Positions 1 to 64,000 of a stretch of 64,000 bases of DNA are shown piece by piece. Source of the stretch: Oscillospiraceae bacterium (GTDB taxonomy: Bacteria > Bacillota > Clostridia > Oscillospirales > Oscillospiraceae); assembly GCA_017508045.1 (NCBI GenBank), contig JAFVZT010000031.1, positions 100,157-164,156 on the forward strand, read 5' to 3'. Numbering within the stretch: position 1 is the stretch's first letter; each line of letters opens with the position of its first letter. The position numbers were made by a program, and so were the translations under genes. The notes under the pieces are model-generated. The model searched no databases. It worked only from the letters and a program-made list of their open reading frames with translations, and was not told the origin of the DNA.

Positions 1-254
1 CCTCCCAACACACGGTCAAGCTCACCGATCCCAGTAGTAAAACGGATTTCATCAACACTGTCAATCTGGTTAATATGCCCAGGAGATTTGCTGTCAAGTG
101 GATTAACAATTATTTTACCTTTTGATATTGGTAAGTTTTTTTCGATATATTCCTGAAGTGTGTTCCATTGTCCGCACGCAGGACATCTTCCTTGCCATTT
201 TGGCGTCTCGTTGCCGCACTCAGTGCAAAAAAACACAGATTTAACCTTAGTCAA
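1..254 (-). CDS. radA: DNA repair protein RadA, N-terminal part (runs off the left edge)
   Basis: RadA is a RecA-like ATPase that helps branch migration during recombinational repair. Only the first 84 codons are inside the window. They carry the family's N-terminal four-cysteine zinc finger (Cys10, 13, 24, 27, as CxxC...CPAC), followed by the region leading to the ATPase core (ITGIGELDRVLGG-like end at the edge). The start is a TTG at 254; an in-frame upstream ATG at 263 meets a stop after a few codons in another frame, and CAGGAG at 265-270 fits the TTG. A TTGACC/TATAAT promoter lies just upstream. The family call is secure; the gene is incomplete here only because of the window edge. Confidence 0.9.
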   Translation of the reverse strand, partial: MTKVKSVFFCTECGNETPKWQGRCPACGQWNTLQEYIEKNLPISKGKIIVNPLDSKSPGHINQIDSVDEIRFTTGIGELDRVLG

Positions 255-287
255 GATTATTCATCTCCTGTAATTTTTTCGTAATTT

Positions 288-316
288 ATTATAACAGTAA
301 ACATTACTAAGGTCAA
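288..316 (-). promoter_or_regulatory. Sigma-A-type promoter of radA
   Basis: On the minus strand a TTGACC box (316-311) and a TATAAT box (293-288) are separated by 17 bases and sit about 35 bases before the radA start. The -35 box overlaps the last codon of cwlD, so radA can be transcribed separately from cwlD. Confidence 0.6.
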
Positions 317-1029
317 GATATGAGGCGATTGTGTAAGTATTGACTGGCTGCTGAAGCCAATACGCAGCAAATTTTGTTTTGATAAGCATTGTTTCTAAGT
401 AACCAATCTTCTTGGGGGTTTGAAATAAACCCACATTCAACCAAAATTCCGGTACAGTTGATGTGCTGCATTAAATAAATACCGTCTGCCTTTTTCGCTT
501 GCCGATTACTTTCCGGATTTAGACTTTTTTTAAAGTCATTCTGCACAGCTATTGCAAACTCCTTACTGCCATCGGTAGGTGCATAAAAAACTTGAGCGCC
601 TTTGTAGCGACTATCTGAGAAATAATTCTGATGAATACTGATTAGCAATCCTCTTTGTGTATTGTTAACCAGTTTAACTCTTTGCTTCAAATCGGAAACC
701 TTCTTTGCGGCGATGCTCTCCCCTTCTGTATAAATGGATATATCGCTTTGACGTATCATCAGTGTATCAATTCCAAGTAAATGCATCAAATCATTCAATT
801 TTATAGCGATTTCAAGGTTGATATTGCTTTCTAAAAATCCACTGCAGGATGTTGCTCCGCCATCAACGCCACCGTGTCCAGCATCAATTATGACACATTG
901 GCGATTATCTATTTTACTGTTTTCTGAAATAGCAGTAATTGCACGGCTGCCAAAAATGCCGGTTAACAGTAAAATGCACAGAATTAGAAGATAAATTGGC
1001 ACTAAAAATGACAGACGCCTATTCCTCAT
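313..1029 (-). CDS. cwlD: N-acetylmuramoyl-L-alanine amidase CwlD (spore cortex maturation)
   Basis: Zinc amidase of the Amidase_3 family, 238 aa. In spore formers CwlD cleaves the peptide side chain from muramic acid as the first step towards the muramic-delta-lactam of spore cortex. An N-terminal hydrophobic segment (about residues 8-26) serves as signal or anchor. The zinc-binding motif DAGHGG is at about 49-54, the second ligand Glu is in the FLESN stretch and the second His is in SIHQN. A C-terminal ILVECGFISN catalytic-Glu motif closes the domain. The start at 1029 is chosen because GAGGTG lies 7 bases upstream and the hydrophobic segment follows directly; a longer frame upstream has no family similarity. 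It is divergent from the cotJ genes. A general autolysin is possible, but size and neighbours favour CwlD. Confidence 0.85.
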   Translation of the reverse strand: MRNRRLSFLVPIYLLILCILLLTGIFGSRAITAISENSKIDNRQCVIIDAGHGGVDGGATSCSGFLESNINLEIAIKLNDLMHLLGIDTLMIRQSDISIYTEGESIAAKKVSDLKQRVKLVNNTQRGLLISIHQNYFSDSRYKGAQVFYAPTDGSKEFAIAVQNDFKKSLNPESNRQAKKADGIYLMQHINCTGILVECGFISNPQEDWLLRNNAYQNKICCVLASAASQYLHNRLIS

Positions 1030-1149
1030 AGTCAACACCTCAGAATACTTTATGCCAAATTCAATGCTTGATGAACAATTTTCCTCATAATGCCATAGAT
1101 TGTCAAAGAACGACAGTTCTAAACAAGAATTGATAGGAGGTATGTGATT

Positions 1150-1593
1150 TTGGACAAAAACAAGAATGACAAGTCCTATGGTGAGGGTCGCTTGCCTGCA
1201 ATGGCGCCTCTGGCGAACCCCTACGTTCCGTTCCAGCTTGATAATCCACCGATGTACGAAGCACAAAACGGTATCGTGAGAGGTACGCTCTTCCCGGGAC
1301 TGGATTTACCATTTATGGGAATGGTGAACAAAAATGATTTACCAGTGACCCCATTGACAGAGCTGCAAACGATGGCTTTTGCGGTTCACGAACTGGCTTT
1401 ATATCTGGATACCCACAGAGATGACCAAGAGGTTTTAGAGATGTATCGCACGTATCAAAGGCTATACAAAGAGGGACGTAAAAAATATGAGAAAATGTGC
1501 GGCCCACTTAATCATATGTCATCTGCTGAGGGCGGTTACAGATGGTTGGATGACCCATGGCCTTGGGAATACGCAAAGAATCGGGAGGTATAG
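1150..1593 (+). CDS. Fused spore coat proteins CotJA-CotJB
   Basis: A single 147-aa frame joins two small coat proteins that are separate genes in Bacillus. Residues about 15-60 resemble CotJA (PLANPYVPFQ and GTLFPGLDLPF stretches). Residues about 68-147 resemble CotJB (ELQTMAFAVHELALYLDTH, the YGPL-like CGPLNH, and the terminal WLDDPWPWE motif). The frame is continuous with no frameshift. TTG at 1150 is preferred because GGAGG at 1136-1140 lies 9 bases before it; a GTG at 1144 is in frame but only 3 bases from that site. cotJC starts 2 bases after the stop, so the genes are co-transcribed, in Bacillus from a mother-cell promoter. I found no convincing sigma-E promoter in 1030-1149. Confidence 0.8.
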   Translation: MDKNKNDKSYGEGRLPAMAPLANPYVPFQLDNPPMYEAQNGIVRGTLFPGLDLPFMGMVNKNDLPVTPLTELQTMAFAVHELALYLDTHRDDQEVLEMYRTYQRLYKEGRKKYEKMCGPLNHMSSAEGGYRWLDDPWPWEYAKNREV

Positions 1594-1595
1594 TC

Positions 1596-1790
1596 ATGTT
1601 TATTTATGATAAGAAATTGCAGTATCCGGTGAAAATTGACAAACCAAATCCGAGACTCGCTTCTATAATTATTTCGCAGTATGGTGGTCCTGACGGAGAA
1701 TTGGGCGCGTCACTTCGATATCTTTCCCAACGATACAGTATGCCCTTCGATGAACCAAAGGGTACAACGAAAGAAAACGGACCGTGTTAA
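1596..1790 (+). CDS. cotJC: CotJC N-terminal fragment (gene interrupted by insertion element)
   Basis: First half of the spore-coat protein CotJC, a relative of manganese catalases. ATG at 1596 follows GGGAGG by 7 bases. Residues 1-53 match the family closely: MFIYDKKLQYPVKIDKP start, then QYGGPDGELGASLRYLSQRY, which holds the first metal-ligand Glu of the ferritin-like fold. After MPFDEPKG the frame leaves the family, reads 8 foreign residues and stops at 1788-1790 in the loop of a terminator hairpin. The rest of the gene resumes in frame at 3947. Joining at any of the shared tracts (1743-1762 with 3947-3966, constant offset 2,204 bp) gives a continuous 198-aa CotJC, close to the normal size of about 190. 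Confidence 0.88.
   Translation: MFIYDKKLQYPVKIDKPNPRLASIIISQYGGPDGELGASLRYLSQRYSMPFDEPKGTTKENGPC
1735..1770 (+). other. Left attachment site (attL) of the cotJC element
   Basis: The junction carries the core CCCTTCGATGAACCAAAGGG at 1743-1762, which matches 17 of 20 bases of the core at 3947-3966. Identical tracts are CCCTTCGA, GAAC and AAGGG. The element-side arm AAGGGTACA (1758-1766) is the exact reverse complement of the element-side arm TGTACCCTT at the other end. The GA at 1752-1753 is at the centre of that dyad and is the likely crossover dinucleotide. Confidence 0.7.
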
Positions 1791-1802
1791 TCACGGTCCG
1801 TT
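1776..1802 (-). terminator. Intrinsic terminator after the EIIC-like gene
   Basis: Perfect 11-bp inverted repeat AACGGACCGTG / CACGGTCCGTT with a TTAAT loop. On the minus strand it is followed by TTTTCTTT, so it ends transcription of the gene at 1831-2919. The stop codon of the truncated cotJC lies in its loop. Confidence 0.7.
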
Positions 1803-1830
1803 AGAATTTACTGCTACTATGTTAATAGAA

Positions 1831-2919
1831 TTAAACAGATAGCTTCATATCGCCATCTCTCACCCAGCCAACCTTACGAAGAATTTCATTAAAAATCCAA
1901 GATAGCAGGGCTGGAAGAACAATGCAAATCAGGATTAAGCCAATCCAGTCAAAAGCTGTAGGAATAATGGGGGTTGCACTGGCAGCCAGCGGGTTAAACC
2001 AACCTGATATCACACCAATTGGACCGACCATACCGCAAGTTCCCATGCCGCTGGACACAGCAGCGCCATTCATTTCCAGCTTGAATACTACAGTGGCAAG
2101 CGGACCGGTTACTGCGGAGGCAAGTGTCGGTGCAATCCATATTCTGGGGTTTTTTACAATGTTCGGTACCTGCAGCATTGATGTACCTAGACCCTGCGCC
2201 ACCAGACCTCCCAAACGATTTTCGCGGTATGAGATCACAGCAAAGCCAATCATCTGGGCGCAGCAGCCTGCAACGGCCGCACCGCCGGCTAAACCGACAA
2301 CGCCAAAGCTTGCACAAATTGCTGCAGAACTAATGGGAAGCGTTAAAATCATACCCATAACAACCGAAATAACAACGCCCATAATAACAGGCTGCTGTAC
2401 CGTTGCCCAAACAATAATTTCACCTAATGCTTTTGCGCAATCTCCGATTGGCTTGGAAATCAAAAGCGCCAAGGCACAGCCGACAACAATGGTAACGATC
2501 GGGGTTACCAAAACATCTATCTTCGTCTTTTTGCTAACAAGCATGCCAACCTCAGATGCCACAATGGCTATAATCAACACAGCAAGCGGACCGCCTGCTC
2601 CGCCTAACGAGTTTGTCGCGTAACCTACAGTAGCAAGGGAAAACAAAACCAAAGGATCTGCCTTCAGTGCGTAACCGATCGCAATTGCCATGGCACAACC
2701 GGAGGCAGCTGATGCAAAATCACCCATTGCAACCAAAGCCGCAGCCAGCTGGTCAATAAAGGCATTGTCAACGAGATTTCCAACCTGTTGACCGAGTGTC
2801 TTAACGATTGTACCTACCAGCAGTGATGCAAACAAACCGTTTGCCATAGCACCCATGGCATCGATAAAATACCGCTTGCCATACCTTATAAGCGTGCTCT
2901 TCAAACCTTTTTCCTTCAC
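1831..2919 (-). CDS. PTS EIIC_2-type membrane protein (element cargo)
   Basis: Polytopic membrane protein of 362 aa resembling the stand-alone EIIC-like family PTS_EIIC_2 (PF13303 type), whose substrate is not known to me. It is rich in Gly/Ala helices, about 9-10 membrane segments, with short conserved stretches such as YATNSLGGAGGPLA, VQQPVIMG, SSAAICASFG and a terminal DWIGLILICIVLPAL. GTG at 2919 is the likely start, with AAAGGAG 9 bases upstream. It lies wholly within the cotJC element, antisense to cotJC and divergent from the recombinase. If the element is excised in the mother cell, that cell loses the gene while the spore keeps it. No EIIA/EIIB partner is visible nearby. Confidence 0.7.
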   Translation of the reverse strand: MKEKGLKSTLIRYGKRYFIDAMGAMANGLFASLLVGTIVKTLGQQVGNLVDNAFIDQLAAALVAMGDFASAASGCAMAIAIGYALKADPLVLFSLATVGYATNSLGGAGGPLAVLIIAIVASEVGMLVSKKTKIDVLVTPIVTIVVGCALALLISKPIGDCAKALGEIIVWATVQQPVIMGVVISVVMGMILTLPISSAAICASFGVVGLAGGAAVAGCCAQMIGFAVISYRENRLGGLVAQGLGTSMLQVPNIVKNPRIWIAPTLASAVTGPLATVVFKLEMNGAAVSSGMGTCGMVGPIGVISGWFNPLAASATPIIPTAFDWIGLILICIVLPALLSWIFNEILRKVGWVRDGDMKLSV

Positions 2920-3036
2920 GATAATCTCCTTTCACATTCGACAGGTTTGTATATTTTCCAGAACATTATAACAAGCTATGTGTCGTATTTCAAGACGCTT
3001 TTTCGTATTTACTTGAATATCCCGGAGGTAAGAATT

Positions 3037-3990
3037 ATGGATGCTATTTATGCACGGCAATCAATTGATAAAGCAGACAGTATTTCAATTGATAGTCAAA
3101 TCGAGTTCTGTAGGTTTGAATGTAAAAATCAACCCCATACAATTTATGCCGATAAGGGTTATAGTGGAAAAAACACAGACAGGCCGGAATTTCAAAGAAT
3201 GATGGCAGATATACGAAACGGAAAAATTCACCGGATTGTATGCTATAAATTAGATAGATGCAGTCGCTCGGTGCTGGATTTTACTACATTAATGGAGGAG
3301 CTTCAAAAATATGATGTAGCATTTGTTTCTTGTACAGAAAAATTTGATACCGGTAGCCCCATCGGGCGCGCTATGCTAAATATCTGCATCGTCTTTGCTC
3401 AGCTTGAACGGGAAACTATTCAACAGCGTGTTTCCGATGCCTATCACAGCAGATGTAAAAAAGGCTTTTTTATGGGCGGAAAAATACCATACGGCTTTCG
3501 CGGCGGGCAGATTCTTCTTAACGGAAAAAAATCAACGTGCTATGAAATCCATAGCGAAGAGGCGGATGCGCTTCGACTTATGTACGATATTTACAGCAAG
3601 CCAGACAGTTCTTACTCTGACGTTCTTGCGGTTTTAAAGGATAAGAATATCCAAAATCCAAACCGCACGGATGGTGCGTGGATTAGAAGTCATTTAGGCA
3701 GATTGTTGCGAAATCCGGCCTATGTCAGAGCTGATATATTTATATATTCCTATTTTAAAACAATGGGCGTCTGTATTGAAAATTCCGAGGATGAATTTAT
3801 CGGTACAAACGGATGTTACTTATATAACAATAAATCGACAAATACAAAACATCTGGTACTTGCGCCCCATAAAGGCATTGTCTCTTCGTCTCTTTGGCTT
3901 TCCTGCCAAATTAAGAACAAAAACAGCAATTTTATGTCATTGTGTACCCTTCGAGGAACTGAAGGGATTGCTGACGGATATAGGCACTGA
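3037..3990 (+). CDS. Serine recombinase of the cotJC element
   Basis: Serine recombinase, 317 aa as encoded here. Residues 1-140 form the resolvase catalytic domain: YARQS with nucleophile Ser9, ADKGYSGKNTDRPEFQRM, and the LDRCSRS arginine motif. About 155-265 is the DNA-binding recombinase domain (KIPYGFRGG, LGRLLRNPAYV). The protein then ends about where related large recombinases would start their zinc ribbon and coiled coil, so it is short (usual length 450-550). ATG at 3037 has GGAGG 8 bases before it. The last 14 or so codons overlap the right attachment core and the cotJC remainder in another frame (3947-3990), so its C-terminus differs between integrated and circular forms. It is the only recombinase present and so the likely excision enzyme. 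Confidence 0.85.
   Translation: MDAIYARQSIDKADSISIDSQIEFCRFECKNQPHTIYADKGYSGKNTDRPEFQRMMADIRNGKIHRIVCYKLDRCSRSVLDFTTLMEELQKYDVAFVSCTEKFDTGSPIGRAMLNICIVFAQLERETIQQRVSDAYHSRCKKGFFMGGKIPYGFRGGQILLNGKKSTCYEIHSEEADALRLMYDIYSKPDSSYSDVLAVLKDKNIQNPNRTDGAWIRSHLGRLLRNPAYVRADIFIYSYFKTMGVCIENSEDEFIGTNGCYLYNNKSTNTKHLVLAPHKGIVSSSLWLSCQIKNKNSNFMSLCTLRGTEGIADGYRH
3939..3970 (+). other. Right attachment site (attR) of the cotJC element
   Basis: Core CCCTTCGAGGAACTGAAGGG at 3947-3966, in direct orientation relative to attL. The element-side arm TGTACCCTT at 3943-3951 pairs by symmetry with AAGGGTACA of attL, so the excised circle would carry a site with perfect 9-bp arms around a 10-base centre. The site lies inside the 3' end of the recombinase gene. 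Confidence 0.7.
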
Positions 3991-4396
3991 AGAACTAGGT
4001 CATTTAGAAATGGTCGGCGCAATCGTTCACCAACTGACACGAAATTTGAAGGATTCTCAAATTCAAGATTCTGCCTTCGCACCATATTTTGTGGACCACA
4101 CAGCAGGCGTTTACCCCACTGCTGCTTCGGGCTTCCCGTGGAGTGCGGCTAGTATAGCTGTTAAGGGTGACCCAATTGCTGATTTGACCGAAGATTTAGC
4201 GGCAGAACAAAAAGCGCGGGTGACCTACGATAACATTTTGCGATTGAGTGACGATCCGGACGTTAACAACGTAATTAAGTTCCTGCGTGAACGGGAGGTT
4301 GTTCATTTTCAAAGATTTGGTGAAGCAATGCAGTTACTGCGCGAGAAGCTTAACCAGAAAAATGTGTATTATATGAATCCTGCATTTGATATGTGA
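3947..4396 (+). CDS. cotJC: CotJC C-terminal part (no start of its own)
   Basis: The remaining roughly 149 codons of cotJC. From 3947 the frame reads PFEELKGLLTDIGTEELGHLEM, the CotJC continuation, then GFPWSAASIAVKGDPIADL, AAEQKARVTYDN and FLREREVVHFQRF. These contain the EExxHxE, E-EKAR and ERExxH metal-site residues of Mn-catalase-like proteins. The frame is open further upstream into the element but that part has no family similarity, and there is no ribosome site at the boundary, so it is not an independent gene. It is intact to its stop at 4394-4396, which argues that it is still under selection. Confidence 0.88.
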   Translation, partial: PFEELKGLLTDIGTEELGHLEMVGAIVHQLTRNLKDSQIQDSAFAPYFVDHTAGVYPTAASGFPWSAASIAVKGDPIADLTEDLAAEQKARVTYDNILRLSDDPDVNNVIKFLREREVVHFQRFGEAMQLLREKLNQKNVYYMNPAFDM

Positions 4397-4404
4397 TATA
4401 GTGA

Positions 4405-4429
4405 AACCCCGAGGTTAATCCTCGGGGTT
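4405..4429. terminator. Hairpin between convergent cotJC and ispA
   Basis: Ten-base stem AACCCCGAGG / CCTCGGGGTT with a TTAAT loop between the 3' ends of cotJC and ispA. T-rich tails are weak on both sides, so it may work as a bidirectional terminator of modest strength. Confidence 0.55.
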
Positions 4430-4432
4430 ATA

Positions 4433-5311
4433 TTAAAAATTACGTTCTGTCAGATGCGCGGCCAAATGCGCCATATATTGCGCGTTTTCAAAGACAGAGA
4501 GTGCCTCGATTGCCTGTTTTGTATGCTTGCATACTAATTCATTGCATTTTTCTAAACCGTAAAGCTGAATAAACGTGTTCTTCTTGCTGTCTACACCCAC
4601 AGCCTTACCGAGTATTCCGGCATTTCCGATAACATCCAATATATCGTCGCGAATTTGGAAAGCTAAGCCAATGTGCTTTGCAAACTTCTCTGCAGCAGCC
4701 ATTTGTTCTGGTGAACCGCCGCCGGCAAGGACGCCGAGAATACAGGCAGAAACGATTAACATGCCCGTTTTTCTGCTTTGGATGTCTTCAACCTCTTGGA
4801 CATTACACTCGCGCTCCTCACTTTGCATATCCAAAACCTGCCCGCCAACCATTCCAAGCTCACCGGCACAGGCAGAAAGAATCTCAACAGCGCGAATCCG
4901 TGTATCTGCACTGAAGGGAGCCTTTGCAAGGTATCCGAAGGCTGCCGTTAAAAGGGCATCTCCGGCAAGAACAGCAACGGCCTCACCATAAACCTTGTGG
5001 TTTGTAAGTCTGCCACGGCGATAGTCATCATTATCCATACAGGGAAGATCATCGTGTATTAAGCTGTAAGTATGTATCATTTCAACAGCAGCAGCAAAGG
5101 AGACGGCCTTTTGCCAATCACTGCCGCACATCCGGCAGAATTCAAAAACAAAAATGGGTCTTAACCTTTTTCCGCCTGCAAGCAAGCTATACCGCATTGA
5201 AGAAAATAGAGTTTCCTGGGGTTGGGAAGCATAACAAAAGCAGTCGTGGTCCAAGTATTCCTCAATGTACTGCTTGTATTGGGCTGTGCGTTGTTCAAAT
5301 TCACTGCTCAT
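4433..5311 (-). CDS. ispA: Polyprenyl synthetase (farnesyl/geranyl diphosphate synthase)
   Basis: Trans-isoprenyl diphosphate synthase, 292 aa, which condenses IPP with allylic diphosphates to make short-chain prenyl diphosphates for undecaprenyl and quinone-type lipids. It has the GGKRLRP motif, the first aspartate-rich motif (HDDLPCMDNDD), GDALL, and the second aspartate motif (IRDDILD). The chosen ATG at 5311 overlaps the end of xseB (GATGAGCAGTGA), a usual arrangement; an upstream in-frame start would intrude further into xseB. Last gene of the operon that starts at asp23. Confidence 0.9.
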   Translation of the reverse strand: MSSEFEQRTAQYKQYIEEYLDHDCFCYASQPQETLFSSMRYSLLAGGKRLRPIFVFEFCRMCGSDWQKAVSFAAAVEMIHTYSLIHDDLPCMDNDDYRRGRLTNHKVYGEAVAVLAGDALLTAAFGYLAKAPFSADTRIRAVEILSACAGELGMVGGQVLDMQSEERECNVQEVEDIQSRKTGMLIVSACILGVLAGGGSPEQMAAAEKFAKHIGLAFQIRDDILDVIGNAGILGKAVGVDSKKNTFIQLYGLEKCNELVCKHTKQAIEALSVFENAQYMAHLAAHLTERNF

Positions 5312-5534
5312 CAGAAAACGCCTCCTCAGTTGGCGTTCCATCAGAAGCAGGAACGATCATTTTAACCTGGAGCTCAGCCTCATCTAAAAGTTTACTGCAG
5401 CTTTCCACAAGACCGGTACCCTCTTGAAATAGTTTTAATGATTCCTCAAGGGGTACATCCCCGCGCTCCATTGCCCGTACAATTTGCTCAAGGCGCTGCA
5501 TATTTTCCTCAAATGTTTTACTGTTGCTATTCAT
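5301..5534 (-). CDS. xseB: Exodeoxyribonuclease VII small subunit
   Basis: Small subunit of exonuclease VII, 77 aa. The helical signature FEENMQRLEQIVRAMERGDVPLEESLKLFQEG is that of the family, and it binds the large subunit encoded immediately upstream. The ATG at 5534 overlaps the end of xseA by 8 bases, and the stop overlaps the start of ispA, so the three are translationally coupled. Confidence 0.92.
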   Translation of the reverse strand: MNSNSKTFEENMQRLEQIVRAMERGDVPLEESLKLFQEGTGLVESCSKLLDEAELQVKMIVPASDGTPTEEAFSDEQ

Positions 5535-6741
5535 AAACATTCTCCTTCACATCAGTTATACAGGCGGAAACAATTCCATCAGAAAGGGTAATTCGTACAT
5601 CCTCATTATCGGTAATTTGCTTAACGGAACGAACAAGCTCATTACAACGGTTTTGAACCATAGCATAACCGCGGGAAAGAACCTTAAGGGGACTCATCGC
5701 ATCCATAGCAGCAGTTAACGAAGCAAACCGTTGGCGCTTTATGCTGAGCGTGCGCTGCTGTGCAGACAGCAGTTGCGTTTGAAACAATGAAAGAGCAGCT
5801 CGGCGTTGGTTCACATACTGCGATGGGTTCTGAAGCGCTGGGCTCATACTGATAGCCTTTAAATGCTGACGGGATGTGTGGATATGCTTTAAGATTGCTG
5901 CCTGCATAGAAGCCTGTGCAGAGTCCAAAAGCTGTCGCAATCCGTTTTGATCCGGCACTGCCAATTCCGCGGCATTAGATGGCGTTGCTGCGCGAAGATC
6001 CGCAATAAAATCAGATATTGTAAAATCAGGTTCGTGACCTACCGCCGAGATCACAGGAATTTCGGAACGGTAAATTGCCAATGCAACCTGCTCATCATTA
6101 AAGGCCCACAGGTCCTCTATTGAGCCACCGCCTCGTCCTACGATTAAAAGATCAGCAAGATGATAATAATTGGCGTAATCTATTGCCGCCACAATTTCAC
6201 CGGGGGCTTCGGCACCCTGCACGCGCACAGGAAGCAATCGCACGGTTGTCAATGGATAGCGCTTCCGCAAAATGCGTAATATGTCATGGACGGCAGCACC
6301 GGCAGAGCTGGTTACAATGCCAATTGTCGCAGGATATTTAGGCAGTTGTTTTTTATGAGATTGGTCAAATAAACCCTGTGCTGATAATTTTGCCTTTAAT
6401 TGCTCAAAAGCGGCATATAAGTCCCCTACCCCATCCAACGCCATTGTACTGCAGTACAGCTGATATGCGCCATCTCTGGGATAGACAGAGATTTTGCCCA
6501 TAGTAATAATTTTCATACCGTTTTGCGGTTGAAATTTCAGCTTTTGGGCGCTGGAACGAAACATAACGCATTTTAAGCTTGCGCCCTCATCCTTTAAAGT
6601 GAAATAGTGATGCCCTGACGGATAGACTTTGTAATTGCTGATTTCGCCACGGACAGCAATGCCGGCAAGCACATCGTCCCTATCCATCATAATTCGAATA
6701 TATTCATTTGTTTGTGAAACTGATAATACCTGCCGGGACAT
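5527..6741 (-). CDS. xseA: Exodeoxyribonuclease VII large subunit
   Basis: Large subunit of exonuclease VII (404 aa), which degrades single-stranded DNA to oligonucleotides. An N-terminal OB fold (YIRIMMDRDDVLAGIAVRGEISN and HYFTLKDEGASLKCVMF) is followed by the nuclease domain (IGIVTSSAGAAVHDI, GRGGGSIEDLWAFNDE, SAVGHEPDFTISDFIAD, RAATPSNAAE) and a C-terminal helical region. AGGAGG lies 6 bases before the ATG. It sits 1 base after the TsaD-like gene in the same operon. Confidence 0.95.
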   Translation of the reverse strand: MSRQVLSVSQTNEYIRIMMDRDDVLAGIAVRGEISNYKVYPSGHHYFTLKDEGASLKCVMFRSSAQKLKFQPQNGMKIITMGKISVYPRDGAYQLYCSTMALDGVGDLYAAFEQLKAKLSAQGLFDQSHKKQLPKYPATIGIVTSSAGAAVHDILRILRKRYPLTTVRLLPVRVQGAEAPGEIVAAIDYANYYHLADLLIVGRGGGSIEDLWAFNDEQVALAIYRSEIPVISAVGHEPDFTISDFIADLRAATPSNAAELAVPDQNGLRQLLDSAQASMQAAILKHIHTSRQHLKAISMSPALQNPSQYVNQRRAALSLFQTQLLSAQQRTLSIKRQRFASLTAAMDAMSPLKVLSRGYAMVQNRCNELVRSVKQITDNEDVRITLSDGIVSACITDVKENVYE

Positions 6742-6742
6742 C

Positions 6743-7666
6743 TTATCCCTCCTGATTCAGATACGCCAGGACTGCGACGCCCATTGCATTATCTGTGGAA
6801 TATTGAGGTTGTGCAAATATTGGTTGGAAATCAGATAGTTCCTCGCGAAGCATAGCATTGGACGCTACTCCACCGGAAAATACAACCGGCAATCCGGGAT
6901 AAACCTTTTGCGCATTTTTAGTTGCCTTCCGAACAGCATAACAGATGCACCTAAGGGCATAGGCAGCCGTTTCTGTAACGTTGCCGGTTGCATTATAGAA
7001 ATTCTGTACCTTATTTTGCACACCGGATAATGAAAAATCAGCACAATCGCATTTTACGCAAAAAACATCCCGCATATTTGCATTTGTACTTAATTTATCT
7101 AAATGCTTTCCGGAGGGAAACGGCAGCGATAACAATTGACCGGTTCTGTCAATCAACTGACCGGCGGAAATATCCGTAGTGCCGCCAATTCTGGTACACG
7201 AAACTGTATTATCCTTCGGTTCAACCAATAAAAGCTCCGTCGTACCACCGGATAAATGCCACGCTAAATGCGGTGTGTTCAGTAAATCCAGTCGACCGAC
7301 ACTCCACAGTGATGCCGCTATATGGCCTTGCTGATGTGAACATTCCACAAGAGGCACACGAAGGGCATCTGCAAGGAGTTTTGCGTGGGTGTATCCAACC
7401 ATAAAACAAGGCATATAGCTGCCGCTAACAGCCCTGGGACGGGTGCTGACACCAACCGCGGTGACAGTGATTGCTTGTATATCGCAAAATAGCCTGTCGG
7501 AAAGCTCCGGCAGGCTTTTAATATGCTGAAAGACGGCATCACTTTGTCTTAAACCCAATTCGCCTGAGCGAACAGGAAGGAGCTTGGAATGATTTATACC
7601 GCTAATACCATCAAAATACGCAATTGATGTTGTATAATTGCTGGTATCAAACCCAAGAACACTCAT
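6743..7666 (-). CDS. TsaD/Kae1-like protein (paralogue of tRNA threonylcarbamoyltransferase)
   Basis: ASKHA-fold protein of 307 aa with the Kae1/TsaD layout: VLGFDTSNYTTSIAYFD at the N-terminus, a metal-type motif SHQQGH where TsaD has HMEGH, LSGGTTELLLV, a GTTDISAGQ phosphate loop and VVFSGGVASNAML near the end. It differs from standard TsaD (about 340 aa, IESSCDET start), so it is probably the second, Clostridia-type copy that travels with nusB and xseA rather than the essential t6A enzyme. It overlaps nusB by 4 bases. Its biochemical role is unknown to me. Confidence 0.75.
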   Translation of the reverse strand: MSVLGFDTSNYTTSIAYFDGISGINHSKLLPVRSGELGLRQSDAVFQHIKSLPELSDRLFCDIQAITVTAVGVSTRPRAVSGSYMPCFMVGYTHAKLLADALRVPLVECSHQQGHIAASLWSVGRLDLLNTPHLAWHLSGGTTELLLVEPKDNTVSCTRIGGTTDISAGQLIDRTGQLLSLPFPSGKHLDKLSTNANMRDVFCVKCDCADFSLSGVQNKVQNFYNATGNVTETAAYALRCICYAVRKATKNAQKVYPGLPVVFSGGVASNAMLREELSDFQPIFAQPQYSTDNAMGVAVLAYLNQEG

Positions 7667-8121
7667 ACTTTTACCTCAGAGTCCAATCCACGTACAAAAG
7701 AACCGAGAATACCGTTTATAAATGCACCAGCATCATCACCGTCGTATAGCTTAGCAATACGAACTGCTTCAGAAACAGCCACACCGGTAGGGATATCTTC
7801 AACATAAAGTATCTCAAAAATGGCAAGTTGCATAATTGTGCGTGCCAGCCTGGAGATGCGATTAACATCCCAGTCGATAGAATATTTTTGAATATATCCG
7901 TTTAACTCATCAAGGCGATTGGAAACACCGTCAACAACAAGGTCGATATAAGCCCGTTGGACATTATTGGGACGATCTGCATAAACATGATTCTCAGCAG
8001 ATAATAAGGAATAATATTCCTTGTTCAAGCGGGTTTCAATTACCTGCTGAGGCTCTTCCTTTGTAAATTCCCGTCCATAAATTAAATGTACTGCCAGTTC
8101 TCTGGCGTTCGCTCTTGTCAT
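7663..8121 (-). CDS. nusB: Transcription antitermination factor NusB
   Basis: NusB (152 aa) is an all-helical RNA-binding protein acting with NusE/S10 at boxA sites of rRNA operons. Signature stretches are TRANARELAVHLIYG, LDELNGYIQKYSIDWDVNRISRLARTIMQLAIFEIL and the C-terminal IPTGVAVSEAVRIAKLYDGDDAGAFINGILG. The second ATG (8121) is preferred since AAGGT lies 6 bases before it and directly abuts the first ATG at 8127. It is 9 bases from asp23 in the same operon. Confidence 0.93.
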   Translation of the reverse strand: MTRANARELAVHLIYGREFTKEEPQQVIETRLNKEYYSLLSAENHVYADRPNNVQRAYIDLVVDGVSNRLDELNGYIQKYSIDWDVNRISRLARTIMQLAIFEILYVEDIPTGVAVSEAVRIAKLYDGDDAGAFINGILGSFVRGLDSEVKV

Positions 8122-8130
8122 GGCCATACC

Positions 8131-8499
8131 TTATTGACGGATAATACCGCAGACGTTAACATTCACAACGCAAACTTTGACATTGGCTGTTGATTCGACA
8201 GCAGCGGTAACAGCATTTTGAACAGACTTAGCAATCGTAACAACATTCTGTCCGTAGCCAACATTAATGTTGCAGTCAATGCTTAACGCATTATCCTGAC
8301 CGATGGTAATTTTCATACCCTTACCCCAGTTTTTCTTGCCAATCATATCAGCAATATCGGCACCGGGCTTTACGCTTAAACCGACAACACCTTCGATATC
8401 ACGAATAGCGTTTGCAACAATTGCAGCAATAACATCCTCGGAAATAAGAACATTTCCGTTCTCCTGCAGCTGCGTAACGTACTGTTTCGTATCGGCCAT
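8131..8499 (-). CDS. Asp23/Gls24 family envelope stress protein
   Basis: Asp23/Gls24 (DUF322) protein, 122 aa, of the kind found before nusB in Firmicutes (YqhY-type). It begins with a helix (GNVLISEDVIAAIVANAIRDIEGVVGLS) and ends in beta strands (NVNVCGII). Related proteins affect lipid metabolism or the envelope; the exact role here is unknown. ATG at 8499 has CAGGAGG 8 bases before it, so the longer upstream frame is rejected. First gene of a six-gene operon to ispA. Confidence 0.85.
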   Translation of the reverse strand: MADTKQYVTQLQENGNVLISEDVIAAIVANAIRDIEGVVGLSVKPGADIADMIGKKNWGKGMKITIGQDNALSIDCNINVGYGQNVVTIAKSVQNAVTAAVESTANVKVCVVNVNVCGIIRQ

Positions 8500-8549
8500 T
8501 GGAATACCTCCTGAATTTATCAACATATGTAATACGGATTCTTTTGTCT

Positions 8550-8577
8550 ATTGTACCACAAATCCTAAAAATTACAA
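8550..8577 (-). promoter_or_regulatory. Promoter of the asp23-nusB-xseAB-ispA operon
   Basis: Minus-strand TTGTAA (8577-8572) and TACAAT (8555-8550) with a 16-base spacer, about 50 bases upstream of asp23. Confidence 0.5.
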
Positions 8578-8593
8578 CTGTTTTCTATAGTTT

Positions 8594-8629
8594 TTTTAAC
8601 CCCAAAGGCATTTGCCCTTGGGGTTAAAA
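8594..8629. repeat. Long hairpin just after spoIIIAH
   Basis: Twelve-base arms TTTTAACCCCAA / TTGGGGTTAAAA with an inner GGC/GCC pairing, beginning directly after the spoIIIAH stop. Neither strand has a clear T-run after the stem (the minus strand is followed by A residues), so termination is possible but not supported by a classical tail. Confidence 0.4.
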
Positions 8630-9178
8630 TCACAAAACCTCGACCACGCGTATATCTTCCATTGTAAATTTGGACTGGGTCATAACAATATCTGCAATTA
8701 CTGCCACATCCGTTTGCTTCAAACCGTCTTTTGGAGATGCTACCGCTACGGATATTCCCTCATCACTTATGTATGCAACACAGTCGGTATATCCCTTGGC
8801 GATAATCAGGCTTTCAATTTGTGCTTCACACAGGGCGGATTGGACAAGCTCTTCCAGCTGCGCATTGGTTTGTGCATTTTTATCGCTGTCTCCATAGGCC
8901 ATAGCTTCCTGAAGTAAGCCGACAGCGCTATCCCGCGCTTCCTGTCTGGACAAGCGAACGGCGGCAAAGTAATCAATAATTGTGTTGTTTGTGTCGACCG
9001 GCAGAGTACTGCCATCGTTCATTACCAACATATCCGATGATAATATCTTACTCTCATCCAGCGTATCGGTCAGATTTGCGGTTGCCTGATCCTCAGTATA
9101 AAGCCAATTGACATAAATGCCTGCGCATACTGTCACAAGAACAGCGGCAGCAACCACATTCTTCTTCCAAGTTTTCAT
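8630..9178 (-). CDS. spoIIIAH: Stage III sporulation protein AH
   Basis: Mother-cell component of the SpoIIIA-SpoIIQ channel that spans the space between mother cell and forespore. It has 182 aa, a single N-terminal membrane segment (about 7-24) and a C-terminal ring-forming domain of YscJ type ending DIVMTQSKFTMEDIRVVEV. ATG at 9178 is chosen because the lysine-flanked membrane segment follows and the sequence before it is unrelated. Last gene of the spoIIIA operon; a 12-bp hairpin follows the stop. Confidence 0.88.
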   Translation of the reverse strand: MKTWKKNVVAAAVLVTVCAGIYVNWLYTEDQATANLTDTLDESKILSSDMLVMNDGSTLPVDTNNTIIDYFAAVRLSRQEARDSAVGLLQEAMAYGDSDKNAQTNAQLEELVQSALCEAQIESLIIAKGYTDCVAYISDEGISVAVASPKDGLKQTDVAVIADIVMTQSKFTMEDIRVVEVL

Positions 9179-9192
9179 AAAAATGCCTCCAA

Positions 9193-9696
9193 TCATTTCA
9201 TTTTCAATACAGATATTTGATTTGCGCCCAGTCCGGTAATTTTTGATACGGCATCTACAATCGCCAGCTGTACCACCGGGTTATCACCGCCCTGACACAC
9301 AATTATTGCACCCTTGTAGATGGCAGGATTTACCTGTTTGATTAATCCCGTCTCATTTCGTTGTGCGTCGGTAATAGTAACAGTGTTTGTCTTAAAGCTC
9401 TCAGCATCATTGTTGCTTGTTGCATCCTCATTGGTTTGGTAGAAGGTCTCCTCCCCTTCCGCTATTGTTAACATTACTTTTACATTACCTGCTCCCGATA
9501 CGTTGCTTAATATTTTTTCAAGGCGTTCCTCCAATGATGGCTCAGCAGCCTTTGAAGAATAATCCTGAATATTTGTGCTTGTCGCCTTTGTATCGGGCAT
9601 CAGCATCAGTACCAAGCCTATTGTTAGGATGATTATAACATACTTATATTTTTTTAAAAAAGGCTGTATTTTTTTCGTAAGCGCTTTTATCTCCAC
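9193..9696 (-). CDS. spoIIIAG: Stage III sporulation protein AG
   Basis: SpoIIIAG (167 aa) forms the large ring of the mother-cell-to-forespore channel. It has one membrane helix (about 19-34), LEERLEKILSNVSGAGNVKVMLT, and a C-terminal ring-building region ending KITGLGANQISVLKMK. The start is GTG at 9696 with AGGAG 8 bases before it, overlapping spoIIIAF by 10 bases. Confidence 0.88.
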   Translation of the reverse strand: MEIKALTKKIQPFLKKYKYVIIILTIGLVLMLMPDTKATSTNIQDYSSKAAEPSLEERLEKILSNVSGAGNVKVMLTIAEGEETFYQTNEDATSNNDAESFKTNTVTITDAQRNETGLIKQVNPAIYKGAIIVCQGGDNPVVQLAIVDAVSKITGLGANQISVLKMK

Positions 9697-10160
9697 ACTT
9701 GCTTCTCCTTTGGAATACCAAGGTCATTGGCTATTATACTTTCCAGCGTTTTCTTTGCATAAGGCGAACTATCACCGACAATCGCAACGGATACGGGAAC
9801 AAACGGCGATGTTTCCGAAACCGAAACATCAACAGAAATATCCATTTCCAACAACGACGCTTTGTCCAATATATATGCCTGCGTTTCCTGCTTTATGATA
9901 GCAACTGTTGACTGAATTGCAAATTGCTCACCATCATATACCGCAGAATTTGCATTGGTGTCGATGTCTGTGTACCAATCTGTCAGCTTGTCTATTTGTA
10001 TCCGTCCCAGCGGTGCAATCACGGTTATTGCTAAAAATATTCCTGTAAGCATCTTAATTACCGATGCACTTGTTTTGCTGTAGTTTGCAAATTTAATGGC
10101 CGCACTACACGCAATTCCGGCACAAACTACAGACAGAATATATTGTCTGATATCCTCCAT
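9687..10160 (-). CDS. spoIIIAF: Stage III sporulation protein AF
   Basis: SpoIIIAF (157 aa) has two N-terminal membrane helices (about 7-25 and 33-52) and a soluble C-terminal domain with a ring-building-like fold (VSETSPFVPVSVAIVG). ATG at 10160 adjoins the stop of spoIIIAE and has GAAGGG upstream; a longer frame would run far into spoIIIAE. Part of the eight-gene spoIIIA operon made in the mother cell. Confidence 0.87.
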   Translation of the reverse strand: MEDIRQYILSVVCAGIACSAAIKFANYSKTSASVIKMLTGIFLAITVIAPLGRIQIDKLTDWYTDIDTNANSAVYDGEQFAIQSTVAIIKQETQAYILDKASLLEMDISVDVSVSETSPFVPVSVAIVGDSSPYAKKTLESIIANDLGIPKEKQVWR

Positions 10161-11200
10161 TATGTCACGCCCTTCATAATACAAACAGTGCTGATTAAGT
10201 GAATTAAACATACCGTTCCGGTCATACCTAGAAGAAAGCCCATTACTGATGTAAAATCGTCAATTATTTTAACTTGTTTATTTGTACCGATGGTACTGCA
10301 AACAGCGCCTGAGATTTTTAAGAGAAGGTATTGCATTCCAATTTGAAGAAACGGACCGATACAAAGCGCAATAATAGCCAATAGCCCGTATACTCCAACA
10401 GCATTTTTCATAACGCCGGCACTGATTAAAATTGTTTCAGAGGCATCGGAAATTATATTGCCGATCACCGGAACAAGCCCGGATAATGCGAGCTTTGCAG
10501 CTTTTACAGAAACGGCATCAGCTGTTCCGCTAATTACACCGGTAATTCCAATATATCCGGTAAATAAATACACCGCAATCTTTAATGACCACGTCATCAA
10601 CCATTTGATAAAATCACGGATTCTTTCAATCAACTCCTCGCCGATTGCGCTGTGTACAATGCTAAGTACGATGTATATGTATACCATCGGTATAATTAGC
10701 CTCGTGATTGCTGAAGAAAGGAGAGTATTAAACAGTACAGTGCCTGTATACAATGCCGCTGACGTTGTTATTGCCCCCTCAGCTGCCATTGCAGATGTCA
10801 TTACCGGTAGCAGAAGCTTTGCATATTCACTGATTTGCTGTATTGTAGAAACGCCTAAACGGATTAATAAATTAGAAGACTGCATTAGCAATATACTTAC
10901 AGATATGGTGCCAACCAGTTCAACTGTCTGTTTTCCGGCTCCGTTAAAGCTGCTGGCAACGGATATTATAAGAACGATCCCAATCAAGGATACGCATGTT
11001 TTTATGGCCGCTGAAAAATTTGGTTGTAATTTTGCGATGGCATTTTTAATGATGTACCACAAATCTGCTGAAAATGTTGACTGTTCATCGGGCATAAGCT
11101 CCTGAGCATCGGAGGGTGCCGATGGAGCAACAAATTCCATAGCCGACACTGTTGTACTAAATAAGCATAACACACATAAAAGTATGATTACTTTTCTCAT
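10160..11200 (-). CDS. spoIIIAE: Stage III sporulation protein AE
   Basis: Large polytopic membrane protein of the spoIIIA channel, 346 aa. A signal-like N-terminus (residues 3-20) and about eight further membrane helices are visible, with motifs such as SLIGIVLIISVASSF, SGLVPVIGNIISDASETILISAGVMKNAVGVYG and FLLGMTGTVCLIHLIS. It overlaps spoIIIAD by 4 bases. Confidence 0.92.
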   Translation of the reverse strand: MRKVIILLCVLCLFSTTVSAMEFVAPSAPSDAQELMPDEQSTFSADLWYIIKNAIAKLQPNFSAAIKTCVSLIGIVLIISVASSFNGAGKQTVELVGTISVSILLMQSSNLLIRLGVSTIQQISEYAKLLLPVMTSAMAAEGAITTSAALYTGTVLFNTLLSSAITRLIIPMVYIYIVLSIVHSAIGEELIERIRDFIKWLMTWSLKIAVYLFTGYIGITGVISGTADAVSVKAAKLALSGLVPVIGNIISDASETILISAGVMKNAVGVYGLLAIIALCIGPFLQIGMQYLLLKISGAVCSTIGTNKQVKIIDDFTSVMGFLLGMTGTVCLIHLISTVCIMKGVT

Positions 11201-11592
11201 ATGGATACCAAAATTTCCTCTACAAGTTCAATTAGGTTATGAAATAGCGGCAAGGATAACCAAAGAATTACAGCTCCAGCCAGAATTTTAAGGGTTTGAC
11301 CTAATGCTGCATTTCCGGCATCCGCACATACGAGACCAATGATTTCTGACAGCAGCCCAATCCCGACAGCCTTGAGTATAATTATAAGCATTGTATCGTC
11401 AAGATTACCAATAATTTGCAAGCTGTTTATAAACGATACTACTGGCTTTAAATAGCCAATTGCTACGGCTGTCACCATGCAGCATACAGTAAGGGTTAAT
11501 AATAATGAAATATCTTTTCCTTGTTTTACTAAAACAAGATATAATACCAATGCGATTAATACACCGCCTGATGCTTTTATAAATGTGTCCAT
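11197..11592 (-). CDS. spoIIIAD: Stage III sporulation protein AD
   Basis: SpoIIIAD, 131 aa, a small protein with four predicted membrane helices and the family's conserved C-terminal half (KAVGIGLLSEIIGLVCADAGNAALGQTLKILAGAVILWLSLPL). It overlaps spoIIIAC by 1 base and spoIIIAE by 4 bases. Confidence 0.92.
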   Translation of the reverse strand: MDTFIKASGGVLIALVLYLVLVKQGKDISLLLTLTVCCMVTAVAIGYLKPVVSFINSLQIIGNLDDTMLIIILKAVGIGLLSEIIGLVCADAGNAALGQTLKILAGAVILWLSLPLFHNLIELVEEILVSI

Positions 11593-11786
11593 TAAAATTG
11601 AAATAAGGATTTAACCAATTCAAACAACTCGGATATTTTTTGTGCAACAATCATCAATACAACAATTAATGCTGCCAGCGTAGTCATAGTTGCCTGCTCT
11701 TCCCGCCCGGAACGCGACAAAACTTGATTTAAGATTGACGTAATAATTCCGATTGCAGCAATTTTAAAAATAAGGTCAATGTCCAT
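11592..11786 (-). CDS. spoIIIAC: Stage III sporulation protein AC
   Basis: SpoIIIAC, 64 aa, with two membrane helices and the family pattern DLIFKIAAIGIITSILNQVLSRSGREEQA then a C-terminal ISELFELVKSLFQ helix. It lies 1 base after spoIIIAB. Confidence 0.93.
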   Translation of the reverse strand: MDIDLIFKIAAIGIITSILNQVLSRSGREEQATMTTLAALIVVLMIVAQKISELFELVKSLFQF

Positions 11787-11787
11787 A

Positions 11788-12300
11788 TTAAATAAACAGT
11801 ATTACCAACACTGCACCTGCACAGATACCCAGTGTTTGATAGCTACGCAACTTTACCTCCTGATTTTTTGTAAAAGCGGTTAACGTTTGCTTACTTTCGA
11901 TATATATTACATCTAATTCCTTTAATTGTCCTTCCAAACCAAAATTACCCAAGGCCCTTCCCAACGATCTCATAGCAACATATGTAAGCTTTGGCAAATT
12001 TCTTGTGACCTCCAATGCGGACAGCATACAACATTCCACATCCGGTGATATTTGATTATTCAATTCATCCGCCAGAGCTGAAAATGTGTATCTTAATACG
12101 CCCGTACATTGTAAAGCCGTTTGCGCGCATAGATCAGGAAGCGGTGTAATGCGATATTGCATTTCACACTGCATATAAGCAATTGCTGAAATAAATTCAG
12201 CCAGGATTCTAGCCTCCCTGCGATGAGATGCAGCTTTAACGAAACCAATGCCGCCGCATCCAAAGATAATAAATATCCCACCAAGCAATTTAAGTGTCAT
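11788..12300 (-). CDS. spoIIIAB: Stage III sporulation protein AB
   Basis: SpoIIIAB, 170 aa, with an N-terminal membrane helix (about 3-20), a helical cytoplasmic region (ILAEFISAIAYMQCEMQYRITPLPDL) and a C-terminal membrane helix (LGICAGAVLVILFI). It resembles type II secretion GspF-like proteins, consistent with pairing to the SpoIIIAA ATPase. ATGA overlap with spoIIIAA. Confidence 0.9.
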   Translation of the reverse strand: MTLKLLGGIFIIFGCGGIGFVKAASHRREARILAEFISAIAYMQCEMQYRITPLPDLCAQTALQCTGVLRYTFSALADELNNQISPDVECCMLSALEVTRNLPKLTYVAMRSLGRALGNFGLEGQLKELDVIYIESKQTLTAFTKNQEVKLRSYQTLGICAGAVLVILFI

Positions 12301-13145
12301 ATATTCATCCTTTCAATGCACCACGACTTATCCTGATGAAGAACTACCAAATAGTCAAATAAGCCGCTTTCAACAATCGGACGATAAACAGGACGGTTTA
12401 ATAAATCATAACGACTGGATGCATGAGCAGTGGCCAGGAGCTTAACGCCGCACCATCCAACGTGCAATAATGCTGTGCAATCCTCGTGTGCTGTAATTTC
12501 ATCAACAGCAATAATATCCGGTCCCATACTCCGCAACATAAGATCTATACCATAGGCCTTTGAACAACCGCTGATGACATCCGTGTTAATTCCTATCGGA
12601 AAGCACATACTTTTGTTATATCTGGGAAATAACTCTTCCCGTTCGTCGACAACAGATATGTTTTCCCTTCCAGCGTTGGATTTTTGACGAATTACATCCC
12701 GTAATAAGGTCGTTTTTCCGCAGCCGGGTTTGCCTATTATTAATATTGATCCGTCCAAATCTTTAATTTTTCCGGCTATGCCCGGAAAATCTCTGGCTAC
12801 ACGCAAGCAAATGGAGGTGGGGACGCGAATACAGCTTATCGCCCCGTCTAAAGTTGCTGCCTCGCCGCATATTCCAAGCCGATGCCCACCCTGTGCCGTT
12901 ATATATCCGTGGGTAACAGTCGTAGCTGACCACGGTGAATATCTGGATGCAATATTGATACAAAACTGTAGATCCTCAGCCGTTACAGTTTTACTTAAGC
13001 TGATTTGCTTGTCGGATGTGACTAAAATCGGAGGTTGTCCCACCCTTAAACGCAGATTTTGTAAGGTTTCCTTTCCCTTGCTGTTTACATTTTCGCGCAT
13101 CCAAATTGGCAGTAGGTTCATAAATGCTTCCCATGCGCACATCAT
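12297..13145 (-). CDS. spoIIIAA: Stage III sporulation protein AA (secretion-type ATPase)
   Basis: Secretion-ATPase-like protein (282 aa) thought to energise the spoIIIA channel. Walker A is ILIIGKPGCGKTTLLRD at about 143-159, followed by SVVDEREELFP and a Walker B-like DIIAVDEI. Start: ATG at 13145 is 8 bases from GGGAG; ATG/GTG codons at 13151, 13154 and 13142 are also in frame. It opens the operon and is preceded by a sigma-E-like promoter and, further up, the ftsK terminator. Confidence 0.9.
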   Translation of the reverse strand: MMCAWEAFMNLLPIWMRENVNSKGKETLQNLRLRVGQPPILVTSDKQISLSKTVTAEDLQFCINIASRYSPWSATTVTHGYITAQGGHRLGICGEAATLDGAISCIRVPTSICLRVARDFPGIAGKIKDLDGSILIIGKPGCGKTTLLRDVIRQKSNAGRENISVVDEREELFPRYNKSMCFPIGINTDVISGCSKAYGIDLMLRSMGPDIIAVDEITAHEDCTALLHVGWCGVKLLATAHASSRYDLLNRPVYRPIVESGLFDYLVVLHQDKSWCIERMNI

Positions 13146-13163
13146 ATGCATCACTCCCAGTTA

Positions 13164-13191
13164 AGCCTATGCATGTCCCAAAGACTTATGC
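13164..13191 (-). promoter_or_regulatory. Possible sigma-E promoter of spoIIIA
   Basis: Minus-strand GCATAAG (13191-13185), a 13-base spacer, then CATAGGCT (13171-13164), which fits the sigma-E -10 pattern CATAnnnT. It lies between the ftsK terminator and spoIIIAA, where a mother-cell promoter is expected from Bacillus. The match is short and by eye. Confidence 0.35.
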
Positions 13192-13197
13192 AAAAAA

Positions 13198-13221
13198 AGC
13201 CGGCAGCAAACGCTGCCGGCT
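13198..13221 (-). terminator. Terminator of uppP-ftsK
   Basis: Ten-base perfect stem AGCCGGCAGC / GCTGCCGGCT with a 4-base loop, followed on the minus strand by a run of seven T. It ends transcription of ftsK. Confidence 0.85.
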
Positions 13222-13233
13222 ATAAAAATATAA

Positions 13234-15882
13234 TTATTCACAGCTATAATCACTGTTGTCCTGGGGGATATCCTCAAAATTCATTTGAGAGGTCTGCCCG
13301 TTTCGCATAGCGTTCCATTGCTCTTTGGTTACCAAAATTGTACGTGGCTTGCTTCCCATAAATGGACCAACAATGCCTTTTTCTTCCATCTCATCAACAA
13401 TACGGGCAGCCCTTGCATAGCCGAGCTTTAATCTGCGCTGCAGCATAGAAACGGAAGCCTGTCCTGTTTCCAATATCACATCAACAGCGGCAGGAAGCAT
13501 TTCATCACCGTCAAGCTCTTCCGAATTTGCCTCCACAGCAGAGGAAGCGGTCTTATTGTCTGTTTGCAATGCTTTCTTCTCAATTTCTTCCATAACCTGT
13601 TGGTCATAGTTTGTAACAAATCGAGTTTTTACATAGGTTGCAACTGCCTCCACCTCAGTGTCGCTGACAAAACAACCTTGCACACGCCTTGGTTTTCCGT
13701 TCCCAATGGGAGCAAAGAGCATATCTCCCTTACCAACCAGCTTTTCCGCGCCCTGTGTGTCCAAAATGATCCGTGATTCCATAGCGGACGCAACAGCAAA
13801 AGCAATTCTTGAGGGAATGTTAGCCTTCATAAGACCGGTAATTACATCTGCTGAGGGACGTTGGGTTGCAATTACCAAGTGAATTCCGGCAGCTCGACCC
13901 ATCTGCGCAATTCGGCAAATAGACTCTTCAACCTCTTTCGCAGCAACCAGCATCAAATCAGCTAACTCATCAATGATAACAACAATCTGTGGCAATTTAA
14001 CGCCGTCAACCTCTTGATTTTCAATAATGCTGTTATATGACTCCATATCCCGGACTCCTGCGTCGGACATTGCTTTATAGCGGCGCATCATTTCTGTCAC
14101 AGCCCACTGCAAAGAGCCTGCAGCCTTTTTAGGGTCAGTTACCACAGGGATCAGCAGGTGTGGAATTCCGTTGTATATGCCAAGCTCAACCATTTTTGGG
14201 TCAACCATAATTAGCTTGACATCCTCGGGGCTTGCCTTATACAGCAGCGAAATGATAATCGAATTCATACATACAGACTTACCCGAGCCTGTTGTGCCTG
14301 CAATAAGCATATGAGGAAGTCTTGCAATATTACCGACAATACAGCTGCCGCCAATATCCTTGCCAACTGCGAAGGAGGACTTTGATTTCGCTTTGATAAA
14401 TTCTTGGGAATCAATCACTTCCCGCAAGGAAACCATTGTAACTGCCCGGTTTGGAACCTCAATACCTACAACGGATATTTTTCCGGGAATTGCTGCAATT
14501 CTGACGCCGGTTGCTCCGAGGCTTAGTGCGATATCATCAGCGGCAGATGTTAACTTACTTAGTTTTACGCCCTTTTCCAGTTCTACCTCATAGCGTGTTA
14601 CACTGGGACCCCTCGTAACGTTAATAATATGCGCCTCAATCTTAAAGCTGGCAAGTGTCTCGTTTAAACGTCTGGAATTCTCCCGCATTTCCATTGTTCC
14701 GTCTGCCGCACTTCCGGAAGGAAGCTTGAGCAAATCAATTGGCGGGAAGCAATATACAGGTGCATCCACTTTATCGGATTCCGCAATTTCCAAAGCAACA
14801 GCCGCAGCAGATTCTTCAGCATCTTTTGCAGTAACTTTCTGCTTTGCGGTTGCTGCCTTCGCATCGTCCGCATTTGCGTCCTGTAACACATCATCCAGAA
14901 CAAGCGGGGGCATTTCCTTAGAAACCACATTGGATGTCTTTGCATGAACGGGGATAATTTCCGGCTCCGGCTGTTGCGGGCTAACTGCCTTAGTTTCACC
15001 GGCGGCAGTAACAGGCTTTGCAACATCCTTATCAATTTGGCGCATTATTTCACTGAGTCTGCCCTTATCTTGCGGCTCAGGATTTACCTCGGTACCTTGA
15101 ATGTTCTCCGGGAAAACATCGAGATCATCTTGCGCGCTTGCTTGCCGACGGCGTTCCAAATTCTCAATATGCTTATTGGCTATGTGGTTAACTAAGACAG
15201 CGGCAGGCTCCTGTCTCGGCTCCTGCTTTTCTTCAAAATTTGGACGAGGACGTTCTTTAATCGCGCGTATAATACTGGGGATGGTTATCTGCATACCGCC
15301 CAAGAGTGTCAGAAGTGCTGCAGCAATTAAAACAATATAAGAAATAATCGGACCGCAAAGAAGTCTAATCAGCATTGCAAGACCGCCGCCAAGCAAGCCG
15401 GCGCTGGTACCATCTATGCCGCCTATGTATAGCTCAGACAGCAGTGCTAAAGGCTCGGAAGGATTTTGAAACTCGTGAAACGGGTGTGCAATGCAGCTGG
15501 ACAACAGCAAAAAACATACCAGACAAACGGTCCTCATACGTATCGGTCTGCCGGCACTAAAGGCGTGAATGATAAACAAATACAATAAGACAGGAATTGC
15601 GACTGCAAATCCGACTTTGCCGAGAGTTCCGTATATTAAATTACTTAAAATCGCCACAAAGAAGCCTTCCGGCAGAAAAAAAGCAACAAGAAAAATTAGA
15701 AATAAGATCAAACAGACAGCGGAACTTATAAGCCGAATAGGAATCTGTGTTTTGTTTTCAGATTTTTTGTCGGTGTTCTGCGTGTGTTTCTTTGTTGCAG
15801 TTTTCCTTTCGGCGTTCTTTTTGCCAGACTTTGCATTAGCTGCAGCCTTTTCTGCTTGAGTTTTGTGAATCTTATTCGCCAT
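13234..15882 (-). CDS. ftsK: FtsK/SpoIIIE family DNA translocase
   Basis: Hexameric DNA pump of 882 aa that clears chromosome DNA through the division or sporulation septum. A Lys-rich start is followed by four membrane helices (about 48-200), then a linker (about 220-400) and the motor: the pRSMV-type VTRGPSVTRYEVELEKGVKLSKL region, Walker A LIAGTTGSGKSVCMN and Walker B VVIIDELADLMLV. The C-terminal winged-helix gamma domain (about 795-860, with QASVSMLQRRLKLGYARAARIVDEME) recognises orienting sequences. No second homologue is in the window, so whether it serves as SpoIIIE or FtsK, or both, cannot be told; tepA nearby resembles the Bacillus spoIIIE locus. Confidence 0.93.
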   Translation of the reverse strand: MANKIHKTQAEKAAANAKSGKKNAERKTATKKHTQNTDKKSENKTQIPIRLISSAVCLILFLIFLVAFFLPEGFFVAILSNLIYGTLGKVGFAVAIPVLLYLFIIHAFSAGRPIRMRTVCLVCFLLLSSCIAHPFHEFQNPSEPLALLSELYIGGIDGTSAGLLGGGLAMLIRLLCGPIISYIVLIAAALLTLLGGMQITIPSIIRAIKERPRPNFEEKQEPRQEPAAVLVNHIANKHIENLERRRQASAQDDLDVFPENIQGTEVNPEPQDKGRLSEIMRQIDKDVAKPVTAAGETKAVSPQQPEPEIIPVHAKTSNVVSKEMPPLVLDDVLQDANADDAKAATAKQKVTAKDAEESAAAVALEIAESDKVDAPVYCFPPIDLLKLPSGSAADGTMEMRENSRRLNETLASFKIEAHIINVTRGPSVTRYEVELEKGVKLSKLTSAADDIALSLGATGVRIAAIPGKISVVGIEVPNRAVTMVSLREVIDSQEFIKAKSKSSFAVGKDIGGSCIVGNIARLPHMLIAGTTGSGKSVCMNSIIISLLYKASPEDVKLIMVDPKMVELGIYNGIPHLLIPVVTDPKKAAGSLQWAVTEMMRRYKAMSDAGVRDMESYNSIIENQEVDGVKLPQIVVIIDELADLMLVAAKEVEESICRIAQMGRAAGIHLVIATQRPSADVITGLMKANIPSRIAFAVASAMESRIILDTQGAEKLVGKGDMLFAPIGNGKPRRVQGCFVSDTEVEAVATYVKTRFVTNYDQQVMEEIEKKALQTDNKTASSAVEANSEELDGDEMLPAAVDVILETGQASVSMLQRRLKLGYARAARIVDEMEEKGIVGPFMGSKPRTILVTKEQWNAMRNGQTSQMNFEDIPQDNSDYSCE

Positions 15883-15891
15883 AAGTACCTC

Positions 15892-16734
15892 CTAAATCAC
15901 AAAAAGATACAATAAGAAATAGAGCAATGCTGCGCCCCAGGAATAATACATAAATATAGATAATCCACTATTGAGTGTCAAAAATTTAATTATTAAAACA
16001 CTTGTATAACCACCTAAATAGGCAAATATCATACTAAGTAAATAAGAAGGAATATTACTCCAAATATTGATTGTTCCCAAGACGGGTATAATTCGAAATA
16101 TATCAATGAACAGCAACGCAAAAAGAGCAGGAATACTTAGCAACAACGCCCAATTCATTGCATGCTTCTTGTCTGCACCTTTTGCGACACTAACAGAAGT
16201 CATACAAGCAATACGAGATATGCCGGAAAAAGCAGACACAGACGCAGAAAGTCCAATAACTATACTGTCCCAATAAGTCATTAAACGCACATCCTTATTC
16301 CCCTGTATCATTCGCTGGGGTAAGAATAAAATTAACCCATTAATTAGTAGAAAGAAGGAAATTGCGAGCAGGCTGCTTCCGATCAGATCTGAAACATATG
16401 TAAATACCAACAAACCAACAAGTAACGGTATAGAAGCATTTTTAATGAATCGAAAATCCAGGGATGCTTTTGATGGATAATAATTGCGACTGCGGTTATA
16501 GTTTTTAGCCCTACGTTCGCGCTGTATCTGTTCAAAAAATGGCCGCGTGGCAGTATAAAGGGATATCAAAACCGCAATATGAATCAGAAAATCACGAACA
16601 ACATCACGTCCGTCTGCTCCAAATAAAACTTGTAATATTTCCTGATGTGCATGGGATGAGATGGGTATAAACTCTGATAGACCGGAAACGAAACCGTAAA
16701 TGATGCTTTCAAGCCAATCCAAATTCAAACCCAT
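15892..16734 (-). CDS. uppP: Divergent undecaprenyl-diphosphatase (UppP/BacA family)
   Basis: Membrane protein of 280 aa with the BacA layout of about eight helices; family members recycle undecaprenyl diphosphate for cell-wall synthesis. Motif 1 reads SGLSEFIPISSHAH where the usual form is EGLTEFLPVSSTGH: the first Glu is replaced by Ser and the TGH by HAH. Motif 2 reads FSGISRIAC instead of PGTSRSGAT, but the Ser-Arg pair is kept. So it is clearly in the family, yet its activity is uncertain. It lies 9 bases upstream of ftsK and is probably co-transcribed with it. Confidence 0.75.
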   Translation of the reverse strand: MGLNLDWLESIIYGFVSGLSEFIPISSHAHQEILQVLFGADGRDVVRDFLIHIAVLISLYTATRPFFEQIQRERRAKNYNRSRNYYPSKASLDFRFIKNASIPLLVGLLVFTYVSDLIGSSLLAISFFLLINGLILFLPQRMIQGNKDVRLMTYWDSIVIGLSASVSAFSGISRIACMTSVSVAKGADKKHAMNWALLLSIPALFALLFIDIFRIIPVLGTINIWSNIPSYLLSMIFAYLGGYTSVLIIKFLTLNSGLSIFMYYSWGAALLYFLLYLFVI

Positions 16735-16806
16735 CCCCCCTTTTAATATAATTTTGTTTATAATAACATATCTTAAGCCAAATTTCCAGTGCGTATCATA
16801 AATTCT

Positions 16807-17517
16807 TTAGATATTTTCCTTTTTGTTTTTTGCGTCCTTGTTTTGTTTATTAATCATTTTGTGAAGCGCTGACAACGCATCGTTAAGACCGCCTAATCTA
16901 TCAATAAGGCCCGATGCCACAGCCTCTTTTCCATATAGAATAGTGCCTACATCTGTTGCCATCTCTCCTGTTGCCATCATATACTTTTCAAATTGCTCCT
17001 TAGAAATTCCGGAGTTAGAAGTAACAAAATCAGCGATTTGTTCTTGTATGCGCTGAAAATATCGAAATGTTTGCGGCGCACCAACTACAAGTCCGGTCAT
17101 ACGTACCGGATGTACTGTCATACTGGCAGTTGGTGTAATGAATGATTTTTTTGTACAAACTGCTAACGGTATGCCGATTGAGTGACCGCCACCAAGAACC
17201 AGAGAAACCGTTGGCTTTTTCATACCGGCAATCATTTCCGCTATTGCAAGACCTGCCTCAATATCTCCGCCCACCGTATTTAACAGCAGCAGTAAGCCAT
17301 CAATTTCATTACTTTCCTCAATGCCTGCCAGCAGTGGCAGAATGTGTTCATATTTTGTTGACTTAACTGTTTCCGGCAGCACCTGATGCCCTTCAACCTG
17401 TCCGATAATTGTTAACGTATAAATATTACCTTTATCGCTTTTTGTAATGTCTGAACCAAGCTCAATTACCTGTTCTCTCTCCTGACGAATTATTTCAGGA
17501 TTATTATTTTCATTCAT
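16807..17517 (-). CDS. tepA: ClpP-like serine protease TepA (translocation-enhancing protein)
   Basis: ClpP-fold protease, 236 aa, like Bacillus TepA (YmfB), which degrades small acid-soluble spore proteins during outgrowth and was first linked to secretion. The ClpP core shows LLLLNTVGGDIEAGLAIAEMI, then the catalytic Ser in LGGGHSIGIPLAV and His in TASMTVHPV. It lacks a signal peptide. Like the Bacillus gene it neighbours the ftsK/spoIIIE gene. Start ATG 17517 with AAGGGGG upstream. Confidence 0.82.
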   Translation of the reverse strand: MNENNNPEIIRQEREQVIELGSDITKSDKGNIYTLTIIGQVEGHQVLPETVKSTKYEHILPLLAGIEESNEIDGLLLLLNTVGGDIEAGLAIAEMIAGMKKPTVSLVLGGGHSIGIPLAVCTKKSFITPTASMTVHPVRMTGLVVGAPQTFRYFQRIQEQIADFVTSNSGISKEQFEKYMMATGEMATDVGTILYGKEAVASGLIDRLGGLNDALSALHKMINKQNKDAKNKKENI

Positions 17518-17571
17518 ATTTATACCCCCTTCTATTTATAGCGTAACCAATTATAATACAACAATTCATAC

Positions 17572-17600
17572 TTGAAAGAATAAACGAAATATCGTATAAT
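17572..17600 (+). promoter_or_regulatory. Promoter of ybaK
   Basis: TTGAAA at 17572-17577 and TATAAT at 17595-17600 with a 17-base spacer, 16 bases before the ybaK ATG with GAAGGTG between. Confidence 0.7.
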
Positions 17601-17615
17601 ATAGAAGGTGATTTT

Positions 17616-18089
17616 ATGGTCAATAAAACGAACGCCGTTCGTTTGGTGGAAAAAGCGGGCTATTCCTGCGAAGAAGCATTCTATGAGTTTAACGAAAAAG
17701 ATTTAAATGGTATGCACGCTGCTGAAGCAATTGGTTTGCCGCCTGAGCAAGTGTTTAAGACTCTGGTAGCCCGTGGTATGCACACAGGAATTCATATTTT
17801 CTGCATCCCAGTATGCTGCGAACTGGATTTAAAATCCGCTGCAAAGGCTGCCGGCGATAAGAAAATGGAGCTTGTATCAGTAAAAGAACTGTTAAATCTA
17901 ACCGGCTACATCCGTGGAGGATGCAGCCCCATCGGTATGAAAAAGAAATATCCTACGCATATCGACGAAACCTGTCAGCTCTATGAAAAAATTGCCGTAT
18001 CCGCCGGCGAACGCGGCCACCAAATGATCATTCCATATGATGCAATTGTAGCGTTAACAAATGCCAAATTGGCAGACATTATACTTTGA
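17616..18089 (+). CDS. ybaK: Cys-tRNA(Pro)/aminoacyl-tRNA deacylase, YbaK/EbsC family
   Basis: Trans-editing domain protein of 157 aa that hydrolyses misacylated tRNA, typically Cys-tRNA-Pro. The YbaK signature is present: the catalytic-lysine stretch FKTLVARG, IPVCCELDLKSAAKAAGDKKMELV and the C-terminal TGYIRGGCSPIGMKKKYPTHID. Monocistronic or with the TSCPD gene 19 bases downstream. Confidence 0.9.
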   Translation: MVNKTNAVRLVEKAGYSCEEAFYEFNEKDLNGMHAAEAIGLPPEQVFKTLVARGMHTGIHIFCIPVCCELDLKSAAKAAGDKKMELVSVKELLNLTGYIRGGCSPIGMKKKYPTHIDETCQLYEKIAVSAGERGHQMIIPYDAIVALTNAKLADIIL

Positions 18090-18108
18090 AATATAGAGGA
18101 TGAACAAA

Positions 18109-18354
18109 ATGCAATACGAATACAAAACAAAAGGTACCTGCTCACAACGTATATTATTTGAAATCGTTGATGGAAAAGTAAAGAACGTCCAATTTATTGG
18201 TGGCTGTAACGGAAATTTACAAGGCATCAGCAGATTGGTTGATGGTATGGAGGTTAAAGAGGTTATCGAAAGGATTGAGGGTATCCATTGCGGTATGAAG
18301 CCGACATCCTGCCCAGACCAGTTGGCCAAAGCATTAAAAGAGGCAAACCTATAA
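18109..18354 (+). CDS. TSCPD domain protein (TIGR03905 family)
   Basis: Small protein of 81 aa with the family's conserved pattern: GTCSQRILFEIVDGKVKNV, FIGGCNGNLQGISRLVDGM and C-terminal HCGMKPTSCPDQLAKAL, the TSCPD motif that also occurs at the end of vitamin-B12 ribonucleotide reductases. Function unknown. ATG at 18109 is favoured since GAGG lies 9 bases before it, while the ATG at 18100 touches the ribosome site. Confidence 0.85.
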   Translation: MQYEYKTKGTCSQRILFEIVDGKVKNVQFIGGCNGNLQGISRLVDGMEVKEVIERIEGIHCGMKPTSCPDQLAKALKEANL

Positions 18355-18375
18355 AAAACGGTATTATAATTATTT

Positions 18376-18412
18376 AGCGGGAGAAACCACAAATTTTGTG
18401 ATTTCTCCCGCT
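18376..18412. terminator. Terminator between the TSCPD gene and engB
   Basis: Eleven-base stem AGCGGGAGAAA / TTTCTCCCGCT around a 15-base loop, followed on the plus strand by ATTTTC. It lies between two convergent genes and may act on both. Confidence 0.65.
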
Positions 18413-18454
18413 ATTTTCAGCATTTGAATGAACCGCATATCCGGTTAAATCATT

Positions 18455-19039
18455 TTATTCGCCCACCGTATCCAAAATGAATCGCACAAGTTCATCTCTG
18501 CCAGTCCCCTTTTCAGCCGAAAATGGAATTAAAGGACAATCCTCCGGAAGCTCAAGGTCATTTCGGATTGTTTGCAGGTTTGCCTCGATTTCGCTTTTTT
18601 TAACCTTGTCCAGCTTGTTGGCTACAACCACGAAGGGACAGTTGCTGTCTAAAAACCATCTGGCCATTGTGATGTCATTGTTTGTCGGCGCGTGACGGGC
18701 ATCAACAATGAACACGCCGAGGCTGATACGGTTTGCGGCAAAATAGCTCTCCATAAGCCTTCCCCATCGGTTCTTCTCAGCCTGGGAAACCTGTGCATAA
18801 CCATAACCGGGAAGGTCTACAAAATAGCATTTGTCCTCTACAGTAAAATAATTTACGTGAATGGTTTTGCCCGGTTTTTCACCAACTCGGGCAAAGTTCT
18901 TTCTTTGCATAATCCGATTGATTACAGAAGATTTTCCGACATTTGATTTTCCGGCAAAGGCAATTTCGGGAAGCCGATTGGCAGGAAACTGGCTTGAAGT
19001 TGCAGCCGACACTAAAAAATCTACAAAATTAAAATTCAT
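18455..19039 (-). CDS. engB: Ribosome biogenesis GTPase EngB (YsxC)
   Basis: Small TrmE-Era-type GTPase of 194 aa needed for large-subunit assembly. G1 is FAGKSNVGKSSVINR, G3 DLPGYGYA, G4 VANKLDKVKK. GAGGT lies 6 bases before the ATG at 19039; a GTG at 19051 in frame is less likely. It follows lon with an 8-base gap, as in Bacillus (lonA-ysxC). Confidence 0.94.
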   Translation of the reverse strand: MNFNFVDFLVSAATSSQFPANRLPEIAFAGKSNVGKSSVINRIMQRKNFARVGEKPGKTIHVNYFTVEDKCYFVDLPGYGYAQVSQAEKNRWGRLMESYFAANRISLGVFIVDARHAPTNNDITMARWFLDSNCPFVVVANKLDKVKKSEIEANLQTIRNDLELPEDCPLIPFSAEKGTGRDELVRFILDTVGE

Positions 19040-19047
19040 AGTATACC

Positions 19048-21450
19048 TCACTGACGAATGCCCATTTTGCGATTCTTTTGCACAATTTCATCCGGTATTT
19101 CCTGAAGAAGTGTCGGTATGGCATCTGCCCGGTTATTAAGCGCCGCATTTAACACCACATCAACAGACTGTGCAGTAATAAAATTCAAGGCGTTTCGAAC
19201 CATTGGATCGATTTCGCATAAATCCCGTTCATTATCCTTTGGAATAATAACTGTATGAACACCGTGGCGAAGTGCCGCCATAGTTTTCTCCTTTAATCCG
19301 CCAATGGGAAGTACGCGTCCACGAATTGACAATTCACCGGTCATAGCAATATCTCTGCGAACAGTTGCGCCGGTAAGAGCAGAAACCATTGCAGTGCATA
19401 CCGTCACACCAGCCGACGGACCGTCCTTGGGCACAGCACCCTCCGGAAAATGCACATGGATATCCTTTGTTTTATAAAAATCTGCTGAAACACCAAGTTT
19501 GCTTGAGTTGGCGCGAATATAGCTAAGCGCCGCGTGTGCCGATTCCTTCATCACATCACCCAGATTGCCTGTTAATTCAAGCTTTCCGGAACCATCCATC
19601 ACATTTACTTCAACCTCTAGTATCTCTCCGCCAGCACTGGTCCAAGCCAAGCCTGTAACCAGACCGACCTGATCCGTGCCCGGGATTCTGTCCGGCAAAT
19701 ATTTGCGAGCGCCTAAAAAATCCTCAATGTTGTTTCCTGTAACAACCAGTCGTTTTAAAGCACTGTCAGCTAATATTTTCATACCGGCCTTTCTGCATAT
19801 TGAAGCAATGCAGCGTTCAAGATTGCGGACTCCGGACTCCCGGGTATAGCAGCGAATCATCTCACGAATTGCATCTTCAGAAAAACGAAGCTGTGATTTT
19901 TTAATGCCGTGTTTTGAGAGCTGCTTCGGTATTAAATAGTTTGTAGCAATTGCAACCTTTTCAAAATCCGTATACGAACTCAGCTCAATAATTTCCATAC
20001 GGTCAAGCAGCGGTCTTGGAATAGTATCAGTTGTGTTCGCGGTAGTAATAAACATTACATTGCTTAAATCAAAGGGAATCTCCAAATAATGGTCACGATA
20101 AGCTTTATTTTGCTCCGCATCCAGCACTTCAAGAAGCGCTGCGCTGGGATCACCCCGATGATCAGCACCCAGCTTATCGACCTCATCCAGCAGCAATAGC
20201 GGATTCATACTGCCTGCCTGGATCATTGCAGACAAAATCCTGCCAGGCATTGCGCCGACATAAGTTTTTCTATGACCGCGAATATCGGCCTCGTCGTGAA
20301 CACCCCCGAGGGCGATACGTGCCATTTTCCTGTTCAGACTCCGGGCAACAGAATATGCCACTGAAGTCTTACCGACACCGGGAGGGCCAACCAAGCAGAT
20401 AATTTGAGGTGGATTTTGAGGAGCAAGCTGCCGAATAGCAATTGTTTCCAAAATACGTTCTTTGACCTTCTCCATGCCGAAGTGGTCCTTGTTCAGTACC
20501 TTGCGAGCCGCTGCAATGTCAATGCGTTCCCTGGTGTAAATATTCCAGGGCAACTCGAGAACAGTATCCAGGTAATTACGTAAAACAGAAGCCTCGGCAG
20601 AACCGAAGGGCTGCTTTTTTAACCGTTCTAAATCCTTCAGAAGCTTGGACTCAATTTCATTAGAAAGATTTAATTTTAGAATATTTCTTTCATAGTCAGA
20701 AAATTCTGAATACTCGTCCCCTTCTCCCAACTCCTCACGGATTGCTTTGATCTGTTCCCGGAGGTAATAGTCTCTCTGGTCCTGATCCATTTGTGCCCGG
20801 GTTTTTGCCTGTATATCTGTTTCCAGGTGGAGTATTTGAAGTTCTTGACGAAGTAATCGAATAGCACTTTCCAGTCGCTTCACAGGATTAAGCTGGCATA
20901 ATAGTTTTGCTTTATCCGAAAAGTCTATGCTGGAATTTTGCGCAATGCAGTCCGCAATAAAGCCGCAATTGTCCGACGCCAACATCTGCAGCTGAACGGA
21001 CTGTGCAGGATTTTCAACCAGTTCGACATAGGTGCCGTACAGCGCCTTTGCATCTCTAAGAAGTGCGCGATTTTTTAAGCTGTCCTGATGGTCAATCTCA
21101 TGCACCTGCTCAACAAAACCGGAAAGAAAGGGACTGGATTGTGTTAAATCGGCTATTTTTGCTCTATATAAGCCGGTTACAAGAACACGGATATTATCGT
21201 GCTGTGATTTAAGAATTTGCTTGACCTGAACGACTGTACCAATCGGATACAACGCGCCCAGATCAGGATCATCATTCAGAATATCCTTTTGCGGTACCAG
21301 CATCAGAGTTTGACCGCGCTTCATTGCGTCCTCCAATGCCAGTGCGGATTTCATACGACCAATATCAAAATGAACGGTCTGCTCCGGGAATACGGTTATT
21401 CCGCGAAGAGCAAGTACCGGTAGTTTTCGTGATATATATTCTTCACTCAT
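19048..21450 (-). CDS. lon: ATP-dependent protease La (Lon)
   Basis: Cytoplasmic AAA+ serine protease, 800 aa. N-terminal LON substrate domain (about 8-200), coiled region, AAA+ module with Walker [14 protein letters not shown] and Walker [12 protein letters not shown], and protease domain with catalytic Ser in [10 protein letters not shown] and Lys in [13 protein letters not shown] at 21450 with AAGGAG 7 bases upstream. It is separated from clpX by a strong terminator, so it is probably expressed on its own with engB. Confidence 0.96.
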
Positions 21451-21479
21451 AGGGCTCTCCTTCCATTGCACAGAACAAA

Positions 21480-21503
21480 ATGGGGGTAGAAAACTACCCC
21501 CAT
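21480..21503 (-). terminator. Terminator of the tig-clpP-clpX genes
   Basis: Perfect 10-base stem ATGGGGGTAG / CTACCCCCAT with an AAAA loop (TTTT on the transcribed strand sense), followed on the minus strand by TTTTG. Confidence 0.75.
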
Positions 21504-21511
21504 AAACACTG

Positions 21512-22759
21512 TTAATTCTTTGCGGTGATTACATCCCGCGGTTTTGATTTAGAATGAACAATTTTGGGTTGTCCACCGTTAACACATTCTTCTGTTATGA
21601 TGACTTTTTTAATAGAAAGATCAGATGGAACCATATACATGATTTTTGTCATAGTCTGTTCCATAATTGCACGCAATCCTCTGGCGCCAATCTGGCGATC
21701 CACTGCCTTTTGCGCAATGCAGTCAAGGGCATCCGGTTCGATTTCCAACTCAACATTATCCATAGCAAAAAGCTGTTCATACTGTTTTTTAAGAGCATTT
21801 TTCGGCTCAGTTAGGATACGTACCAAATCCTCTTTCTTTAAATCCTGCAGGGCAGTAATCACCGGCAGGCGGCCAACAAGCTCAGGAATAATGCCAAACT
21901 TCAGCAAATCGTGGGGCTGTACCTGTGAAAACAATTTACCGATATCACGTTTTTTCTTGCTTTCAACCGGCGCATCAAAACCAATTGCAGAGCGATCTGT
22001 TCTAGCCTCGATTATCTTGTCCAAACCATCAAATGCGCCACCGCAAATAAACAGAATATTTGTGGTATCCACGGGAATCGTTTCTTGCTGGGGGTGCTTT
22101 CTGCCGCCCTGAGGCGGAACATTTGCAACAGTGCCTTCTAAAATTTTCAGAAGTGCTTGCTGTACACCTTCACCTGAAACATCTCTGGTAATGGATGTAT
22201 TCTCGCTCTTTCGGGCGATTTTATCCATTTCATCAATGTAAATAATGCCGCGCTGAGCTAATTCGACATCAAAATCAGCAGCCTGTAAAAGACGAACAAG
22301 AATATTTTCTACATCGTCGCCTACATAGCCGGCCTCAGTAAGGGTTGTAGCGTCTGCAATAGCAAAAGGAACATTTAGAATTTTCGCCAAGGTCTGGGCA
22401 AACAGTGTCTTTCCGGAGCCGGTTGGGCCAATTAACAATATATTACTCTTTTGTAATTCAACATCGGAATCATGAGGAATGTAAATGCGCTTATAGTGAT
22501 TATAGACAGCTACCGATAACGCGATCTTTGCATCATCCTGGCCAATAATATAGCTATCCATATACGCCTTCATTTCCATCGGTGTGGGCAAGCGCTCCGG
22601 TCTTTCGGCGTTCTGCGTGTCCTTACGAAGCAAATCACAGCAAGCCTGCACACAGTCACTGCAAATACAGACATCAGGACCTGCAATCAAGCGTGCCCTG
22701 GATTCCGGTCTGCCGCAAAAAGAACAAGTCAATACGTGTTCTTCCGTCTTTTTTGCCAT
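21512..22759 (-). CDS. clpX: ATP-dependent Clp protease ATP-binding subunit ClpX
   Basis: AAA+ unfoldase of 415 aa that feeds ClpP. N-terminal zinc-binding domain with four Cys (CSFC...CSDC, about 11-36), Walker [15 protein letters not shown] at about 111-124, Walker [11 protein letters not shown], the IGF loop equivalent in SAIGFDAP, and sensor motifs [10 protein letters not shown]. Directly downstream of clpP. Confidence 0.96.
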
Positions 22760-22782
22760 AACAAGGCACCGCCTTTCAGTAA

Positions 22783-23367
22783 TTATCTGTGGTGTTCAAT
22801 AACACGGTCAATGATTCCAAAACCTGCTGCCTCGTCAGCAGTCATAAAATTATCACGCTCACAAGCCTGGGTAACTTCATCCACACTCTTGCCTGTATTT
22901 TCTGCCAGAATACGGTTCATCCGGGATTTAATTGTCTCCAAACGCTTCATATGAATAGCCATATCCGTAATCTGGCCCTGTGTACCGGCAGAGGGCTGAT
23001 GAATCATAATCTCAGAATTCGGGAGGGCCATCCGCTTACCCTTAGTGCCGGCTGACAGCAGAAAAGCGCCCATAGATGCCGCCATACCTACGCAAATCGT
23101 TGCAACATCGCACTTGATGTACTGCATGGTATCATAAATGGCCATACCGGCAGTGACACTGCCACCGGGGCTGTTGATATAGAATTGAATATCCTTATCC
23201 GGATCCTGCGCTTCAAGGTACAGCATTTGGGCTACGATCAAACTTGCTGTTGTATCGTTAACCTCCTCAGACAGGAAAATAATCCGGTCATTCAGCAGTC
23301 GGGAAAAAATATCATAGCTGCGTTCCCCGCGGCTGGTCTGCTCGACAACATAAGGAATAAAGCTCAT
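22783..23367 (-). CDS. clpP: ATP-dependent Clp protease proteolytic subunit ClpP
   Basis: Tetradecameric serine protease subunit, 194 aa. Catalytic Ser in [11 protein letters not shown], His in [10 protein letters not shown], and Asp further on. ATG at 23367 has AAAGGAG 8 bases before it. It sits between tig and clpX, the standard order. Confidence 0.97.
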
Positions 23368-23418
23368 AGTCGTGTCTCCTTTCATGGTTTAGAATATTCT
23401 AGCCAGAAAATTGGAAAA

Positions 23419-24723
23419 TTATTCCTCAGAAGCTGCGTCTTCCTTCTTAGGTGCAACGGCAACTGCATTATCGGTAATAACCTTAATCGCTTTGCGTGTT
23501 TCCAAGCCGGATTTAACTTCCTCAGCAGGAACCATTTCCTTGATCTTTTCGACTTCCATTCCGTACTGCTTTGCGATAGAGGCAAACTCCTCCTCAAGCT
23601 CGTCATCAGACACGGAAATCGCTTCAACCTCTGCAATTTTAGCGAGGGTCACGTTGATTTTTGCCTGCTTTTCAGCTGCGGGACGGAAGGCGTTGCGCAT
23701 TGTATTTATGTCGCCACCCATCATCTTTGCATAGGCATCCATAGAATAGCCACTCATCTGAAGCTGATAAGCGAAGCGCTCCATCTGGTTATCCAGCTCA
23801 GCGTCAATAAGGCCCTTAGGCATATCCACAGTTGTGTTTTCTGCAGCCTTTTCTACGCAAGCCTGCTCAAATGCAGACTGAGCCTTCTTCTCAGCATCCT
23901 CAAGCGCTTTAGCGCGGATATCCGCCTTCAGATCGGCCAGCGTCTCAAACTCAGAAACGTCCTTTGCAAACTCATCATCCTTCTCAGGAACATTGGTAAC
24001 CGCCACTTTGTTAACCTTTACGTGGAAAACAACAGCCTTGCCGGCCAGGTCCTTGTGGTAGTCCTCAGGGAAGGTAATATCAATATCCTTTTCCTCACCG
24101 GCAGACATACCGACGATCTGCTCTTCAAAACCGGGAACAAAAGAACCGGAACCCAGCTTAAGATCAAAGTTATCGCCCTTGCCACCGTTAAAAGGAACGC
24201 CATTATCAAAGCCTTCAAAATCAATGTTGGCAGTATCCCCTATCTGAGCTGCCCGATCAACAGTTTCGGTAGACGCAACATTCTGAGCCATACGGTCCAA
24301 CTCAGCTTCTACCTGCGCATCGCTGACAGAAACCTTATTCTTCTCCACTTCGAGACCCTTATAGTCGCCAAGGGTAACCTCGGGATATGTTTCGGTAGTG
24401 ATGGTAATGGTAACCACATTGTCTTCGCTGATATTCATATCGGTCAGACTGGGGCGACCAACAGCTTTAATATCCTGCTCGGTAACAGCATACTTATAGA
24501 TTTCGGGGAAGATTTCTTCCAGACCATCCTCATAAAACACATGAGCGCCGTACATAGCTTCAATCATTTTACGAGGAGCCTTACCCTTGCGGAAGCCGGG
24601 AATCATAATATTCTTACGAGCCTTCAGGTATGCCTTGCTCACGCCGGACTCCATAAGCTCCTTATCAATTTCAACAACAATTGTTGCTTCATTGCCCTTT
24701 TTCTCAATGTTCTTTACATTCAT
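23419..24723 (-). CDS. tig: Trigger factor (ribosome-bound chaperone and prolyl isomerase)
   Basis: Trigger factor of 434 aa. N-terminal ribosome-binding domain with the GFRKGKAPRKMIE signature (about 44-56), FKBP-type prolyl isomerase domain (about 155-240, DFEGFDNGVPFNGGKG), and a helical C-terminal chaperone domain. GGAGG 9 bases before ATG. A long open frame on the opposite strand (23185-24843) is a codon-bias shadow. Confidence 0.96.
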   Translation of the reverse strand: MNVKNIEKKGNEATIVVEIDKELMESGVSKAYLKARKNIMIPGFRKGKAPRKMIEAMYGAHVFYEDGLEEIFPEIYKYAVTEQDIKAVGRPSLTDMNISEDNVVTITITTETYPEVTLGDYKGLEVEKNKVSVSDAQVEAELDRMAQNVASTETVDRAAQIGDTANIDFEGFDNGVPFNGGKGDNFDLKLGSGSFVPGFEEQIVGMSAGEEKDIDITFPEDYHKDLAGKAVVFHVKVNKVAVTNVPEKDDEFAKDVSEFETLADLKADIRAKALEDAEKKAQSAFEQACVEKAAENTTVDMPKGLIDAELDNQMERFAYQLQMSGYSMDAYAKMMGGDINTMRNAFRPAAEKQAKINVTLAKIAEVEAISVSDDELEEEFASIAKQYGMEVEKIKEMVPAEEVKSGLETRKAIKVITDNAVAVAPKKEDAASEE

Positions 24724-24792
24724 TATTTATTTCCTCCAATTTGTATCAGGCCGTGCAAAAGCGACCATTTTTACATTTTTTGTATCCGATGT

Positions 24793-24821
24793 ATTTTAAC
24801 AGAGAATGTACCAAATGTCCA
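24793..24821 (-). promoter_or_regulatory. Promoter of tig-clpP-clpX
   Basis: Minus-strand TGGACA (24821-24816) and TAAAAT (24798-24793) with a 17-base spacer, about 70 bases upstream of tig. I saw no CIRCE or CtsR-type repeat beside it. Confidence 0.6.
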
Positions 24822-24839
24822 CACTTTTCTTAAAAATTT

Positions 24840-25529
24840 TTAAATATTTACAAGAACGGGCTTAAAATTTATTCGGTCAGCAGAAATAAGGCGATATTCA
24901 ACTCCATTCCAAAGTCCTTCCATTGCCAATCCGTGACTTGCACCGTGTAAATGCCCATAATAGCAACGACGCACCTGATACTTCTCAAGCATCTCCAAAA
25001 TTTCTTTACATTCATAGCCCTTGTATTTTGGAGGGTAGTGTAAAAAAACAATTTTATCTCTGTCACCTGCTGATTTTAATGAGGTCTCCAACCGCATTAA
25101 TTCGCGATGAAAGACCTTGCTGTCGTGAGCAGGAGACCGTTCCTCCTCATAAAACCAGCCTCGGGTACCGCATATTGCCCAGTTTCCATATACGTAGTGA
25201 TTGTTATGCAGTATAAATTGGTTGGAAAACTGATTATCTTCACAAAAACGATAGAATTTTGCGGCAGTAGCCCACCAATAATCGTGATTTCCCTTTAAAA
25301 TTATTTTTCTGCCTGGAATATCATTAATCCAAGCAAAATCATCCTTTGCTTCCGGAAGACTAAGCGCCCATGAAATGTCTCCTAGCAGTACCGTAGTATC
25401 ATCGGGACCGATCACAGACATTCCCTGTTTTAGCTTATCCATATATCCCACCCATGTGCCGCCAAAAATGTCCATCGGTTTAGGCGCACCAAGACATAGG
25501 TGAATATCTCCAATCGCATATAACGCCAT
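24840..25529 (-). CDS. Calcineurin-like metallophosphoesterase
   Basis: Metallophosphoesterase of 229 aa with the metal-binding blocks YAIGDIHL, LLGDISWA, LKGNHDYWW and the C-terminal GHLHGASH. Substrate unknown. Last gene of the lepB operon, 10 bases after the threonine-synthase-like gene; no terminator seen between it and tig. Confidence 0.85.
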   Translation of the reverse strand: MALYAIGDIHLCLGAPKPMDIFGGTWVGYMDKLKQGMSVIGPDDTTVLLGDISWALSLPEAKDDFAWINDIPGRKIILKGNHDYWWATAAKFYRFCEDNQFSNQFILHNNHYVYGNWAICGTRGWFYEEERSPAHDSKVFHRELMRLETSLKSAGDRDKIVFLHYPPKYKGYECKEILEMLEKYQVRRCYYGHLHGASHGLAMEGLWNGVEYRLISADRINFKPVLVNI

Positions 25530-25539
25530 AACCCACTCC

Positions 25540-26547
25540 TTACATTTGATTCACAAGGCCGGTTATTTTGTCTTTGTCCAAGCCGGTTGCAGATGACAAT
25601 TCATCAGTGTACGCAAGGGGGGTGGCTTCTGCAAAAAGAACAGTCAATTTGTTGCTGCCGGTTTTGGCACGGTAATCCTGTAAACCTCCATAGCAAAGAG
25701 CAGTCAACGGATCAATGATGTAGGAATCACCGCGAAAAATACTGTTAATAAGGGAACTTGCCCTGCCCTGCCCCGCAACGGAACAAAACAGCCCTTGATT
25801 AATTACAGGTAAAAGTTCCTCGTCCACTATGTAGCTTTTCTTATTTTCACTGCATTTTAAGAAATCCTCCACAGAAGCATAGCCGGCTGTCGCACACAAA
25901 AGGCGTTCCACGCCAAAATCACTTTCCTGTGCAGTAACAATATTGAAAATTCCCCGATGTATAAAATCCCATATGGTGCAATTTTCTTCACAAGTGCAAA
26001 TGATTGTTTCAATCGGAAGACCCATTTTCTTGGCATATAAAGCGGCTATTGGTGCAGATAAATCTCCAGCCTGCAATGAAACATCAAAGTGTTGCTCCAA
26101 AGTCAAGGCACCGATACGTAGCAATTCACCATACATAGCGAAAAGCATGGCAATACCCATAGTAATATGCATCCAATCAGAAGCACCGCCTTCATCAGAT
26201 CCTCTGATCTTTTTACTAATGCCTTCAGCAATGTAGTCGAACCTTCCATCAAGGTTGTGCCACAATTCTCCAATAACAATTTTGTTGTTTACCTGAGAAA
26301 CGCGGAGGGCATTTCTACCAACACAAAAATCAACATCCCAACCGCTTAATCTTGCGGAAAAGAAGAGATTTACAACATCTGCAATTATCTGAGAGGTCGA
26401 TTTGCCTGCAAGCAACTGCAGGTCTTCCTGTGTATATTGCGGCAGTATAAAAGGAACAAAATAGCCGCCATCAGGACTGCGATTCTCCATCAAAGCCCTA
26501 TGCGATGTGTAAACATCTTTGTTACACCTGGTTGTTACGTACAGCAT
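25540..26547 (-). CDS. Threonine synthase-like protein lacking the PLP-lysine segment
   Basis: Protein of 335 aa resembling threonine synthase in its first and second halves: MLYVTTR...LMENRSPDGGYFVPFILP matches the enzyme's N-terminus, and FDVSLQAGDLSAPIAALYAKKMGLPIETIICTCEEN matches its SGNFGN...AKKMGLP region. The intervening stretch that normally holds the PLP-binding Lys (FHGPTLAFKD) and SGDTG is missing, being replaced by NLDGRFDYIAEG. It is about 150 aa shorter than the enzyme. So it is probably not a threonine synthase; a non-catalytic or repurposed role is inferred. It overlaps the dipeptidase gene by 13 bases. Confidence 0.7.
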   Translation of the reverse strand: MLYVTTRCNKDVYTSHRALMENRSPDGGYFVPFILPQYTQEDLQLLAGKSTSQIIADVVNLFFSARLSGWDVDFCVGRNALRVSQVNNKIVIGELWHNLDGRFDYIAEGISKKIRGSDEGGASDWMHITMGIAMLFAMYGELLRIGALTLEQHFDVSLQAGDLSAPIAALYAKKMGLPIETIICTCEENCTIWDFIHRGIFNIVTAQESDFGVERLLCATAGYASVEDFLKCSENKKSYIVDEELLPVINQGLFCSVAGQGRASSLINSIFRGDSYIIDPLTALCYGGLQDYRAKTGSNKLTVLFAEATPLAYTDELSSATGLDKDKITGLVNQM

Positions 26548-27473
26548 TTTCTCATCACTCCCACAGCATTATTCCAAAAAATATTATAGATAGATTTTTC
26601 ATCCAATCCACGTGAAAGCAGCTTATCAGCCAAAAGCGGATAGCTCTGGACACCATCAAACCCTCTTGGCAATGTATCACAGCCATCTAAATCCCCGCCA
26701 AGAGCAATATGCTCTCCCGTATTATCCAGATTTATGAAATGGAAGATATGGTCACAAACCGTATCCAAATCCGGGTCTTTACCGAGAAATTCGGCATATA
26801 GATTAATTCCAGCTACACCACCGGTTTTGCAGATTTCCAAAAACATATCGTCTGTTATATTTCGGGATACATTCCAGATGCTCCGACTGTTGGAATGAGA
26901 AGCAATAATTGGAGCGTCCGTAATATCCATAATGTCCCAAAAGCCTTCATCGCTGATATGGCTGACGTCCACCAAAATGCCAAGTCTCTGTGCTTCCTTA
27001 ACATACTCACAGCCCAACTCCGTCAGGCCGCCGCCGGTAATGTGAGAGCCTGTTAACGGATTTTGTTCATTCCAGCCAAGCGTTGTAATTCGGACGCCGA
27101 TTTTATATAAATCCTCCAGCAGCGCAGGGTCATACCCAAAACCGGCAGGACCTTCAATCGTCAGGATTGCAGAGCAGATACCCTCCATAAGGTTTCTCTC
27201 AATATCATCACAGCAATATGCCTGGCGTATAAAATTTGCATTGTTATCTAAACTCTTTTGAAAAGCAGCAAGCTGGCGTTCAAATTGTTCTATAGGATTT
27301 TGACAATCACAGGTTGTTGCAAAACATGCAAAGCACTGTGCATATCCAGGAAACAGCTTTGCTCGCTCTAAATCAATGTGACCTGTGTTTTTATATAGGC
27401 TGTTCAATTTCAGATTCTCATCAATAATAGCGGAAAGTGTATCACAATGTAAATCAAAAACAGGAAAATTCAT
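26535..27473 (-). CDS. Membrane dipeptidase family protein (peptidase M19)
   Basis: Zinc dipeptidase of the renal dipeptidase (M19) family, 312 aa. The HxD metal motif is FDLHCDTLSA at about 6-15, further ligands lie in LVDVSHISDEGFWDI and IASHSNSR, and the late LGGDLDGCDTLPRGF motif is typical. No signal peptide, so cytoplasmic. ATGA overlap with yraN. Confidence 0.88.
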   Translation of the reverse strand: MNFPVFDLHCDTLSAIIDENLKLNSLYKNTGHIDLERAKLFPGYAQCFACFATTCDCQNPIEQFERQLAAFQKSLDNNANFIRQAYCCDDIERNLMEGICSAILTIEGPAGFGYDPALLEDLYKIGVRITTLGWNEQNPLTGSHITGGGLTELGCEYVKEAQRLGILVDVSHISDEGFWDIMDITDAPIIASHSNSRSIWNVSRNITDDMFLEICKTGGVAGINLYAEFLGKDPDLDTVCDHIFHFINLDNTGEHIALGGDLDGCDTLPRGFDGVQSYPLLADKLLSRGLDEKSIYNIFWNNAVGVMRKCCT

Positions 27474-27835
27474 TGAAACGCATCCTCCATATGATGAATT
27501 TCCGGCCGATTGGTCTGCATGCCGTCAGGTGCATATATTTCAATCACATCGAAACGTGGCTGCAGATTTGTGGGATTCTCAGACAAATATAGCTCTGCCG
27601 TTGTGCGTAGACGATTTTGCTTATAACTGTCAACATATTCAAACGCATTTGCAAATTTTGCCGACTTACGAAGCTTAACCTCAACAAAAACAAGGTATTT
27701 ACGATTAGATACAATTAAATCAATTTCTCCAAACCGGCAGTGGTAGTTTGCCGCTACGAGAGTGTACCTTTTTTTGCGCAAATACTCCGCTGCCAGCGCC
27801 TCTCCCCAGGAACCAACAAGATTATTCCGTCCCAT
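27470..27835 (-). CDS. yraN: YraN family (UPF0102) nuclease-fold protein
   Basis: Restriction-endonuclease-fold protein of 121 aa with the family motifs GSWGEALAAEYLRKKRYTLVAANYHCRFGEIDLIV and YLVFVEVKLRKS (the E...GEID...EVK nuclease residues). It follows rnhB with a 14-base overlap, a conserved pairing. Biological role not known. Confidence 0.9.
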   Translation of the reverse strand: MGRNNLVGSWGEALAAEYLRKKRYTLVAANYHCRFGEIDLIVSNRKYLVFVEVKLRKSAKFANAFEYVDSYKQNRLRTTAELYLSENPTNLQPRFDVIEIYAPDGMQTNRPEIHHMEDAFQ

Positions 27836-28436
27836 ATAATTTTTTCAAAAATGTCATACGGTGAATGGAACAAGGACCAAGTCGCATCAAGGCGTCGTAA
27901 TGCGCCTTGGTGACGTAGCCTTTATGTATCTCAAACCCGTAATTTGGGTACTTATTTGCCATTTCAAGCATATAATCGTCCCTTGTCACCTTTGCCAAAA
28001 CAGAGGCTGCAGCAATACAGGCGCAGCGACTGTCGCCGTGAACAACCGTTTCAGCAGGAAAACCAAAGTCCTTGGCGCGGTTTCCATCAATCAACACAAG
28101 CTGGGGGCACACAGAAAGCTGTGAAATTGCTCGTTCCATAGCCAAAAAAGTTGCCTGTAGAATGTTAATGGAATCAATTTCCTTTTCATTAGAAAAGGCA
28201 ATGCCATAGGCAAGTGCCTGTTCCTTAATGATAGGAAACAGCTCTCTTCGACGTTTATCCGACAGCTTCTTGCTATCATCCAAACCAGGAATACAAAAGT
28301 CCTTTGGGAGAAGCACTGCTGCAGCGCAAACCGGTCCGGCAAGCGGTCCGCGTCCGGCCTCGTCAACACCACAAATAAATTGAATCCCGCTGTCAAAATA
28401 CGTTTGCTCCAGTTCCCATATCTTTTGCTCACTCAC
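27822..28436 (-). CDS. rnhB: Ribonuclease HII
   Basis: RNase HII of 204 aa that removes ribonucleotides from DNA. Catalytic acidic residues lie in ICGVDEAGRGPLAGPV (about 19-34), with LVLIDGNRA and CIAAASVLAKVTRDDYM further on. Start is GTG at 28436, 7 bases after GGAGG and overlapping the rbgA stop. Confidence 0.95.
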   Translation of the reverse strand: MSEQKIWELEQTYFDSGIQFICGVDEAGRGPLAGPVCAAAVLLPKDFCIPGLDDSKKLSDKRRRELFPIIKEQALAYGIAFSNEKEIDSINILQATFLAMERAISQLSVCPQLVLIDGNRAKDFGFPAETVVHGDSRCACIAAASVLAKVTRDDYMLEMANKYPNYGFEIHKGYVTKAHYDALMRLGPCSIHRMTFLKKLYGTE

Positions 28437-29302
28437 GGCATATCCTCCGGCATCTCAAAAGTAAAATTACCAAGTTTACCCAATCGGTATTCATCCAATA
28501 AAGCCTTAGCCATCCGTTCTGTGTTGATTTCACCACGGCTCAGTAAAAAACCACGACGGCGTCCCATTTGCTCCAATAGCATATGTCCGGGAATGCTTTC
28601 AGAAGTCTCAATGCCGTATCTGTCGGATAGTGTTTCTGGATAATATTTTTGCAAAAGCTCAGCAAAATGACAGGCAAGCTCCTCAGTGTCAATTACATTC
28701 TCCTTAACTGCTCCTGTATACGCAAGCATCATTCCTACATTCGGGTCTTCAAACTTTGGCCACAAAATACCGGGGGTATCCAATAAAAGTAATCCGTTAC
28801 CCACGGTTACCCATTGTTTTCCTCTGGTAACACCGGGACGATTTTCGGCTTTAGCTCCCTTCCTTCCGGAAATTTGATTGATTAACGTGGATTTTCCAAC
28901 ATTCGGTACACCGACAACCATAACCTTCATCGGTATATTCATTCCCTTTGCTGCATTTCGTTGAATTTTTTCTTCCAAAACTGAGCGCACAGCAGGCTGG
29001 AAAAGTGAAATACCCTTTCTGCTTTTACAATCCGTTGCAAGAGCTGCCATTCCCCTGCCCCTAAAATACTCGAGCCATTTGTTCGTGGCTTCAGGGTCAG
29101 CAAGGTCCTTCCTGTTCAGAACAATAATGCGAGGTTTTGTTCCGCAAATAGAATCAATGTCCGGATTGCGGCTGGAGATCGGAATTCTGGCATCCACAAT
29201 TTCACACACTGCGTCAACAAGCTTCAAATCGGCTTCCATTTGGCGGCGTGTTTTTGTCATATGACCGGGATACCATTGTATGTTCATACGCAGTTCATCC
29301 AT
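28433..29302 (-). CDS. rbgA: Ribosome biogenesis GTPase RbgA (YlqF)
   Basis: Circularly permuted GTPase of 289 aa for late 50S assembly. Order G4 (LNRKDLAD) then G1 (VGVPNVGKSTLINQI) and G3 (LLLDTPGI) shows the permutation; it begins MNIQWYPGHM after five residues. ATG 29302 sits 9 bases after GGAG and right behind the lepB stop. Gene order lepB-rbgA-rnhB matches Bacillus. Confidence 0.94.
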   Translation of the reverse strand: MDELRMNIQWYPGHMTKTRRQMEADLKLVDAVCEIVDARIPISSRNPDIDSICGTKPRIIVLNRKDLADPEATNKWLEYFRGRGMAALATDCKSRKGISLFQPAVRSVLEEKIQRNAAKGMNIPMKVMVVGVPNVGKSTLINQISGRKGAKAENRPGVTRGKQWVTVGNGLLLLDTPGILWPKFEDPNVGMMLAYTGAVKENVIDTEELACHFAELLQKYYPETLSDRYGIETSESIPGHMLLEQMGRRRGFLLSRGEINTERMAKALLDEYRLGKLGNFTFEMPEDMP

Positions 29303-29303
29303 A

Positions 29304-29939
29304 TCACAACACTCCGATTCTGCCGAATATTCTTGAATTCGTACTGGGGCTTTTTCCGGGGAAACACAGAAATATTGCTTTTCCCAGAACCTCTCTGCAG
29401 TCAATTAAATCAATCTCGATACTTCTGCTGTCCTTGGATACATTCCGGTTATCCCCCATAACGAAAATGCATCCTTTTTCAACAGTCTTTGGAAATTTAA
29501 CGCCCTCTTCAATATTGGTAGGTGTTTTGGTATAGGGCTCAGTCAAAGCCACCCCGTCAACATAAACGACACCGGTCTCAAAATCAATATCAACAGTTTG
29601 ACCCTCTGTTGCAATAACTCTTTTGATAATAGGCGTGCCGTTATCGAAGGAATCCTTACTTGCAACAATAATATCTCCCTGCTGCGGATTTTTGTAAAGT
29701 ACATTTCCAACCAACAAAAGCCAGTCTCCATCTACCAAGGTGTCATTCATTGACGGACCTGAGACAACAACAACACGAAATAACAATGAAAAGACAAGCA
29801 AAACACCTGCAATAATAAAAGCAAGGTCATGCAGATATGATAAAAAAGTACTGCCCGTTTTCACAGCTGATACGTTGAGAGAAACCGTAGATTTTAGGGT
29901 ATCCCGATCAAAATTCATATTGTCCAAAGTACTCACCAA
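29304..29939 (-). CDS. lepB: Signal peptidase I
   Basis: Type I signal peptidase, about 205-211 aa, that removes signal peptides outside the membrane. One N-terminal membrane helix (about 37-55), catalytic Ser in VVVSGPSMNDTL, catalytic Lys in IIKRVIATEG and the GDNRNVSKDSR box. The start is uncertain: TTG 29939, GTG 29936 and ATG 29918 are all in frame, and none has ideal ribosome-site spacing (GAAGG at 29940-29944). Confidence 0.9.
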   Translation of the reverse strand: MVSTLDNMNFDRDTLKSTVSLNVSAVKTGSTFLSYLHDLAFIIAGVLLVFSLLFRVVVVSGPSMNDTLVDGDWLLLVGNVLYKNPQQGDIIVASKDSFDNGTPIIKRVIATEGQTVDIDFETGVVYVDGVALTEPYTKTPTNIEEGVKFPKTVEKGCIFVMGDNRNVSKDSRSIEIDLIDCREVLGKAIFLCFPGKSPSTNSRIFGRIGVL

Positions 29940-29986
29940 CCTTCAAATAATTGCACTTTTAATTAGTATACACGATTTTAGGCAAT

Positions 29987-30014
29987 AAAAAAAGAGGGTT
30001 GCCCCTCTTTTTTT
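29987..30014 (-). terminator. Terminator of rplS
   Basis: Twelve-base stem AAAAAAAGAGGG / CCCTCTTTTTTT with a 4-base loop; symmetrical, with a T-run on either strand. It lies just after the rplS stop on the minus strand. Confidence 0.85.
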
Positions 30015-30027
30015 ATTCTTTTTTGCA

Positions 30028-30369
30028 TTAAACCTTTTCTTTGATCTTCGCAGCCTTGCCGAAACGCTCACGCAGGTAGTACAGCTTAGCGCGACGAACC
30101 TTACCCTTACGCACAGTCTCAACCATAGCAACATTGGGAGAGTGAACAGGGAAAACCTTTTCACAACCAACGCCATAGCTGACACGACGAACAGTGATTG
30201 TTTCACCGATGCCGCCATGTTTACGAGCAATGATGGTGCCTTCAAACACCTGAATACGTTCACGGGAGCCTTCCTTGATCCGTACATGCACACGAACAGT
30301 GTCACCAACCCGCATCTCGGGCAGCTCTTCCTTCATGTACTGGCTAGACAGAGCCTTAACCAAATCCAT
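30028..30369 (-). CDS. rplS: 50S ribosomal protein L19
   Basis: L19 (113 aa), at the 30S-50S interface. Typical stretches are [16 protein letters not shown]-like [57 protein letters not shown] and the C-terminal [18 protein letters not shown]. Monocistronic between its own promoter and terminator. Confidence 0.97.
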
Positions 30370-30466
30370 ATCTTTGTCCTCCTTAATATTGGGCGTTCGT
30401 ACAACGTTTTATCCGGTGATATGGTTCCCGGCGTCGCAGAGGACTCACCTTGATTTCAGACCGAGG
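30370..30466 (-). promoter_or_regulatory. rplS leader, possible L19-type mRNA leader
   Basis: About 95 bases of untranslated leader between the promoter and rplS. It can fold a CCGG...CCGG stem (around 30413-30431) and contains a GGUGAGUCCUC stretch. Firmicutes have described L19 autoregulatory leaders; I cannot confirm that this matches the covariance model. Confidence 0.3.
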
Positions 30467-30467
30467 T

Positions 30468-30496
30468 ATTATAACATGGTTTTATTTGGAAATCAA
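30468..30496 (-). promoter_or_regulatory. Promoter of rplS
   Basis: Minus-strand TTGATT (30496-30491) and TATAAT (30473-30468) with a 17-base spacer. Confidence 0.7.
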
Positions 30497-30566
30497 GTAC
30501 TTTTTTTAAATATTATAGACTTTTTTGCTTATGAATTTACAGTCCAACAATTATCCCATCATAAAG

Positions 30567-30600
30567 AAAAATACAGAGAAGAAATTCTTCTCTGTATTTT
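30567..30600 (-). terminator. Terminator of the tRNA-Pro gene
   Basis: Near-perfect hairpin of about 14-16 bp (AAAAATACAGAGAAGAA / TTCTTCTCTGTATTTTT) directly after the CCA end of the tRNA on the minus strand, ending in TTTTTC. Confidence 0.75.
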
Positions 30601-30677
30601 TGGTCCGAGTGTCGAGATTCGAACTCGAGGCCTCTTGAACCCCATTCAAGCGCGATACCAAACTTCGCCACACCCGG
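30601..30677 (-). tRNA. tRNA-Pro (anticodon GGG)
   Basis: Full cloverleaf on the minus strand: acceptor CCGGGTG / CACTCGG with one G-T pair, D arm GCG...CGC, anticodon stem CTTGA / TCAAG with loop ATGGGGT (anticodon GGG at 30643-30641), T arm TCGAG-TTCGAAT-CTCGA and encoded ACCA end. Confidence 0.93.
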
Positions 30678-30708
30678 ATATTGCTTGCCGTCTCGCGACT
30701 GCCACAGT

Positions 30709-30737
30709 ATATTAGCACACAGTTTCAGAAAAAGCAA
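30709..30737 (-). promoter_or_regulatory. Promoter of tRNA-Pro
   Basis: Minus-strand TTGCTT (30737-30732) and TAATAT (30714-30709), 17-base spacer, about 30 bases before the tRNA 5' end. Confidence 0.5.
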
Positions 30738-30764
30738 GCATTATTTTTCTTTTTTCGCAAAAAA

Positions 30765-30989
30765 TTAACCGCCGAAATCTGTCTTAACGACCTTGCCCAT
30801 ATTCCAAAGGGCAGCAACCTGCTTTTCTGCCTCTTTCTTTTCGGAATCATTGCTATAGCTGATATAAACCGTATGAGCGCAGCAATCCGCACACTCGATC
30901 TGAACGTTCCAGCCACCCTCGTGGACCATATAACCGCTACCGCGACAGATTGGGCAGTCTTCTAATATATAGTTTGGATTGATTTCCAT
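30765..30989 (-). CDS. Lar-like zinc-ribbon small protein
   Basis: 74-aa protein with two Cys pairs (CPIC near residue 12 and CADC near 33) and a C-terminal EAEKQVAALWNMG helix. This is the layout of Lar (restriction-alleviation) family zinc ribbons, which are mainly phage or plasmid proteins, but the match is only by pattern. ATG 30989 follows GAGGAGGAG. It lies 14 bases after the TIGR03936 gene and seems to be in its operon. Function unknown. Confidence 0.65.
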   Translation of the reverse strand: MEINPNYILEDCPICRGSGYMVHEGGWNVQIECADCCAHTVYISYSNDSEKKEAEKQVAALWNMGKVVKTDFGG

Positions 30990-31003
30990 ATTATAACTCC
31001 TCC

Positions 31004-31663
31004 TCATCGAAAGACATTATTGTTCTTATCAAATATTTCAATACGACAGCAATGGCTGAAGCTGGGTTTAAATTCCGGTAAATACTGTTCAATTGCCAAC
31101 GGGATCTGCATCGGATTCAGCGATGGATTTTGACAGGAAATGACTGTGTCGATTTTTATCTCGTAGTCGTTCACAGCCGTAATGGACATTGCGTGTATCA
31201 TTGGAATAATGTTCTGATCCTGAATTCCGCTTTTTGTCTTTTTGGGGACAATCACCGATTCACCGTCAAACAGTGCGCAGATCTTTTCAACACATCTGTC
31301 CGGAACTTTCTTGTCGTATTCCATTGTTATTATACAGCGCAGTGTTGCCAACTCACCGATTTTCATACCATTATCATAGGCAGAAATCACCTTTACGCCG
31401 TCGACAAGTACCAGATTCAATCGCTGCATTATGTCATTACAGGTCAATGAAGCGTCCACAAGTTCGAAATCCAGCAGCTCACATTCACTTGCCACACCCA
31501 CGGAAAGCGGTAATGCAATCGATACAGACGGCCTTGGATTAAACCCTTGGGTATGCTTCAGCGGAAGCCCTGCGCGCTTAAATGCTCTTTGAAATAATCG
31601 CATCAGATCCAGATGAGAAATCCAAACAGCGCGTCCGGTTTTTTTAAACAGCAATCTACGCAT
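31004..31663 (-). CDS. TIGR03936 radical-SAM-associated protein (DUF2344)
   Basis: Protein of 219 aa beginning RLLFKKTGRAVWISHLDLMRLFQRAFKRAGLPL and followed by GFNPRPSVSIALPLSVGVASECELLDFEL, the family signature. It is normally found next to, or fused to, the TIGR03960 radical SAM protein, as here (8-base overlap). The role, possibly RNA modification, is not established. Confidence 0.88.
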   Translation of the reverse strand: MRRLLFKKTGRAVWISHLDLMRLFQRAFKRAGLPLKHTQGFNPRPSVSIALPLSVGVASECELLDFELVDASLTCNDIMQRLNLVLVDGVKVISAYDNGMKIGELATLRCIITMEYDKKVPDRCVEKICALFDGESVIVPKKTKSGIQDQNIIPMIHAMSITAVNDYEIKIDTVISCQNPSLNPMQIPLAIEQYLPEFKPSFSHCCRIEIFDKNNNVFR

Positions 31664-33491
31664 CGCAAGCTACCTCCTGCAATAGTTTACTTACACCGCA
31701 ACCACTGCAGCTGTGGCGACAGTCCGGTGTAACAGTGCCTAAATAGGCGTGATTGCGTTCTGAAAGCAAAAATTGCTTTGTTACACCAACATCAATGGTA
31801 TCCCAAGGGAGCACTTCACCTTCGTCATAACCACGAACGGTATAGAAATCCGGATCAATACCGCAGAATGAAAATGCATCCAGCCACGCTTGATAGGAAA
31901 AATGCTCATCCCAGCCATCCAGTCTGGCGCCGCGTATTACGGCCTGCTCAATTACGCGTCCCAATCTCCGGTCGCCCCGGGCCATTACTGCCTCCAGCCG
32001 GCTTAAATCCGGCTCATGATAATTATACTCAACGGATTTTGAATAGAAATGACATTTTAATAACTTACAGCGCCGCAAATATTCCTCCGGCGGTATTTGT
32101 CTTTCCCACTGAAAGGGTGTATGCGGCTTAGGCACAAAATATGATGTGGATACATGGATACGTAACCCGCGTTTTTTGTTGGTCGCGCAGTTTTTCCACG
32201 TATTGATAACTTTGTGTACAAGCTCTGCAATACCAAGCACGTCTTCATCCGTCTCCGTAGGCAAACCAAGCATAAAGTAGAGCTTGACATTATTCCAACC
32301 GCCTTCAAATGCATTTGCGCAAGTATCAAGAATCTCGTCTTCTGTTAGATTTTTGTTTATTACATCCCGTAACCGCTGTGTGCCCGCCTCAGGAGCAAAA
32401 GTTAATCCACTCTTGCGTAAGGTTTGCAGCTTTTGCATAAGCTCCCGGGAAAAATTATCTGCGCGAAGGGACGGTACCGAAAGATTGATCCTATTTTCTG
32501 AGCAATAGGGAAGCAACCTGTCTGTTAATTCCTTAAGCTCCCGATAATCAGAGGTAGACAAGCTTGACAGTGTAATTTCATTATGACCGGAATCGGTCAG
32601 TGTTTCAACGGCTTGCCTATAAAGCACATCTGCACTCTTTTTTCGAACCGGACGGCAGGAAAATCCGGCTTGGCAGAAACGACAACCGCGTATGCAACCG
32701 CGAAAAACCTCCAGATTGGCTCTATCGTGTACGATTTCTGTAGACGGAACAATCATCTTTGTCGGGTAATATGCTGCGTCCAGATTTTCAACAATTCGCT
32801 TGGTTACAGTCTTCGGCGCACCTTGAAGCGGGATAATTTCTAATAGTGTGCCATCTTCACGATAACTATGCGTATACATAGAAGGAACATAAACGCCGGG
32901 AATTTTAGCAACCTCATTAAGAAAAGCTTCCTTTTCCCAATTCTCAGCCTTTGCACGGTCATACAGGTCGATAACCTCCGGGGTGATCTCCTCTCCCTCA
33001 CCGATGCAAAAAAAGTCAATAAAATCAGCAAGAGGCTCAGGATTAAATGCGCAGACTCCACCGGCAAACACAATATTCTTCAGTCCTGTGCGATCCTTTG
33101 AACGAAGCGGTATGCCGGCAAGGTTTAACATATTTAAGATGTTTGTATAGCACATCTCATATCCAATTGTGAAAGCAACCATATCAAAGTCTTTAACAGA
33201 ATCATGGCTTTCAAGTGTCCACAAAGGAAGCTGGTTTACCCGCATAGCCTCCTCCATATCGGACCAAGGGGCAAAGACGCGCTCACACCAAACGCCGTCC
33301 ATTTCATTCATAACACCATATAGAATTCGCATACCGACGTTTGACATACCAATCTCGTAGGTATCAGGGAAGCAAAAAGCAACCCGAACCCGAACTTGGG
33401 ACAGGTCTTTAATTATTTCGTTATATTCGCCGCCCACATACCGCGCAGGCTTTTGAACGGTGGGTAAAATTCTATTTATAAGCTCTGTCAT
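31656..33491 (-). CDS. TIGR03960 radical SAM protein with B12-binding-like domain
   Basis: 611-aa radical SAM enzyme. The N-terminal part (about 30-200) resembles a B12-binding fold (FCFPDTYEIGMSNVGMRILYG). The SAM-cluster motif CIRGCRFC is at about 265-272, with FAPEAGTQRLRDVINKNLTEDEI and YFMLGLPTETDEDV further on. Four extra Cys near the C-terminus (CRHSCSGCGV) may bind another cluster. The start is ATG at 33491 with AGAGG 9 bases before. Substrate unknown. Confidence 0.88.
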   Translation of the reverse strand: MTELINRILPTVQKPARYVGGEYNEIIKDLSQVRVRVAFCFPDTYEIGMSNVGMRILYGVMNEMDGVWCERVFAPWSDMEEAMRVNQLPLWTLESHDSVKDFDMVAFTIGYEMCYTNILNMLNLAGIPLRSKDRTGLKNIVFAGGVCAFNPEPLADFIDFFCIGEGEEITPEVIDLYDRAKAENWEKEAFLNEVAKIPGVYVPSMYTHSYREDGTLLEIIPLQGAPKTVTKRIVENLDAAYYPTKMIVPSTEIVHDRANLEVFRGCIRGCRFCQAGFSCRPVRKKSADVLYRQAVETLTDSGHNEITLSSLSTSDYRELKELTDRLLPYCSENRINLSVPSLRADNFSRELMQKLQTLRKSGLTFAPEAGTQRLRDVINKNLTEDEILDTCANAFEGGWNNVKLYFMLGLPTETDEDVLGIAELVHKVINTWKNCATNKKRGLRIHVSTSYFVPKPHTPFQWERQIPPEEYLRRCKLLKCHFYSKSVEYNYHEPDLSRLEAVMARGDRRLGRVIEQAVIRGARLDGWDEHFSYQAWLDAFSFCGIDPDFYTVRGYDEGEVLPWDTIDVGVTKQFLLSERNHAYLGTVTPDCRHSCSGCGVSKLLQEVACDA

Positions 33492-33530
33492 CAAATAGTA
33501 CCTCTTAAATAATGCAAACTGTAGTCTTGA

Positions 33531-34103
33531 TTATTGTACTATTTGTTTTGGCAGTTTGCAAGGACATTTTAAGCGCCCACTTTTCTGCAAAAGAAGAACC
33601 GGTAATATAAATGGATACAGTCCTAATTGAAAATTTATAGAACAGTAAAAAGATGCCGTCACAATTAATAAAATGACTACAATTTCAAATATGTCCGCAC
33701 GCTTTTTACCGTATAGCAATCTGCGCATTACCCTTCCACCATCCAGAGGAAATACCGGAATTAAATTGTAAATCGACTGCACCAGTGCGCAGATTGAAAC
33801 CCACGGAGCCCAACGGGATATAAATATCAAGCACAGTCCACCAACAGGTCCTGCTAATGCACAAATGCATTCACATACCGCCGACATCGGCTCTGTTTCC
33901 ATAATTGCTCCGCTTAAGCCAATTCGTATAGAATTAATACGGATTCCAAAAAGCTTCAATGCAACGAAATGACAAAGCTCATGAAAAGCTACAGCAATAA
34001 ACCAGCCAATTATCCAACTGACCGGAAAAACAAGCAAGCTAAATGCAATGAAAATGTAAAATGCAGGATCTATTTTACAGATATTATTTTGGGTATGCCG
34101 CAT
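33531..34103 (-). CDS. spoIVFB: Site-2 protease family protein (SpoIVFB-like)
   Basis: Intramembrane metalloprotease of 190 aa. The HExxH motif is in AVAFHELCHFVAL on a membrane helix and the third ligand motif in YNLIPVFPLDGGRVM. About five to six membrane helices. In Bacillus, SpoIVFB cleaves pro-sigma-K in the mother cell, which makes it relevant to mother-cell gene control here. Its length is somewhat shorter than in Bacillus (288 aa; no CBS domain). It overlaps the upstream small membrane-protein gene by 20 bases. Confidence 0.8.
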   Translation of the reverse strand: MRHTQNNICKIDPAFYIFIAFSLLVFPVSWIIGWFIAVAFHELCHFVALKLFGIRINSIRIGLSGAIMETEPMSAVCECICALAGPVGGLCLIFISRWAPWVSICALVQSIYNLIPVFPLDGGRVMRRLLYGKKRADIFEIVVILLIVTASFYCSINFQLGLYPFILPVLLLQKSGRLKCPCKLPKQIVQ

Positions 34104-34380
34104 TATCTATAATCTCCCTGCAAAAGGTAGTAATCGCCTCTTTCATTGGCTCACCGTCCTTCAAATCCGTTACAAAGCCTGAAATGGCGGATCTTGTCAC
34201 ATCCGGATTCCCCGGAAGAAAAAAGTCTTGAACTGCCTTTGATTTTGCAATCACTATGCCGCCGCACAGAACAAGAAAACAGATAAGCGGTGGTATGAGT
34301 TTTTTTGAGAATTGTATTTGGTTTTCAAATATTATGTGTTTTTTAATCAGCGCCTGTCCATACCGAATGCGATACGCCAT
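34084..34380 (-). CDS. Single-pass membrane protein next to the SpoIVFB-like gene
   Basis: 98-aa protein with a basic N-terminus, one membrane helix (about 27-45, LIPPLICFLVLCGGIVIA) and an external C-terminal domain. It takes the place of spoIVFA in the pair spoIVFA-spoIVFB but shows no M23 peptidase domain and is much shorter, so I do not name it. ATG 34380 is 8 bases from AAGGGG. A partner of the protease is inferred only from position and overlap. Confidence 0.65.
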   Translation of the reverse strand: MAYRIRYGQALIKKHIIFENQIQFSKKLIPPLICFLVLCGGIVIAKSKAVQDFFLPGNPDVTRSAISGFVTDLKDGEPMKEAITTFCREIIDNAAYPK

Positions 34381-34426
34381 ATTCATCACCCCTTAATTCA
34401 TTCTATGCAGGTGTATTCCAAAATGA

Positions 34427-34456
34427 AGCAGGAGATTGCCGGCGCAATCCCCTGCT
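34427..34456 (-). terminator. Terminator after the HD-domain gene
   Basis: Thirteen-base stem with one mismatch (AGCAGGGGATTGC / GCAATCTCCTGCT on the minus strand) and a 4-base loop, then TCATTTTGG. It follows the stop of the HD-domain gene. Confidence 0.55.
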
Positions 34457-34458
34457 TT

Positions 34459-35118
34459 TTACATCAGCTGTTGTCCATTAATTATTAATTTAAATTGCAG
34501 TCCCAATTTCTCTGCTGCTTTTCGACACAAAAGCATCCGGCCCATAAAAATTTCAAAGTAATCCATTACCGAACCATATTTTGTATCAACCGTTAATTTC
34601 AGCGTAACAAGTGTCTTTGATTCATTAATTTCAAGAATCGATTTAATAACAGAATAATTTACCCTGTCGTGAATATCAAAGGTTGTAATATCTGTATTTC
34701 GTACGCGGCTTCTTCGTACATCCGACTTATCGGCCAAAATCAGTGCAGCGGCAACAGCATTGACAGGAACACCCGTTCCCTCATCATGGTTTCCGATTGC
34801 TGTAACAATTGCTGCAATTTCAGCAGGCTCACAACCCATGTCATTCAGTATGCTCCAGGCCATAACCGCGCCGGATTGGGAATGGTCTTTTCGATTGACC
34901 AAGTTACCAATGTCGTGGAGATATCCTGCAATTTTTGCAAGTTCAACCGTGCGGCTGTTAAAGCCCATCGTAGTCAGGATATATCCGGCAGTTTCTGCCA
35001 CATGCACAACATGCGCAAAGCAATGTTCGGTAAATCCAAGAGCTGCAAGAGACTCGTCAGCTTGAATAATATACGTTCTGATTGCTTCACTTTTTTTAAC
35101 CTTTTCATATGTCAGCAT
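34459..35118 (-). CDS. HD-domain phosphohydrolase
   Basis: 219-aa protein with an HD phosphohydrolase core: HVVHVAETAGYI, the metal motif GYLHDIGNLVNRKDHSQSG (about 66-84) and GNHDEG. Substrate unknown; a nucleotide or cyclic-nucleotide phosphodiesterase activity is typical of the fold. Single-gene unit between the spoIVFB pair and the divergent YwaF-like gene. Confidence 0.82.
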   Translation of the reverse strand: MLTYEKVKKSEAIRTYIIQADESLAALGFTEHCFAHVVHVAETAGYILTTMGFNSRTVELAKIAGYLHDIGNLVNRKDHSQSGAVMAWSILNDMGCEPAEIAAIVTAIGNHDEGTGVPVNAVAAALILADKSDVRRSRVRNTDITTFDIHDRVNYSVIKSILEINESKTLVTLKLTVDTKYGSVMDYFEIFMGRMLLCRKAAEKLGLQFKLIINGQQLM

Positions 35119-35212
35119 TTCATCACCTATTGATTATAATAGCACAAATTCTTTTTAATGAAAAGTATGTTTACAATTTTTTTAGAATTTTTAATATGTG
35201 GAAATATTTCAT

Positions 35213-35241
35213 TTGATATTTTTCAGGTAATGCTGTAGAAT
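35213..35241 (+). promoter_or_regulatory. Promoter of the YwaF-like gene
   Basis: TTGATA (35213-35218) and TAGAAT (35236-35241) with a 17-base spacer, about 35 bases before the ATG. Confidence 0.5.
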
Positions 35242-35277
35242 AAAATAAAATTCTGTATATATAAAGAGGAACAGGAT

Positions 35278-36069
35278 ATGAACAGCTTTTTAGTTTGGTT
35301 AGATAACCTGATCAGCGCAACTTCTTGGGAAATGGAGGTGCCAAAGGCATACGGCACGTTTCATATTCTCTTTACAGTGATCGGCTTTGCCGTCTGCGTA
35401 CTGCTGGCATGGCGTCTTAGAAAGGTCGGCGATGCTGGAAATAAGATAGTATTATTATCTGTTGGGCTGTTTCTCCTTATCAGCGAGGTATATAAGCAGC
35501 TGTTTTACAGTTTCTACTTAAGCGATAATACCTATGTGTGGTGGATATTCCCCTTTCAACTGTGCAGCGTACCAATGTATATGTGTCTAATTGCACCACT
35601 GCTTAAGCCCGGAAAGCTGCAGAGATATATGTATAATTTTATGATGATATACAATCTGCTTGGCGGCGCAATCTCATTTACAGAGCCTTCCGGATTGTTG
35701 CATCCCTATTGGACACTGACTCTGCATGCGCTGATATGGCATATGCTGATTGTTTTTGTGGGTCTTTACTTGGCATTCTCCGGCAGAGGCGGAAAAACCA
35801 TGGCGGATTATCGCTGTGCAACCGTAACATACCTGTGTTTGTGTGTTCTTGCTTTTGCAATAAATTTGTTGTTGCGGGATATCTCCAACGGAAGTGTCAA
35901 TATGTTCTATGTCGGGCCAAGCAATTCCCCAATCATTGTCTTTAAGCAGATTTCCGAACACTTCGGTTGGTATTTTAGCACAGCGCTTTATATCCCTGCT
36001 ATGTGTTTAGGTGCATATGTGTGTTTTTTACCGATTTATCTTACAGAAAAAAAGAAGGTGCCGTGTTAA
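35278..36069 (+). CDS. YwaF/TIGR02206 family membrane protein (copy 1)
   Basis: Integral membrane protein of 263 aa with about seven helices. Features of the YwaF/TMEM164-like family are the helix start GTFHILFTVIGF, the FPFQLCSVPMY core and LHALIWHMLIVFVGLY. Function unknown. A second member lies at 42596-43348. Single-gene unit with its own promoter and terminator; the stop codon is in the terminator loop. Confidence 0.8.
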   Translation: MNSFLVWLDNLISATSWEMEVPKAYGTFHILFTVIGFAVCVLLAWRLRKVGDAGNKIVLLSVGLFLLISEVYKQLFYSFYLSDNTYVWWIFPFQLCSVPMYMCLIAPLLKPGKLQRYMYNFMMIYNLLGGAISFTEPSGLLHPYWTLTLHALIWHMLIVFVGLYLAFSGRGGKTMADYRCATVTYLCLCVLAFAINLLLRDISNGSVNMFYVGPSNSPIIVFKQISEHFGWYFSTALYIPAMCLGAYVCFLPIYLTEKKKVPC

Positions 36070-36082
36070 CGGCACCTTCTTT
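36051..36082. terminator. Bidirectional terminator between the YwaF-like gene and asnB
   Basis: Thirteen-base stem AAAGAAGGTGCCG / CGGCACCTTCTTT with a TGTTAA loop, T-run on the plus strand and A/T-rich flank on the minus strand. It starts directly after the asnB stop. Confidence 0.8.
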
Positions 36083-37903
36083 TTACAGAATATCAATATT
36101 ATAATGCTCAAGCCAAAAGTTAATTTGAAGCATATATGCGATTGTTTGTGGCACTTTCATAAGCTGACCGTACCAAGGCCATGTAAACTCTGCATTTAAA
36201 AGATTAATGAGTGCCTGCCTGTTAACCAATTGTAATATTGGGGAATCAGCCTTACTAAGTACATCCCTTAGTTTTGCGCTGACCAATTCAAAATACCTTG
36301 GATCATAGGTTTTGGGATACGGACTTTTCTTTCTGTATAAAACTTCCTGAGGCAGAAAATCGGACATTGCATACCTCAATAGCCCCTTTTCCCTCCCCTG
36401 ATAATCTTTAAATTCCCAGGGAACTCCGTACATATACTCAGCAATTCTATAGTCACAAAATGGTACCCGCACCTCTAAACCGCTATACATACTCATTCTG
36501 TCTTTGCGATCGAGCAATGTCTGCATAAACCACCGTTGATTTAAATTTACCATTTCTTTCATACGACGTTCCAATGCAGATGTACCTGGCAAAATGTCAC
36601 AGGATGCAATTGTCTGTGCATATTTATCTGCAACATACTCCTCTGGTTTTATTTTAATAAGCAGCTCCGGTGAGAGAAATGCAATTCGTTCCTTGGTATT
36701 CTGGGCCCAAGGAAAGCCATCTAACGACCGGACCTCTGGGTCACGATACCAGGGATACCCACCAAAAATTTCGTCAGCACACTCACCGGAAAGAGCAACC
36801 TTAACATGCCCTCGTATCTGCCTGCAAAATAACAACAAGGAAAAATCCACATCTGCCATTCCCGGCAAATCTCTTGCAATTGTCGAATCCTCTAAGGCAT
36901 CAACCAAATCCTCCGGTTTTAAAACCGTCCAGTGATGGTTGGATTGAAGATACTGCTGCATAATTTGTATATATTCTCCGTCGGAATTTGGTTGAAATTT
37001 TCCCGGAACAAAGTAGCGGTCGTTATTTTCATAATCCACGGAAAATGTTAACAAGGTCTCCCCTGCCTCAGCACGTTCTTTTGCGCAAACGGATGATATT
37101 AAGCTTGAATCTAAACCGCCGGATAAAAACGTTCCCAACGGAACATCAGATACCATCTGTCTGCGGATTGCATCCGACACCAAATATTTTACATATTGCG
37201 CTGTTTCCTCAAAGGTTTCGGTATGCTCTCTATCCCGAAGCTTCCAGTATCGTTTCCAGTTCCACTTCCCTGCTGCAAAATATCCGTAGCAGCCGGGTTC
37301 CAGTTCTTGTATTCCAGTAAAAATACCGTTACCCGGCGTTCTTCCGGGTCCAATTAATAGTATTTCCATGGCTCCCTGTGCATCAAGCCTTGGTTTAACA
37401 TCAGGGTGTGCCAAAATAGTTTTTATTTCTGATGCAAACACCAATGTGCCGGCCTCTTTCCGATAAAACAGCGGCTTAACACCCATTCTGTCTCTTGCCA
37501 GAAACAGCTTCCTGCGTTTATGCTCCCAAACGCCAAAAGCAAATATGCCGTTAAATTTCTCTACACAGTTCTCAAACCATTGCGCATATGCGTGCAGGAT
37601 GACCTCCGTGTCGGAGTGGCCGAAGAATTTATGTCCCAATTTAATCAGTAAATCCCGAATTTCTTGTGTATTGTATAGCTCACCATTATACACAATTGTA
37701 TATGTATCCCCCTGCCAAGACAGTGACATTGGCTGAGAGCCGCCCACGGGATCAATTATGGACAATCTGCTGTGAAGAAGGCAGCACTCGTTTCCGGACC
37801 ATATTCCCTGTGCGTCCGGTCCTCTCCGCTTCATTGTTTCAAGCATTGTCTGCGTTATATGCGCACTATATGACAGACCTACAGTTCCTGCAATCCCACA
37901 CAT
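36083..37903 (-). CDS. asnB: Asparagine synthetase B (glutamine-hydrolysing)
   Basis: 606-aa amidotransferase converting aspartate to asparagine with glutamine and ATP. Cys2 nucleophile in MCGIAGTVG, glutaminase domain (1-about 200, YNGELYN and SDTEV), and synthetase domain with the PP-loop FLSGGLDSSLISS and GECADEIFGGYPWY. Length and domain order are those of type B enzymes. Single-gene unit. Confidence 0.94.
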   Translation of the reverse strand: MCGIAGTVGLSYSAHITQTMLETMKRRGPDAQGIWSGNECCLLHSRLSIIDPVGGSQPMSLSWQGDTYTIVYNGELYNTQEIRDLLIKLGHKFFGHSDTEVILHAYAQWFENCVEKFNGIFAFGVWEHKRRKLFLARDRMGVKPLFYRKEAGTLVFASEIKTILAHPDVKPRLDAQGAMEILLIGPGRTPGNGIFTGIQELEPGCYGYFAAGKWNWKRYWKLRDREHTETFEETAQYVKYLVSDAIRRQMVSDVPLGTFLSGGLDSSLISSVCAKERAEAGETLLTFSVDYENNDRYFVPGKFQPNSDGEYIQIMQQYLQSNHHWTVLKPEDLVDALEDSTIARDLPGMADVDFSLLLFCRQIRGHVKVALSGECADEIFGGYPWYRDPEVRSLDGFPWAQNTKERIAFLSPELLIKIKPEEYVADKYAQTIASCDILPGTSALERRMKEMVNLNQRWFMQTLLDRKDRMSMYSGLEVRVPFCDYRIAEYMYGVPWEFKDYQGREKGLLRYAMSDFLPQEVLYRKKSPYPKTYDPRYFELVSAKLRDVLSKADSPILQLVNRQALINLLNAEFTWPWYGQLMKVPQTIAYMLQINFWLEHYNIDIL

Positions 37904-37970
37904 AGCAATTTCCCCTTTCTGTTACAACATTTTATGCCTGCAGTCAAAAACTGTGCCAATAAATAATTAC

Positions 37971-37999
37971 GCACCAATTGCCTGCACATACATATACTA
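37971..37999 (+). promoter_or_regulatory. Possible sigma-K-type promoter before the PG-binding cluster
   Basis: CATATACTA at 37991-37999 fits the sigma-K -10 pattern CATAnnnTA, with GCACC at 37971-37975 (15-base spacer) as a -35-like element. It lies just before the likely CTG start at 38028. The match is by eye and the -35 is short. Confidence 0.3.
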
Positions 38000-38027
38000 T
38001 TCTGAGTTTAAATTGGGAGGGATTATT

Positions 38028-38411
38028 CTGAGTGCAACAGGTTATATACAAGTACGCGCATACACCAGCTATGCCGTTATTCCATTAAAGGACGTTGCCG
38101 TGACCGTCACAGACACCGACGGTGCTGCGATTGCTATGCGATTAACTAACCGCAGCGGTATTTTAGATGAACCGATTGCTATCACTGTTCCGGATTTGTC
38201 TGCAAGTCAAAGCCCAAATACCGGTATCATTCCGTACAGTACGGTTGACCTTTATGCAAGAATAGAAAATTTTGAAGAAATCCATATCGAACGCCTGCAA
38301 ATATTTGCTGATGTAATTACAAATCAAAACCTGGAATTCGTACCGCTTTCGGAATTGCCGGAAAGCTGGAACCAGGCAGAAGTTTTTTATACGCCTGCAC
38401 AAAATCTCTAA
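38028..38411 (+). CDS. Small beta-rich protein heading the PG-binding cluster (CTG start)
   Basis: 127-aa protein of unknown function with strand-rich sequence resembling a surface or carboxypeptidase-regulatory-like beta fold: SATGYIQVRAYTSYAVIPLKDVAVTVTDTDG, then NRSGILDEPI. I choose CTG 38028 as start because GGAGG at 38016-38020 is 7 bases before it and the domain begins there; the nearest standard in-frame starts are TTG 38013 (before the ribosome site) and GTG 37953. It lies 12 bases upstream of the SpoIID-like gene, which suggests a joint role. Confidence 0.6.
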   Translation: MSATGYIQVRAYTSYAVIPLKDVAVTVTDTDGAAIAMRLTNRSGILDEPIAITVPDLSASQSPNTGIIPYSTVDLYARIENFEEIHIERLQIFADVITNQNLEFVPLSELPESWNQAEVFYTPAQNL

Positions 38412-38423
38412 AGGAGGAATGCT

Positions 38424-39677
38424 ATGCCGCCTGTAACACCGTATGTTCCGCAAAGGATTACTGTACACCTTGGACCGCCCCAGTCAAATGCCGCAAATGT
38501 GACGATACCTTTTTCTGATTATGTAAAAAACGTTGCATCCAGCGAAATCTATCCGACTTGGGACGAAAGCGCCCTGCGGGCAAATATTCTTGCCATCGTT
38601 TCCTTTGCGCTTAACCGTGTATATACAGAGTTTTACAGAAGCAGGGGCTACGATTTTGAAATCACCAGCTCCACAGCATATGACCAAGCATATGTTAACG
38701 GAAGAAGCTTCTTTGAAAACGTCTCGCAGCTGGTAGACGAGCTTTTTAACGATTACTTGCGCAGACCCGGCTTTGTAGAACCACTTGCTGCTAAATTCTG
38801 CAACGGAACAACCGTAACCTGCGAGGGTTTGAGCCAGTGGGGCAGCCAAAATTTGGCACAGCAGGGATATAACACAGACCAAATTTTACGAAGCTATTAC
38901 GGAAATGTTGAAACCGTTTTGAATGCGCCAATTCGCGGTATTACTTCCTCCTATCCCGGTACGCCGTTGCGCCGCGGAAGCACGGGTCCCAATGTGGTTG
39001 TAATTCAGGTTGCTCTTAACAGAATTTCCCAAAACTATCCGGCTATCCCCAAAATACCGGCTGTGGATGGTGTGTTTGGCAGTCGGACAGAAGCAGCTGT
39101 TATTGCCTTCCAGCAGATATTCGGATTAACTGCAGACGGAATTGTCGGACCTGGTACTTGGTATGAAATTGTCAGAATTTACTCAGGTGTAAACTCCCTG
39201 TCAGAGCTACGAAGTCAGGGACAACAATTTTACGCAATTAACTGGTCGCCACCCGGTGGTTTGGAGGTTGGTGACACCGGTGAAAAGGTAAGATTGCTTC
39301 AATATATGCTTTCGGTATTATCGGCACATATTTCCAGCATACCGCCGGTAAACATCGACGGTGTATACGGTCCTGCAACCCGTTCTGCGGTACTGGCCGC
39401 ACAAAGAAGATTTGGACTTCCGGAAACCGGAACAGTCGGACAACAAACCTGGGATGAAATTTATGACCAATATTCCGGAATTGAAAATACAAATCTGCGC
39501 AGCTTGGAAAATTTCCCCAATTTAGGCAACGGCAATCGTACATCCAATAACGGAAGAAGTAATAACGGAAGCGGTTTACGGACAAATTATGCAAGAACAA
39601 GCACTATGAGCCAATTCCCCGGCAGAAACCTAAGCATAGGAACGCAAGATACTGTTAGACAGGAGGTAGTAAGATGA
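38424..39677 (+). CDS. SpoIID-like domain protein with two peptidoglycan-binding domains
   Basis: 417 aa. Residues about 25-165 resemble the SpoIID/LytB fold (TIPFSDYVKNVASSEIYPTWDESALRANILAIVSFALN, then YDQAYV). Two PG_binding_1 domains follow: about 176-250 (LRRGSTGPNVVVIQVALNRI, DGVFGSRTEAAVIAFQ) and about 270-350 (LEVGDTGEKVRLLQYML, DGVYGPATRSAVLAAQ). A Ser/Asn/Gly-rich tail ends the protein. No signal peptide is seen, which fits a mother-cell protein that coats the forespore, but this is inference. GGAGG is 6 bases before the ATG. Confidence 0.75.
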   Translation: MPPVTPYVPQRITVHLGPPQSNAANVTIPFSDYVKNVASSEIYPTWDESALRANILAIVSFALNRVYTEFYRSRGYDFEITSSTAYDQAYVNGRSFFENVSQLVDELFNDYLRRPGFVEPLAAKFCNGTTVTCEGLSQWGSQNLAQQGYNTDQILRSYYGNVETVLNAPIRGITSSYPGTPLRRGSTGPNVVVIQVALNRISQNYPAIPKIPAVDGVFGSRTEAAVIAFQQIFGLTADGIVGPGTWYEIVRIYSGVNSLSELRSQGQQFYAINWSPPGGLEVGDTGEKVRLLQYMLSVLSAHISSIPPVNIDGVYGPATRSAVLAAQRRFGLPETGTVGQQTWDEIYDQYSGIENTNLRSLENFPNLGNGNRTSNNGRSNNGSGLRTNYARTSTMSQFPGRNLSIGTQDTVRQEVVR

Positions 39678-40228
39678 GACCCGCAGAATCCTTTATTGAG
39701 CAGCCTGTTAGAAGTTTGCAAACAATGCTTCGCGTATTGGCTGAGGATGACAACAGACTGCCGACTGTTGTTCCGGACGGAATATATGGACCAAGCACAA
39801 TGAATGCTGTATCCGCTTTTCAGAGGCAAAACGGTATCGCTGTTACAGGTATTGTTGATCAGGAAACGTGGGAGCAAATTGTACTGCGGCATGAGCCGGC
39901 ACTCATACGCGTCGGAAAAGCTGAGCCTATTGAAATATTATTAGATCCGGGTCAAATCTTTCGCCGCGGTGATGCCAGTCCCTACGTTTATCTTTTGCAA
40001 AGTATGCTTACCCAGCTCTCAAAGGACCATCCTGTTATAAATCCCCCCGGACACAGCGGAATTATGGATGATGATACCGTGCAATCACTTTCTGCATTCC
40101 AGCAACTGTCAGCACTTCCGGTAACGGGTGATTTTGATAAAATCACATGGAAGCATCTGTCACGTCAGTTTACACTCAATGCCCACCACCATGCCGCACA
40201 TCTCAGAAATGTTTCCGAAATGCCGTAA
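39674..40228 (+). CDS. Protein with two peptidoglycan-binding domains
   Basis: 184-aa protein made of two PG_binding_1 repeats: about 8-75 (PVRSLQTMLRVLAED, DGIYGPSTMNAVSAFQ, TGIVDQETWEQIV) and about 95-172 (FRRGDASPYVYLLQSML, IMDDDTVQSLSAFQQL, TGDFDKITWKHLS). No signal peptide or catalytic domain. Its ATG overlaps the stop of the preceding gene (ATGA), so the two are coupled. Confidence 0.78.
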   Translation: MRPAESFIEQPVRSLQTMLRVLAEDDNRLPTVVPDGIYGPSTMNAVSAFQRQNGIAVTGIVDQETWEQIVLRHEPALIRVGKAEPIEILLDPGQIFRRGDASPYVYLLQSMLTQLSKDHPVINPPGHSGIMDDDTVQSLSAFQQLSALPVTGDFDKITWKHLSRQFTLNAHHHAAHLRNVSEMP

Positions 40229-40261
40229 TAAGCAAAATTTGAAAATCTTTTCAAGAATCAC

Positions 40262-40290
40262 TTGATTCACATAAAAATTGGGATTATAAT
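40262..40290 (+). promoter_or_regulatory. Promoter of the phosphatidyltransferase gene
   Basis: TTGATT (40262-40267) and TATAAT (40285-40290), 17-base spacer, about 38 bases before the ATG at 40329. Confidence 0.65.
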
Positions 40291-40328
40291 ACATTTAATA
40301 AAATGGCTGGTTACTTTCGGAGGATAGC

Positions 40329-40904
40329 ATGCGTATTCAAAACTGGAGAAAAGAGATATTTACAATTCCAAATCTGCTTAGTTTGTTTCGGCTTGTTTTA
40401 ATTCCGGTTTATGTAACCATCTATTTAAACGCCAGAGACGCTATGGATTACTACATAGCAGCCGGCATCCTCGCTGTATCCTGCCTCACAGACCTGATTG
40501 ACGGTCAGATTGCCCGACACTTTAATATGATTTCAACTGTCGGAAAGATTCTTGACCCTCTTGCAGATAAAATAACGCAATTTACCTTAATTGTATGTCT
40601 GACGATCAAGCATTCTGTTTTGTGGATCATTGTTTGCTTATTTGTCATTAAAGAGAGCTTTCAGCTAGTCGCAGGAAGTATCAATCTGCGCAAAGGAAAA
40701 ATGCTGAAGGGCGCATTGATTCCCGGAAAAATATGTACCGCTGTGTTGTTTATCAGTTTGATTATAATGGTGATGGTACCTGTTCTTCCGGATACAGCAG
40801 TCAATGTTATTGTAATTCTAGATACTGTATTTTTACTGGTGTCCTTTTTAAGCTATGTTATAGCCTACTTTAAAGATGGCAGTAAGTTTCAGACATTAAA
40901 CTAA
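40329..40904 (+). CDS. pgsA: CDP-alcohol phosphatidyltransferase (PgsA-like)
   Basis: 191-aa membrane enzyme of phospholipid synthesis. The family motif is complete: DLIDGQIARHFNMISTVGKILDPLADK, with all Asp residues and the DG, AR and G positions. It starts with the usual FTIPNLLSLFRLVLIPVY. Glycerol-3-phosphate is the likely acceptor, but the sequence does not settle this and another pgsA may exist elsewhere. Single-gene unit. Confidence 0.85.
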   Translation: MRIQNWRKEIFTIPNLLSLFRLVLIPVYVTIYLNARDAMDYYIAAGILAVSCLTDLIDGQIARHFNMISTVGKILDPLADKITQFTLIVCLTIKHSVLWIIVCLFVIKESFQLVAGSINLRKGKMLKGALIPGKICTAVLFISLIIMVMVPVLPDTAVNVIVILDTVFLLVSFLSYVIAYFKDGSKFQTLN

Positions 40905-40910
40905 TTACTA

Positions 40911-40942
40911 AATCGGAGTGGAATCTTGTCCCACTCCGATTT
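40911..40942 (+). terminator. Terminator of the phosphatidyltransferase gene
   Basis: Stem AATCGGAGTGG / CCACTCCGATT with a short loop, followed by TCTATTTATTTTT. Confidence 0.8.
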
Positions 40943-41026
40943 CTATTTATTTTTCGTATAGTGATTGATTGTTTCTGCAATCTGTGATAACATAATTAAA
41001 ACCGATTAAGGCAGGAGGAACAGACA

Positions 41027-42529
41027 TTGGATTATAAAAAATTACAAAACGGAAGTGATATTCGCGGTGTTGCTCTGGAGGGTATTGAAGGTCAGCACAT
41101 TAATCTGACAGAAGCCGTATGTCAGGATATTGGCAGAGGCTTTGCCCTTTGGCTTATGAAAAAAACCGGCAAGACAGGTTTGCGTGTTGCTGTCGGACGC
41201 GACTCTCGCCTGTCCGGTAAAACACTCTGCGACTGGATTTGCGGGTCAATGGTGGAGCAAGGAATTCAGGTTACGGATTTTGGTATGGCCAGTACACCGG
41301 CCATGTTTATGGCTACTGTAACCCCCGGCTATGAATTTGACGGCACTGTGATGATTACCGCAAGTCATCTGCCCTTTAATCGCAATGGCTTTAAATTTTT
41401 TACCAATCAAGGAGGATTAGAATCCTCTGATATTAAACAAATTCTTGCGTATGCAGAAAGCACGGATACAACCGGCCTTGGCCACGGTGCGCTATTCCAT
41501 GGCGAGTTTATGGATATATACAGTAAAATACTGGCAGATAAAATACGATCTGTTACCGGCACCGAAAGGCCTTTGGAGGGTTTCCGTATTGTAGTGGATG
41601 CCGGAAACGGCGCAGGCGGTTTCTATGTGGATAAGGTGTTAAAACCTTTAGGTGCAAATACAGAGGGCAGCCGTTATTTAGATCCGGACGGCAGCTTCCC
41701 AAATCATATCCCAAATCCGGAAAACAAGCAGGCAATGGAAAGCATTATTGAGGCTGTTAAAGAAACGAACGCCGACCTCGGTATAATTTTTGACACCGAT
41801 GTTGATCGCGCAGGCGCAGTGCTTTCCGACGGCAGTGAATTAAACCGCAACAGAATTATTGCAATGCTGGCTGCGATCCTGCTTCGGGAGCACCCCGGCA
41901 CAACGATTGTTACTGACTCTATCACCTCGTCCGGTCTTGCCAAATTCATTGCAGAAAAAGGTGGCATTCACCACCGCTTTAAACGGGGCTACCGCAATGT
42001 TATAAATGAATCCATACGTTTAAATAACCTTGGTCAGGACAGTCAGCTGGCAATTGAAACCTCCGGACACGGCGCATTAAAGGAGAATTATTTTCTGGAT
42101 GACGGCGCGTACCTTGTCACTAAACTGCTCATTGAACTGGCAAACAGCAAGAAAAACGGCTACAGCCTTGAATCACTAATTTCCACCCTTGAGGAGCCGG
42201 CTGAAAGTGTAGAATTCCGTATGAACATACTTTTGGAAGATTTTAAGACATACGGCCAAAAGGTTATCGACGACTTAAAAGTCTATGCTGCAGAACGCAG
42301 TGGCTGGACACTGGCTGACAGCAATTATGAGGGTGTTCGCGTTAATTTAGATTCTAGTCATGGCGACGGTTGGTTTTTGCTTCGTCTGTCCTTGCACGAC
42401 CCCCTGCTGCCGTTAAATATCGAGAGCAATCTACCCGGTGGTGCGAAAATTATCGCCAGTGAATTGGCTGATTTCCTTAATGTCTACGACAAATTGGATG
42501 CAACAGGCCTACATAATTATCTGAAATAA
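41027..42529 (+). CDS. Phosphomannomutase/phosphoglucomutase
   Basis: Alpha-D-phosphohexomutase of 500 aa that interconverts hexose 1- and 6-phosphates. Phosphoserine loop MITASHLPFNRNGFKFFT (consensus TASHNP; here HLP), metal loop FDTDVDRAG, sugar loop ETSGHGALKENYF and C-terminal phosphate-binding region. Start is TTG 41027, 8 bases after GGAGG. Whether it works on mannose, glucose or both is not decided by sequence. Confidence 0.87.
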   Translation: MDYKKLQNGSDIRGVALEGIEGQHINLTEAVCQDIGRGFALWLMKKTGKTGLRVAVGRDSRLSGKTLCDWICGSMVEQGIQVTDFGMASTPAMFMATVTPGYEFDGTVMITASHLPFNRNGFKFFTNQGGLESSDIKQILAYAESTDTTGLGHGALFHGEFMDIYSKILADKIRSVTGTERPLEGFRIVVDAGNGAGGFYVDKVLKPLGANTEGSRYLDPDGSFPNHIPNPENKQAMESIIEAVKETNADLGIIFDTDVDRAGAVLSDGSELNRNRIIAMLAAILLREHPGTTIVTDSITSSGLAKFIAEKGGIHHRFKRGYRNVINESIRLNNLGQDSQLAIETSGHGALKENYFLDDGAYLVTKLLIELANSKKNGYSLESLISTLEEPAESVEFRMNILLEDFKTYGQKVIDDLKVYAAERSGWTLADSNYEGVRVNLDSSHGDGWFLLRLSLHDPLLPLNIESNLPGGAKIIASELADFLNVYDKLDATGLHNYLK

Positions 42530-42539
42530 ACGAAATTCG

Positions 42540-42577
42540 GCGGGAGCAGCTACAAAAAGATCCGTAGCTGCTCCCGC
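42540..42577. terminator. Bidirectional terminator after the phosphohexomutase gene
   Basis: Fourteen-base perfect stem GCGGGAGCAGCTAC / GTAGCTGCTCCCGC, followed on the plus strand by AATTTTCTTTTTT; a convergent gene ends at 42596. Confidence 0.88.
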
Positions 42578-42595
42578 AATTTTCTTTTTTGATGG

Positions 42596-43348
42596 TTATG
42601 CATTTATTTTTTTCTTCGCTTTTATCTTTCTGTATATTTCCAGAGGTACATACATTATGACAATTACGCCGGCAATAATTACAGGAAAACCCAGTAGATG
42701 ATTCCCCCAATGCTGCTCAAATAAATATAGCGGGTTGCCGGATTCTGCATTCATTAAAAACATAAAATTCGTATTCAGTAACAAATTAATGGCATAAATG
42801 GGAATTGCCATTGCTAGAAGAAGTAGTAGATATTTGGGTACCATCTTAATCCTTGGGGACAGCTCACCGGAAACGGCCAGAACGATCGGGTAAAGCGCTA
42901 AAAGAATATGTATGGTAAAACTATGGATATGCATAAAGTTCATTAAGGGCAATTCTGTCCACGTGGGAAACAGAAGCGCAGCAACCGCACCGGGTATGCC
43001 GACAGTATATAAATAACCGCCTAAAACCTTACCGGGCTTTAACGAATGCAGCGCAATCAAAAATATATTAATGCTACACAGATGAAGTGGCAGATATCCG
43101 GCGGTATATCTGTTTCCAACAATCAGCATAATCACTTTAAACAGCTCATCGGCAATCAGCAGCACAGCGACAGCTTTCTTCCAACGGTTTCTTCCAGTTA
43201 CACCCATATTCCTATACCAAATGCAGCATACGGTGGTAATTACAGCAAACAAGCCCAGCCATGTAAAATGTAAAGCACCAAACTGTTGAAAGCCAACCCC
43301 GGCTTTAACCGTATCAACCGTTTCCAGAAAATATTTCACAGCCATCAT
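42596..43348 (-). CDS. YwaF/TIGR02206 family membrane protein (copy 2)
   Basis: 250-aa protein with about seven membrane helices and the same landmarks as the copy at 35278: GALHFTWLGLFAVI, ADELFKVIML, LPLHLCSINIFLIAL and HSFTIHILLALYPIVLA. It ends in a Lys-rich tail. Function unknown. Followed by a shared terminator; the gene at 43399-43881 lies 50 bases upstream and may be co-transcribed. Confidence 0.8.
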   Translation of the reverse strand: MMAVKYFLETVDTVKAGVGFQQFGALHFTWLGLFAVITTVCCIWYRNMGVTGRNRWKKAVAVLLIADELFKVIMLIVGNRYTAGYLPLHLCSINIFLIALHSLKPGKVLGGYLYTVGIPGAVAALLFPTWTELPLMNFMHIHSFTIHILLALYPIVLAVSGELSPRIKMVPKYLLLLLAMAIPIYAINLLLNTNFMFLMNAESGNPLYLFEQHWGNHLLGFPVIIAGVIVIMYVPLEIYRKIKAKKKINA

Positions 43349-43398
43349 CCTTTACTTTATATTTTTTTCTGTTTATCTGTAGAATTTTTTGTCCCGGC

Positions 43399-43881
43399 TC
43401 AAAATACGGCCCAACAGGGTATCCAAAACAAAAATGTTATATTACCAAGCAAGAGTACAATAAACAAACCCCAAACACCAAACTCAAAGAAGTCGTCGCT
43501 CAACTCGACCAAACCGAAGGTATGTATGAGAATGGAATATAGTAATGTAATGCCTGTGTTAAAATAGAGAAATTTCCAAAGACCGGATAGTATAAAGCTA
43601 TCAAATACGGATTTTAAAATTGGATAATATCCAAGAACAAAAAAGACGGCAACTGCTTCCTTATCCGGTGCCAGCAGCGCTGAGATAACAATAACGACTG
43701 CGTTCCACGCCCAGGCAATACGGTTGCCGCATTGCTTCTTTACAACGCAGCACAAAAGCATACACAAAACAGGGCAAACATAAGTTGCAATTCCAAGTGA
43801 TCCAAGCAGACACATAATAACAACGGCCAACCCGGCTGTCACACCGCCGAGTGCAACGTTTTTTGCTGTGTAATTTGCCAT
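43399..43881 (-). CDS. Conserved multi-pass membrane protein of unknown function
   Basis: 160-aa protein with five or so hydrophobic helices (about 8-30, 33-48, 58-72, 80-95 and 135-158). The opening NVALGGVTAGLAVVIMCLLG and PVLCMLLCCVV are reminiscent of small ECF-type/YpdA-like integral membrane proteins, but I do not recognise a family firmly. ATG 43881 follows GGGAG by 6 bases. It has its own good promoter. Confidence 0.7.
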   Translation of the reverse strand: MANYTAKNVALGGVTAGLAVVIMCLLGSLGIATYVCPVLCMLLCCVVKKQCGNRIAWAWNAVVIVISALLAPDKEAVAVFFVLGYYPILKSVFDSFILSGLWKFLYFNTGITLLYSILIHTFGLVELSDDFFEFGVWGLFIVLLLGNITFLFWIPCWAVF

Positions 43882-43917
43882 ATAATCTCCCAAAAGTTCG
43901 TTATCAACATTAAGGGT

Positions 43918-43946
43918 ATTATATTGCCGGATAATTAAAATTTCAA
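43918..43946 (-). promoter_or_regulatory. Promoter of the membrane-protein gene at 43399-43881
   Basis: Minus-strand TTGAAA (43946-43941) and TATAAT (43923-43918), 17-base spacer, diverging from the thioesterase promoter next to it. Confidence 0.65.
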
Positions 43947-43954
43947 CAAAAATA

Positions 43955-43983
43955 TTGACACATCAGGGATTTTGAAATATATT
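43955..43983 (+). promoter_or_regulatory. Promoter of the thioesterase gene
   Basis: Consensus TTGACA (43955-43960) and TATATT (43978-43983), 17-base spacer, 23 bases before the ATG. Confidence 0.75.
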
Positions 43984-44006
43984 GTTGTGAGAACGGAGGT
44001 TAAGAT

Positions 44007-44393
44007 ATGGAAATTACGATTGGTATGAAAGGCAATGTATCTACATCGGTGGAACGGGAAGACACTGCATTGGAGGTCGGATCCGGCACCCTTCTTGTTT
44101 ATGCAACGCCCTGTATGGTAGCCCTTATGGAGGGCGCTGCCTGTGAAGCAATTGCCGGTGCGCTGAATGATGATAAAACCTCGGTCGGCATTGAATTGAA
44201 TGTTTCTCATTTATCCGCTACGCCTGTGGGACTGTCTGCTCGTGCAGAAGCGGAGGTAACGAATGTGGAGGGCAATATTATTAGCTTTCAGCTGGTTGCC
44301 TATGACGAGAAGGGTAAAATCGGAGAAGGTACGCATAAACGGGCCATTGTTCCGATACAGCGTTTTTTGGACAAAGCCTATTCAAAACTATAA
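44007..44393 (+). CDS. Hotdog-fold thioesterase (FlK-like)
   Basis: 128-aa protein resembling fluoroacetyl-CoA thioesterase FlK and its wider family: VGSGTLLVYATPCMVALMEGAACEAI and SVGIELNVSHLSATPVGLSARAEAEV, then AYDEKGKIGEGTHKRAIV. The Thr-Glu-His catalytic set of FlK has plausible counterparts (Thr/Ser near 27-35, Glu42, His at about 69). In gut and soil Clostridia the substrate is unlikely to be fluoroacetyl-CoA; another acyl-CoA is inferred. Confidence 0.8.
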   Translation: MEITIGMKGNVSTSVEREDTALEVGSGTLLVYATPCMVALMEGAACEAIAGALNDDKTSVGIELNVSHLSATPVGLSARAEAEVTNVEGNIISFQLVAYDEKGKIGEGTHKRAIVPIQRFLDKAYSKL

Positions 44394-44398
44394 CAGTA

Positions 44399-44431
44399 GC
44401 CTCCGGCACTTATTTGCACAGTGCCGGAGGC
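44399..44431. terminator. Bidirectional terminator between the thioesterase gene and recR
   Basis: Twelve-base perfect stem GCCTCCGGCACT / AGTGCCGGAGGC with a 9-base loop between convergent genes; the plus-strand tail is CTTAATTATATTT. Confidence 0.75.
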
Positions 44432-44436
44432 CTTAA

Positions 44437-45036
44437 TTATATTTCCTGTCTTCCTTCCAAAGCTCTGGATAATGTAATTTCATCCGCATATTCCAGCTGA
44501 CTGCCAACCGGAACGCCATATGCCAACCGGGTAACCTTAACCTCCATTGGTCTTAAAAGCCTTGAGATATACATAGCAGTTGCCTCGCCCTCTGTATCGG
44601 GATTTGTGGCCATAATGACCTCTCGAACAGTTCCTTGCGCAACGCGCTGCAATAGCTCCTTAATGCGTATATCGTCCTGGTACACGTGGTTTAACGGAGA
44701 TATTACGCCATGCAGTACATGGTACACACCGGAAAATTCACGTGCGCGTTCCATCGAAATAACATCCTTTGGTTCCGCAACAACGCAAATTAAACTCCGG
44801 TCACGCATATCGTCGTTACATATATGGCAAATCTCTCTGTCGGTGAGATTTTGGCAAACAGGACAGGTATGAACCGTATTTTTAGCCTCAATGATTGCAT
44901 TTGCAAAAGCTTCTGCCTCAGACATAGGCAGCCCTAATACGTGAAACGCCAGGCGCTGTGCCGTTTTTCCTCCAATGCCGGGCAAACGGGCAAATTGGTC
45001 TGCAAGCTCCTGCAATGCAGCGGGAAAATACTGCAT
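44437..45036 (-). CDS. recR: Recombination protein RecR
   Basis: RecR (199 aa) works with RecF and RecO to load RecA. Helix-hairpin-helix near the start (LPGIGGKTAQRLAFHVL), four-Cys zinc finger CPVC...CHIC (about 57-72), Toprim domain (ICVVAEPKDVISMER) and Walker-like ATNPDTEGEATAMY. Follows ybaB by 9 bases in the usual dnaX-ybaB-recR order. Confidence 0.96.
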   Translation of the reverse strand: MQYFPAALQELADQFARLPGIGGKTAQRLAFHVLGLPMSEAEAFANAIIEAKNTVHTCPVCQNLTDREICHICNDDMRDRSLICVVAEPKDVISMERAREFSGVYHVLHGVISPLNHVYQDDIRIKELLQRVAQGTVREVIMATNPDTEGEATAMYISRLLRPMEVKVTRLAYGVPVGSQLEYADEITLSRALEGRQEI

Positions 45037-45045
45037 AACTCCTCC

Positions 45046-45390
45046 TTAAAATAAACCGCCGATGTTCAAGCCGCCGGTTAAGCGGGCCATATTGTTCGCA
45101 GATTCTGTGTCCGCAGCACGCATAGCTTCATTGACTGCGGCGATTACCATATCCTGGAGCATATCCACATCCTCAGGATCAACCGCTTCGGGATTGATTT
45201 TCAGATCAAGGACTTCATGTTTACCGTTTACGGTTGCAGTAACCATACCGCCACCGGTAGTTGCACTATAAGTCTTTGTTTCCATTTCCTCCTGCATACG
45301 CAGCATTTCCTGCTGCATTTTTTGCGCCTGACGCATCATTGCGGCTTGATTCATTCCACCGGGCATCCCGCGAAAACCACCTTTTGCCAT
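45046..45390 (-). CDS. ybaB: Nucleoid-associated protein YbaB/EbfC
   Basis: DNA-binding protein of 114 aa with a Met/Gly/Gln-rich N-terminus, helix MMRQAQKMQQEMLRMQEEM and the core VTATVNGKHEVLDLKINPEAVDPEDVDMLQDMVIAAVNEA. Between dnaX and recR. Confidence 0.94.
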   Translation of the reverse strand: MAKGGFRGMPGGMNQAAMMRQAQKMQQEMLRMQEEMETKTYSATTGGGMVTATVNGKHEVLDLKINPEAVDPEDVDMLQDMVIAAVNEAMRAADTESANNMARLTGGLNIGGLF

Positions 45391-45406
45391 TTAAACACAC
45401 TCCAAT

Positions 45407-47005
45407 TTAATTATTTTTAATACTAATAATATCCCCATGCGCCCTTCCGAAATTTAAGAGCTGTTCCATTTGTTCATTTTTTTCATCAATTCCCGTATCA
45501 TCCGTCACAACAACGCGGATTGGTCGTTGTAGCTTGGCAGATGCTTTACGAGAAACAATCTCTAAAATTTCAGGCTTATTTACAATATCGATAATAAACC
45601 TATTTTCACATGCAAGCACCAACCGTTCTCCTGCGAGAATTCCCCGCAACGGAGCATTGGGCGTTGTTGTAAAAAAGCCACGAATAGCTTGATTCAATTC
45701 AGGACGAATGGCCGAAACTAAATCGGACCAGAAGCCAATGGGGGCCTCGTCCGTAATCTCCTCCGAAACCTGTTCCTGCTTTGCACATTCCGTAACTGTA
45801 CAAACCGTTTCCCCTTTTGAAGCTAAATCTATTGCAACAGGAGCAACAGAAAAATCACCGGTGGATATGTCTTCTTCAAGACGCGTTATACGTGCAAGTA
45901 GTCCCGAAATGTCCGTATCTAATTCCGGATGGCATAGATTAATCAGACATATTTCTGCATCCATACGGTGATTTGTACTTCTTAAAAATCCGAAAGCGGT
46001 ATTTTGAATCACAGTCAACATCCGTGTTAATTCGCCCATTGAGAAAGCTTGCGACAGCGCCCGTGCCTCTGCATCAGAGGTGACGCCGGACAACATTGTA
46101 ATACCGGTTTCAGGCGCTGTTTTTAGGATCATAAGGTCTCGGGTCAAGCAAGCAAGCTCATCCAGTAGCGCGCCCATATCCTTGCCCTCAGCGTACAGCC
46201 TGTTCAATAACTCCAGCGCACCATTCGTATCCTTTTGGGAAATGCTGGTCATCAGCTTTCCGCATTCGCGAATTCCGGCAATACCAAGGCATGCATATAC
46301 ACGATCCGTATTCAGCTCGCCGGCAGTAGCTGAGGCGCACTGATCCAAGAGGCTCAAACCGTCACGCATACCGCCATCGGCAAGGCGTGCAAGCACACGG
46401 GCTGCTGATTCGTCCAGATCTATATTCTCTTGATAAGAAACATACTGCAGCCTTGCAGCAATATCCTCCTGACTAATACGGCGGAAAGAGAAGCGTTGGC
46501 ACCTTGATAAGATTGTGGCAGGAACCTTATGAAGCTCAGTGGTAGCAAGAATAAAAAGCAAATGCTCTGGAGGCTCCTCAATAATCTTTAAAAGGGCATT
46601 GAATGCGGATACAGACAGCATGTGTACCTCGTCAATAATGTAAACACGCTTTTTAACCTGCGAGGGTGTGTAGATTGCGTCATCGCGCAAATCGCGCACA
46701 TTATCAACGCCATTATTAGAAGCGGCATCGATCTCTAAAACATCCATACAGGAGCCAGCATCAATGGCACGGCAGCTCTTGCAGCAATTACACGGGTTGC
46801 CATCCTGAATGTTTTCGCAATTGACCGCTTTTGCAAGAATTTTTGCACAGCTTGTCTTACCGGTACCACGGGAACCGGTAAACAAATAAGCATGGCTAAG
46901 CTTTCCGCTGACCATTTGTGATTTTAATGTCTGTGTGACTGCTAACTGGCCAACCACATCGTCAAATGTCTGCGGTCTATATTTTCTATACAGAGCCTGA
47001 TACAT
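45407..47005 (-). CDS. dnaX: DNA polymerase III subunit gamma/tau
   Basis: Clamp-loader ATPase of 532 aa. It starts YQALYRKYRPQTFDDVVGQ; Walker A FTGSRGTGKTSCAK, zinc-binding Cys in CENI...CNCC.KSC (about 64-80), Walker B YIIDEVHMLS, SRC motif (ILSRCQRF). ATG 47005 follows GGAGG; the frame is open further upstream but that part is the SRP RNA gene and is not coding. I did not find a clear slippery heptamer for a shorter gamma form. Confidence 0.95.
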   Translation of the reverse strand: MYQALYRKYRPQTFDDVVGQLAVTQTLKSQMVSGKLSHAYLFTGSRGTGKTSCAKILAKAVNCENIQDGNPCNCCKSCRAIDAGSCMDVLEIDAASNNGVDNVRDLRDDAIYTPSQVKKRVYIIDEVHMLSVSAFNALLKIIEEPPEHLLFILATTELHKVPATILSRCQRFSFRRISQEDIAARLQYVSYQENIDLDESAARVLARLADGGMRDGLSLLDQCASATAGELNTDRVYACLGIAGIRECGKLMTSISQKDTNGALELLNRLYAEGKDMGALLDELACLTRDLMILKTAPETGITMLSGVTSDAEARALSQAFSMGELTRMLTVIQNTAFGFLRSTNHRMDAEICLINLCHPELDTDISGLLARITRLEEDISTGDFSVAPVAIDLASKGETVCTVTECAKQEQVSEEITDEAPIGFWSDLVSAIRPELNQAIRGFFTTTPNAPLRGILAGERLVLACENRFIIDIVNKPEILEIVSRKASAKLQRPIRVVVTDDTGIDEKNEQMEQLLNFGRAHGDIISIKNN

Positions 47006-47037
47006 AGTAACCTCCAAAAATAGACCGACTAATAATA

Positions 47038-47307
47038 AGATCGCACACCCACATTTGAATAAGCTCAATGCCCGGTATCCGTGCAGCCAACTCGGGAACG
47101 GCGACCCTGCGGCACATGAGATAATCCGCTTAATGCTGCTTGGTTCCCCACCTGACATGGTTCACGGGATCTCATTGCGCAAGACCGTTCCTTCAACATT
47201 ACTTACACGATCCTGACAGCACTCAGACATACCCGAGTGTGGGAATTCATTCCTGCTATAGCGGATTGCAGGTAACAGGGCACCGCTAACTCCCCAACTA
47301 GTGCGAC
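47038..47307 (-). ncRNA. ffs: Signal recognition particle RNA, large bacterial type
   Basis: Minus-strand RNA of about 270 nt between acpP and dnaX. The 5' Alu domain is recognisable (GTCGCAC, GTTGGGGAGTTAGCGGTGCCCTG, CAATCCGCTATAGCAGG). The 3' end GTGTGCGATC pairs with the 5' GGTCGCAC. The universally conserved SRP54-binding helix with GTCAGG and GGAACCAAGCAGC loops is at about 47130-47175. The large form with Alu domain is usual in Bacillus and many Clostridia. Exact ends are estimated from the pairing and the promoter. This explains the 345-base gap without protein genes. Confidence 0.93.
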
Positions 47308-47338
47308 CTTATTATAAGCCGGTCTGCTATAATAAGGT
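47306..47338. promoter_or_regulatory. SRP RNA -10 region within an inverted repeat
   Basis: TATAAT on the minus strand (47316-47311) lies a few bases before the SRP RNA 5' end. It is part of an 11-base perfect inverted repeat ACCTTATTATA (47306-47316) / TATAATAAGGT (47328-47338). The -35 is weak. The repeat could form an AT-rich hairpin after acpP. Confidence 0.45.
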
Positions 47339-47350
47339 TATTTAATTAAA

Positions 47351-47572
47351 TTAGTTCATCTTAGAATCAATAAAATCTGCCAACTCACCAAAGGTTGTAA
47401 TCTTTTGATCCTCAACCTCCAGCTCAACACCCAATTCGGATTCCAGGTCCATAATCATCTCGACAATATCAAGCGAATCAATACCGAGGCTTTCAAATGT
47501 ACTGTCTCTGGTAATTTCATCTGGATTCAATTCAAGTTGCCTTGCAGCATATGAGACCAATTTTTCGTACAT
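47351..47572 (-). CDS. acpP: Acyl carrier protein
   Basis: ACP of 73 aa carrying fatty acyl chains on a phosphopantetheine. The attachment Ser is in FESLGIDSLDIVEMIMDLE (about 33-51). ATG 47572 follows GGAGG by 8 bases. It stands alone rather than in a fab cluster, so it may be a second ACP; not decidable here. Confidence 0.92.
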   Translation of the reverse strand: MYEKLVSYAARQLELNPDEITRDSTFESLGIDSLDIVEMIMDLESELGVELEVEDQKITTFGELADFIDSKMN

Positions 47573-47635
47573 GGATAATTCCTCCGAATAATACAAATAT
47601 CTATATTTTAGACGCCTGTCTGTATTCTATTACAA

Positions 47636-48874
47636 TCATTGCTTTTTGTCAATGAGTGATTTAACCGCTGTGGCTGCTGCATACGCCGTAGACCAGGCAA
47701 TTTGTAAATTATAACCACCCGTATAGGCATCACAATCCAATATTTCCCCCGAGAAAAACAGCCTCTTCATAAGCTTCGATTCTAACGTCTTTGGATTAAT
47801 CTCGGAAACCTTAATGCCACCGGAGGTAATAATCGCCTCTGATACAGGCCGCTTTTGGGAGATAGATACAGGAAATGCTTTCAGCAACTGAACAATTGCT
47901 TTCCGCTGCTCTTTCTTTAAAGAGTTTGCCTGTAATGTAACGGGAATATTCAACCGATTAAGCACAACAGGTATCATTGACCTGGGGAGCAAATCCGTTA
48001 ATGCATTCTCCATTGTTCTGTTTTGATATTGGTCTAAATCTCTTAATATACGTTCATTAAGCTTGTTTTCATCTAACGCAGGCTTTAGATCAATAAGAAG
48101 CCGACAGCCAAACCCATTCAAATGGGCACTGGCACTGAGTACTGTTGGACCGGACACACCAAAATGGGTAAATAAGAGCTCTCCAAGGTCCTTGTAAAGC
48201 GTTTTACCTTTGGCATCCACAAGCTTTACGCCCACGTTTCGCAGGCTTAATCCTTGCATATCGGTACAATCGATATCAATGGATTCCAGAGGTACCAGTG
48301 ACCCCTCAGGGGTTACAATCGTGTGCCCTAACGCCTTTGCCATTTTATATCCGTCACCGGTAGAACCGGTTGCCGGATAGGATACGCCGCCGGTCGCCAG
48401 TATGACAGCCTGTGAATAAATCACACCGCTGTCAGTACGCACTCCGCACACTTCATCCGTATTACTGAGTATCTCCCTAACCGCTTCATACCGTACAGCT
48501 ACATTGTTACGTTTTAATGCATTTTGCAAGCATTCTAAGACAGATGTAGACCGATCGGATACGGGAAATACACGATTCCCCCGTTCAGTTTTTACAGGAC
48601 AACCATTTTCCTGTAAAAATGAAATCATTCGCTCCGGAGGAAACGCATTTATTGCACTGTATAAAAAACGACTGTTTCTCGGTATGTTTTGCAGTACATT
48701 CTGAACACTGCTGTTATTAGTGATATTGCAGCGACCTTTTCCGGTAATAAGCAGTTTTTTGCCCAATCGGCCATTCTTTTCAAGCAGCAGCACACGACAG
48801 CCCTGCTGAGAAGCAACAATGGCAGAAAACATTCCAGCAGGACCACCGCCCACAACAATTAAATCATAAATCAT
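47636..48874 (-). CDS. NAD(P)/FAD-dependent oxidoreductase, HI0933/YhiN family
   Basis: Flavoprotein of 412 aa with an N-terminal dinucleotide-binding motif DLIVVGGGPAGMFSAI, the family block KLLITGKGRCNITN and the C-terminal GGIKVSEINPKTLESKLMKRLFFSGEILDCDAYTGGYNLQIAWSTG-like end (AWSTAYAAA). The reaction is not known. It overlaps the RpiR-type regulator by 4 bases. Confidence 0.9.
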   Translation of the reverse strand: MIYDLIVVGGGPAGMFSAIVASQQGCRVLLLEKNGRLGKKLLITGKGRCNITNNSSVQNVLQNIPRNSRFLYSAINAFPPERMISFLQENGCPVKTERGNRVFPVSDRSTSVLECLQNALKRNNVAVRYEAVREILSNTDEVCGVRTDSGVIYSQAVILATGGVSYPATGSTGDGYKMAKALGHTIVTPEGSLVPLESIDIDCTDMQGLSLRNVGVKLVDAKGKTLYKDLGELLFTHFGVSGPTVLSASAHLNGFGCRLLIDLKPALDENKLNERILRDLDQYQNRTMENALTDLLPRSMIPVVLNRLNIPVTLQANSLKKEQRKAIVQLLKAFPVSISQKRPVSEAIITSGGIKVSEINPKTLESKLMKRLFFSGEILDCDAYTGGYNLQIAWSTAYAAATAVKSLIDKKQ

Positions 48875-49740
48875 TGGCTGTCAGCCCTTTTTTCATAAAC
48901 ATTGTATTCTTCCCAAACCCGTTCCAGAACGTCAAAGGATTTTGCAAGAACTTGTCCCCTTCCGGCCGCCAATGCAACAATCAGCGCATTAATAAGGCTT
49001 AGCGGTGCCGCCAAGGAGTCTACCAGTGACAACATATCACTCTTTGCCAACAATACATAATCGCTGTGCTGACCCAAAGGCGAGAGCTGAGTGTCTGTAA
49101 AACCGATTACTGTTGCACCGGTAGTGCGGCAATATTGCGCACCCTTAACTGTTGCGGCAGAATAACGCGGAAAACTAAATGCAACAACAACATCCTCTGC
49201 ACCGACTTTTATCAGTTTCTCAAACATCTCACTTGCACCGGAAGCTGTCACAATACGAACATCATTAAACATAAAACTCAAATAATAGCCTAAAAAGTTT
49301 GCAAGCGGCGCAACAGAGCGACAGCCTAAAACATAGATGCGTTTTGCTTTGAGGATGGCTTGAACAGCAGATGCAAAAGCCTCCCTGTCTACAAGCTCGG
49401 CAGTCTGCCGCAATTTCTCGGCATCAGACTGCAATACAGTTGTTACAACATCGTGATTACCAATTCGGTCATTGGCAACCTCAATACGCTGCACAGAAGT
49501 CAATCTGTTCAATACCATTGCCTGCATCGCCTTTTGCATACAGGGATACCCGTCGTATCCAAGCTCAACCGCAAAGCGAACAACGGTAGATTCCGAGACT
49601 CCCACTGTTTTTCCTAAGCTGCTTGCTGTCATAAAGGCAGCTTTATCATAGGATTCCGTAATATATCTGGCAAGCAGCCGTTGACCCTTTGAAAAGGACG
49701 GTGCTTTCTTCTGCAATATAAGGAGCAAATCGTCATTCAT
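48871..49740 (-). CDS. MurR/RpiR family transcriptional regulator
   Basis: 289-aa regulator. N-terminal HTH_6 domain (about 1-80, TASSLGKTVGVSESTVVRFAVELGYDGYPCMQKAM) and C-terminal SIS sugar-phosphate-binding domain (about 125-260, AKRIYVLGCRSVAPLANFLGYYL, VVVAFSFPRYSAATVKGAQY). The family usually controls sugar or amino-sugar genes; the only coupled gene here is the flavoprotein, so the target is not clear. ATG 49740 is chosen from the conserved MNDDLLLIL start. Confidence 0.88.
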   Translation of the reverse strand: MNDDLLLILQKKAPSFSKGQRLLARYITESYDKAAFMTASSLGKTVGVSESTVVRFAVELGYDGYPCMQKAMQAMVLNRLTSVQRIEVANDRIGNHDVVTTVLQSDAEKLRQTAELVDREAFASAVQAILKAKRIYVLGCRSVAPLANFLGYYLSFMFNDVRIVTASGASEMFEKLIKVGAEDVVVAFSFPRYSAATVKGAQYCRTTGATVIGFTDTQLSPLGQHSDYVLLAKSDMLSLVDSLAAPLSLINALIVALAAGRGQVLAKSFDVLERVWEEYNVYEKRADSQ

Positions 49741-49774
49741 ATGTATCACTTCCTAATTTGGAATATTTGAATTT

Positions 49775-49803
49775 ATCTTAACAAGACAAATTGCAGATTG
49801 CAA
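49775..49803 (-). promoter_or_regulatory. Promoter of the RpiR regulator gene
   Basis: Minus-strand TTGCAA (49803-49798) and TAAGAT (49780-49775) with a 17-base spacer. Confidence 0.5.
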
Positions 49804-49813
49804 GAATAACCGT

Positions 49814-50521
49814 TCATTTGTTGAGTAATGAAATTTCTTCTTGTGTCAGATATCTCCACGAACCCGGAGACAAATTACCAAGTTTAATATCACCCTCAGA
49901 TATGCGAACAAGTCGTTTAACAATCATGCCGGCTGCGGCACACATTCTGCGTACCTGACGGTTGCGTCCCTCGTGAATTGTAATCTCAAGTTGAGCATCG
50001 CCGTCACTGCTGTGGCTAATAAGCTTCACTGTAGGCTTTGCAATGGTATAACCGTCAAGTGTAATCGGTTTTTTAACCTGTTTCATTGCAAGTTCGCAGT
50101 AGCCACGCACCCATACGCGGTATGTCTTATTGATTTCATGGCTGGGGTGCGTCAGACGATTTGCAAAATTGCCATCATCTGTCAATAGAAGCAACCCCTC
50201 CGAGTCCATATCAAGACGACCGACAGGGTATACTCGCCTGTTGCACTCTGCAACAAGCTGGGCTACATTTTTACGACCCTTTTCATCAGACAAGGTTGTT
50301 ACGTAACCACGGGGTTTATGCAGCAGGATATACACATATTCTTGCTTGGATGGGATTGGTTTCCCATCCAAACATATTTCGTCCAAATCCGCGTCTGCGC
50401 TGTCACCAAGAGAGCATATGACACTATTACAGGAAATTCGACCTGCTGCAATCAATCCCTCAGCACGGCGTCTGGATGCTACGCCCCGCGCAGATAAAAT
50501 TTTTTGTATACGTTCTTTCAT
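49814..50521 (-). CDS. rluB: 23S rRNA pseudouridine synthase, RluB family
   Basis: Pseudouridine synthase of 235 aa. S4 RNA-binding domain (about 1-60, RIQKILSARGVASRRRAEGLI) and RsuA/RluB catalytic domain with the Asp in YPVGRLDMDSEGLLLLTDDG. The C-terminal GRNRQVRRMCAAAG motif is typical. Target is probably U2605-type in 23S rRNA. Adjacent to dacF, 1-base gap. Confidence 0.92.
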   Translation of the reverse strand: MKERIQKILSARGVASRRRAEGLIAAGRISCNSVICSLGDSADADLDEICLDGKPIPSKQEYVYILLHKPRGYVTTLSDEKGRKNVAQLVAECNRRVYPVGRLDMDSEGLLLLTDDGNFANRLTHPSHEINKTYRVWVRGYCELAMKQVKKPITLDGYTIAKPTVKLISHSSDGDAQLEITIHEGRNRQVRRMCAAAGMIVKRLVRISEGDIKLGNLSPGSWRYLTQEEISLLNK

Positions 50522-50522
50522 A

Positions 50523-51611
50523 CTATCTGCTCCCAAATATACGTTCCCAGAAGGGCTTCTTTTGCTCCTTGGCCAGTTCTACCGTATCGCCGTAGACAAG
50601 GGGTATCCTTCCAACTACAGCGTCATTAATGCAAGCATATGCAAAACCTGCCTCCTGACCCCGTACAACCGGAGCATAGACAAAGCCCGGTTCCTGCAAA
50701 ACGATCTCTACAACCTCATCTTCTGCAAGTGAATAAGAAAAGTTGTTGTCGGCCAGCAATTCAACGTAGCCTGACTCACCGCCGGCAATTTCTTTCATTC
50801 CCATACTCTGTCCCTTGGAAACAATACTTTTTACACGGTATCGCAAAAAACCGCCCTCTAAAAGTTGCGTATGATCGTACCAATCATTAGAGTCATTCAT
50901 TGTTACTGCAATTAAACGGCGTCCATTTCGAGTTGCACTGGAAACCAGGATGCGCCCAGCAGCTTTTGTAAAGCCGGTTTTTACACCGTCCGCACCGTCA
51001 AATCTCCACAAAAGCTTGTTGTGGTTTTGCAGCGTTCGATTGCCTGCTTTCACTGTTTTTGTGGATACTGTTTGGGCAAATATAGGATTTTTCATAGCAT
51101 AGGCTGCCAAAATCGCCATATCCTTCGCTGTAGAATAGTGCCCGGGACTGTCTAACCCGTTTGGATTTTCAAAATGCGACCCGGTCATACCAAGTCTACG
51201 CGCCTTGTCATTCATTAGCTGTGCAAATCCTTCCACAGTTCCACCGCAATAAATAGCTAAGGCTACTGCCGCATCATTACCGCTATGAAGCATTAGACCG
51301 TACAAAAGATCCTGAATGGTAAGAACCTCGCCTTCACGCAAATAAATCGAAGACCCTTCAATGCCTACAGCTTCCTTCGGGATGCGCATTCTGTCCAAAA
51401 CATTGCACTGCTCACAAACAATTAAGGCAGTCATAATTTTTGTTGTGCTGGCTATCAAAGCCCGGTCATTCGCATTCTTTTCATAAAGCACACGTCCGGT
51501 AGCGGCATCCAACAAAATTGCATTTTTGGCGGAGATCGCCTCAGCACTACAAGGAAAAAACAGGACGGCAGCCAGTAACGCAGCTGCCATCCTGGCAAAA
51601 GTTCTTTTCAT
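50523..51611 (-). CDS. dacF: D-alanyl-D-alanine carboxypeptidase (DacF-like)
   Basis: Secreted or membrane-tethered penicillin-binding protein of 362 aa that trims peptidoglycan side chains. Signal peptide about 1-25 ending CSAEA. Active-site SxxK is STTK, SxN is SGN in LHSGNDAAVA, and KTG is in GVKTGFTKAAG. C-terminal PBP5-type beta domain. In spore formers DacF-like proteins tune cortex or forespore wall cross-linking; position beside ytfJ supports but does not prove a sporulation role. ATG 51611 chosen for spacing from AGGG. Confidence 0.9.
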   Translation of the reverse strand: MKRTFARMAAALLAAVLFFPCSAEAISAKNAILLDAATGRVLYEKNANDRALIASTTKIMTALIVCEQCNVLDRMRIPKEAVGIEGSSIYLREGEVLTIQDLLYGLMLHSGNDAAVALAIYCGGTVEGFAQLMNDKARRLGMTGSHFENPNGLDSPGHYSTAKDMAILAAYAMKNPIFAQTVSTKTVKAGNRTLQNHNKLLWRFDGADGVKTGFTKAAGRILVSSATRNGRRLIAVTMNDSNDWYDHTQLLEGGFLRYRVKSIVSKGQSMGMKEIAGGESGYVELLADNNFSYSLAEDEVVEIVLQEPGFVYAPVVRGQEAGFAYACINDAVVGRIPLVYGDTVELAKEQKKPFWERIFGSR

Positions 51612-51651
51612 ATCCATCACCCTGGCTTATTCTGTACCAGAGTTAAGGAAA

Positions 51652-52041
51652 TTATTCGCTTTTATGCGTATGGGAATCGACAAAAGCTGCGATCTTGTCC
51701 AGTGTATCCGGAACAAGCTCAACAATGCGATCTGCTGTAGTATTAGCCGGTGCAGCTACAGGAAGCATACGAACACTGCCCTCTTTCACAATAAGGAACG
51801 CCACAGGTGTAACCTTAACGCCAGCACCGACACCGCCGCCAAAGGGGTTTTCCTGACGGTTGGGGTTTTTGGACACAAAATCGGATCCACCGCCGCCAAG
51901 ACCAATGCTAATCTTAGAGACCGGAATAATTGTGACACCGTCTGCTGTGACAATCGGATCGCCGACAACAGAGTTCACATCTATCATTTCGCGAATTTTT
52001 GAAATTGTGTTGTCTAACATATTAGGAAGGTTTTGACTCAT
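51652..52041 (-). CDS. ytfJ: GerW/YtfJ family spore protein
   Basis: 129-aa protein with the YtfJ signature: VVGDPIVTADGVTIIPVSKISIGLGGGG and Gly-rich FGGGVGAGVKVTPVAFLIV. The Bacillus protein is needed for germination with L-alanine and is made in the forespore. It lies between a DUF2953 gene and dacF, the normal Clostridia order. Confidence 0.92.
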   Translation of the reverse strand: MSQNLPNMLDNTISKIREMIDVNSVVGDPIVTADGVTIIPVSKISIGLGGGGSDFVSKNPNRQENPFGGGVGAGVKVTPVAFLIVKEGSVRMLPVAAPANTTADRIVELVPDTLDKIAAFVDSHTHKSE

Positions 52042-52045
52042 AATT

Positions 52046-52636
52046 CTACACCGCCTTTAGATTTTTAGAAAGCTCGATATATTTTTTAATTCCTCGGAAT
52101 CCATGCTTTATCAAAATATACAACAATCCACCAAAGGAGATCGCAATATCAATCCGGGCATTCAATAAATTTTCTGTTGCCTCAAAATCACATTCAACTT
52201 CCAGATTTCGATTTTTAATAATAAAATACCGTTCAAGAAGCGGCATCAAGTTCCCCAAAGCTGCCCATGCACTGCCATAGGCAATTGCCAAATCACAGGG
52301 ATCGTTGTTTGCAAGAATTAATTTCATCTGTAAATTGGTAATTCTAAGCTTACTACGGAAATCATGCAGGAAATCAAATACAATTTGTAAAATTGGCATA
52401 AAATCTGAAAGTTTTCCTTTTGACTTCTCGTTTTGCTTGGATGATTCAGTGCTTTTTGTTTGATTTTTCTTGCTTTCTTTAATGGGTGTTTTTATTTTCT
52501 TTCTCGGATATAGGCAAATCCTAATTAGTCCGATACGCAAATATAGGTAAAACCCTTTCGTGTCATAGATAAGACAAATCCCAACGGGAATAAGCATAAA
52601 AGCAAGCAGCACACCTGCTGCAATCAGCCCGCCCAT
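52046..52636 (-). CDS. DUF2953 protein
   Basis: 196-aa protein with an N-terminal membrane helix (about 3-22), a Lys-rich charged stretch (about 47-80) and a C-terminal DUF2953 domain (RSKLRITNLQMKLILANNDPCDLAIAYGSAWAALGNLMPLLE). It commonly precedes ytfJ; in Bacillus the neighbour YtfI is similar. Function unknown. It abuts scpB. Confidence 0.82.
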   Translation of the reverse strand: MGGLIAAGVLLAFMLIPVGICLIYDTKGFYLYLRIGLIRICLYPRKKIKTPIKESKKNQTKSTESSKQNEKSKGKLSDFMPILQIVFDFLHDFRSKLRITNLQMKLILANNDPCDLAIAYGSAWAALGNLMPLLERYFIIKNRNLEVECDFEATENLLNARIDIAISFGGLLYILIKHGFRGIKKYIELSKNLKAV

Positions 52637-53220
52637 TACGCCTGCTCCGACACGGACGGCTGAACATTGTCCGCAGAAATTTCAAGTTGCTCCGTTGGTT
52701 CTCCGAAATTTATTTTTTCGATTGGTGGAAGTTCTTCGAGAGAGCTAAGGCTAAAGGTACGTAAAAAATCTGGAGTTGTCTTGTATAGAATCGGTCTGCC
52801 GGGTACATTCAGCCTGCCGGACTCTTCAATCAGATGCTTGTTAATTAAAGCAGTTATGGAATAGGAGCTGTCAACACCACGGATTTGCTCTATCATAGCC
52901 TTGGTTGTTGGTTGATAATAAGCAACAATGGTCAGCGCCTCCAGCTGGGACGACGACAGCCTCGGGGGTTTTCTCGTCTCTAAAGCCCGGGTAATCAGAT
53001 CTGCCATCTCTCCTGAGGAAACCATCTGATAGCTATTTTCCAAGCGAAGGATACGAACACCCCGTCTGTTAAAAGCAAGCGCATTGGCTAAGGTATCCGC
53101 AGCAGAAATAACCTCGTCTTCGTTAACCTCGAATGTTTCAGACAGACGGGAAATTTCAACAGGCTCTCCTGCAGCAAAAAGGATTGCCTCAATGGCCCTT
53201 TGTAATTCAGAATTATCCAT
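52636..53220 (-). CDS. scpB: Segregation and condensation protein B
   Basis: ScpB (194 aa) forms the SMC condensin complex with ScpA. Two winged-helix domains: IEAILFAAGEPVEISRLSETF and LSSSQLEALTIVAYYQPTTKAMIEQIRGVDSSYSITALINKHLIEE. It overlaps scpA by one base and ends directly at the DUF2953 gene. Confidence 0.96.
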   Translation of the reverse strand: MDNSELQRAIEAILFAAGEPVEISRLSETFEVNEDEVISAADTLANALAFNRRGVRILRLENSYQMVSSGEMADLITRALETRKPPRLSSSQLEALTIVAYYQPTTKAMIEQIRGVDSSYSITALINKHLIEESGRLNVPGRPILYKTTPDFLRTFSLSSLEELPPIEKINFGEPTEQLEISADNVQPSVSEQA

Positions 53221-54014
53221 TAAGTCATCTCCTTTTCTTCCTCGGGTCTTTGGATTAGCCGAACATTTGGATTTTCTCCGGAAGTATCATCCTCAAGAGA
53301 AACAGAATTTGATTTGCATAGTTCTAAAATTGCAAGAAATGTTGCCACAATCTCAGATCGTGTTTTATTGCCACGAAACAGATTTTTCAGTCGTTCAATG
53401 CCGCGCAAAACAAGCGTTCGGATCAACTCACCCGCCTTACGCGTTACAGGGTATGGCTCTTTACCGACAATGCCCTTAAAATTCGCGGCAGGAGGTGGCA
53501 GACGCCTTTGGTTGCGTTCGGAAATTTCATCCAGCGCTATCAAAAGGTCAGTCGGTGTGTGGATATAACGATAGGTCTGATCCCGACGGATTGGCTCAGG
53601 CTCCTTCGTAAACACGCAGCGACCGATATCGTTCCTTGGCTCAAGAACGGTTATAGCCATTCGGAGCTGATCCATTGCCTCGCGACGCTGACGTTCAATC
53701 AGGGACTGTCGCAGCAAATCCAGCTCGCCCTGCGCTTCCGCTGCCTCCGCAGCAGACAATAGCATTTTCGTTTTAATCAACATTAGGTGCGATGCCATTG
53801 TAATAAATTCGCTGGCAATCTCCATATCAAGACGTTTCATTTCATCCAAATAAGCAAGATACTGCTCTAAAATTGCCGCAATGGAAACATCCTGAATTTC
53901 AATTCTATTTTTGCTTAATAAAAGGAATATAACATCCAGCGGACCCTCAAAGTCTTCATAAGACTCACTTCGGGTATGAACGATTCCCTCAAGCCGGTAC
54001 TGCGGTTCGGTCAT
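53220..54014 (-). CDS. scpA: Segregation and condensation protein A
   Basis: ScpA kleisin (264 aa) linking SMC heads. N-terminal FEGPLDVIFLLLSKNRIEIQDVSIAAILEQYLAYL and a C-terminal winged helix are typical. ATG 54014 follows AAGGAG by 6 bases; the frame upstream runs into the promoter and is not coding. First gene of the scpA-scpB-DUF2953-ytfJ-dacF-rluB operon. Confidence 0.95.
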   Translation of the reverse strand: MTEPQYRLEGIVHTRSESYEDFEGPLDVIFLLLSKNRIEIQDVSIAAILEQYLAYLDEMKRLDMEIASEFITMASHLMLIKTKMLLSAAEAAEAQGELDLLRQSLIERQRREAMDQLRMAITVLEPRNDIGRCVFTKEPEPIRRDQTYRYIHTPTDLLIALDEISERNQRRLPPPAANFKGIVGKEPYPVTRKAGELIRTLVLRGIERLKNLFRGNKTRSEIVATFLAILELCKSNSVSLEDDTSGENPNVRLIQRPEEEKEMT

Positions 54015-54050
54015 AGCAACTCCTTGCATTATGTGCATTTGTTTGGCATT

Positions 54051-54079
54051 ATTATAACATCCATTTTCAATTCCTGCAA
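54051..54079 (-). promoter_or_regulatory. Promoter of the scpA operon
   Basis: Minus-strand TTGCAG (54079-54074) and TATAAT (54056-54051), 17-base spacer, about 37 bases before scpA. Confidence 0.65.
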
Positions 54080-54116
54080 GTATTTCCGTCAAAAATACAT
54101 TTCGTTACAGAAATTA

Positions 54117-54144
54117 TTGCATTTTGTCGAAAATGTGTTAAAAT
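54117..54144 (+). promoter_or_regulatory. Promoter of the small membrane-protein gene
   Basis: TTGCAT (54117-54122) and TAAAAT (54139-54144), 16-base spacer, 30 bases before the ATG. Confidence 0.5.
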
Positions 54145-54173
54145 AAATACAAAAGCAGTCAGGAGGTAGCATT

Positions 54174-54473
54174 ATGGCCAACCCAAATAATCGATACAAG
54201 AAAATGGAGCGCATTATAACCGTCGCGCTTGTTACTGCTGCAATTTTGTTCATTATATTCCTTTTCTCTTCAGGTTTTGGTGCTATTTGGCCTGAAATAC
54301 TCAGCGCACTTATTGCCATAGCGATCTGCGGCAGCTGTCTTTGGGTGTTGTATCAAAGTCAGGAGCTGCTGAAGGAGCGCAGTTTATGGATGAGTCTGTC
54401 TGCGGCCGCAATTATTATTTGTATTATAGCATCCCTGCTGTTAAACTATCCCTCCCCTAACCCCTTTAAATAA
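54174..54473 (+). CDS. Small three-helix membrane protein
   Basis: 99-aa protein with a charged N-terminus and three hydrophobic helices (about 13-33, 38-60, 72-90). CAGGAGG is 9 bases before the ATG, and it has its own promoter and terminator, so it is likely a real gene. I do not recognise a family. Confidence 0.7.
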   Translation: MANPNNRYKKMERIITVALVTAAILFIIFLFSSGFGAIWPEILSALIAIAICGSCLWVLYQSQELLKERSLWMSLSAAAIIICIIASLLLNYPSPNPFK

Positions 54474-54479
54474 ATTTCT

Positions 54480-54509
54480 GAGCCACCGGGAAGATATTCC
54501 CGGTGGCTC
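54480..54509. terminator. Bidirectional terminator
   Basis: Thirteen-base perfect stem GAGCCACCGGGAA / TTCCCGGTGGCTC with a GATA loop between convergent genes; the plus tail is TTGATT and the minus tail AGAAATTTATTT. Confidence 0.75.
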
Positions 54510-54530
54510 TTGATTACTAATAAAATGTAT

Positions 54531-55559
54531 TTACCCAATAAACTCACGAACTATACTGGTAAGTGGTATTTCGTCCTCTATATCCGCATCCGGAATATAA
54601 TTCAATACCGTTGCCAACTCGCGTATCTGCTGATAACACTCGTCTTGTGGCGGAACAGCATTTAGAATGGGAATAATATGCTTTTTTAAGACAGTAAGCT
54701 CATAAAGTGTAGCACTATTAAAGATAACATCCGCATTCTTTTGAAAAGGAATAATCCAACTTTTTTCGCCACGGCGTACAGAATCCCACATTGCTATTGT
54801 CTGCTGAACTGACGCTCCCCTGTTTTTATAATCCCGGACAATTCTACGCACAAGACGCAAAAAACTGCCTGATATATGGTTGTCGTCGTCAATGTGTATG
54901 TGCAATAAGGGACATACGTATAATCGTAAAATAGGTGATCCATCTAAATTATCCGGTAACAGCACAGGATTTAAAGCATGCAAGCCCTCAATAATAAACA
55001 CTGTGTCCTCGGTCATCTGCACCGGCACGGGCTGCCACTGACGGTTTCCGTTTTTAAAGTTAAACGACGGTAAAATCACATCTTTTCCGGAAAGAAGCTG
55101 CTGTATATTCTCACGGAACAAGGCAATATCAATTGTATTGATGTGTTCAAAATCCATTTTTCCATCCGGACCGGGGGAAATTTTATCTCGATCGATGTAA
55201 TAGTCATCCAAGCCCAACAGGATAGGCTTTTTACCGCGTATGCGCAATTGTGTTGCAAGGCGATACGCCGAGGTGGTCTTTCCGGAGGAGCTTGGACCTG
55301 CAAGCATTACCGCTTTTGCACCCTTGTCGCAAACCATATCCGCAATCTGGGAAAAGCTTTTTTCGTGAAGTTCCTCATCAGCCCGAATTTGTTCAAAAAT
55401 TTTACCATTTTGTTTCAACTCATCTAAATTTACAGAAAATCGAGAGATCCCTTGTGTAAAATTTAAGCTGCCTCCTGAAGGAACAAGCTTTTCAGCGCAG
55501 TAATTGATTAAGTCTTCATATGAGTATTCATCAAAATCGTTGTCTGAAATTAATCTCAT
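54531..55559 (-). CDS. Nucleoside (uridine-type) kinase
   Basis: P-loop kinase of 342 aa similar to uridine kinase/phosphoribulokinase. Walker A LAGPSSSGKTTSAYRL at about 86-101, then LGLDDYYIDRDKISPGPDGKMDFEHINTIDIALF and VFIIEGLHALNPVLL. Longer relatives in Clostridia have an N-terminal TGS/threonyl-tRNA-synthetase-like part (about 550 aa); here only a short N-terminal piece (about 1-80) is present. Substrate is probably uridine or a related nucleoside. Confidence 0.85.
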   Translation of the reverse strand: MRLISDNDFDEYSYEDLINYCAEKLVPSGGSLNFTQGISRFSVNLDELKQNGKIFEQIRADEELHEKSFSQIADMVCDKGAKAVMLAGPSSSGKTTSAYRLATQLRIRGKKPILLGLDDYYIDRDKISPGPDGKMDFEHINTIDIALFRENIQQLLSGKDVILPSFNFKNGNRQWQPVPVQMTEDTVFIIEGLHALNPVLLPDNLDGSPILRLYVCPLLHIHIDDDNHISGSFLRLVRRIVRDYKNRGASVQQTIAMWDSVRRGEKSWIIPFQKNADVIFNSATLYELTVLKKHIIPILNAVPPQDECYQQIRELATVLNYIPDADIEDEIPLTSIVREFIG

Positions 55560-55685
55560 ACCCAGATACCTCCTGTTAATAGTATGACATACTTCATGTA
55601 CAATTACAAGATAAAAATCTGTGCTTTATATGGAATACATCTTCTTTACATTTTCAGCATTATTAAAAAAATATGTATTTTTCTC

Positions 55686-55714
55686 TTGCAATTCAAAATA
55701 TACGGTGCTATAAT
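55686..55714 (+). promoter_or_regulatory. Promoter of the aromatic amino-acid operon
   Basis: TTGCAA (55686-55691) and TATAAT (55709-55714) with a 17-base spacer; transcription would start near 55721 and include the leader peptide. Confidence 0.75.
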
Positions 55715-55744
55715 GCTTGATATACACTTTATGGGAGGCCAATT

Positions 55745-55810
55745 ATGGTCAATTCTAATGTTGCACAGTTCTGCTTTAGCTACTATTACTTTTTTATTGA
55801 TAAAAAGTAA
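55745..55810 (+). CDS. Phe/Tyr-rich attenuator leader peptide (21 aa)
   Basis: A 21-codon frame with GGAGG at 55734-55738, 6 bases before its ATG. It reads MVNSNVAQFCFSYYYFFIDKK, given here in parts: QFCFS, then three Tyr codons (55781-55789) and two Phe codons (55790-55795). Seven of 11 consecutive codons from 55769 to 55795, counted with the two spaced Phe codons, are Phe or Tyr, the end products of the operon downstream. The Tyr/Phe codons lie in the 5' arm of a 12-bp hairpin. It has no value as an ordinary protein; its translation is the likely sensor of charged tRNA-Phe and tRNA-Tyr. It is too short for normal gene finding. Confidence 0.82.
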   Translation: MVNSNVAQFCFSYYYFFIDKK

Positions 55811-55896
55811 TAGAGATTTGTGCTGCAAGGAATAATCCCAAACTAAAAGTATTTTACCCCGCTGCACAGATTTATTTCTGTGCAGCGATTATTTTT
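55783..55896 (+). promoter_or_regulatory. Transcription attenuator of the aro operon (alternative hairpins)
   Basis: Region 1:2 is a perfect 12-bp hairpin CTATTACTTTTT (55783-55794) / AAAAAGTAATAG (55802-55813). Region 3:4 is the terminator CGCTGCACAGA (55860-55870) / TCTGTGCAGCG (55877-55887) followed by ATTATTTTT. The competing 2:3 pairing is ATTTGTGC (55816-55823) with GCACAGAT (55864-55871), 8 bp with one G-U. A ribosome stalled on the Tyr/Phe codons would break 1:2 and allow 2:3, preventing the terminator. This is the classical trp/phe-type layout; no T-box sequence was seen. Confidence 0.75.
55860..55896 (+). terminator. Attenuator terminator before aroF
   Basis: Eleven-base perfect stem with a 6-base loop and ATTATTTTT tail, ending at the ribosome site GGAGG (55897-55901) of the first structural gene. 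Confidence 0.85.
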
Positions 55897-55908
55897 GGAG
55901 GTAATAGT

Positions 55909-56910
55909 ATGATTGCTGTGTTAAAAAGAGGAACCACACCGGAACAGACAGAACATTTAATTGCATGGCTTAAAAATATGAAGCTGGATGTCCATATTTC
56001 CTCAGGTCAGGAGGTCACTGTGCTTGGCTTAGTTGGCGATACCAGCAGAGTGGATATTGAGCTTTTAAGCAGTCTAGAAATTATTGAAAGTGTTAAGCGG
56101 GTATCAGAACCCTATAAGCAGGCAAACCGCAAATTCCATCCAAACGATACCGTCATACAAGCAGGTAATGTTAAGATCGGCGGTGGTCATTTTGCTATGA
56201 TTGCCGGTCCCTGCTCTGTGGAATCGGAGGAGCAAATTGTCGGCGTGGCAAAAGATGTCAAAAATTTCGGTGCGGATATATTAAGAGGCGGCGCATTTAA
56301 GCCTCGCACATCACCATATGCCTTCCAAGGACTAAAGGAAGAAGGCCTGCGCTTGCTTCTTGAAGCAAAAAAAGCAACAGGTCTTCCAATTATAACCGAA
56401 ATTATGAATATTCGCGCCTTGGATTTGTTTGAGGATGTGGATATCATTCAAGTCGGCGCCCGCAATATGCAGAATTTTGATATGCTGCAGGAATTGGGCA
56501 AAACAAACAAGCCCATTCTTTTAAAACGAGGCTTGGCAAATACTCTGCAGGAATTACTTATGAGCGCGGAATACATTATGAGCGAAGGCAATGAAAATAT
56601 TATATTATGCGAGCGTGGCATTCGTACATATGAAACCTACACAAGAAACACCCTTGACCTTTCTGCGGTGCCGGTTTTGCACGAGATAACCCATCTGCCT
56701 GTTGTTGTCGACCCCAGTCACGCAACCGGTAAGTCTGCTCTAGTTCCCTCTATGGCTGCAGCTGCTGCTGCGTGCGGAGCTGATGGAATTATGGTTGAAG
56801 TGCATAACAATCCTGCCTGTGCCCTTTGCGATGGTGCGCAGTCCATTACGCCCGCACAGTTTCTAGAACTGAACCGCACAGTGCGCGCCGTTCGGGAGGC
56901 AATACAATGA
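55909..56910 (+). CDS. aroF: 3-deoxy-7-phosphoheptulonate (DAHP) synthase, type I-beta
   Basis: First enzyme of the shikimate pathway (333 aa), joining PEP and erythrose 4-phosphate. N-terminal ferredoxin-like regulatory domain (about 1-70) and KDPG-synthase-like barrel with AGPCSVESEEQI, LRGGAFKPRTSPYAFQGL, KRGLANTLQELLMSAEYI and VDPSHATGK. GGAGG 7 bases before the ATG directly after the attenuator. Type I-beta enzymes can be inhibited by Tyr, Phe or prephenate through the N-terminal domain. Confidence 0.95.
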   Translation: MIAVLKRGTTPEQTEHLIAWLKNMKLDVHISSGQEVTVLGLVGDTSRVDIELLSSLEIIESVKRVSEPYKQANRKFHPNDTVIQAGNVKIGGGHFAMIAGPCSVESEEQIVGVAKDVKNFGADILRGGAFKPRTSPYAFQGLKEEGLRLLLEAKKATGLPIITEIMNIRALDLFEDVDIIQVGARNMQNFDMLQELGKTNKPILLKRGLANTLQELLMSAEYIMSEGNENIILCERGIRTYETYTRNTLDLSAVPVLHEITHLPVVVDPSHATGKSALVPSMAAAAAACGADGIMVEVHNNPACALCDGAQSITPAQFLELNRTVRAVREAIQ

Positions 56911-57737
56911 CTGTAGGCATACTTGGTCTTGGTCTGATTGGCGGCTCCTTGGCAAGAGCATACGCCAAAGCCGGACACCGTGTACTTGCATATGATGCCG
57001 ACTCACAAATCCTTGCTTTTGCACAGCTTTCCGAAGTAGTTTCCCAGGCTTTAACTACGGAAAATCTATCAGAATGTGATTTGGTTTTATTATCCGTATA
57101 TTCCGATGCCTCCGCAGCTTGGCTTGAACAAAACGGTGAATTCGTTGCAAAAACATCCTTGGTTATTGACTGCTGCGGTATTAAGGAGGCTATTTGCAGC
57201 AGATGCTTTTCTGTAGCCGAAAAATACGGTTTTACCTATGTTGGCGGACATCCAATGGCAGGCTCACACAATTCCGGGTTTAAATATAGTCGTTCCAATC
57301 TATTTCAAGGTGCGCCAATGGTACTGGTGCCACCCAGATATGATGATCCGGTGCTTCTGCAGCGTGTTAAGGACGCACTTGCTCCCTGCGGATTTAAAAG
57401 TTACTCTGTTACCACTGCAAAGCAGCACGATAAGATGATTGCCTTTACATCTCAAATGCCGCACATTATCAGCAATGCATACATTAAGTCCCCTACAGCA
57501 AAAAACCACGGTGGCTTTTCAGCGGGAAGCTATAAGGATTTAACCCGTGTTGCTTGGTTGAACCCCGAAATGTGGGCAGAGTTACTTTTATCAAATAAGG
57601 ATAATGTGCTGTACGAGCTTGATTATTATATCAAAAGTTTGTCTGCATATCGGACGGCAATTGAAAACGACAATATGTCAGATTTAATTGCGTTGCTTGC
57701 CGAAGGCCGCAGATGCAAAGAGGAGGTTGACGGATGA
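56907..57737 (+). CDS. tyrA: Prephenate dehydrogenase
   Basis: NAD(P)-dependent oxidoreductase of 276 aa making 4-hydroxyphenylpyruvate for tyrosine. N-terminal dinucleotide fold GILGLGLIGGSLARAYAKAGH, catalytic His region GGHPMAGSHNSGF (about 112-125), and helical dimer domain with TSQMPHIISNAY. No ACT domain follows. ATG overlaps the aroF stop (ATGA); an upstream ATG in the same frame lies inside aroF and is rejected. Confidence 0.93.
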   Translation: MTVGILGLGLIGGSLARAYAKAGHRVLAYDADSQILAFAQLSEVVSQALTTENLSECDLVLLSVYSDASAAWLEQNGEFVAKTSLVIDCCGIKEAICSRCFSVAEKYGFTYVGGHPMAGSHNSGFKYSRSNLFQGAPMVLVPPRYDDPVLLQRVKDALAPCGFKSYSVTTAKQHDKMIAFTSQMPHIISNAYIKSPTAKNHGGFSAGSYKDLTRVAWLNPEMWAELLLSNKDNVLYELDYYIKSLSAYRTAIENDNMSDLIALLAEGRRCKEEVDG

Positions 57738-58786
57738 AAACTGTTACAATTACTGCATCGAAAAGCTACGATGTAATTGTCGCTCCCGGCATCCGCAATC
57801 AAATCAGTGCATATTTATCCGCAATTTCCCCCAAAAGCACAGCAGTTATTGTCAGTGACAGTAATGTTTGGCCACTTTACGGAGCAGATATGGAATGCAA
57901 TTTGCGAGCTTCCGGTATCACGACGATTCACTATGTTCTTCCTGCCGGTGAAGCAAGTAAAAACGCAAATACTTATCTGTCGATTTTGAATTTTCTTGCA
58001 GAAAATCATATCACACGATCCGATATTTTGATTGCCTTGGGCGGCGGTGTCGTCGGCGACATTACAGGTTTTGCCGCAGCTACTTACCTGAGAGGAATTC
58101 CTTATGTCCAGGTGCCTACCTCCCTGCTTGCAATGGTTGATTCCTCTGTTGGTGGAAAAACCGCAATTGATTTGCCTTCCGGAAAGAATCTTGTGGGAGC
58201 GTTTTATCAACCTAGCTTGGTATTGTGCGATACACAAATGCTTGACTCACTACCGGATGAGATTTTCCGGGACGGCTGCGGAGAAGTAATCAAATACGGT
58301 GTTTTGTATGACCGTGAGCTATTTATGCATTTGCTGGACCGTGGCATCCAATTTGACAGGGAAACGGTCATCAGTCGGTGTATAGAGCTGAAGCGGAATG
58401 TGGTGGCAGACGATGAGTTCGATCGTGGCCCACGGCAAATGCTGAATCTTGGCCATACAATCGGACACGGTATCGAGCTTCATAGCAATTTTATGATTTC
58501 CCACGGAAAAGCAGTTGCGTTAGGTATGGTAATTGTCAGCAAGGCCGGAAGTAGACTCAGTATTTGCAGTCAGGAAGCAAGAAATAGTATTATGGAAGCT
58601 GTCAAAAAATTTGGTCTGCCAACACGAACAAGTATCAACGCCCATGCACTTTATGAAGCTATGCTAGTGGATAAAAAGCGCAGCGGAAACACAATCAATT
58701 TGATTATCCCAGAGGAAATTGGTCGTTGTGCCATATGCCCAACTCAGATTGATAACTTGAAATCCTTCATTGAGGCAGGTCTCTAA
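57734..58786 (+). CDS. aroB: 3-dehydroquinate synthase
   Basis: Second shikimate-pathway enzyme, 350 aa, NAD- and metal-dependent. Motifs: LIALGGGVVGDITGFAAATYLRG (NAD binding), QVPTSLLAMVDSSVGGKTAIDLPSGKNLVG, metal ligands in GEVIKYG, NLGHTIGHGIE and SHGKAVALGM. ATGA overlap with tyrA. Confidence 0.96.
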   Translation: MKTVTITASKSYDVIVAPGIRNQISAYLSAISPKSTAVIVSDSNVWPLYGADMECNLRASGITTIHYVLPAGEASKNANTYLSILNFLAENHITRSDILIALGGGVVGDITGFAAATYLRGIPYVQVPTSLLAMVDSSVGGKTAIDLPSGKNLVGAFYQPSLVLCDTQMLDSLPDEIFRDGCGEVIKYGVLYDRELFMHLLDRGIQFDRETVISRCIELKRNVVADDEFDRGPRQMLNLGHTIGHGIELHSNFMISHGKAVALGMVIVSKAGSRLSICSQEARNSIMEAVKKFGLPTRTSINAHALYEAMLVDKKRSGNTINLIIPEEIGRCAICPTQIDNLKSFIEAGL

Positions 58787-58787
58787 T

Positions 58788-59960
58788 ATGGATATTACGA
58801 TACACCCCCATTTGCTATCGGGCACTGTAAAAGCAATTCCGTCAAAATCTGTAGCGCATCGCCTGCTGATTTGCGCAGCGCTTGCCGATTGCGAGACCAT
58901 GATTGAGTGTCCCGAAATAAATCAGGATATTGATGCAACAGCCGATTGCCTGCGTGCACTGGGCGCAGGTGTTACAAGAACCGAATCCGGATACCGGGTT
59001 TCTCCCATTTCTAACGCTCCCAAATCTGCAGAACTATATTGTAAGGAAAGTGGCTCCACTCTGCGTTTTATGCTGCCAATTGTTGGCGCATTGGGCGTGG
59101 ATGCAACATTTCATATGGAAGGAAGGCTTCCACATCGTCCTCTGTCACCTCTTTCGGAGGAATTGGAAAAACACGGCTGTGCACTCTGCAGATCGACACC
59201 GGATACCATTCGCTGTACAGGCAAACTCAAACCGGGTGCGTATTGTATTGACGGCAGTGTCTCCAGTCAATATGTCACAGGTCTTATGTTTGCCGTGGCA
59301 TTATTGGGTAATGCCTCTTCTTTAATGGTAACCGGCAAAACAGAGTCCAAGCCCTACATCGAAATGACGCAGCGCGCATTAACCTTGTTTGATGCATCCA
59401 GATATCCCTTTCGCTCCCCCGGTCAGGTTCGTGTTGAAGGAGACTGGAGTAATGCCGCATTCTTTCTTGCTGCAAAAACTTTGGGAAATACCGTTGACGT
59501 CTGCGGACTTTTAGATAATTCTGTGCAGGGTGACCGGGCAATATTTGAAATTCTGAATAACATCCAAAATATCGATACGATTGATGCAGCTGACATCCCA
59601 GACCTTGTACCAATCCTTGCTGTTACCGCAGGTGTGCAGAAAAAAATCACCTTTACCAATATCGCTCGGCTTCGTCTCAAGGAATCAGATCGGGTTGCCT
59701 CGGTGGCAGCAATGCTGGAACAGCTCGGTGCGCAAGTAATCGTTAATGAAAATACAATGACGGTTTTTCCGGGTGAATTTCACGGCTGTACCATCGATTC
59801 TGTCGGTGACCATCGAATTGCAATGGCGGCAGCGATTGCCGCAACCAGAGCATCCGGTGCGGTTACTATTTTAAATGCACAATGCGTGGCAAAATCATAT
59901 CCGACTTTCTGGGAAGAATACAGAAGATTAGGAGGAAACTATGAGCAGCACATACGGTGA
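58788..59960 (+). CDS. aroA: 3-phosphoshikimate 1-carboxyvinyltransferase (EPSP synthase)
   Basis: EPSP synthase (390 aa) adds PEP to shikimate 3-phosphate. Conserved PSKSVAHRLLICAAL, ESGSTLRFMLPI, SSQYVTGLMFA, RLRLKESDRV and GDHRIAMAAAIAA. It is shorter than Escherichia coli AroA (427 aa). In the SGSTLRF motif the usual Ala of glyophosate-sensitive class I is not obviously kept, which suggests a class II-like form, but this needs alignment. ATG 58788 follows the aroB stop by one base. Confidence 0.94.
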   Translation: MDITIHPHLLSGTVKAIPSKSVAHRLLICAALADCETMIECPEINQDIDATADCLRALGAGVTRTESGYRVSPISNAPKSAELYCKESGSTLRFMLPIVGALGVDATFHMEGRLPHRPLSPLSEELEKHGCALCRSTPDTIRCTGKLKPGAYCIDGSVSSQYVTGLMFAVALLGNASSLMVTGKTESKPYIEMTQRALTLFDASRYPFRSPGQVRVEGDWSNAAFFLAAKTLGNTVDVCGLLDNSVQGDRAIFEILNNIQNIDTIDAADIPDLVPILAVTAGVQKKITFTNIARLRLKESDRVASVAAMLEQLGAQVIVNENTMTVFPGEFHGCTIDSVGDHRIAMAAAIAATRASGAVTILNAQCVAKSYPTFWEEYRRLGGNYEQHIR

Positions 59961-61017
59961 AAAATTAAAGCTTTCCGTTTTCGGTCAATCTCACGGCCCT
60001 GCCATCGGAATGAATTTGGACGGCATACCGGCAGGATTACCGGTAGATATGGATGAACTGCTGATGTTTTTAGCACGTAGAGCGCCTGGGCAAAATGCAT
60101 ATTCAACTCCTCGGAGAGAAAAAGACCATCCCGAATTCCTGGCCGGTATCGTTAATGGCTATACCTGTGGTGCTCCCATTACCGCCATTATCCGTAACGA
60201 AAACACACGGTCTGCTGATTATGAGAATCTAAAAGATTGCCCCAGACCCGGTCATGCAGATTACACCGCACATATAAAGTATAACGGCTATCAGGACGCA
60301 GCAGGCGGCGGTCATTTTTCCGGTCGTCTGACAGCACCAATCTGCATAGCCGGTGGCTTATGTAAACAATGGCTTTCTCAAAAAGGCATCAAAATTTCCG
60401 CCCATATTTCTGTGCTTGCAGGAATCACAGATGACCCGGTAGCTCTGGATTGGGTTAACCCGGACTTATCTAAAATCCGTTCAGATTTCCCGGTTATAAA
60501 TCCTGCCGCCGGACAAAAAATGCGCGACGCAATTGAACAAGCACGTAATGACACAGATAGCGTTGGTGGCATTATCGAATGCATCATAACCGGATTGCCT
60601 GTTGGCCTGGGTGAGCCTATGTTTGGCGGGATGGAAAGTAAGATAGCCCAGATTATATATGGAATTCCTGCCGTAAAGGGTCTTGACTTTGGAAGCGGTT
60701 TTTCCGGAAGTTATCTGCGCGGAAGCCAGAATAATGACGCATTTACAATTGTTGACGGAAAAATTTCCACCGTTACGAATTATGCCGGAGGAATTTTAGG
60801 CGGTATCACCAACGGTATGCCACTTGTATTTAACGTCGCAATTAAGCCCACACCGTCTATTTCCAAACCGCAGCAGAGCATTTCTATTTCCCAGGGAATG
60901 GAACAGGAGCTTGTCATAAAAGGTCGGCACGACCCTTGTATTGTTCCAAGAGCTGTACCCGTCGTTGAGGCCGCAGCAGCAATTGCAGTTATGGACGCTA
61001 TGCTATGTATGAATTGA
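59941..61017 (+). CDS. aroC: Chorismate synthase
   Basis: 358-aa flavin-dependent enzyme that converts EPSP to chorismate. Typical KLSVFGQSHGPAIG, DYTAHIKYNGYQDAAGGGHFSGRLTAPICIAGG, GGIIECIITGLPVGLGEP and GGILGGITNGMPLVF. GGAGG 6 bases before the ATG; overlaps aroA by 20 bases. Confidence 0.96.
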   Translation: MSSTYGEKLKLSVFGQSHGPAIGMNLDGIPAGLPVDMDELLMFLARRAPGQNAYSTPRREKDHPEFLAGIVNGYTCGAPITAIIRNENTRSADYENLKDCPRPGHADYTAHIKYNGYQDAAGGGHFSGRLTAPICIAGGLCKQWLSQKGIKISAHISVLAGITDDPVALDWVNPDLSKIRSDFPVINPAAGQKMRDAIEQARNDTDSVGGIIECIITGLPVGLGEPMFGGMESKIAQIIYGIPAVKGLDFGSGFSGSYLRGSQNNDAFTIVDGKISTVTNYAGGILGGITNGMPLVFNVAIKPTPSISKPQQSISISQGMEQELVIKGRHDPCIVPRAVPVVEAAAAIAVMDAMLCMN

Positions 61018-61033
61018 CAAAAGGAGTATCATT

Positions 61034-62176
61034 ATGAATTTATCTGAACTCAGAGACCAAATTGACAATATTGATAACGAATTGGTACGTCTGTTTACTG
61101 CCCGTATGGATATTGCAGCACAGGTTGCAGATTACAAAAAAACAAATAACCTTCCAATCTATGTTCCTGCAAGGGAGCGCGCTATTTTGCAGGATGTTGC
61201 TGAAAAAGCTGGCCCGGAGATGGCAAATTACACAAGAGTATTATATTCTATGCTTTTTGAATTAAGCCGTAGTTATCAAAAAAAGCGTAATACACAGACA
61301 ACTGAGCTGTACAATCACATTATTAAATCGATTGAAGCGACCCCAAAGCTCTTCCCTCAGACAGCTATGGTTGCTTGTCAGGGTGTCGAAGGCGCTTATG
61401 CCCAAATTGCCTGCGAAAAAATTTTTAAAACTCCGATGATTATGTACTTTAAGAATTTTGATTCTGTGTTTAGTGCAATCGAACAAGGGTTATGTCAATA
61501 TGGAATTTTACCAATTGAAAACTCCACTGCAGGATCTGTCAAAAAAGTGTACGATTTAATGATTCACCATAATTTTTCTATCGTTCGTACCTTCCGATTG
61601 AAAATTGACCATAATTTACTTGTCAACCCGGGAACAAAGAAATGTGACATTGTAGAAATTTATTCCCACGAGCAGGCAATAAATCAGTGCGGGGAATTTC
61701 TGAAGACCTTCCCCAACGCTAAAGTTATTCCCGTTGAAAATACAGCAACCGCTGCAAATACGGTCGCCCAGTCCGGACGCAAGGATGTTGCCGCTATTTC
61801 CAGCCGAGTATGCGAAGAATTGTATGGTCTGCAATGTTTGGAAGCCTCTGTCCAGGATGAGGGCAATAACCGGACACGGTTTATCTGTATCAGTAAAAAT
61901 CTGGAAATTTATCCAGGATCTGATAAAACAAGCATTATGATGATCCTTTCTCACAAGCCCGGCGCCTTATATAAAGTATTGGCAAGAATGTACGTGCTGG
62001 GTATTAATGTAATTAAGCTTGAGTCAAGACCTATTCCCGACAGAGACTTTGAGTTTATGTTTTACTTTGATTTGGAAACGTCAATTTACTCGGAAGAGTT
62101 TGTCCAGCTTATGTGCGAATTGGATGATTTATGTGAGGAATTTAAGTATCTGGGAAGCTACACTGAGGTGGTATGA
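61034..62176 (+). CDS. pheA: Bifunctional chorismate mutase/prephenate dehydratase
   Basis: P-protein of 380 aa leading to phenylpyruvate. Chorismate mutase (about 1-85, LRDQIDNIDNELVRLFTARMDIAAQVADYKK), prephenate dehydratase (about 108-285, CQGVEGAYAQIACEKIF, GILPIENSTAGSV, NNRTRFICI) and ACT domain (about 298-375, LSHKPGALYKVLARM with GAL and the ESRP motif), the site of Phe feedback. So both transcription (attenuator) and enzyme are Phe-sensitive. Confidence 0.95.
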   Translation: MNLSELRDQIDNIDNELVRLFTARMDIAAQVADYKKTNNLPIYVPARERAILQDVAEKAGPEMANYTRVLYSMLFELSRSYQKKRNTQTTELYNHIIKSIEATPKLFPQTAMVACQGVEGAYAQIACEKIFKTPMIMYFKNFDSVFSAIEQGLCQYGILPIENSTAGSVKKVYDLMIHHNFSIVRTFRLKIDHNLLVNPGTKKCDIVEIYSHEQAINQCGEFLKTFPNAKVIPVENTATAANTVAQSGRKDVAAISSRVCEELYGLQCLEASVQDEGNNRTRFICISKNLEIYPGSDKTSIMMILSHKPGALYKVLARMYVLGINVIKLESRPIPDRDFEFMFYFDLETSIYSEEFVQLMCELDDLCEEFKYLGSYTEVV

Positions 62177-63402
62177 TGCAGTTCGGTTTATTGGGAAGAA
62201 AGCTGGGACACAGCTATTCTCCACAAATTCATAAATGCCTTGCAGACTATCCGTATCGGCTTTTTGAGGTTGAACCGGAGGACTTGCATGAATTTCTAAA
62301 AACGACTGAGCTTACCGGTTTTAATGTAACCATACCTTACAAAAAGGCTGTTATTTCCTACTGCTCTCACCTCTCACCACAGGCAGAAAGAATTGGCGCC
62401 GTTAATACAATTGTACGTCAACCGGACGGCACTTATATTGGACACAACACCGATTACTTTGGATTTCAGTATATGGTCAACGCAAGCGGCTTATCGCTAT
62501 CGGGAAAGAAGGTACTTATTCTTGGCAGCGGCGGTGCATCAGCCACTGCGGTGGCGGTGTTGCAGGACCTTGGCGCAGATACTGTTGTAATTTCCCGAAG
62601 CGGAGAAAACAACTATAGCAATCTTCATTTACATAGTGACGCAGCAGCAATCGTCAATACAACTCCTGTGGGTATGTATCCGGCAGTTGGTGTCTCCCCC
62701 ATTGACTTGGAATTGTTTCCAAATTTAGAAGGTGTTTTGGATCTAATCTATAATCCAGGTCTAACCAAATTATTGCTGGACTCTCACAAACACAGGATTG
62801 TAGCAATGAATGGCCTGTTAATGTTGGTGGCGCAGGCCAAGCAAAGCGCTGAGTGGTTTATCGGCAAAGCAATTCCTGACACTGTTATACCAAAAATCCA
62901 CAAAATTCTGCAAGACCAAACACAAAACATCATCCTAATCGGAATGCCAGGCTCCGGAAAAACCACCGTCGGTAAATTATTAGCCGATAAGCTGCATCGG
63001 ACTTTTATGGATACAGACGCAGAAATTACAAAAGTAGCCGGTTTTTCTATACCAGAAATATTTGCAAAATACACCGAAGACGGTTTCAGAAAGCTTGAGA
63101 CCGAGGTTCTTGCGCAATTAGGTATGCAATCCGGACTTGTAATCGCCACGGGAGGCGGATGCGTCACAAGGACAGAAAACTACAATCACCTTCACCAAAA
63201 CGGATGTATCGTCTGGCTGCAGCGCAGCATTGACAGACTTCCTACAGAGGGCAGACCCCTATCGCAATCTGCAAGGCTTGAAGATATGTACGCAATCAGA
63301 AAGCCTCTATATGAAGCCTTTTCTGATATCACAGTAGAAAACAACAGCTTACCGACCATAGCAGTACAGGAAATTTTAGATAAAATGGGCAAGGAGATAT
63401 AA
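62173..63402 (+). CDS. aroE-aroK: Fused shikimate dehydrogenase-shikimate kinase (AroE-AroK)
   Basis: 409-aa fusion. About 1-245 is AroE: GLLGRKLGHSYSPQIHK, TGFNVTIPYKKAVI (catalytic Lys), GHNTDYFG, LGSGGASATAVAVL and NTTPVGMYP. About 250-409 is AroK: Walker A NIILIGMPGSGKTTVGKLLA, FMDTDAEI, GFRKLETEVL and IATGGGCV. No frameshift; the joint near residue 250 is a short helix. The two activities are consecutive in the pathway apart from order. Start: ATG 62173 overlaps the pheA stop; ATG 62176 is better spaced from GAGG. Confidence 0.94.
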   Translation: MMQFGLLGRKLGHSYSPQIHKCLADYPYRLFEVEPEDLHEFLKTTELTGFNVTIPYKKAVISYCSHLSPQAERIGAVNTIVRQPDGTYIGHNTDYFGFQYMVNASGLSLSGKKVLILGSGGASATAVAVLQDLGADTVVISRSGENNYSNLHLHSDAAAIVNTTPVGMYPAVGVSPIDLELFPNLEGVLDLIYNPGLTKLLLDSHKHRIVAMNGLLMLVAQAKQSAEWFIGKAIPDTVIPKIHKILQDQTQNIILIGMPGSGKTTVGKLLADKLHRTFMDTDAEITKVAGFSIPEIFAKYTEDGFRKLETEVLAQLGMQSGLVIATGGGCVTRTENYNHLHQNGCIVWLQRSIDRLPTEGRPLSQSARLEDMYAIRKPLYEAFSDITVENNSLPTIAVQEILDKMGKEI

Positions 63403-63834
63403 ATGAAAATACTGGTATTGAACGGTCCAAACATCAATATGCTTGGCATCAGAGAACCCAATATATACGGAAAACAAACATTTCAGGATCTTCTTAATAT
63501 ACTGTCACAAACCCAAAGAGAGCTTGGGATTAAGATTGAACAATACCAATCCAACCACGAAGGTGACCTCGTTGATAAAATACAGGCTGCCTATAATACG
63601 GCGGATGGCATTGTGATTAATCCTGCCGGATATACCCACACCTCTGTCGCAATTCTGGATGCATTAAAGGCGGTTGGTTTACCATGTGTTGAGGTTCACA
63701 TTTCTGATGTGGACGTCAGAGAATCATTTAGACAAATTTCTTACGTCAGTGAGGCCTGTGTCAAGACAATCAAGGGTCAGGGTATCGCCGGATACAAGCA
63801 AGCAATATACTATCTGGTTGAAAACTATAAGTAA
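63403..63834 (+). CDS. aroQ: 3-dehydroquinate dehydratase, type II
   Basis: 143-aa dodecameric type II enzyme, third step of the pathway. Motifs VLNGPNINMLGIREPNIYG (catalytic Tyr), QSNHEGDLVDKI, INPAGYTHTSVAILDAL and VHISDVDVRESFR. It starts directly after the aroE-aroK stop with GGAG upstream. Last gene of the operon; no hairpin terminator was noticed before the insertion sequence 26 bases downstream. Confidence 0.96.
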   Translation: MKILVLNGPNINMLGIREPNIYGKQTFQDLLNILSQTQRELGIKIEQYQSNHEGDLVDKIQAAYNTADGIVINPAGYTHTSVAILDALKAVGLPCVEVHISDVDVRESFRQISYVSEACVKTIKGQGIAGYKQAIYYLVENYK

Positions 63835-63859
63835 TATAAGACCTGCTGCAATTTTTGAT

Positions 63860-64000
63860 TGACCTGCCCCAGTTTGTACGGACAGCACAAAAAGACCCCT
63901 ATGTAGGAAATATTTAGTTTATGCGGAGTGGCGCAGCGTTAGCGGTGCCACTCCCGTTTTATTCTGGATGCGCTCGTGGTTATAGAAATAAATGTATCTG
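63860..64000 (-). mobile_element. End of an IS3-family insertion sequence (runs off the right edge)
   Basis: The end begins TGACCTGCCCC at 63860, resembling terminal repeats of IS3-family elements, and is followed by a transposase 3' end. Only the first 141 bases are visible. Confidence 0.7.
63919..64000 (-). CDS. IS3-family transposase, C-terminal end (partial)
   Basis: The last 26 codons of a DDE integrase-type OrfB on the minus strand read YIYFYNHERIQNKTGVAP then TLRHSA and stop at 63919-63921. YNHERIQ...G..P is the hallmark tail of IS3 transposases. The rest lies outside the window, so intactness cannot be judged. Confidence 0.85.
   Translation of the reverse strand, partial: RYIYFYNHERIQNKTGVAPLTLRHSA

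Follow-up and report, generated by a model that had tools for sequence, protein, structure and literature searches.

The interrupted cotJC locus

The window (the whole stretch of 64,000 nucleotides analysed here) contains a cotJC gene (1596–4396), which codes for a Mn-catalase-like protein of the spore coat and is interrupted in frame by 2,204 bp. A fused CotJA-CotJB gene, the upstream partner of cotJC, precedes it on the plus strand (1144–1593; PF11007 and PF12652). The 5′ part of cotJC (1596–1753, plus strand) comprises codons 1–53 up to the inferred crossover and matches positions 1–52 of the Pfam Mn_catalase profile (PF05067, E 2e-16), and the 3′ part including the stop (3958–4396, plus strand) matches positions 54–198 (E 6e-35). 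These two halves, which contain zero stops and zero frameshifts, are the only Mn_catalase matches in the window's own genome (76% complete, 31 contigs). The host sporulation context includes a spoIIIA-like operon region (8630–13154, minus strand; ORFs named by eye), and spoIVA was found in the same genome.

The interruption is bounded by an attL core, CCCTTCGATGAACCAAAGGG (1743–1762, plus strand), and an attR core, CCCTTCGAGGAACTGAAGGG (3947–3966, plus strand), which are exactly 2,204 bp apart and identical at 17 of 20 bases, with mismatches at core positions 9, 14, and 15. With the register set by the reading frame, a match of at least 17/20 has a chance of ~3e-8, a hand estimate that assumes equal base frequencies. 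All 20 joins tried across the cores give a stop-free CotJC of 198 aa, and the only variation among them is at the core residues (FEEL, FDEL, or FDEP). The preliminary description of this DNA, which proposed that a 2.2-kb recombinase element splits cotJC in frame and leaves both halves without stops or frameshifts, is thus confirmed. Like skin-type elements, this one splits a sporulation gene in frame and has matching att cores, with inverted repeats, on both sides. The crossover is placed at a GA dinucleotide (left copy 1752–1753, plus strand; right copy 3956–3957), because the elements of two relatives, G060 and G120, sit at the same point and base differences between host and element in these relatives locate it. 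The GA forms the centre of a TGTACC..GGTACA dyad (read by eye), and G060 and G120 share this core family. The intervening element accordingly spans 1754–3957 (2,204 bp), and an inverted repeat, CGGACCGTG/CACGGTCCG (1778–1800, by eye), near its left end is putatively terminator-like.

Relatives with an uninterrupted cotJC mostly carry PFDELK at the insertion point of the window, and a pattern-based check found an empty site in 12 of 13. Both relatives that the preliminary description had suggested looking for, with an uninterrupted gene and with an element at the same codon, were therefore found, the latter being G060 and G120, whose related elements share the insertion point and the dyad. The left sides of these two elements are 92.8% identical over 2,457 bases and the right sides match at 133 of 134 positions, well above the 78–79% identity of the flanking cotJC halves. 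This excess of similarity in the element over the host gene is counted here as a sign of mobility. The G120 element encodes a TraG-type P-loop ATPase, barely above the family cut-off.

Cargo and recombinase of the element

The window element harbors two long genes, neither of them a conjugation gene. One, a complete minus-strand gene (1831–2919) that the preliminary description did not mention, encodes a PTS EIIC-type membrane protein of 362 aa as cargo (PF13303, E 3e-86). The idea that PTS EIIC is typical cargo of cotJC elements is unsupported: homologs occur in 77 of 136 genus genomes (E<=1e-30), and none of the 14 loci with the closest homologs in relatives, covered ~1.5 kb to either side where the contig allows, has a recombinase beside it.

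The other gene (3037–3990, plus strand) encodes a serine recombinase of 317 aa, whose last codons read through attR into cotJC. It contains PF00239 and PF07508, whereas the zinc ribbon (PF13408) is not reported and the C-terminal region is absent; alignment with relatives of ~505 aa indicates that ~200 residues are gone. The G060 relative possesses all three domains, and the zinc ribbon was found in six of six other recombinases scanned. The window protein is therefore neither the full-length serine recombinase of a skin-type element nor a carrier of the complete large serine recombinase domain set (resolvase, recombinase, and zinc ribbon). By descent it belongs to the large serine recombinases, since it is the sister of the G060 recombinase (support 100/96), and its end branch in the tree is more than twice as long (0.99 vs 0.42). 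The truncation is likewise absent from the preliminary description. The lost part has no homolog at E<=1 in the window's own 76%-complete genome, where the other three recombinase matches are just 24–28% identical. Another short recombinase (407 aa) occurs in the ~2.8-kb element of G054, with the zinc ribbon kept. A search of viral_contigs with the window recombinase returned no related element.

Insertions in cotJC across Oscillospirales

Elements interrupt cotJC at five points, codons ~31–35, ~53, ~62–64, ~134–136, and ~173–175, and four of these stretches lie within ~4 codons of what we take to be a metal-ligand codon. The elements range from 2.2 to about 60 kb, up to three of them are located within one gene, and the hosts include the cultured Flavonifractor sp. 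An10 and Pseudoflavonifractor phocaeensis An858. Uninterrupted cotJC is present in 53 of 136 genus genomes, so that splitting is not needed there; the cotJC counts exclude PF05067 matches ending at profile positions 220–225, which look like a paralogue and were removed by eye. The closely related species G052, G152, G160, and G169 all have a split cotJC, in each case at site II or III. Taken together, the genomes compared indicate that in Oscillospirales cotJC acts as an integration hub.

All 24 joined pairs of split cotJC are stop-free; nine of these pairs span two contigs, and the shared run used for joining is just 2–3 bases in some (G083, G052, and G019). L127, L130, and L141 failed the identity filter of pair joining, and G018 is not among the joined. 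The G155 join reaches only 180 aa because a second element is located at site V, with its recombinase 24 bp away, while the G072 join has an odd, site-V-like C-terminus after FGD with no recombinase seen nearby. Genes with several elements also rejoin in frame, giving 198 aa in An10, 201 in G088, 198 in G082, 199 in G180, and 210 in G094. In this multi-element joining, the automatic procedure cut An858 (site III) and G122 (site V) incorrectly, and the filter removed the second piece of L162; read by eye, the three cores join in frame (AAE, FGE, and FGEA). No full protein resulted for G155, G175, G178, G179, G181, and G185, because a piece is missing or unmatched.

The tree of 62 recombinases requires four insertion-site changes, the minimum for five sites; shuffled site labels require 27.6 on average, and none of 200 shuffles was as low. 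On this tree the recombinase lineages are deep, and each is tied to a single cotJC site. A small ORF (~60 aa) lies upstream of 29 of 33 site I/V recombinases and is absent in the window; the site-V recombinase of G094, whose upstream sequence was examined, also lacks it. This partner is a candidate directionality factor. As to a known Pfam family, with TnpW expected, two of three proteins gave no match and the third only sub-cut-off matches.

Terminal-branch N/S is 228/737 (0.31) in 20 split and 540/2087 (0.26) in 53 intact cotJC genes, against a neutral value of 2.87; the tree omits G072, G083, G098, the short G155, two duplicates, and six intact genes from other families. The split genes are thus estimated to evolve like intact ones, under purifying selection. 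The terminal branch of the window gene has 3/56, which points to purifying selection on both halves, but terminal branches include time before insertion and N/S therefore cannot date it. All 16 split-cotJC genomes chosen for the comparison contain spoIVA. Other spore genes are also in pieces, namely a sigK-like gene in G019, G166, G162, and G013, and spoIVA in An10.

Excision of the elements and relation to known systems

The reading we favor, at a probability of roughly 0.6, is that cotJC serves as an integration hub whose gene is rebuilt by excision and that the window holds an impaired derivative. Separate serine-recombinase lineages would each specialise on one short stretch of cotJC, where elements of widely differing size enter at the core and leave the gene split in frame. 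As the pieces are kept under selection, precise excision probably restores cotJC when the gene is needed, and the mother cell is the likeliest place for this. That cell would express cotJC, which appears in a sigma-E regulon table in the part of PMC3416734 available, and its rearranged chromosome would not be passed on, in keeping with the available text of PMC4191935, where the mother-cell chromosome is described as not inherited. The class of elements splitting cotJC is thus probably sporulation-excised. The window element would derive from the site-I lineage as a small element with attL, attR, and both gene halves intact; because the zinc ribbon, the C-terminal part, and the partner ORF are missing, it has probably lost, or is losing, self-excision. 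The skin-type interpretation of the preliminary description is supported for the in-frame split by a serine-recombinase element, the empty site in relatives, the recurrence at fixed points, and the selected, stop-free halves in genomes with spoIVA, and falters for the window copy, which lacks the partner ORF as well as recombinase parts that have no homolog in the 76%-complete genome.

That the 2.2-kb element is itself a working skin-type element, excised in the mother cell by its short recombinase or by one acting in trans, is unlikely. The att cores and dyad are intact, the cotJC halves are clean with the low N/S given above, the recombinase keeps a full catalytic domain, the assembly misses ~24% of the genome, and the G054 recombinase is short too, but the latter keeps the zinc ribbon, and the window protein has lost its C-terminal residues and partner ORF in a genome whose other recombinases are only distantly similar. 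A contig misassembly behind the split or the short recombinase could be imagined in a draft genome of 31 contigs; it is very improbable given the same site and dyad in G060 and G120 and the recurrence of fixed-codon splits in many genomes, including named isolates.

Excision might also be real and not developmental, with low constant circularisation during transfer leaving enough cells with an intact gene. The ATPase of the G120 element, just above its cut-off, and the close likeness of the G060 and G120 elements point that way, as does the yin element of yabG, which the available part of PMC10747680 reports as excised at all time points. We nonetheless hold this to be rather improbable, since the targets seen (cotJC, sigK-like, and spoIVA) are sporulation genes and fit developmental use better. 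Less probable again is that the conserved codons of a dispensable cotJC merely serve as attB, the insertions being permanent knockouts and the intact halves a mark of their recency. A fixed gene target is usual, as most serine-integrase clusters target only 1–3 gene clusters (PMC10083194, in part), and coat catalases can be redundant in C. difficile (PMC11222575, in part). Against this stand the stop-free pairs with N/S like that of intact genes, doubly and triply cut genes that rejoin in frame, four related species that are all split, and deep recombinase lineages bound to single sites.

We see an even chance that cotJC amounts to a multi-exon gene at the DNA level, with as many as three elements, each bringing a recombinase specialised on a single stretch, all having to be excised in the mother cell to restore its ~200 codons, along with those of sigK and spoIVA in some hosts, and with the elements sitting on the least changeable codons, those around the metal ligands. 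Confirmed excision would make the programmed removal of DNA an ordinary part of sporulation within part of a major order of gut bacteria. Splitting could make cotJC seem missing or truncated to automatic annotation. The cotJC elements also offer a naturally occurring collection of site-specific recombinases together with their matched sites, and the two cultured isolates allow direct testing.

The literature surveyed yielded no description of an interrupted cotJC, a weak negative as preprints and most subscription papers lie outside its coverage; the available passages of PMC12946183 and PMC12904643 contain nothing on cotJC. In C. difficile, phi027 is no precedent, as the prophage adjoins a cotJC homolog and is not inserted within it, according to the passages at hand. 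Sporulation rearrangements described in the accessible sources involve one element and one gene, whereas cotJC hosts several site-bound recombinase lineages, spread over many gut-bacterial species with up to three elements together. Skin in sigK (B. subtilis and C. difficile), SPbeta in spsM, vfbin in spoVFB, vrin in spoVR, and yin in yabG (PMC10747680 and PMC4191935, in part) likewise interrupt a spore gene with an element carrying its own recombinase, but they are described as prophage-like, one per gene, while the two genes of the window element include no phage gene. Closer in kind is gin, a non-phage element that sits in gerE of Bacillus cereus ATCC10987 and is excised at sporulation; as far as the available text of PMC5595907 goes, this serine-recombinase element interrupts a small gene of the mother cell, in frame and at a short core. 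It differs in its 28.6 kb, its three recombinases, and its demonstrated partner GirX, and cotJC differs in having five insertion points and up to three elements, whose excision is predicted. Integrative conjugative or mobilizable elements with large serine recombinases are resembled by the G060 element, which carries the nearest relative of the window recombinase, and by the very similar G120 element with its TraG P-loop ATPase; the window element, in contrast, has a single gene as cargo and a recombinase that is truncated.

Interrupted cotJC in the window

In the window, the 5′ part of cotJC starts at position 1596 and remains open to codon 52-53, and the 3′ part runs from 3947-3966 to the end of the gene at 4396; both parts match Pfam Mn_catalase. 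The intervening element is bordered by two 20-bp cores (attL, 1743-1762; attR, 3947-3966), which share 17 identical positions at an offset of 2,204 bp, and 20/20 joins tested within them restore a stop-free protein of 198 aa. The element encodes a PTS EIIC protein (1831-2919, minus strand) and a serine recombinase (plus strand). The preliminary description of an in-frame split at matching cores, with stop-free halves and an internal recombinase, thus holds. A fused CotJA-CotJB of 149 aa (1144-1593) is encoded upstream of cotJC, and an operon named by eye as spoIIIA-like is located further on. No further Mn_catalase family member was found in the window's own genome, which is 76% complete.

Both the uninterrupted gene and an element at the same codon, which had been proposed as searches in relatives, were found. 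The core of this insertion point (site I) is present in 12/13 uninterrupted relatives examined, as PFDELK, PFDDQK or PFDEQK; uninterrupted relative L024 reads PYDELK, outside the core pattern used. Two species of one genus (G060 and G120) carry elements at the same point as that of the window. Between them, the left and right element parts compared are identical at 2279/2457 and 133/134 positions, and the flanking cotJC halves at 122/156 and 346/440. The host- and element-derived bases on either side place the crossover at GA, in the middle of a TGTACC...GGTACA dyad. Placed at 1752-1753 / 3956-3957 of the window, this crossover produces PFDELKG, the usual sequence, and the core differences at positions 9, 14, and 15 are distributed as it predicts, with host-like bases at T9 left and T14 right, and element-like C14 and A15 at the left.

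Five insertion points and their recombinases

A search with PF05067 in 99 relatives and in 136 genus genomes found cotJC in pieces in many genomes, with breaks at the same few codons. In a common register, these breaks map to five points (numbering of the intact G026 protein): site IV before E35 (between GGPDG and E), site I at E53 (PFDELK), site II at G62-E64 (core GGTACAGAAG or near it), site III at A134-E136 (core GCAGCAGA or near it), and site V at F173-E175 (core TTCGGYGA or near it). TTCGRYGA is common to sites I and V in the examples compared. Relatives in the PDB are Mn catalases, and four of the five sites lie within ~4 codons of a putative metal-ligand position (E35, E65, H68, E136, and H169 here, after the L. 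plantarum enzyme).

Among the 136 genus genomes, intact cotJC (passing the identity filter of pair joining) is present in 53 and both halves in 22 (21 of 24 joined pairs, plus G122), a count that leaves aside single-piece genomes, often with contig-end pieces. Pieces also occur in other families of the order (G061, G072, G075, G082, G083, G088, G094, and G098). One genome, G112, has an intact cotJC together with a piece that breaks off at site III, close to the end of a contig (C22 and C5), either mixed strains or a mixed state.

Several elements can reside in one gene. Three pieces are found in two cultured strains, Flavonifractor sp. An10 (1-63, 60-175, and 172-197, on a single 265-kb contig) and Pseudoflavonifractor phocaeensis An858 (sites III and V, the last piece on a different contig), as well as in G088 and G082, and four pieces in G094 (II, III, and V) and G180 (IV, II, and V). 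Joined in register, they give 198 aa in An10, 210 in G094, 199 in G180, 201 in G088, and 198 in G082. The gene is split in 12/12 genomes chosen for a recombinase abutting cotJC, a selection that gives no frequency.

All 24 joined split pairs are stop-free, and 20 of them are 198 aa long; the others are G098 (199), G083 (202), G072 (195), and G155 (180), the last being cut a second time at site V. By parsimony on the terminal branches of 73 genes, leaving out the junction codons of split genes, nonsynonymous/synonymous changes are 228/737 in 20 split versus 540/2087 in 53 intact genes, against a neutral expectation of 2.87, and 3/56 on the window branch. Because terminal branches include time before insertion, these values show the lack of decay in split cotJC and do not date the split. 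By genotype, the hosts form spores, as spoIVA was found in 16/16 split-cotJC genomes chosen for this test.

Each of the five sites has elements with a serine recombinase ORF ≤220 bp from one junction; many other ends have no such ORF nearby, some of them at contig edges. On a tree of 62 junction-adjacent recombinase ORFs, the sites require 4 label changes, the minimum possible for five sites; shuffled labels require 27.6 on average, and as few as 4 in 0/200. The recombinases of sites III, IV, and I each occupy one side of a strongly supported branch, those of site I (window and G060) being nested inside V. Site-II recombinases form two lineages, though they may have a single origin. The tree carries a program warning about long branches that meet, which makes its deep joins uncertain. 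A single scan of named genomes, partly the same as the G genomes, gave 465 relatives of the site-I recombinase family, of which 80 loci were examined; a cotJC piece borders 30 of these loci (29 at site V, the other at site I), in several cases on the strength of 24-32-residue tails (E up to 0.001).

A probably impaired copy in the window

Aligned to G060 and three other relatives, the window recombinase ends after the recombinase domain and lacks ~200 residues, comprising the zinc ribbon (PF13408), which is present in the G060 and L162 recombinases, and the C-terminal region. The attR core begins ~20 bases after this end point. On the recombinase tree, the end branch of the window is 0.99 versus 0.42 for G060. 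A short recombinase (407 aa; L065 from G054, 4125-5345) is also encoded in a second small cotJC element (~2.8 kb, site III), where the zinc ribbon is kept.

In 29/33 site I/V cases (including L078, L079, L081, and L162), a conserved ORF of ~60 residues lies directly upstream of the recombinase; it has no convincing Pfam match, and its position makes it a candidate directionality factor. It is missing from the window, L264, L225, and the G094 site-V case. The L264 and L225 loci are cut near the ORF start, whereas the upstream sequence of G094 was examined and does not contain it. The partner ORF is thus common rather than invariable.

PTS EIIC homologs occur in 77/136 genus genomes, and none at the loci examined has a recombinase beside it; the window PTS gene is therefore probably captured cargo. 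It is the sole copy found in its own genome. The three closest homologs adjoin a gene named by eye as phosphotransferase-like.

In our view, the window element arose by internal deletion and keeps its att sites intact. It has probably lost the ability to excise on its own, so recently that cotJC is still clean, or else it relies on a recombinase encoded in the quarter of the genome that the assembly does not cover. A search of the 76%-complete genome for the missing recombinase part gave no homolog. Of the skin-type assignment, the spore gene split in frame at matching cores stands, but the full recombinase, a defining part, is not there, and the element is therefore not filed as proven skin-type.

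Other spore genes and known systems

A putative sigK-like gene is in pieces in G019, G166, G162, and G013 (L275-L281), with breaks at more than one position (after HIMKK, after RCVEN, and after RSYVS), and recombinase ORFs adjoin breaks in all four; the family cut-off was reached in 0/16 genomes searched. In An10, spoIVA is split near codon 400 (C13:22670-23881 and 70213-70494, ~46 kb apart; L273 and L274), and a 555-aa serine recombinase ORF abuts its right half. Both splits fit the reading that mother-cell genes are favoured targets because their rebuilt copy would serve only a cell without descendants.

This kind of element is already known. Published accounts describe elements in sigK, spsM, spoVFB, spoVR, gerE, and yabG (PMC5595907, PMC10747680, PMC4191935); among the papers listed in searches of open-licence PMC literature, none presents an interrupted cotJC or several elements in one spore gene. 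The closest known system is gin in gerE, which has no phage genes and has serine recombinases and a partner protein (PMC5595907). Compared with these systems, the gene (cotJC), the five fixed points, the stacking, and the recombinase lineages each tied to one site appear new.
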